A stretch of DNA of 14,561 bases from JALXCG01 sp026991065 [NCBI: Gemmatimonadota bacterium]. Its GTDB lineage: Bacteria > GCA-2686955. Shown piece after piece: positions 1 through 14,561 of this stretch. The DNA lies in contig JALXCG010000613.1 of NCBI GenBank assembly GCA_026991065.1, positions 1-14,561 of the forward strand. The letters run 5' to 3'. The stretch's first letter is position 1. Every line of letters starts with the position of its first letter. A program made the position numbers and the translations under genes. Below the pieces are notes generated by a model. The model saw only the letters and a list, made by a program, of their open reading frames with translations. It was not told the origin of the DNA and did no database searches.

Positions 1-1740
1 GCGAGCATCGCCGACACCCATCTTCCCTGCCTCTATTTCGTGTTTTTCCGGCGCTTGACGGAGACCTACGCACGCAACCTCGGCGAGCGACTGGGGCGTT
101 CGCTGCTCACGGCCGAGGAGCGGGCGCGAGCAGAGGCGATCCTGGATGAGCGTACCCAGGGCTGGCCGGAGGAGTTGCTGCGCGACCGGGAATTGTATCT
201 GAGCGGCATCGCCTTCCATCACGCGGGCGTCAACGTGCTGCTGAAGGCTCTGGTCGAGGAACTCTACGAGGCGCACCTGGTCAAGGTTCTGTATTGTACT
301 TCCACTTTCGCTCTCGGCATCAACATGCCGGTAAAGACGGTGATCTTCGACGGCATTCAGAAGTTCGATGGTCAGCGCATGCAGCCGCTTACGGTGCAGC
401 AATTCATGCAGAAGGCCGGGCGCGCCGGCAGACGCGGCATGGACGAGGTTGGCTACGTGGTGGTCAACCAGGAGTTCGACGACTTCGAACGCAATGCCCG
501 TTGCTTTGGCCGTTACGAGCAGGGGCGCTATGAGTCGGTCAACTCCTCCTTCAATCTCTCTTTCAATTCCATCGTCAATCTGCTGAGCGCCTACCAGATG
601 ATGGAAATCCAGGACATCGTCAACAAATCCTATCGAAATTTCCATCACCGCAAGATTCTGGACCAATTGAGCGCGGACATCGATGCCGTTCGCGACGAAT
701 TGGCGGCCCTGTTGGGAAGGGCGGCGCTTGATGACGAGGATGTGCCGGATTCGAGCGCGGCGATTGTGGGGGAGGCCATCCCCCTGTCCGGCGTGGACGA
801 ATCCGAGGTTTTGCGGCGACGAGAGAGTGCAATTTTCAAGCGAATCGAGGAGCGCATTGCAGGCCGACACGAATGGCTTGGGCGCTCCCCGCGCTACGCC
901 CAGATGCTGGATGCGTGTAGCAACCCCGATCAGCTGCTCCGGTTGATTGCTGATGAACTCACCGAGACCCCGCCGCATCGCGCAGGCCGTGTGCGGCGCT
1001 TGCGCCGCGCGGTAAAGACCGACATTCAGGAACTGCGCGGGATTCGTGACGCTCACAGTGTTCGCGTGCATGGCGGCCACGCACCGGAGTCCGTAGCTGG
1101 ACAGGCGACGCTGCTGCGCAAACGCTTGGCCACTCTGGAGAGAAAACGGCGGCGAGAAGAGCGCCGGCTGTACCAGAATCTGCTGGAGAAGGTGCATTTC
1201 CTGCGTGAAATCGAATACATCGGTCCCGACAACGATGTGCGGGCCGGCGGCGAGATCCTCAAGAACATCCACATCGAAGAGGTTTTTGTGACCGAATTGA
1301 TTCTCGCCGATGTATTCAGCGGACTTGAAGATGGACTTCTCTATGGCCTGATGGCGGCGATCTGCGCGGATTTCCCCCGGCGCGCCGCCCTGCGTGCCCA
1401 GATCCCTCGCCCGGTCCGTGATCTCGCCAAACGCGTGATGAAGATTCGGCGCTCCTACATTGTGACCGAGGCGGAACGCTACAACGGTGTCCGCACTTCG
1501 TTCTCTCCGGAGATTCTCTACCTGGCGTCGCTCTGGGAGGAGGGGCACACGCTGATGGAGATCATGCTCTTGATCGACACCAATTCGGACATCAGCGGAG
1601 ACCTGGTTTCAGCCCTGCGGCGGGCCAAGGACCTGGGGAAGCAGCTCAAAGACGTGTATCGTGGCGATGCCGCGATCATGGAGCAGCTCGGCCGGGTGAT
1701 TCGCAAGGTCAGCCGCGACGAAGTCGAAGTGCTGGATTGA
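1..1740 (+). CDS. Ski2-like superfamily 2 helicase, C-terminal part (5' end outside window)
   Basis: The frame is open from base 1, so this is the last 579 residues of a larger protein; the DEAD-box half with Walker A lies outside the window. The visible part starts at helicase motif IV (LPCLYFVFFRR, residues 8-17) and continues with FHHAG (72-76), motif V STFALGINMP (101-110) and motif VI QKAGRAGRRG (137-146). This order and wording are typical of the Ski2/Mtr4 branch of SF2 helicases, which unwind RNA or DNA using ATP. About 400 further residues follow, largely helical and charged (a basic, arginine-rich stretch around 320-395), consistent with the C-terminal winged-helix, helical-bundle and arch-like regions of Ski2 proteins, though I cannot delimit them. 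It converges on the zinc-array gene and overlaps its 3' end by 32 bp. Family call is firm; substrate is unknown. Confidence 0.93.
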   Translation, partial: ASIADTHLPCLYFVFFRRLTETYARNLGERLGRSLLTAEERARAEAILDERTQGWPEELLRDRELYLSGIAFHHAGVNVLLKALVEELYEAHLVKVLYCTSTFALGINMPVKTVIFDGIQKFDGQRMQPLTVQQFMQKAGRAGRRGMDEVGYVVVNQEFDDFERNARCFGRYEQGRYESVNSSFNLSFNSIVNLLSAYQMMEIQDIVNKSYRNFHHRKILDQLSADIDAVRDELAALLGRAALDDEDVPDSSAAIVGEAIPLSGVDESEVLRRRESAIFKRIEERIAGRHEWLGRSPRYAQMLDACSNPDQLLRLIADELTETPPHRAGRVRRLRRAVKTDIQELRGIRDAHSVRVHGGHAPESVAGQATLLRKRLATLERKRRREERRLYQNLLEKVHFLREIEYIGPDNDVRAGGEILKNIHIEEVFVTELILADVFSGLEDGLLYGLMAAICADFPRRAALRAQIPRPVRDLAKRVMKIRRSYIVTEAERYNGVRTSFSPEILYLASLWEEGHTLMEIMLLIDTNSDISGDLVSALRRAKDLGKQLKDVYRGDAAIMEQLGRVIRKVSRDEVEVLD

Positions 1741-3796
1741 GCGGTCGACGACGGATCAACCGACCCTCGGCGTCGAAGACCAGGATCTCTTTCGGTGCCG
1801 TCATGGTGACCAGGAAGCTCCGTTTCCGCAATGCCACGAGACGCCACTTCTTGATGCGGCGAAGGCTGTCCGGAAGCTCTTTCAGGTTGAGTTTGCTTAT
1901 TGCAGCAGCGTCAACCGACGCGCTGCGAGCGAGCCGCTGGCAAATGGTGCAGAGCATGTTCGGAGAGATGCAGCGGTTGCAATAGAGTTCGCCGCAGTTC
2001 CCGCAGCGCAGAGCATGCGGCTGGCACAGCGTGCTCCCGCAGGGGATGCAGTGCTCCGTGTGGTCGTCGCAAACCGCTCCGTTGCAGGTTCCGCAGCGCC
2101 CGGAGTGATCCTTGCAGACCCACTTGTGGCAGATTGCACAACGCACGCCGTGGCGCGCGCAGATGGTGCTCCCGCAACGGTCGCACTTGCCGGCGCACTC
2201 GTCACACAGAGGTCGGCTGCAGACTGAACAGGTGGATATGTGCTGCTGGCAGCGCAGAGATCCACATGCGGCGCATTGCGCCCCGTGCTCCCGACAGGTA
2301 ACCGCGCTGCAGGACTCGCAGATCAGCGAATGAGATAAGCAGACTTCTGCGTTGCAGTGCTCGCACCGCCCCAGGCACTGGGGGCAGTGGACCCGGCCGC
2401 AGACTGAACACTCGCCCGCCGAGCTGGCGCAGAGCGTCTTTTGGCAACGGGCGCACTCCAGGGAGCAGGCGTCACAAACCGCCCCCCCACAAACTGAGCA
2501 GGTGGCCCGGTGGTTGGCGCAGAGAGGGGTCTCACAGCGGATGCAATGGCCGCCGCAGGTGGTGCAGGAATTGCGTTCGCAACGGCCACACCGCAAAGAA
2601 TGCTCCGCGCAAACTGCACGCTGGCAGTCGTCACAGGTCTGGGCGCACTGGCCGCAAGCCGTGGCGCCACAGCGGGCGCACTCGTTGGCTCCGCACACAA
2701 CACAAGTCAAGAGCCCGCATGACGCACAGATTCTGACGCAATCCGCGCAGAGGATGTGCCCCCCGGAGCAGAGTTCGAGGGAGTGCCCGGTGGGTTTGTG
2801 GCAGCAGGCACAGAGACCGTGCTCCATGCCCCCCTGGTAGAGATCCACGTGGACCGTGTGCTCGGCGTGTAGTCCATCACGCTCCAGGACAATGTGCACT
2901 GCGGCAACCGGGGTTTCCACCTCTTCACAGGCGACCAGGCGAATGACCACGCGCTGGCGGTGGTTTTCCACTTCCTCGGCCAGCTTGGCGGCATACTCGT
3001 CATCCACCTGTTCAGTGGCACTGCGCCAGCGCGCGGGATCGCCTTTCGGGACCTCGGCCAGACGCTCCATGTAGTAGCTTTTCAACCTCACAATGGTGCG
3101 ATACAGGCGCTCGTGCGTCTCGTCCGCCAGCTCAGCCGCCCGGTCTCGCGCTATGTGCCGAGCCAGTCGCAACGCGGATTGGAATTTCTGTTCCAACTCC
3201 TCGGGCGTTGCCCTGCGCCGCTGAAAGAGGCGCATCCCCTCTGCAAAGGTGACGGCAAGATCCTGGAGAGAAGCGCGGTCAGCCTCGTCAACCGCGATGC
3301 GAATCAATTGATCCACTCGCTCGTCGGAGAGATAGTTAAGCCGCAGATAGAAGATGTGGTGACGGCGAAGGACGCGCTGAACGCGGAGTTCCCGAATGCT
3401 GCTTTGTCCGGAGTCCAGTTGCGCCGCAAGGCGCTTCTTGTAGAAACGGTGGCGCACAGGTAGTCGCACGCGCAACGCATGCCCGCGGTCACGCATCAAC
3501 TTGAGCACCGTTTCCAGCACGAAACTGCCGGGGGCCACCGGGTCGATGTTGGGGTCGGAGCAGGGAGATCCCGAGAAGGCCAGGGCGAGGCGGTCCTTGC
3601 CGAAGACGGAGCGCAGATTCTCCGGCAATTCCACCTGGGTGTGTTCCCGGCCACGGCGGACTGCGGCTCCCTGCCAGCGAAAAAACGCCTCTACGAACTC
3701 TCGCAGCTCCCGCAGGCGTGAGCTGTTCCCGGGAGCATCCGAAGCCATGGAGGAGAGCGGCAAGACAGCGTTTTCGGTTTTGCGGGGCTCCTTCAT
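1709..3796 (-). CDS. Zinc-array protein: about 17 tandem 15-residue CxxC/CxxH units behind a helicase-associated N-terminal half
   Basis: A 695-aa protein I cannot assign to a named family. Residues about 26-330 are alpha/beta and cysteine-poor, starting with a block around 29-75 (FVEAFFRWQGA, later LPENL) that recalls sequence found C-terminal to the motor in some RapA/HepA-type SNF2 proteins; this is from memory. Residues 329-619 are extremely Cys-rich. From C373 to C598 units recur exactly every 15 residues with the pattern C-x2-C-x4-C-x2-[CH]-x3; one more unit begins at C357 and irregular CxxC pairs flank the array. The unit at C448 has Ser (459) as fourth ligand. A short basic, beta-rich tail (about 640-695) follows. 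I chose the ATG at 3796, 7 bp after the SNF2 stop; the frame extends to 3961 but that part overlaps the helicase. An ATG at 3748 lacks a ribosome-binding site. Likely a protein- or nucleic-acid-binding partner of the SNF2 helicase. Confidence 0.88.
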   Translation of the reverse strand: MKEPRKTENAVLPLSSMASDAPGNSSRLRELREFVEAFFRWQGAAVRRGREHTQVELPENLRSVFGKDRLALAFSGSPCSDPNIDPVAPGSFVLETVLKLMRDRGHALRVRLPVRHRFYKKRLAAQLDSGQSSIRELRVQRVLRRHHIFYLRLNYLSDERVDQLIRIAVDEADRASLQDLAVTFAEGMRLFQRRRATPEELEQKFQSALRLARHIARDRAAELADETHERLYRTIVRLKSYYMERLAEVPKGDPARWRSATEQVDDEYAAKLAEEVENHRQRVVIRLVACEEVETPVAAVHIVLERDGLHAEHTVHVDLYQGGMEHGLCACCHKPTGHSLELCSGGHILCADCVRICASCGLLTCVVCGANECARCGATACGQCAQTCDDCQRAVCAEHSLRCGRCERNSCTTCGGHCIRCETPLCANHRATCSVCGGAVCDACSLECARCQKTLCASSAGECSVCGRVHCPQCLGRCEHCNAEVCLSHSLICESCSAVTCREHGAQCAACGSLRCQQHISTCSVCSRPLCDECAGKCDRCGSTICARHGVRCAICHKWVCKDHSGRCGTCNGAVCDDHTEHCIPCGSTLCQPHALRCGNCGELYCNRCISPNMLCTICQRLARSASVDAAAISKLNLKELPDSLRRIKKWRLVALRKRSFLVTMTAPKEILVFDAEGRLIRRRPLNPALRLRRG
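1961..2680 (-). repeat. 45-bp-period coding repeat array (zinc units)
   Basis: This is the DNA underlying sixteen exactly spaced 15-residue zinc units (C373 to about C609 of the zinc-array protein). Conservation is mainly at the protein level, but some nucleotide identity survives: the + strand text gcagactgaaca recurs with its core at 2221 and 2401, and a near copy (aaactgagca) lies at 2491. The separations are 180 and 90 bp, both multiples of 45, so the copies sit in register with the protein repeat. This points to expansion by internal duplication. Confidence 0.8.
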
Positions 3797-3803
3797 GGTG
3801 GAC

Positions 3804-5744
3804 TCAGGCTTCCAGCAGTTGGTCGAGAATCTGATCGGTCTCTCGGATGTGGCGCATGCGGTGACGCGCATGGTCCAGGCGCTCGGCAAGCTCCTCGAAA
3901 CCCTTGTCGAGTGTCTCCTCATCGGCGGCTGTAAGAAACAGCTCGCGGATGATCTGCTCAAAGGAGCGTTCCTCTCCCATCTCTCCGAGGATCAGGTCGA
4001 GTTCACCGATGACCAGCTCAAACATTCGGATCTTGTGTGCCAGAATGTCGAGGATGCGTGCCTCGATCGATCCTTCCAGGGAGAGGCTGATCGCAATCAC
4101 CGGATGCTCTTGTCCCAACCGGTGCAAACGGCCGATGCGCTGCTCGACGCGCATGGGATTCCACGGCAAGTCGAAATTGATGAGTTGGTGGCAGAACTGC
4201 AGATTCAGCCCCTCTCCACCAGATTGGGTGGAGATCATCACCCGGGCCTCGTCACGAAAACGGGCCAGGGCCGCGCTTCGAGCTGTGAGTGTCGAGAGGC
4301 CGCCGTGGAATGTCACAACGGTTTCACCGCGTGCCTCCAGCAACTCCACGAGGCTCGCCATCGTTTCCAGAAAGTCGGTATAGATCAGCACCTTGCCGGG
4401 AAAGCGGTCGAGCAGCTTGTAGACCGCCCGTACCTTGCTGGTTTCCTCGGGCAGCGATTCCGCGGCTGCGGCCAAAGCCTGCAACCGTGTGGCGCTGGGG
4501 CCAACCAGATCGGGACGGCGGGCCATGGCGGCGAGTGTTTTGGCCAGAGAACGGGGGGATGAAGTCACTTCCCGCTGGAGCGTGATCAAGGTCAGGAGCC
4601 GCGCCGGCTTGGCCTGGCCGGCAAAGAGTTCGTCCTGAATATAGGCGGTTATGTCGTCGTAGAGCGCTCGCTCGGCGCTGCTCATCGGCAAGTGGTAGAT
4701 CGCCGCGCGGCGGGGGGGCAGCTTGATGCCGGTGCTGCTGCGCCGATTGCGGATCATCACATCGGCCAGTACCCGGCGAAGTTCATCGGCTCGCGCCGGA
4801 AGCCGAGGGTCCACCTTGGAGATGTGGGTCTTGCGGAAACGCCGCACGGTACCCAGAATCCCGGGCTTGAGGATGGTGAGAAGAGAGTAAAGCTCGGTCA
4901 GGTCGTTGTGTACCGGGGTCGCGGTCAGAAGCAAGACATACTTCTTGCGGATGCGATTGACAAAACGGAAGCGTTTGGTTGCGCGGTTCTTGAGCTTGTG
5001 CGCTTCGTCAACAATAAGAAGGTCATAGCGCTGCCGAAGAATCACTTCTGCATTGCGGGCGGATTGCGCAGTGGCCAGGGACGCAAGCACCCGATCGTGG
5101 CTCCAGTCGGGTGGGTTCTTGCCAAGTAGAAAGTCCTCGCCGAACTTCTCTCGCATCTCTTCGCGCCACTGTCCCACTACCGCTGCCGGCGTGAGGATGA
5201 GAACTCGCCGGGCGAGGCCGCGGAGCAGCAACTCTTTCATGATGAGGCCGGCCTCGACCGTTTTGCCGAGGCCCACTTCGTCGGCCAGAAGAGCCTGGCC
5301 ACGCATCCGCTTCAGAGCGTCCTGCGCGGTTCGCACCTGGTGCTCGAAGTGCAGGATCTCCACTTCGTCCAGCGCCAGAAGGCGGTCAAAGCCCGGCGTC
5401 ATATCGTGCTGAATCGCCTCGACATGCAGCCGGAATTCCTCTGCCTCCTGCGCAATCTGCCCATGAAGGACCTCTTGCGATGCGGGGTGCAGCGCCACCG
5501 TCACTTCCGGTATCTGGATCCCCTCCTGCTGAAAAAACGCCCGGTGCTGCCCATGACCGGAAAAACTCCGCCCACAGCGGAAGCACTCGCTGCGGGTCTC
5601 GGGATCCAGCCAGCCGCAGCGCGGACAGCGTCGCCCCAGCAATGGTGGTGCTTGGCTACCCGGTGTTTGCTCCGCCGCTGGTTTTGGCGCGGGAATGTCC
5701 AGCCATTCAAAGCGCTCAGCGCCACCGTCTGTTCGTGAGATCAT
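3804..5744 (-). CDS. SNF2/RapA-like DEAH-box helicase with N-terminal zinc ribbon
   Basis: A 646-aa Swi2/Snf2-family ATPase (double-stranded nucleic acid translocase). An N-terminal C4 zinc ribbon has CPRCG and CFRCG pairs (C40/C43 and C54/C57). The RecA-like motor follows: Walker A DEVGLGKT (155-162), DEAH box IVDEAH (244-249), motif III LLTATPVHND (272-281), motif V STQSGGEGLNLQ (505-516) and motif VI QRIGRLHRLGQ (535-545). All core motifs are intact, so it should be active. The C-terminus ends soon after the motor, unlike full-length RapA (about 970 aa), and the next gene may supply the missing accessory part. I chose the ATG at 5744 because it overlaps the stop of the AAA+ gene as ATGA; the frame could extend to 5783 inside that gene. 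No strong ribosome-binding site is present, so translation is probably coupled. The exact target (DNA-protein complex, RNA polymerase or foreign DNA) is unknown. Confidence 0.95.
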   Translation of the reverse strand: MISRTDGGAERFEWLDIPAPKPAAEQTPGSQAPPLLGRRCPRCGWLDPETRSECFRCGRSFSGHGQHRAFFQQEGIQIPEVTVALHPASQEVLHGQIAQEAEEFRLHVEAIQHDMTPGFDRLLALDEVEILHFEHQVRTAQDALKRMRGQALLADEVGLGKTVEAGLIMKELLLRGLARRVLILTPAAVVGQWREEMREKFGEDFLLGKNPPDWSHDRVLASLATAQSARNAEVILRQRYDLLIVDEAHKLKNRATKRFRFVNRIRKKYVLLLTATPVHNDLTELYSLLTILKPGILGTVRRFRKTHISKVDPRLPARADELRRVLADVMIRNRRSSTGIKLPPRRAAIYHLPMSSAERALYDDITAYIQDELFAGQAKPARLLTLITLQREVTSSPRSLAKTLAAMARRPDLVGPSATRLQALAAAAESLPEETSKVRAVYKLLDRFPGKVLIYTDFLETMASLVELLEARGETVVTFHGGLSTLTARSAALARFRDEARVMISTQSGGEGLNLQFCHQLINFDLPWNPMRVEQRIGRLHRLGQEHPVIAISLSLEGSIEARILDILAHKIRMFELVIGELDLILGEMGEERSFEQIIRELFLTAADEETLDKGFEELAERLDHARHRMRHIRETDQILDQLLEA

Positions 5745-7255
5745 GTTGCGTCCGAAGCGCGGCGGGTGCGCCCATGGGCCCATTGCCGCAGAGCCGACAC
5801 TTCATGGTCCATGGTTCGCGAGAGAGGGGCGGTTGCGGTGATGTTCTGCAGAATGTCATCGGCGCGAAGGGGCCGGCGCGCTTGAAAAGCGTCGAACAGA
5901 CCCCCAATCACCGACTCTTCGATCTCCGCGCCACTAAAACCGTCACTGGCTTCGACCAATGCGTCGAGCCCGATCCTGTCTGGATTGCGCTTGCGCGCGC
6001 GCAGGTGGATGCGAAAAATCTCGCGGCGTTCGGCGGCGTTGGGAAGATCGACAAAGAACGTCTCGTCGAAGCGCCCTTTGCGCAGCAACTCCGGCGGCAA
6101 GCGCCGCACATCGTTGGCGGTGGCCACTACAAAGACGGCTTGCTCTTTCTCCTGCAGCCAAGTCATGAAGGTGCCGAAGACACGAGCCGCTGTGCCGGCA
6201 TCGGAGTAGTTCGACGATGCGGTTCCAGCGAACCCCTTTTCGATTTCATCGATCCACAGGACAACCGGCGCGATCGATTCCACCGTGCGGATTGCGAGAC
6301 GCATGTTTTCTTCGCTCGACCCCACCGTTCCGCTGAAAACCCGCCCCACATCCAAACGCAGAAGGGGTTGCCCCCACTGCGCCGCAATTCCTTTGGCTGT
6401 CAGCGACTTGCCACACCCCTGAACGCCGACGATCAGAACCCCGCGGGGAGCGGGAAGGCCAAACTCCCGGGCTTCATCAGAGAGCGCATCGCCACGCTTG
6501 CGCAACCACACCTTCAGTGCGCTGAGTCCGCCCACTTGGTCGAGTGTTGCGTTGGGTTCGTAGTACTCCAGAATCCCTGACTTGCGAACGATCTGCCGCT
6601 TCTCCTCGATTACTGCGGCGACCGCCGATTCAGCGATCTTGCCGCTGCGCACGACTGCTTTGGCAAGCGCGTTCTCGAATTCAACCAGGGTCAGCCCCTG
6701 CGCGGCACGAATCAGGCGGGTCCGGAGCGATGCCGGGAGCCGGGTGTCAATATCGCCGCGCCGCTCCAGCCCTCCGAGCAAGCGCTCCAGCGCTCCTTCC
6801 AGGATCTGCCGATCCGGCAGTTCGAGATCGAGAACCTCAATCTCTTTGGCCAATTCGGTGGGCAACTTCAAGGTCGGGGACAAAAAGATCACGGATACCG
6901 GTCGGTGGTGCAATACGGCGGCCAAATCACGCAGCTTGCGGACGATGCGCGGATCATTCAGATAGGGATGGAAGTCGAGCAGGACGAAGATTCGCTCCGC
7001 CCCTTCGTAGCTGATCTCATCCAGCACCACGTGTGGATCGCTTGTATCCGGGCCACTGCGTGCTGCTGCCACCGGCGGCTTGCGGCCGTCACGGCGAAGC
7101 CCTTCAGTGACGGTCCACAACCAGATCTCCTTCTCGACACTCCGCCCAACTTGCCGAATCACGTCGAGCGCACGCTTCTCTTCCCAGGTCACCAGGTAGA
7201 GCAGTGGGTAACGGGCGCGGACCGAGTCTGCCAGAGTCTCTTCTATTGAACTCAT
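5741..7255 (-). CDS. Ycf46-family AAA+ ATPase
   Basis: A 504-aa protein with the N-terminal signature of Ycf46-type ATPases: residues 11-26 ([16 protein letters not shown]) begin a degenerate first domain running to about residue 200. The active AAA+ module follows: Walker [14 protein letters not shown] (277-289), the family-typical [11 protein letters not shown] (297-307) and VGSSEENMR (311-319), Walker [15 protein letters not shown] (331-344), sensor 1 ATAND (378-382), arginine-finger region [12 protein letters not shown] (390-401) and sensor 2 region GFSGAEIEE (439-447). Such proteins assemble as hexamers that remodel other proteins. The founding members are plastid and cyanobacterial, and roles elsewhere are largely unassigned. 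The ATG at 7255 overlaps the upstream stop as ATGA, and its own stop overlaps the SNF2 start the same way, so the three are translationally coupled. It probably remodels or loads a partner encoded beside it; this is inference. Confidence 0.95.
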
Positions 7256-8085
7256 TCCGCGCCATCTCCGCGCCGCATCTGAAGGCGCCGGGGTTGATCC
7301 CAGACTCCCGAGTTTCTGAAGAGTTGTTCCATATACGCATGGTAACGATCTGCATCTCGCGGGATCAGGCGTTTTTCGAACGGGACGGCCAGTGGCGTGT
7401 AGTCGTATTTCCAGATGCCCGTCTCCGCTACATCAATTCTCTCCGGCAGCTGCTTGAGACATGCGTTGATTTGCTGAAACGAAAGGGCGGGGCAAGCCAT
7501 GCGGTCACGCAGGCGATTCAGGAAGGCCTGAATCCGGTGTGTGTCGAGCATCCAGGTTTCAGGGGAGAGCGGGCGGCTCAATTCGAACCAGTGGGGTCGA
7601 GCCGACTCGGGGGGACCCGGCCGATAGCGGAGTCGAATGTGGTAGTCGTGACAGCCAAGGTGGTCGGGAAACTCGCCGCCGACCGCACACCGATCCGCGT
7701 CGTGGCCCTGGTCAAGCACATGCTCAATGTGACAATCGAGAAAACTCTCGATCTCTTCCCCACTGGCCGGCCAGCCATTGAGATAGGCTTGCACTCCCGG
7801 CCACCCGGAAAGCCGGCGCCAGTTCTCGCGAAATAGGCGTAGATCTTTGGCTTGGTATATGTTGCGGTGAATGCAGGCACCTTGCTCATCAAGCAATCTC
7901 ACCGCACCGGGATGAAGTGCGTGACGAGCAACAATTTCGTCCATATCCGGGCGATCCAGACGCTGGAAATCCAGGACCAGGTTCCAACCGCGATCCACGG
8001 GAGTCCACTCTCCCCGCTCGTCATCCGCCCCGTCCCCACTCTCCGGGACAGGGCGCGACCCGAACCGGGGATCTTCGCTCGCCAT
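7252..8085 (-). CDS. Unrecognised 277-aa His/Cys-rich protein, first gene of the coupled ATPase cassette
   Basis: I do not recognise this protein. The first 25 residues are acidic and probably disordered; the rest looks like a compact alpha/beta fold with many Trp and Tyr. His and Cys cluster in the middle: C118, H119, H122, H128, C133, H142, C145, H146 and H149, which could bind zinc or another metal. There is no signal peptide, membrane segment or ATPase motif. The start at 8085 is preceded by GGAG at 8096-8093 with a 7-nt spacer, which favours ATG 8085 over the adjacent GTG 8088. The start overlaps the stop of a short upstream ORF (TGATG), and its stop overlaps the start of the AAA+ gene (ATGA). 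Invariant coupling would make it a dedicated partner or client of the Ycf46-like ATPase. The gene is well supported; its function is unknown. Confidence 0.85.
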   Translation of the reverse strand: MASEDPRFGSRPVPESGDGADDERGEWTPVDRGWNLVLDFQRLDRPDMDEIVARHALHPGAVRLLDEQGACIHRNIYQAKDLRLFRENWRRLSGWPGVQAYLNGWPASGEEIESFLDCHIEHVLDQGHDADRCAVGGEFPDHLGCHDYHIRLRYRPGPPESARPHWFELSRPLSPETWMLDTHRIQAFLNRLRDRMACPALSFQQINACLKQLPERIDVAETGIWKYDYTPLAVPFEKRLIPRDADRYHAYMEQLFRNSGVWDQPRRLQMRRGDGAE

Positions 8086-8210
8086 CACTCATCTCCGTTT
8101 TGTCCGCGCCGCTTGGCGAAGAGCACCCGCTCGTCGCTCAACATCCTCTCGAATGATTCGTGGGCCGGTCGAACCGGCGGAAATCCGGTGAACAGCCCAG
8201 GCCAGAGCAT
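8085..8210 (-). CDS. Probable short ORF (41 aa), coupled to the 277-aa gene
   Basis: A 41-codon frame starts at ATG 8210 (MLWPGLFTGFPP...) and ends with a charged tail (..KRRGQNGDE). Its stop overlaps the start of the next gene as TGATG, and codon third positions are mostly G or C like the neighbours, which favours real coding. The weak points are the lack of a clear ribosome-binding site at 8210 and an alternative GTG start at 8231; an internal ATG at 8144 has GAGAGG directly against it, which is too close. Composition is an apolar, proline-containing first half and a charged helical second half. It could be a small accessory protein or a leader that mainly serves coupling. I do not recognise it. 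Confidence 0.42.
   Translation of the reverse strand: MLWPGLFTGFPPVRPAHESFERMLSDERVLFAKRRGQNGDE
8086..8096 (-). promoter_or_regulatory. Ribosome-binding site deciding the start of the 277-aa gene
   Basis: GGAG (8096-8093) followed by 7 nt precedes ATG 8085. The neighbouring GTG at 8088 would have only a 4-nt spacer. The site lies inside the last codons of the short upstream ORF, as expected for coupled translation. Confidence 0.6.
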
Positions 8211-8278
8211 AGCAGTTTCGGGATCCCCCACAGCCCGAAGAGTGCGCTCTGCCGGCTCTCCGGGGTGCCGAAATCTGA

Positions 8279-8872
8279 TCAGATCCGAATTGTCAGATCG
8301 AGGGTATTGCTCTGTTCCACCGCAGGCAGAACCACGCGGGCACGACCCCGACGATCGGTCTCCGCAGAGATCAGAGGCGTTGTGCTCTTGTGCTCGGAAA
8401 CGAGGATTGTGGCGTTCGCGAGAGCCCGCCCATGGCGCGCAACCCGGACCCGCAACACCGCACCATCCAGGGTAAGCAGGGCGTGGGTTTCCCTGCCAAG
8501 ATCCAGTTCAACCGAAGATTCCTGACTGGCGGGTGTGCCACTACGCAGTCCCGCAATTTGAGCCTGGGGCACGGGCGAGCCATCAGTCTCGACGAATGCC
8601 GGCGCCGGCAAACGGTGCATGACCAGAACGCGGGTTTGCGCGAGCGGGCGATGAGTTTTCGCGATCTGTTGCCACAACTCTTCGGGAAGAGTCTCCTTTT
8701 TTCCCGTCTCTTCTTCCGCGGTTGCCAAACGTGCGAAGAGAGCTTGGACCTCATTCCTGCAGAGTGGGCATTCATCCAGATGCGGGCCCACGCAGTCCCC
8801 GTCACTCGGGCCCTCATGGACATAGCGGACCAGCACCTCGGGCGCGGGGCAGATGCGGGAAGTCTGGCTCAT
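8279..8872 (-). CDS. Soluble zinc anti-sigma-like protein with C-terminal beta domain (pair 2)
   Basis: A 197-aa protein with an N-terminal zinc anti-sigma (ZAS, zf-HC2-like) motif H31-x3-C35-x2-C38 (PHLDECPLC), with a further Cys at 27. A short acidic helical segment (about 40-75) follows, then a C-terminal region (about 120-197) of alternating hydrophobic residues, probably an Ig-like or carboxypeptidase-regulatory-like beta sandwich. There is no transmembrane segment, so unlike classical membrane anti-sigmas it should stay in the cytoplasm. The ATG at 8872 has a strong GGAGGT (8884-8879) with a 6-nt spacer, and it overlaps the upstream sigma stop as ATGA; the frame extends to 9184 but that part lies inside the sigma gene. 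It presumably binds the sigma factor encoded just upstream and may be a CHAT protease target. Confidence 0.85.
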   Translation of the reverse strand: MSQTSRICPAPEVLVRYVHEGPSDGDCVGPHLDECPLCRNEVQALFARLATAEEETGKKETLPEELWQQIAKTHRPLAQTRVLVMHRLPAPAFVETDGSPVPQAQIAGLRSGTPASQESSVELDLGRETHALLTLDGAVLRVRVARHGRALANATILVSEHKSTTPLISAETDRRGRARVVLPAVEQSNTLDLTIRI

Positions 8873-9615
8873 GAACGTACCTCCAATGCCGCAGTGGACC
8901 GCCGGGATGCGGGGAGTGGATCTGCTGATGTTGCAGAGGCGAGGAGACGCTGATACTTGCGTCGCAGCAATGCGAGGGCGCGGTGGCGCCGCCAGGTGAC
9001 CGTGTTGGTGGGCAAGCGCAACGCCTCGCCGATCTGTCGATCGGGAGCACCTTCCCAGAAATAGCGCCGCACAATCTCCCGGTCGCGCGGGTCCGGAAGC
9101 GTTGCGCAGAGGCGGCGCAGGCGGCGGGCCATCAGCTGCTGGCGATAGAGTTGATCCGGTTGCTCCAGGCGATGGGAGCGCCACAGGCCAAGCTGGTGGG
9201 GAAGTGAATGGCTGGGCGCCAAACCAGCGGCCAGAGTGGTGTCATCGTCGTTCGATCGGGCTGCGTCCATCGATACGCGCCGGCGCACATCCCGGCACTG
9301 CCGGCTCAGGCGGCGGTTTTCGCTGATTCGGACTCGATCGGCGATGGCAAAGAGGTAACTCTTCAAAGAGGTTTCGCCTCGATAGCGAGCCAGCGCCCCC
9401 TGCGCGCAGTGAAGAAACACCTTCTGCAACATGTCGTCGATCGCGGAATCATCTCCGAGACGATACCCTTGCGCAAGCCATGCGCGGAGGGCCGGAGCAT
9501 AAGTGGCATAAAGCTGCTCCCAAGCGCTTCTCTCCGGTGGGTCGTCTGCGCAGCGCGCTGCCATCTCTATCTCGCTTGCGCGATGCTTTGGATCCGCGGC
9601 GGGCCGGGACTGCAT
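8869..9615 (-). CDS. ECF-type RNA polymerase sigma factor (pair 2)
   Basis: A 248-aa sigma-70 family protein. Region 2 lies at about 32-105 (WEQLYATYAPALRAWL; later DDMLQKVFLHC and LKSYLFAIADR, the usual region 2.1-2.4 layout). Region 4 lies at about 160-222 (LPDPRDREIVRRYFWEG, then the helix-turn-helix IGEALRLPTNTVTWRRHRA). The linker between them, about 105-160, is longer than the typical ECF linker. At about 250 aa the protein exceeds the usual 160-200 aa. ATG 9615 has AGAGGAG (9631-9625) with a 9-nt spacer; the frame opens at a TTG at 9714 overlapping the CHAT stop, but that has no such site. The gene follows the CHAT gene by 95 bp and overlaps the anti-sigma-like gene by 4 bp (ATGA). It presumably directs transcription of a stress or response regulon that may include this locus. 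Confidence 0.88.
   Translation of the reverse strand: MQSRPAADPKHRASEIEMAARCADDPPERSAWEQLYATYAPALRAWLAQGYRLGDDSAIDDMLQKVFLHCAQGALARYRGETSLKSYLFAIADRVRISENRRLSRQCRDVRRRVSMDAARSNDDDTTLAAGLAPSHSLPHQLGLWRSHRLEQPDQLYRQQLMARRLRRLCATLPDPRDREIVRRYFWEGAPDRQIGEALRLPTNTVTWRRHRALALLRRKYQRLLASATSADPLPASRRSTAALEVRS
8873..8884 (-). promoter_or_regulatory. Strong Shine-Dalgarno fixing the start of anti-sigma-like gene 2
   Basis: GGAGGT at 8884-8879 with a 6-nt spacer to ATG 8872. It rules out the much longer in-frame extension to 9184 as the used start. Confidence 0.75.
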
Positions 9616-9710
9616 TCTCGACAACTCCTCTGTTCTCAGCTGAACAGCGCACCATTGTGGCGTGCATCTGCCATGGAGTCGTCGCCTCGCGGAAAACAGA
9701 TACACCGCCT

Positions 9711-12512
9711 TCAATAAAGCCGCAAGTCACCCCGCCCAAAAACAGAAAAGCCTGCCCAGTAAAAGGGATGAGGGTGGGTTTCGCTGACTGCCAGTTGTGC
9801 TTCGCGGAGTGCCGCGGCTACCGGTTGATGGCGCAGCAGGGCCCCGTAGAAGAGGTCCATCAACTCCGCCGAGACGGTGTCATCTACCCGCCAGAGGCTG
9901 GCGACCACGGAGCGGGCACCGGCAAAGAAGAACCCTCGCACCAGGCCGATCAACTCATCGCCCGGACGCACCCGGGAACGACCGGTTTCACAGCCCGAAA
10001 GAACAACCAGGGGGGCCATCCCCGGCATTTGATAGAGATCGACGACCCGCAGCGGGCCATCCGCCAGGCGCAGGGAGGAGCCCATGGGGGAGGCGGCAGT
10101 GAAATCCCCGTGCGAAGCAACATGCAGCAGTTGCGCCCGCGGCGCTTCCCGGTGGAACACTTCGAGCGTCGCGTCGGAGCCGGAAAAGAACCGGCCGCCG
10201 ACGAGCCGACCAGCCACCACCCGTCCCTCATGCGCAATCTGAGGCGCTGCGCTGTCCGCGACGGCCAGAACCAAACTCCGATTCAACTCCAGTGGAGGAA
10301 CGGGCACCGCAAGAGTATTCAGGACCGCGGCACTTGGTACCACGCTGACCTCCAGTTTGCGGCAGAGCGGCGCTCCGCGCAGCCGCAGCGCGGCCGCCGG
10401 AAGCGCATGGAGCAGGCCGTGTGGGGCGATCACCAGACGCTCAAGCCCGGGCGGGAAGCGCTCCACGAAAGGCCCGAGGAGCAGCTCCCCGAGTGAATCC
10501 AGAATCTCCGTCGCGGCTTCCTGGAAGATGGTTCCGTGACGCCGGCGGGCAGCGGGTTCGAGCAGCGAGAAGTCGACGATCTCGGCGAACCACTCATCGG
10601 TGATCAGGGCGGCCAGCGCCCGGGCATCACCGCATTCGCGGCAGAACACCTCTCCATCCGCCGTGACCAAGGCACCGATCGCGAGATCGTCCAGCAGGTA
10701 GAAATCCAGCAGCGCCTCTCCCGCCCGCAGCGACCCCGCAACCGCGTTGGAGTCGAGAGAGATTGTGCCATCCAGCCCGAGCAGATCGGTTCGACCCAAG
10801 CTGATCAGCTCTTGCCGCAGTGCATCAAACTCTTTGGCCAGGACCTGCGATCTTCGGGTCGCCGCCAGCATCGGCGTGTCCACCTGCTGTGGATCCACCT
10901 CCTTCTGTTCCTCTTCACCCCCATCTCCGGCATCCAGTTCAGCAGCGGCGGCGGCAGCCGAGATCTGTGCGGCATAGTCGGCGCGCACCCTGGTGAATCG
11001 TTCCCACAGGGGTAGAACTGCGGGCGGGAGATTCGCACCGACGCAATCGGTCACTCCGCGCGATCGCAGAAGATCCGCCAGCGCCGCTGATTTCGCTGCC
11101 TCCAGTGCCCGAAGGATGGCGGTCGCATCATGAGCCTGCCAATGCAGACGCAGGGCGTTTTCAAACGCCTCCTCCTTGTCCGCGACAAAAGCGGTTTTGG
11201 CGAGGTCTCCGGCGAGCGCGGCGCGGGCCTCTTCGATGGAGCGAACACAAGCATCCGCCTCTGCCCGCGCGGCCTCCAGGTCTCCCGCGCGCGCAAGCAA
11301 GACAGCAGCCCGATGGCGGGCGCGGTAGGAGAGCCAGTTCAGGTCGTGCGCTTCACCGTGGGCAATCGCGCGGCGGTAGATTGCCAGGGATTCCGTGGCC
11401 CGCGACTCTTCCAGAGCCCGCGCCTCGACCAGCATCGCGTAGCCTACATAGGGCGCATGGCGGTGCAGGATCATCCGCGCGTCCGCTGCCCGCTGCCGGG
11501 CCGCCGCATGGTTCTTCTCCTGAAGATCCAGGACCGCCTCTTCGATCCTTACCAGACCGACATAGACCCGCGCATTCTGCGCCTGAAAAGCCTGTTCCGC
11601 CTCCTTGAGCGCCTGCCGCGCCTTCAGCAGCTCGCCGTTGCGCTGCAGCGCACGCGCCAAGTTGATCTGCACGATGGCGCGATCGAAATCCATTCCCTGA
11701 GTGGCGAAGAACTCCGCGGCGCAACTCGCTACCTCCAGCGCGTCGTTGTTGCGATTGAGATCAAGAAGCACTTCGGAAAGATTGGTTTCGCAGAATGCCG
11801 CGTAGGTGCGAAGCCCCTGGCGCCGAAACAGTTCACGCGCAGCTTCGCCGGCGCTCACCGCCTCGCGCAATTCCCCGCGCATCTGGTGGAGATTGGCCCG
11901 GTTCAGATCGCAGATGGCACTCCGCTGCGGCAGGTCGAACTCCTCAAATACTTTTTTGGCCCGCTCATAGCGCGCCAGGGCGCGGCCATAGAAGCCCTGG
12001 TAGGTAAGTGCGTTCGCGCAGGACACATCCGCGCGGGCCGCACGAATCCGCGCCCCCCCGCGTGAGCAGATCTCGCGAGCCCGGTCGAATGCCTCCTCGA
12101 CGCCGGATGCGTCGAGATTGTGATGGTGAGCATTGGCCAGCGTGATGTCCGCCCAGGCACACGCAAGAGCATCTCCTTGCTGCTCAAAGATCCTCCGCGC
12201 ATCCTCCGCGAGCAGTCGCGCACGGGTCGCTTCTCCGAGTACGCTCAGGGCCTCAGCCCGGGCAAGCGCAGCACGCGCTTCGAGTGCGCTCATGCCACTC
12301 TTGAAGCGCTTCAGGCACGCCACCACCTCCCGGCAGCGCCCCTGTGCAAGCAACACCAGTCCACGCACCAGAAGCAATTCTGCCGCCGGCTCAGCTCCGG
12401 TGACTGTCACCCCCAGGGCATTGGCCGCCTCGTAGCGAGCCAGCAATGCCTCAGGATCTCGTTCCAGGGCCAGATCTGAGTTGTCAGTAAAGGAAAGCGG
12501 AGAAAACTCCAA
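9711..12512 (-). CDS. TPR-CHAT caspase-like cysteine protease
   Basis: A 933-aa cytoplasmic protein. Residues about 40-440 are continuous helical repeats of TPR type (recurring A/L-rich helix pairs such as ALARYERAKKVF and LNRANLHQMRGE). A middle region ends in an Ala-run and acidic linker (about 515-550). The CHAT domain occupies about 640-933, with both catalytic residues present: His801 in LLHVASHG and Cys841 in VVLSGCETG. The typical flanking blocks LVIAPHGLLHALP, GDELIGLVRGFFFAG and SLWRVDD are also present. CHAT proteins are clan CD proteases (separase, HetF and Craspase relatives). The start is a TTG at 12512; upstream in the same frame lies only the stop of the anti-sigma-like gene at 12530-12528, and no ATG follows for many residues, so TTG is the best choice. 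It sits between two sigma/anti-sigma-like pairs, which makes their anti-sigma-like proteins the obvious candidate substrates. That link is inference. Confidence 0.95.
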   Translation of the reverse strand: MEFSPLSFTDNSDLALERDPEALLARYEAANALGVTVTGAEPAAELLLVRGLVLLAQGRCREVVACLKRFKSGMSALEARAALARAEALSVLGEATRARLLAEDARRIFEQQGDALACAWADITLANAHHHNLDASGVEEAFDRAREICSRGGARIRAARADVSCANALTYQGFYGRALARYERAKKVFEEFDLPQRSAICDLNRANLHQMRGELREAVSAGEAARELFRRQGLRTYAAFCETNLSEVLLDLNRNNDALEVASCAAEFFATQGMDFDRAIVQINLARALQRNGELLKARQALKEAEQAFQAQNARVYVGLVRIEEAVLDLQEKNHAAARQRAADARMILHRHAPYVGYAMLVEARALEESRATESLAIYRRAIAHGEAHDLNWLSYRARHRAAVLLARAGDLEAARAEADACVRSIEEARAALAGDLAKTAFVADKEEAFENALRLHWQAHDATAILRALEAAKSAALADLLRSRGVTDCVGANLPPAVLPLWERFTRVRADYAAQISAAAAAAELDAGDGGEEEQKEVDPQQVDTPMLAATRRSQVLAKEFDALRQELISLGRTDLLGLDGTISLDSNAVAGSLRAGEALLDFYLLDDLAIGALVTADGEVFCRECGDARALAALITDEWFAEIVDFSLLEPAARRRHGTIFQEAATEILDSLGELLLGPFVERFPPGLERLVIAPHGLLHALPAAALRLRGAPLCRKLEVSVVPSAAVLNTLAVPVPPLELNRSLVLAVADSAAPQIAHEGRVVAGRLVGGRFFSGSDATLEVFHREAPRAQLLHVASHGDFTAASPMGSSLRLADGPLRVVDLYQMPGMAPLVVLSGCETGRSRVRPGDELIGLVRGFFFAGARSVVASLWRVDDTVSAELMDLFYGALLRHQPVAAALREAQLAVSETHPHPFYWAGFSVFGRGDLRLY

Positions 12513-12527
12513 GGCGTGGGCCTGCTC

Positions 12528-13136
12528 TCATTCCAGATTCTTTTCGCGCGTCACCTGGAGTCCGGCAAGGATGATTTCACGGCACCCATCGAGAAAAAAG
12601 CGCAGCTCATAGGAGCCCGCGGGAAGCCCTCGAACCCGAAAACGACCACGCGCATCGATGGCTTCGGTGGCAACGGGCTGTGTGTCGCAAGTCAAGAATA
12701 CCTCAGTGGGAGCCGGCCGTATCGTGGAAGCCACAATCAAGCGCCCCCGGATCTCTCCGCCGGAACCTGCATCACCATGAATTTGAACCGTGGCATCATA
12801 GCCATCCCCCTCATAGACGCGCCGGTCATCTCCGCTCCTCGTGCCGCGAACGCCTCGGGTTGCATTCGCCGGCACCGCTTCCTCTGTCCGCCAGCGGCTC
12901 AACTCCCGCCATACTCGCTTCACAAGAGGATCCACATCGATGAGCGCGGTCTCGGCAGCATCAGCCTCTGCCACGTCCGCTTCGGCCGCACCGAGCAAAG
13001 CATCAGCGCCGGCCAGAATCGCCAACTGGCGCTCACATTGGTCACATCCGGCCCGCAAATGCTCCCGGTCGGCAGCGCAAACTCCAGTAGGGTCGTCCAG
13101 CCAGTGCAGCAGTGCTGCAAGATCCGGGTGCTTCAA
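12528..13136 (-). CDS. Soluble zinc anti-sigma-like protein with carboxypeptidase-regulatory-like domain (pair 1)
   Basis: A 202-aa protein. The N-terminus carries a ZAS-like zinc motif, H26-x4-C31-x2-C34, one residue longer between His and the first Cys than the usual HxxxCxxC, with C20 nearby. An Ala/Asp/Glu-rich helical stretch (about 40-88) and a polar linker follow. Residues about 126-197 resemble a carboxypeptidase-regulatory-like/Cna-B-type beta sandwich (GGEIRGRLIVA, then DARGRFRVRGLPAGSYELRF). There is no membrane segment. I chose a TTG start at 13136 because AAGGAG (13149-13144) lies 7 nt before it; the frame continues to a GTG at 13277 overlapping the sigma stop, but the extra 47 residues look non-coding-like. 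Only 15 bp separate it from the CHAT start. It likely sequesters the sigma factor encoded upstream and may be cleaved by the CHAT protease. Confidence 0.83.
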   Translation of the reverse strand: MKHPDLAALLHWLDDPTGVCAADREHLRAGCDQCERQLAILAGADALLGAAEADVAEADAAETALIDVDPLVKRVWRELSRWRTEEAVPANATRGVRGTRSGDDRRVYEGDGYDATVQIHGDAGSGGEIRGRLIVASTIRPAPTEVFLTCDTQPVATEAIDARGRFRVRGLPAGSYELRFFLDGCREIILAGLQVTREKNLE

Positions 13137-13149
13137 ACTAGGTCTCCTT
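13137..13149 (-). promoter_or_regulatory. Strong Shine-Dalgarno supporting a TTG start
   Basis: AAGGAG at 13149-13144 with a 7-nt spacer to TTG 13136. It argues for a 202-aa product and a 137-nt untranslated interval after the sigma stop, instead of the GTG at 13277. Confidence 0.65.
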
Positions 13150-13273
13150 GTTTTCTCGTCTCTCCGCAGCGTCACCTTCGGGCGCAACCGGGTGAGAGGA
13201 ATTCGGTCTGGGAGTCGCGGTCTGAATGCGCTTGGATACGAGGAGTTGCGAATAGAACACTGCCGGTGCCCCT

Positions 13274-13810
13274 TCACATCAGCCGTGCTGCCAAACGCGC
13301 CAAAGAGCGGGCAATGGTGGGACCGATCGACCCTCTGGGGATGGCCGCCTTGGCGGCGATCTCGTCGTACGAAAGCCCCTCTTGATAACGCATGCGCAGG
13401 AGCATTGCACCCCGCCTTCCCGCTTTCGTAGCGGGAAGCAGTTCCAATATCTCGTCGAAACTGGGCAGGGCCGCCGGTATCTGTGTTGCAAAAGGTTGTG
13501 CACGCGCCTCCAGAGAGAGCGCGCTCCGGCCATCCGCATCGCGATAACGACGCCGCAACTGGTCCAATGCCCGCCGCCGAGCTACCGTGAGCACATAGGC
13601 GCGAAGAGCACCCGCGGTCCGGATGCGCAAGAAGAGCCGTGGGTCCGCGAGTTGCAGAAAGGTCTCTTGAAACGCATCTTCCGCATCGTGTGGATCATTC
13701 AGAACGCGCAGAATCACGCGCCGTACCGGCCCGGCATATTTACGAATCAGAGCCTCCAGGGCTCGCGGATCACGCCGCCGACAGCCGGCCAGGAGGCGCT
13801 CGTCATCCAT
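13274..13810 (-). CDS. ECF-type RNA polymerase sigma factor (pair 1)
   Basis: A 178-aa sigma-70 family ECF protein of normal length. Region 2 spans about 5-90, with the core-binding and promoter-melting helices around VLNDPHDAEDAFQETFLQL (37-55) and ALRAYVLTVARRRALDQLRRR (68-88). Region 4 spans about 118-178, with the helix-turn-helix YQEGLSYDEIAAKAAIPRGSI (142-162). ATG 13810 has GGGAGG (13823-13818) with a 7-nt spacer; the frame could extend to ATG 13858 but without a comparable site. It is the first gene of the leftward gene run and is followed by the first anti-sigma-like gene, then the CHAT protease. ECF sigmas often control their own operon, so the 247 bp upstream is the place to look for its promoter, though I could not pick a convincing -35/-10 pair. 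Confidence 0.92.
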   Translation of the reverse strand: MDDERLLAGCRRRDPRALEALIRKYAGPVRRVILRVLNDPHDAEDAFQETFLQLADPRLFLRIRTAGALRAYVLTVARRRALDQLRRRYRDADGRSALSLEARAQPFATQIPAALPSFDEILELLPATKAGRRGAMLLRMRYQEGLSYDEIAAKAAIPRGSIGPTIARSLARLAARLM

Positions 13811-13823
13811 GACTCGACCTCCC
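13811..13823 (-). promoter_or_regulatory. Shine-Dalgarno of sigma gene 1
   Basis: GGGAGG at 13823-13818 with a 7-nt spacer to ATG 13810; this decides against the in-frame ATG at 13858. Confidence 0.7.
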
Positions 13824-13959
13824 TCGCCAGCTCTGGGACACACGTCATCCGGAGCCATCTTCAGCCTCGATCCAAGCGCTACAAACCTCTCGCCAAGAGC
13901 CGGTCGCGCCTTGTTTTTGCGTCGCCTCGCACTCGTCCCTGCTCCGATCTCTGTGTTGC

Positions 13960-14043
13960 TCAGTCCTTGAAAGGCAACCAGCCTTCCTGCGGACTCAGCG
14001 CCTTGATCTCGAAACAGGCCCGAATACGGGGCTCGAAATCCAA
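13960..14043 (-). other. Possible 27-codon micro-ORF upstream of sigma gene 1
   Basis: A short frame from TTG 14043 to a TGA at 13962-13960 reads like protein (it begins MDFEPRIRACFEI and ends WLPFKD) and has GC-rich third positions like real genes here. The frame is open further upstream to 14091 but has no ATG, and no ribosome-binding site precedes the TTG. It may be a leader peptide, a gene remnant, or chance. The rest of 13824-14057 shows nothing I can name. Confidence 0.2.
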
Positions 14044-14048
14044 TGCGC

Positions 14049-14067
14049 GACCAACTTCTAGTTGGTC
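14049..14067 (-). terminator. Perfect 8-bp hairpin over the stop codon of the right-edge gene
   Basis: GACCAACT (14049-14056) and AGTTGGTC (14060-14067) are perfect inverted copies with a 3-nt loop TCT. On the - strand the TAG stop (14060-14058) sits at the top of the stem. No T-run follows, so an intrinsic terminator is doubtful. It could protect the 3' end, assist stalling, or be a protein-binding dyad. Confidence 0.35.
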
Positions 14068-14561
14068 ACTTCCGGCACAAAGGCAACATTGTCAAGCCCG
14101 ACAAAAGCGGCGTCATCCATCGCATACACCACAAGATCGAGCAGATACTCGGTCCCGTTGTCGACGGCGAAACCATTCTCGGTGAGCAATGCCATCAAGT
14201 CGACATCGTGCGTTGGAACCTCGAAACGCGAATCCGGAAGATTCACCCAGCGCAGATCGAAATCATCAATGCGGTAGCGCGGGTCGGTTGTGACGCGGTC
14301 ATCATTGGTGGCGAGCAGGAATGTGCCCGTCTGGGTCTCTGCACGATCCTTGATCACGAGGTACTGACGCAAGAACCCGGAGGTCGCCACAATCTGTTCG
14401 GTCAGATAGCGCGCCTCCGTCTTCAGTTGCTCCCCCGTGAAGATCGTGAAATCACTGTGTACTGCAGTGGGAGTTCCGGGAATATCGTCGTTGTAGCCGT
14501 AAGATGTTTCGCCGGAGATGATCACGCCTCGTCGCGTGTCGTCATCAAACCGATTTGCAAC
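14058..14561 (-). CDS. Unrecognised protein, C-terminal 167 codons (5' end outside window)
   Basis: The frame is open to the right edge of the window, so only the C-terminal 167 residues are seen; the GTG at 14525 is internal and not necessarily a start. The visible part is acidic and rich in Asp, Thr, Val and aromatic residues, with alternating patterns suggesting beta strands, and ends in GLDNVAFVPEVTN. Such composition is common in secreted or surface beta-sandwich proteins, but no anchor, repeat or catalytic motif is visible. It is on the same strand as the sigma operon, 247 bp upstream of the sigma start, with a hairpin at its stop, so it is probably a separate transcription unit. I do not recognise it. 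Confidence 0.75.
   Translation of the reverse strand, partial: VANRFDDDTRRGVIISGETSYGYNDDIPGTPTAVHSDFTIFTGEQLKTEARYLTEQIVATSGFLRQYLVIKDRAETQTGTFLLATNDDRVTTDPRYRIDDFDLRWVNLPDSRFEVPTHDVDLMALLTENGFAVDNGTEYLLDLVVYAMDDAAFVGLDNVAFVPEVTN

What the first reader, a model, noticed from the sequence alone, without database searches (positions are those of the whole stretch)
8279..13810. Two sigma/anti-sigma-like pairs bracket an intact TPR-CHAT protease
The order on the - strand is sigma 1, zinc anti-sigma-like 1, TPR-CHAT, sigma 2, zinc anti-sigma-like 2. The CHAT dyad (His801, Cys841) is intact and both anti-sigma-like proteins are soluble. Established knowledge: in type III-E CRISPR, TPR-CHAT (Csx29) cleaves Csx30, freeing an ECF sigma factor. 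Inference: here a non-CRISPR trigger sensed by the TPR region activates CHAT, which cleaves one or both anti-sigma-like proteins to switch on a transcriptional response.
Basis: partly seen in the sequence, partly recalled or inferred. Interest (0 to 1): 0.72.

Follow-up and report, generated by a model that had tools for sequence, protein, structure and literature searches.

The report
Caspase-like protease with two sigma switches
A bacterial operon pairs a caspase-like protease with two gene-switch proteins (sigma factors) and their two soluble inhibitors; related protease-plus-switch operons turn up in other bacteria without CRISPR beside them, and the inhibitors share a conserved arginine in a floppy linker that may be where the protease cuts to turn the switch on.

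Summary
The five genes are real: sigma1, anti-sigma-like AS1, TPR-CHAT, sigma2, AS2, tightly coupled on the minus strand, with an intact His801/Cys841 dyad (invariant in 44 of 44 aligned homologues). The five-gene unit as such is not conserved; the smaller module is. Among 80 named relatives, 51 of the 63 with over 1.5 kb upstream have an ECF sigma gene just before CHAT, and an AS-family gene lies within 1.5 kb in 60 of 80. The sister genome has one pair only, plus a subtilase gene that the window lacks. Both window sigmas fall in a clade of 69 CHAT-linked sigmas that holds none of 20 other sigmas tested. The AS proteins join a zinc anti-sigma domain to an Ig-like sandwich; the linker carries a Gly-x-Arg-small motif whose Arg is kept in 37 of 37 aligned and 8 of 10 further AS proteins and lies in a low-confidence stretch of the AS1 model. 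Best explanation: a non-CRISPR relative of the Craspase switch, in which CHAT cuts the anti-sigma linker and frees sigma. Cleavage, sigma binding and trigger are untested. Novelty: new variant of a known kind (protease-released ECF sigma), not a member of type III-E CRISPR.

The parts
13274..13858 (-). sigma1: ECF sigma factor (194 aa)
   Evidence: Sigma70_r2 47.4 bits; ECF superfamily 67.5 bits, cut-off 42.9; inside a 62-member clade of CHAT-linked sigmas, support 0.986
12528..13277 (-). AS1: soluble anti-sigma-like protein (249 aa), zinc anti-sigma domain + low-confidence linker + Ig-like sandwich
   Evidence: HMM of CHAT-linked AS family E=3.9e-13; AF2 model helices 53-132, sandwich 151-242; 4-nt overlap with sigma1
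12846..12848 (-). AS1 Arg144 codon, candidate CHAT cleavage site in RGVR|GTRS; Arg147 three residues on (GTR|S) is an equally good reading of the motif
   Evidence: aligned column invariant in 37 of 37 AS; in the linker with pLDDT<50; cleavage not tested
9711..12512 (-). TPR-CHAT caspase-like protease (933 aa)
   Evidence: PF12770 181.8 bits; AF2 pLDDT 87.8, pTM 0.83; Craspase TPR-CHAT Z 35.1, separase Z 32.3
10110..10112 (-). CHAT catalytic His801 codon
   Evidence: invariant 44 of 44; residue checked
9990..9992 (-). CHAT catalytic Cys841 codon
   Evidence: invariant 44 of 44; residue checked
8869..9714 (-). sigma2: ECF sigma factor (281 aa from the TTG; the true start may be later)
   Evidence: ECF superfamily 71 bits, cut-off 42.9; sister-genome orthologue E=2.4e-68; CHAT-linked clade
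8279..8872 (-). AS2: soluble anti-sigma-like protein (197 aa)
   Evidence: H31-x3-C35-x2-C38 and GLRS 108-111; relative in sister genome E=5.5e-17; 4-nt overlap with sigma2
8543..8545 (-). AS2 Arg110 codon, candidate CHAT cleavage site (AGLR|SGTP)
   Evidence: invariant in the four-sequence alignment and in the column; cleavage not tested

Best explanation
The operon is a soluble, non-CRISPR protease-released sigma switch. At rest each ECF sigma factor is held by its soluble zinc anti-sigma partner. A signal acting on the TPR region switches on the CHAT protease, which cuts the flexible linker between the sigma-binding zinc domain and the Ig-like C-terminal domain, most likely after the conserved Arg (AS2 Arg110; AS1 Arg144 or Arg147). 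The separated sigma-binding fragment lets go or is degraded, and sigma starts transcription. Here one protease sits with two distinct sigma/anti-sigma pairs from two sub-lineages of CHAT-linked sigmas, so one trigger could start two promoter programmes. Shown: gene content, families, coupling, conserved linkage, catalytic residues, the linker motif. Inferred: sigma inhibition, cleavage, the site, the trigger, the regulons.
For: Families and coupling. Linkage: 51 of 63 named loci with upstream sequence carry a same-strand sigma just before CHAT; AS within 1.5 kb in 60 of 80; both in 41 of 58 loci with both flanks. In a family-level sample 52 of 132 CHAT ORFs lie within 2.5 kb of a sigma ORF, any orientation. 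Reciprocal test: in 192 genomes the 7 sigma places scoring E<=9e-46 are all beside a CHAT; 3 of them (window twice, sister) are in the query, 4 are independent; of the next 18 places outside G000 I fetched 17 (E 9e-34 to 1.6e-30) and 0 of 17 has a CHAT. AS profile hits solved zinc anti-sigmas: 3hug_B 1.6e-5 (RslA, name recalled), ChrR 3.3e-4, RsiW 7.9e-4. Both window sigmas in the CHAT-linked clade. Linker Arg 37 of 37, Gly two before it 34 of 37, S/T/G/A after it 32 of 37; 8 of 10 AS outside that alignment keep Arg; linker pLDDT <50. Precedent: Csx29 cleaves Csx30, which inhibits an ECF sigma (PMC10028731, passages).
Against: No cleavage or binding data. The Arg could be kept for folding or for sigma or CHAT binding: residues before it (FDSFxQP) are conserved too, and 34 of the 37 sequences are one similarity cluster. 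Two AS whose CHAT keeps the dyad (L132, L145, one genus) lack the Arg. AS2 was not found by the AS-family HMM at E<1, so its place rests on the sister gene, the zinc ligands and the motif. The separase aspartate that holds a P1 Arg is not at the matching place here by my recalled alignment. The reciprocal test is one-way: CHAT-linked sigmas of G041, G061 and G188 (L141, L132, L148) are not among its top places. Genes that look like sigma2/AS2 also occur in this genome without a CHAT beside them (C485, C501). 12 of 63 loci lack a sigma within the 1.5-kb limit, though L217 and L232 have one further upstream. Two CHATs close to the window's in the tree (L119, L126) have no sigma neighbour.
Confidence: 0.58

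Rival explanations
1. CHAT is an output, not the switch: the anti-sigmas sense the signal themselves (zinc/redox, or a ligand of the Ig-like domain) and the freed sigma raises expression of a CHAT protease that acts on other proteins.
For: ECF sigmas often drive their own operon (general knowledge); zinc anti-sigmas such as ChrR, which the AS profile matches, can be direct sensors (general knowledge); a subtilase lies within 3 kb of CHAT in 58 of 80 named loci, so the operon can hold other protease outputs.
Against: Zinc Cys columns are kept in only 27 of 37 AS while the linker Arg stays 37 of 37; L199 keeps CHAT and an AS-like protein without the zinc domain although no sigma was detected.
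Confidence: 0.25
2. CHAT controls AS by binding, not cutting: the TPR region docks the AS linker or sandwich and pulls it off sigma; the Arg motif is a docking site.
For: The motif reaches beyond the Arg (FDSFxQP...GVRS), as expected of a docking peptide; TPR domains bind peptides and this one resembles Rap and NprR.
Against: The catalytic dyad is invariant in 44 of 44, so catalysis is under selection.
Confidence: 0.12
3. Only the sigma2/AS2 pair belongs to this CHAT; sigma1/AS1 is a separate unit that landed upstream, or the remnant of a second module that lost its own CHAT (compare the tandem modules of L084).
For: The sister genome has subtilase-sigma2-AS2-CHAT and no sigma1 beside it; sigma1 and sigma2 are only 24% identical; L084 shows two whole modules in tandem.
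Against: Sigma1 lies within the main CHAT-linked sigma clade; AS1 matches the CHAT-linked AS family (E=3.9e-13) where AS2 does not; the genes are 15 nt apart or overlap.
Confidence: 0.3

Closest known systems
Craspase / CASP (type III-E CRISPR: Cas7-11, Csx29, Csx30, CASP-sigma)
   Same: TPR-CHAT protease of the same fold (Z 35.1 to 7y83_D) beside an ECF sigma and its inhibitor; in CASP, cleavage of the inhibitor is thought to free sigma (PMC10028731, passages).
   Different: No CRISPR-like repeat array and no Cas7-11 in the window; Csx29 model 28 bits against a cut-off of 300; the anti-sigma is a zinc-domain/Ig-sandwich protein whose profile met no entry named Csx30 at E<=5; Craspases cut non-conserved sites, A|S, L|D, M|K (PMC11106740, first of three parts read), while here one linker Arg is conserved; two pairs with one protease.
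CalpL/CalpT/CalpS (type III CRISPR Lon protease)
   Same: Protease, anti-sigma and ECF sigma; the cut anti-sigma fragment still holds sigma and is thought to be degraded (PMC11417357, passages).
   Different: Lon protease with a SAVED domain, activated by cyclic oligoadenylate; not CHAT.
SAVED-CHAT / PCaspase (Haliangium type III-B)
   Same: CHAT protease cascade with sigma-factor-related targets (recalled; SAVED-CHAT is only named in passages of PMC11417357).
   Different: CRISPR-linked and needs a second caspase (recalled); no SAVED match in this protein.
Separase (C50)
   Same: Protease region superposes on separase 5fc2_B, Z 32.3, rmsd 2.7 over 319 residues; separases cut after Arg (PMC10317155, passages).
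   Different: The separase aspartate that binds P1 Arg appears to be Ala882 here (recalled human sequence; not a tool result).
RseA/DegS and other regulated proteolysis of class I anti-sigmas
   Same: Anti-sigma removed by proteolysis to free an ECF sigma (general knowledge; also told in passages of PMC10028731).
   Different: Those anti-sigmas span the membrane; these are soluble. A membrane version with a likely exported CHAT was also seen (for example L021, L082).

Membership tests
CHAT (PF12770) | Profile match above the curated cut-off | tested here: met
   181.8 bits, cut-off 24
CHAT (PF12770) | His/Cys catalytic dyad | tested here: met
   His801 and Cys841 invariant in 44 of 44
Type III-E CRISPR Craspase | Csx29 model cut-off | tested here: not met
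   NF041237 28 bits, cut-off 300
Type III-E CRISPR Craspase | Cas7-11 and a CRISPR array beside it | tested here: not met
   No Cas7-11 match in the window proteins scanned (10 in each), and no unassigned ORF of that size; crude repeat scan of the window empty. Only this 14.5-kb contig was examined, not the genome
Type III-E CRISPR Craspase | Csx30-like substrate | tested here: inconclusive
   AS profile matches no entry named Csx30 at E<=5; folds were not compared
ECF sigma factor | sigma2 and sigma4 regions, superfamily cut-off | tested here: met
   TIGR02937 67.5 and 71 bits, cut-off 42.9; single Pfam regions sit near their cut-offs (sigma1 r4_2 24.7 of 25.7, sigma2 r2 22 of 24)
Class I zinc anti-sigma (ZAS) | ZAS helical domain with H-x3/4-C-x2-C | tested here: met
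   Ligands in AS1 and AS2; AS family profile hits 3hug_B, ChrR, RsiW. Scans of AS1 or AS2 alone stay below cut-offs
Class I zinc anti-sigma (ZAS) | Binds and inhibits its sigma | not testable with these tools
   Needs binding or transcription assays
Protease-released sigma switch | The protease cleaves the anti-sigma | not testable with these tools
   Only a candidate site was found
Arg-specific clan CD peptidase | Acidic S1 pocket that holds P1 Arg | tested here: inconclusive
   Glu762 and Asp878 are invariant, but a Glu also aligns at the Glu762 place in Craspase chains, which cut after other residues; the separase Asp position rests on a recalled sequence

The most novel reading that the evidence does not exclude
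The window belongs to a broad, unnamed family of non-CRISPR caspase-controlled sigma switches (ECF sigma, soluble zinc/Ig anti-sigma, TPR-CHAT, often a subtilase) in which an Arg-specific CHAT cuts a G-x-R linker site; type III-E Craspase would be a CRISPR-captured relative, and the window a forked form in which one protease frees two sigma factors, and possibly further sigma2-like pairs elsewhere in the genome in trans.
Probability: 0.35. Interest if true: 0.82.

Novelty: new variant of a known kind. Interest (0 to 1): 0.64.

Why it matters
If right, the Craspase sigma switch is one CRISPR-linked case of a much wider bacterial signalling design in which a caspase/separase-like protease controls transcription by cutting a soluble anti-sigma factor. 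The conserved Arg gives a near single-residue test, and cultured hosts (Rubrobacter taiwanensis, Rubrobacter marinus; records) make it workable. Ten paper searches in an open-licence library (57 and 79 asked other questions) listed no description of this non-CRISPR module; the main ECF re-classification paper (PMC7826278) is not held and may list CHAT neighbours.

Tried and rejected
Idea that Asp878 is the separase-type Arg-binding aspartate: the Craspase chains shown lack it, which first looked decisive, but by my recalled human separase sequence the Arg-binding Asp lies 8 residues after the motif Trp, where the window has Ala882; Asp878 is 4 after. Dropped. Glu762 as the S1 acid: a Glu also aligns there in Craspase chains, so it does not discriminate.

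Five-gene order as a conserved unit: rejected, with L084 (two modules in tandem) as the nearest case; L194 has a second sigma and a second CHAT downstream. Loci flagged with two AS hits (L214, L218, L223): the extra L214 hit overlaps the sigma gene and was taken as a wrong-frame ORF; those of L218 and L223 are adjacent ORFs in different frames and were not examined further.

CRISPR-like repeats in L068, L171, L221, L236 (200 loci scanned): on inspection short-period repeats, not arrays. Shared promoter motif between the sigma1 upstream region and the gap after AS2: one 10-nt near-match only (which then stopped on a file error; its last part was not rerun). First genome-contig scan with the window CHAT alone: no relatives. 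The AS1 fold search gave only common Ig/FnIII-like folds, best Z 8.4.

Rows and limits: ORFs are from my own script; sigma, CHAT, AS and subtilase HMMs were built from session sequences, so counts depend on them, and the 132 CHAT ORFs include fragments and the weakest sigma hits reach E 1e-3. L169 and L014 are the same locus. The 80 named loci are the best 80 of 507 by similarity to the window CHAT, so they lean toward its kind. The 121-locus set was taken mostly from the top of a score-ordered list. The 20 comparison sigmas in the tree come from three genomes, and all tree loci of the named set were labelled soluble by default. The greedy ORF caller missed overlapping sigma genes (39 loci), so one search is used. 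Trees are single quick runs.
Full report
WHAT IS THERE. Five coupled genes run on the minus strand: sigma1 (13274-13858), AS1 (12528-13277), TPR-CHAT (9711-12512), sigma2 (8869-9714), AS2 (8279-8872). Three junctions overlap by 4 nt and the fourth gap is 15 nt. CHAT scores 181.8 bits against a cut-off of 24 and both sigmas pass the ECF superfamily cut-off. His801 and Cys841 are present. Neither anti-sigma-like protein has a membrane-like segment. The window is contig C613 of a 4.1-Mb draft genome whose phylum holds two genomes in this set; the sister, G001, is titled Gemmatimonadetes bacterium isolate ARS67 (L169; same 15,823-base contig as L014).

HOW WIDESPREAD. I searched CHAT in 290 genomes sampled across families; 80 of 290 have it. 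I fetched 120 CHAT neighbourhoods and added the window. In these 121 loci 132 CHAT ORFs were called and 52 of 132 lie within 2.5 kb of an ECF sigma ORF, in any orientation. Sigma midpoints: 48 in 430 kb at 0-2 kb from CHAT, 5 in 188 kb at 2-3 kb, 5 in 572 kb beyond 3 kb. Two kinds appear: a membrane kind (anti-sigma with a transmembrane segment, CHAT with a signal-peptide-like start, for example L021) and a soluble kind like the window. A second scan returned 80 named relatives, the best of 507; by title 51 of 80 are Acidobacteriota, the rest include Chloroflexota, Rubrobacter, Planctomycetota and Syntrophaceae. Of 63 with over 1.5 kb upstream, 51 have a same-strand sigma just upstream; an AS-family gene lies within 1.5 kb in 60 of 80; of 58 with both flanks 41 have both. 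AS lies upstream (23) or downstream (26 of 49 cluster members) of CHAT. A subtilase (Peptidase_S8) lies within 3 kb in 58 of 80, but in only 9 of 116 loci of the family-level set. The window has none.

RECIPROCAL TEST. A profile of 13 CHAT-linked sigmas searched in 192 genomes gave seven places at E<=9e-46: G103, G001, G000 twice, G137, G005, G067; all seven are beside a CHAT. Three of them (G000 twice, G001) are in the query; four are independent. The eighth, G000:C501 (4.1e-41), and G000:C485 (7.4e-31) lie on contigs of 5.6-5.7 kb of the window's own genome without a CHAT match. Of the next 18 places outside G000 I fetched 17 (E 9e-34 to 1.6e-30; G040:C28 was left out), and none of the 17 has a CHAT within the roughly 5 kb fetched on each side, less at contig ends. 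The test runs one way only: CHAT-linked sigmas of G041, G061 and G188 are not among the top places.

TWO PAIRS. A quick tree of 115 sigmas puts both window sigmas in a clade of 69 CHAT-linked members (68 of the 70 labelled soluble, 1 membrane) with 0 of 20 other sigmas from three genomes (support 0.89); sigma1 is in a 62-member subclade (0.986) and sigma2 groups with the sister genome and with L141, L147, L148 and L091 (0.762). So the pairs are not a recent duplication (24% identity). The sister genome has subtilase, sigma2, AS2, CHAT in that order, one pair only. L084, of the membrane kind, reads sigma-AS-CHAT-sigma-AS-CHAT, so the window could be two tandem modules of which one CHAT was lost. 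The window's genome carries two further sigma genes that resemble sigma2 by eye and have no CHAT beside them: C485 with subtilase, sigma and AS, and C501 followed by the start of an AS-like frame. One protease might therefore serve more than two pairs; that is a guess.

THE ANTI-SIGMAS. The profile of 37 AS proteins matches 3hug_B (1.6e-5; RslA by recall), ChrR (3.3e-4) and RsiW (7.9e-4) at the N-terminus and Ig-like domains at the C-terminus (NOMO2 2.5e-12). On their own 9 of 37 members match zf-HC2 and 19 of 37 CarboxypepD_reg at E<=0.1. The AF2 model of AS1 (mean pLDDT 74.9) has helices 53-132, sandwich 151-242, and pLDDT below 50 at 134-141 and 144-147. Two alignment columns are invariant, Arg144 and Gly211. 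Around the Arg: Gly at -2 in 34 of 37, Val or Leu at -1 in 29 of 37, S/T/G/A at +1 in 32 of 37. In AS1 itself Arg147 (GTR|S) fits the motif as well as Arg144 (GVR|G). The zinc Cys columns are Cys in 27 of 37. A G-x-R-small match (the pattern) occurs somewhere in 33 of 37 AS against 13.5% of shuffled ones. Of ten AS from the other set 8 keep the Arg by alignment; L132 and L145 do not. An invariant basic residue in a floppy linker before a small residue is what a protease site looks like; it could also be a docking site. AS2 is the weaker member: the AS-family HMM did not find it at E<1.

THE PROTEASE. The CHAT model (pLDDT 87.8, pTM 0.83) matches Craspase TPR-CHAT (7y83_D Z 35.1, rmsd 7.8 over 579; 8eey_B Z 34.4, rmsd 4.6 over 491) and separase (5fc2_B Z 32.3, rmsd 2.7 over 319). 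The TPR half also matches Rap and NprR peptide receptors (Z 25-30), a common fold, so peptide sensing is only a lead. A quick tree of 200 CHAT domains puts the window in an 86-member clade (0.979) of which 66 are sigma-linked; some of the rest start near a contig end, but L119 and L126, close to the window in the tree, have no sigma neighbour.

MECHANISM AND LIMITS. Precedent: Csx29 cleaves Csx30, an inhibitor of CASP-sigma (PMC10028731, passages). I infer the same logic here with a different inhibitor and no CRISPR trigger. Not shown: binding, cleavage, trigger, regulon. Against: two AS lack the Arg; the S1-pocket evidence is inconclusive; sigma2-like units exist without CHAT; 12 of 63 loci lack a sigma just upstream.

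NOVELTY. The kind (protease-released ECF sigma) is known; this soluble non-CRISPR TPR-CHAT version with a zinc/Ig anti-sigma, and the double-pair form, were not described in the open-licence listings I saw, with the caveat that the ECF re-classification paper was not held.

Noticed in passing
window 1709-8088 (-): Downstream run of an unknown protein (7252-8088), an AAA ATPase with an IetA-like hit (5741-7255), a SNF2 helicase like BrxHI/DrmD/DpdE (3804-5783) and a Cys-rich protein without family (1709-3961): looks like a defence-type cluster, no known system recognised.
   Followed up: partly
L014:2785-4377, L245:2-1564, and 58 of 80 named loci: A subtilase gene is a frequent partner of soluble CHAT modules and overlaps the sigma gene in the sister genome; role unknown.
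   Followed up: partly
L165-L198 (Acidobacteriota): A solute-binding protein family 5 gene (30 loci, 29 upstream) and oligopeptide-type ABC transporter genes lie upstream of many sigma-CHAT operons.
   Followed up: no
L199:10477-10980: An AS-like protein without the zinc domain, beside a CHAT gene with no detected sigma, still with Arg in the linker.
   Followed up: no
PDB 8rot_B (991 aa): A solved CHAT protein whose first 50 residues weakly match the zinc anti-sigma profile (E 0.008) and whose end matches CHAT (2.9e-5): a possible anti-sigma/CHAT fusion; one search by entry code found no paper on it.
   Followed up: partly
L021, L024, L066, L082, L084: Membrane version: anti-sigma-like protein with a transmembrane or hydrophobic segment (TPR-like outer part in L021 and L024) and a likely exported CHAT, which could act as a site-1 protease. 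L084 holds two such modules in tandem.
   Followed up: partly
L132 and L145: CHAT-linked AS proteins of one genus that have lost both the zinc motif and the linker Arg although their CHAT keeps the dyad.
   Followed up: no
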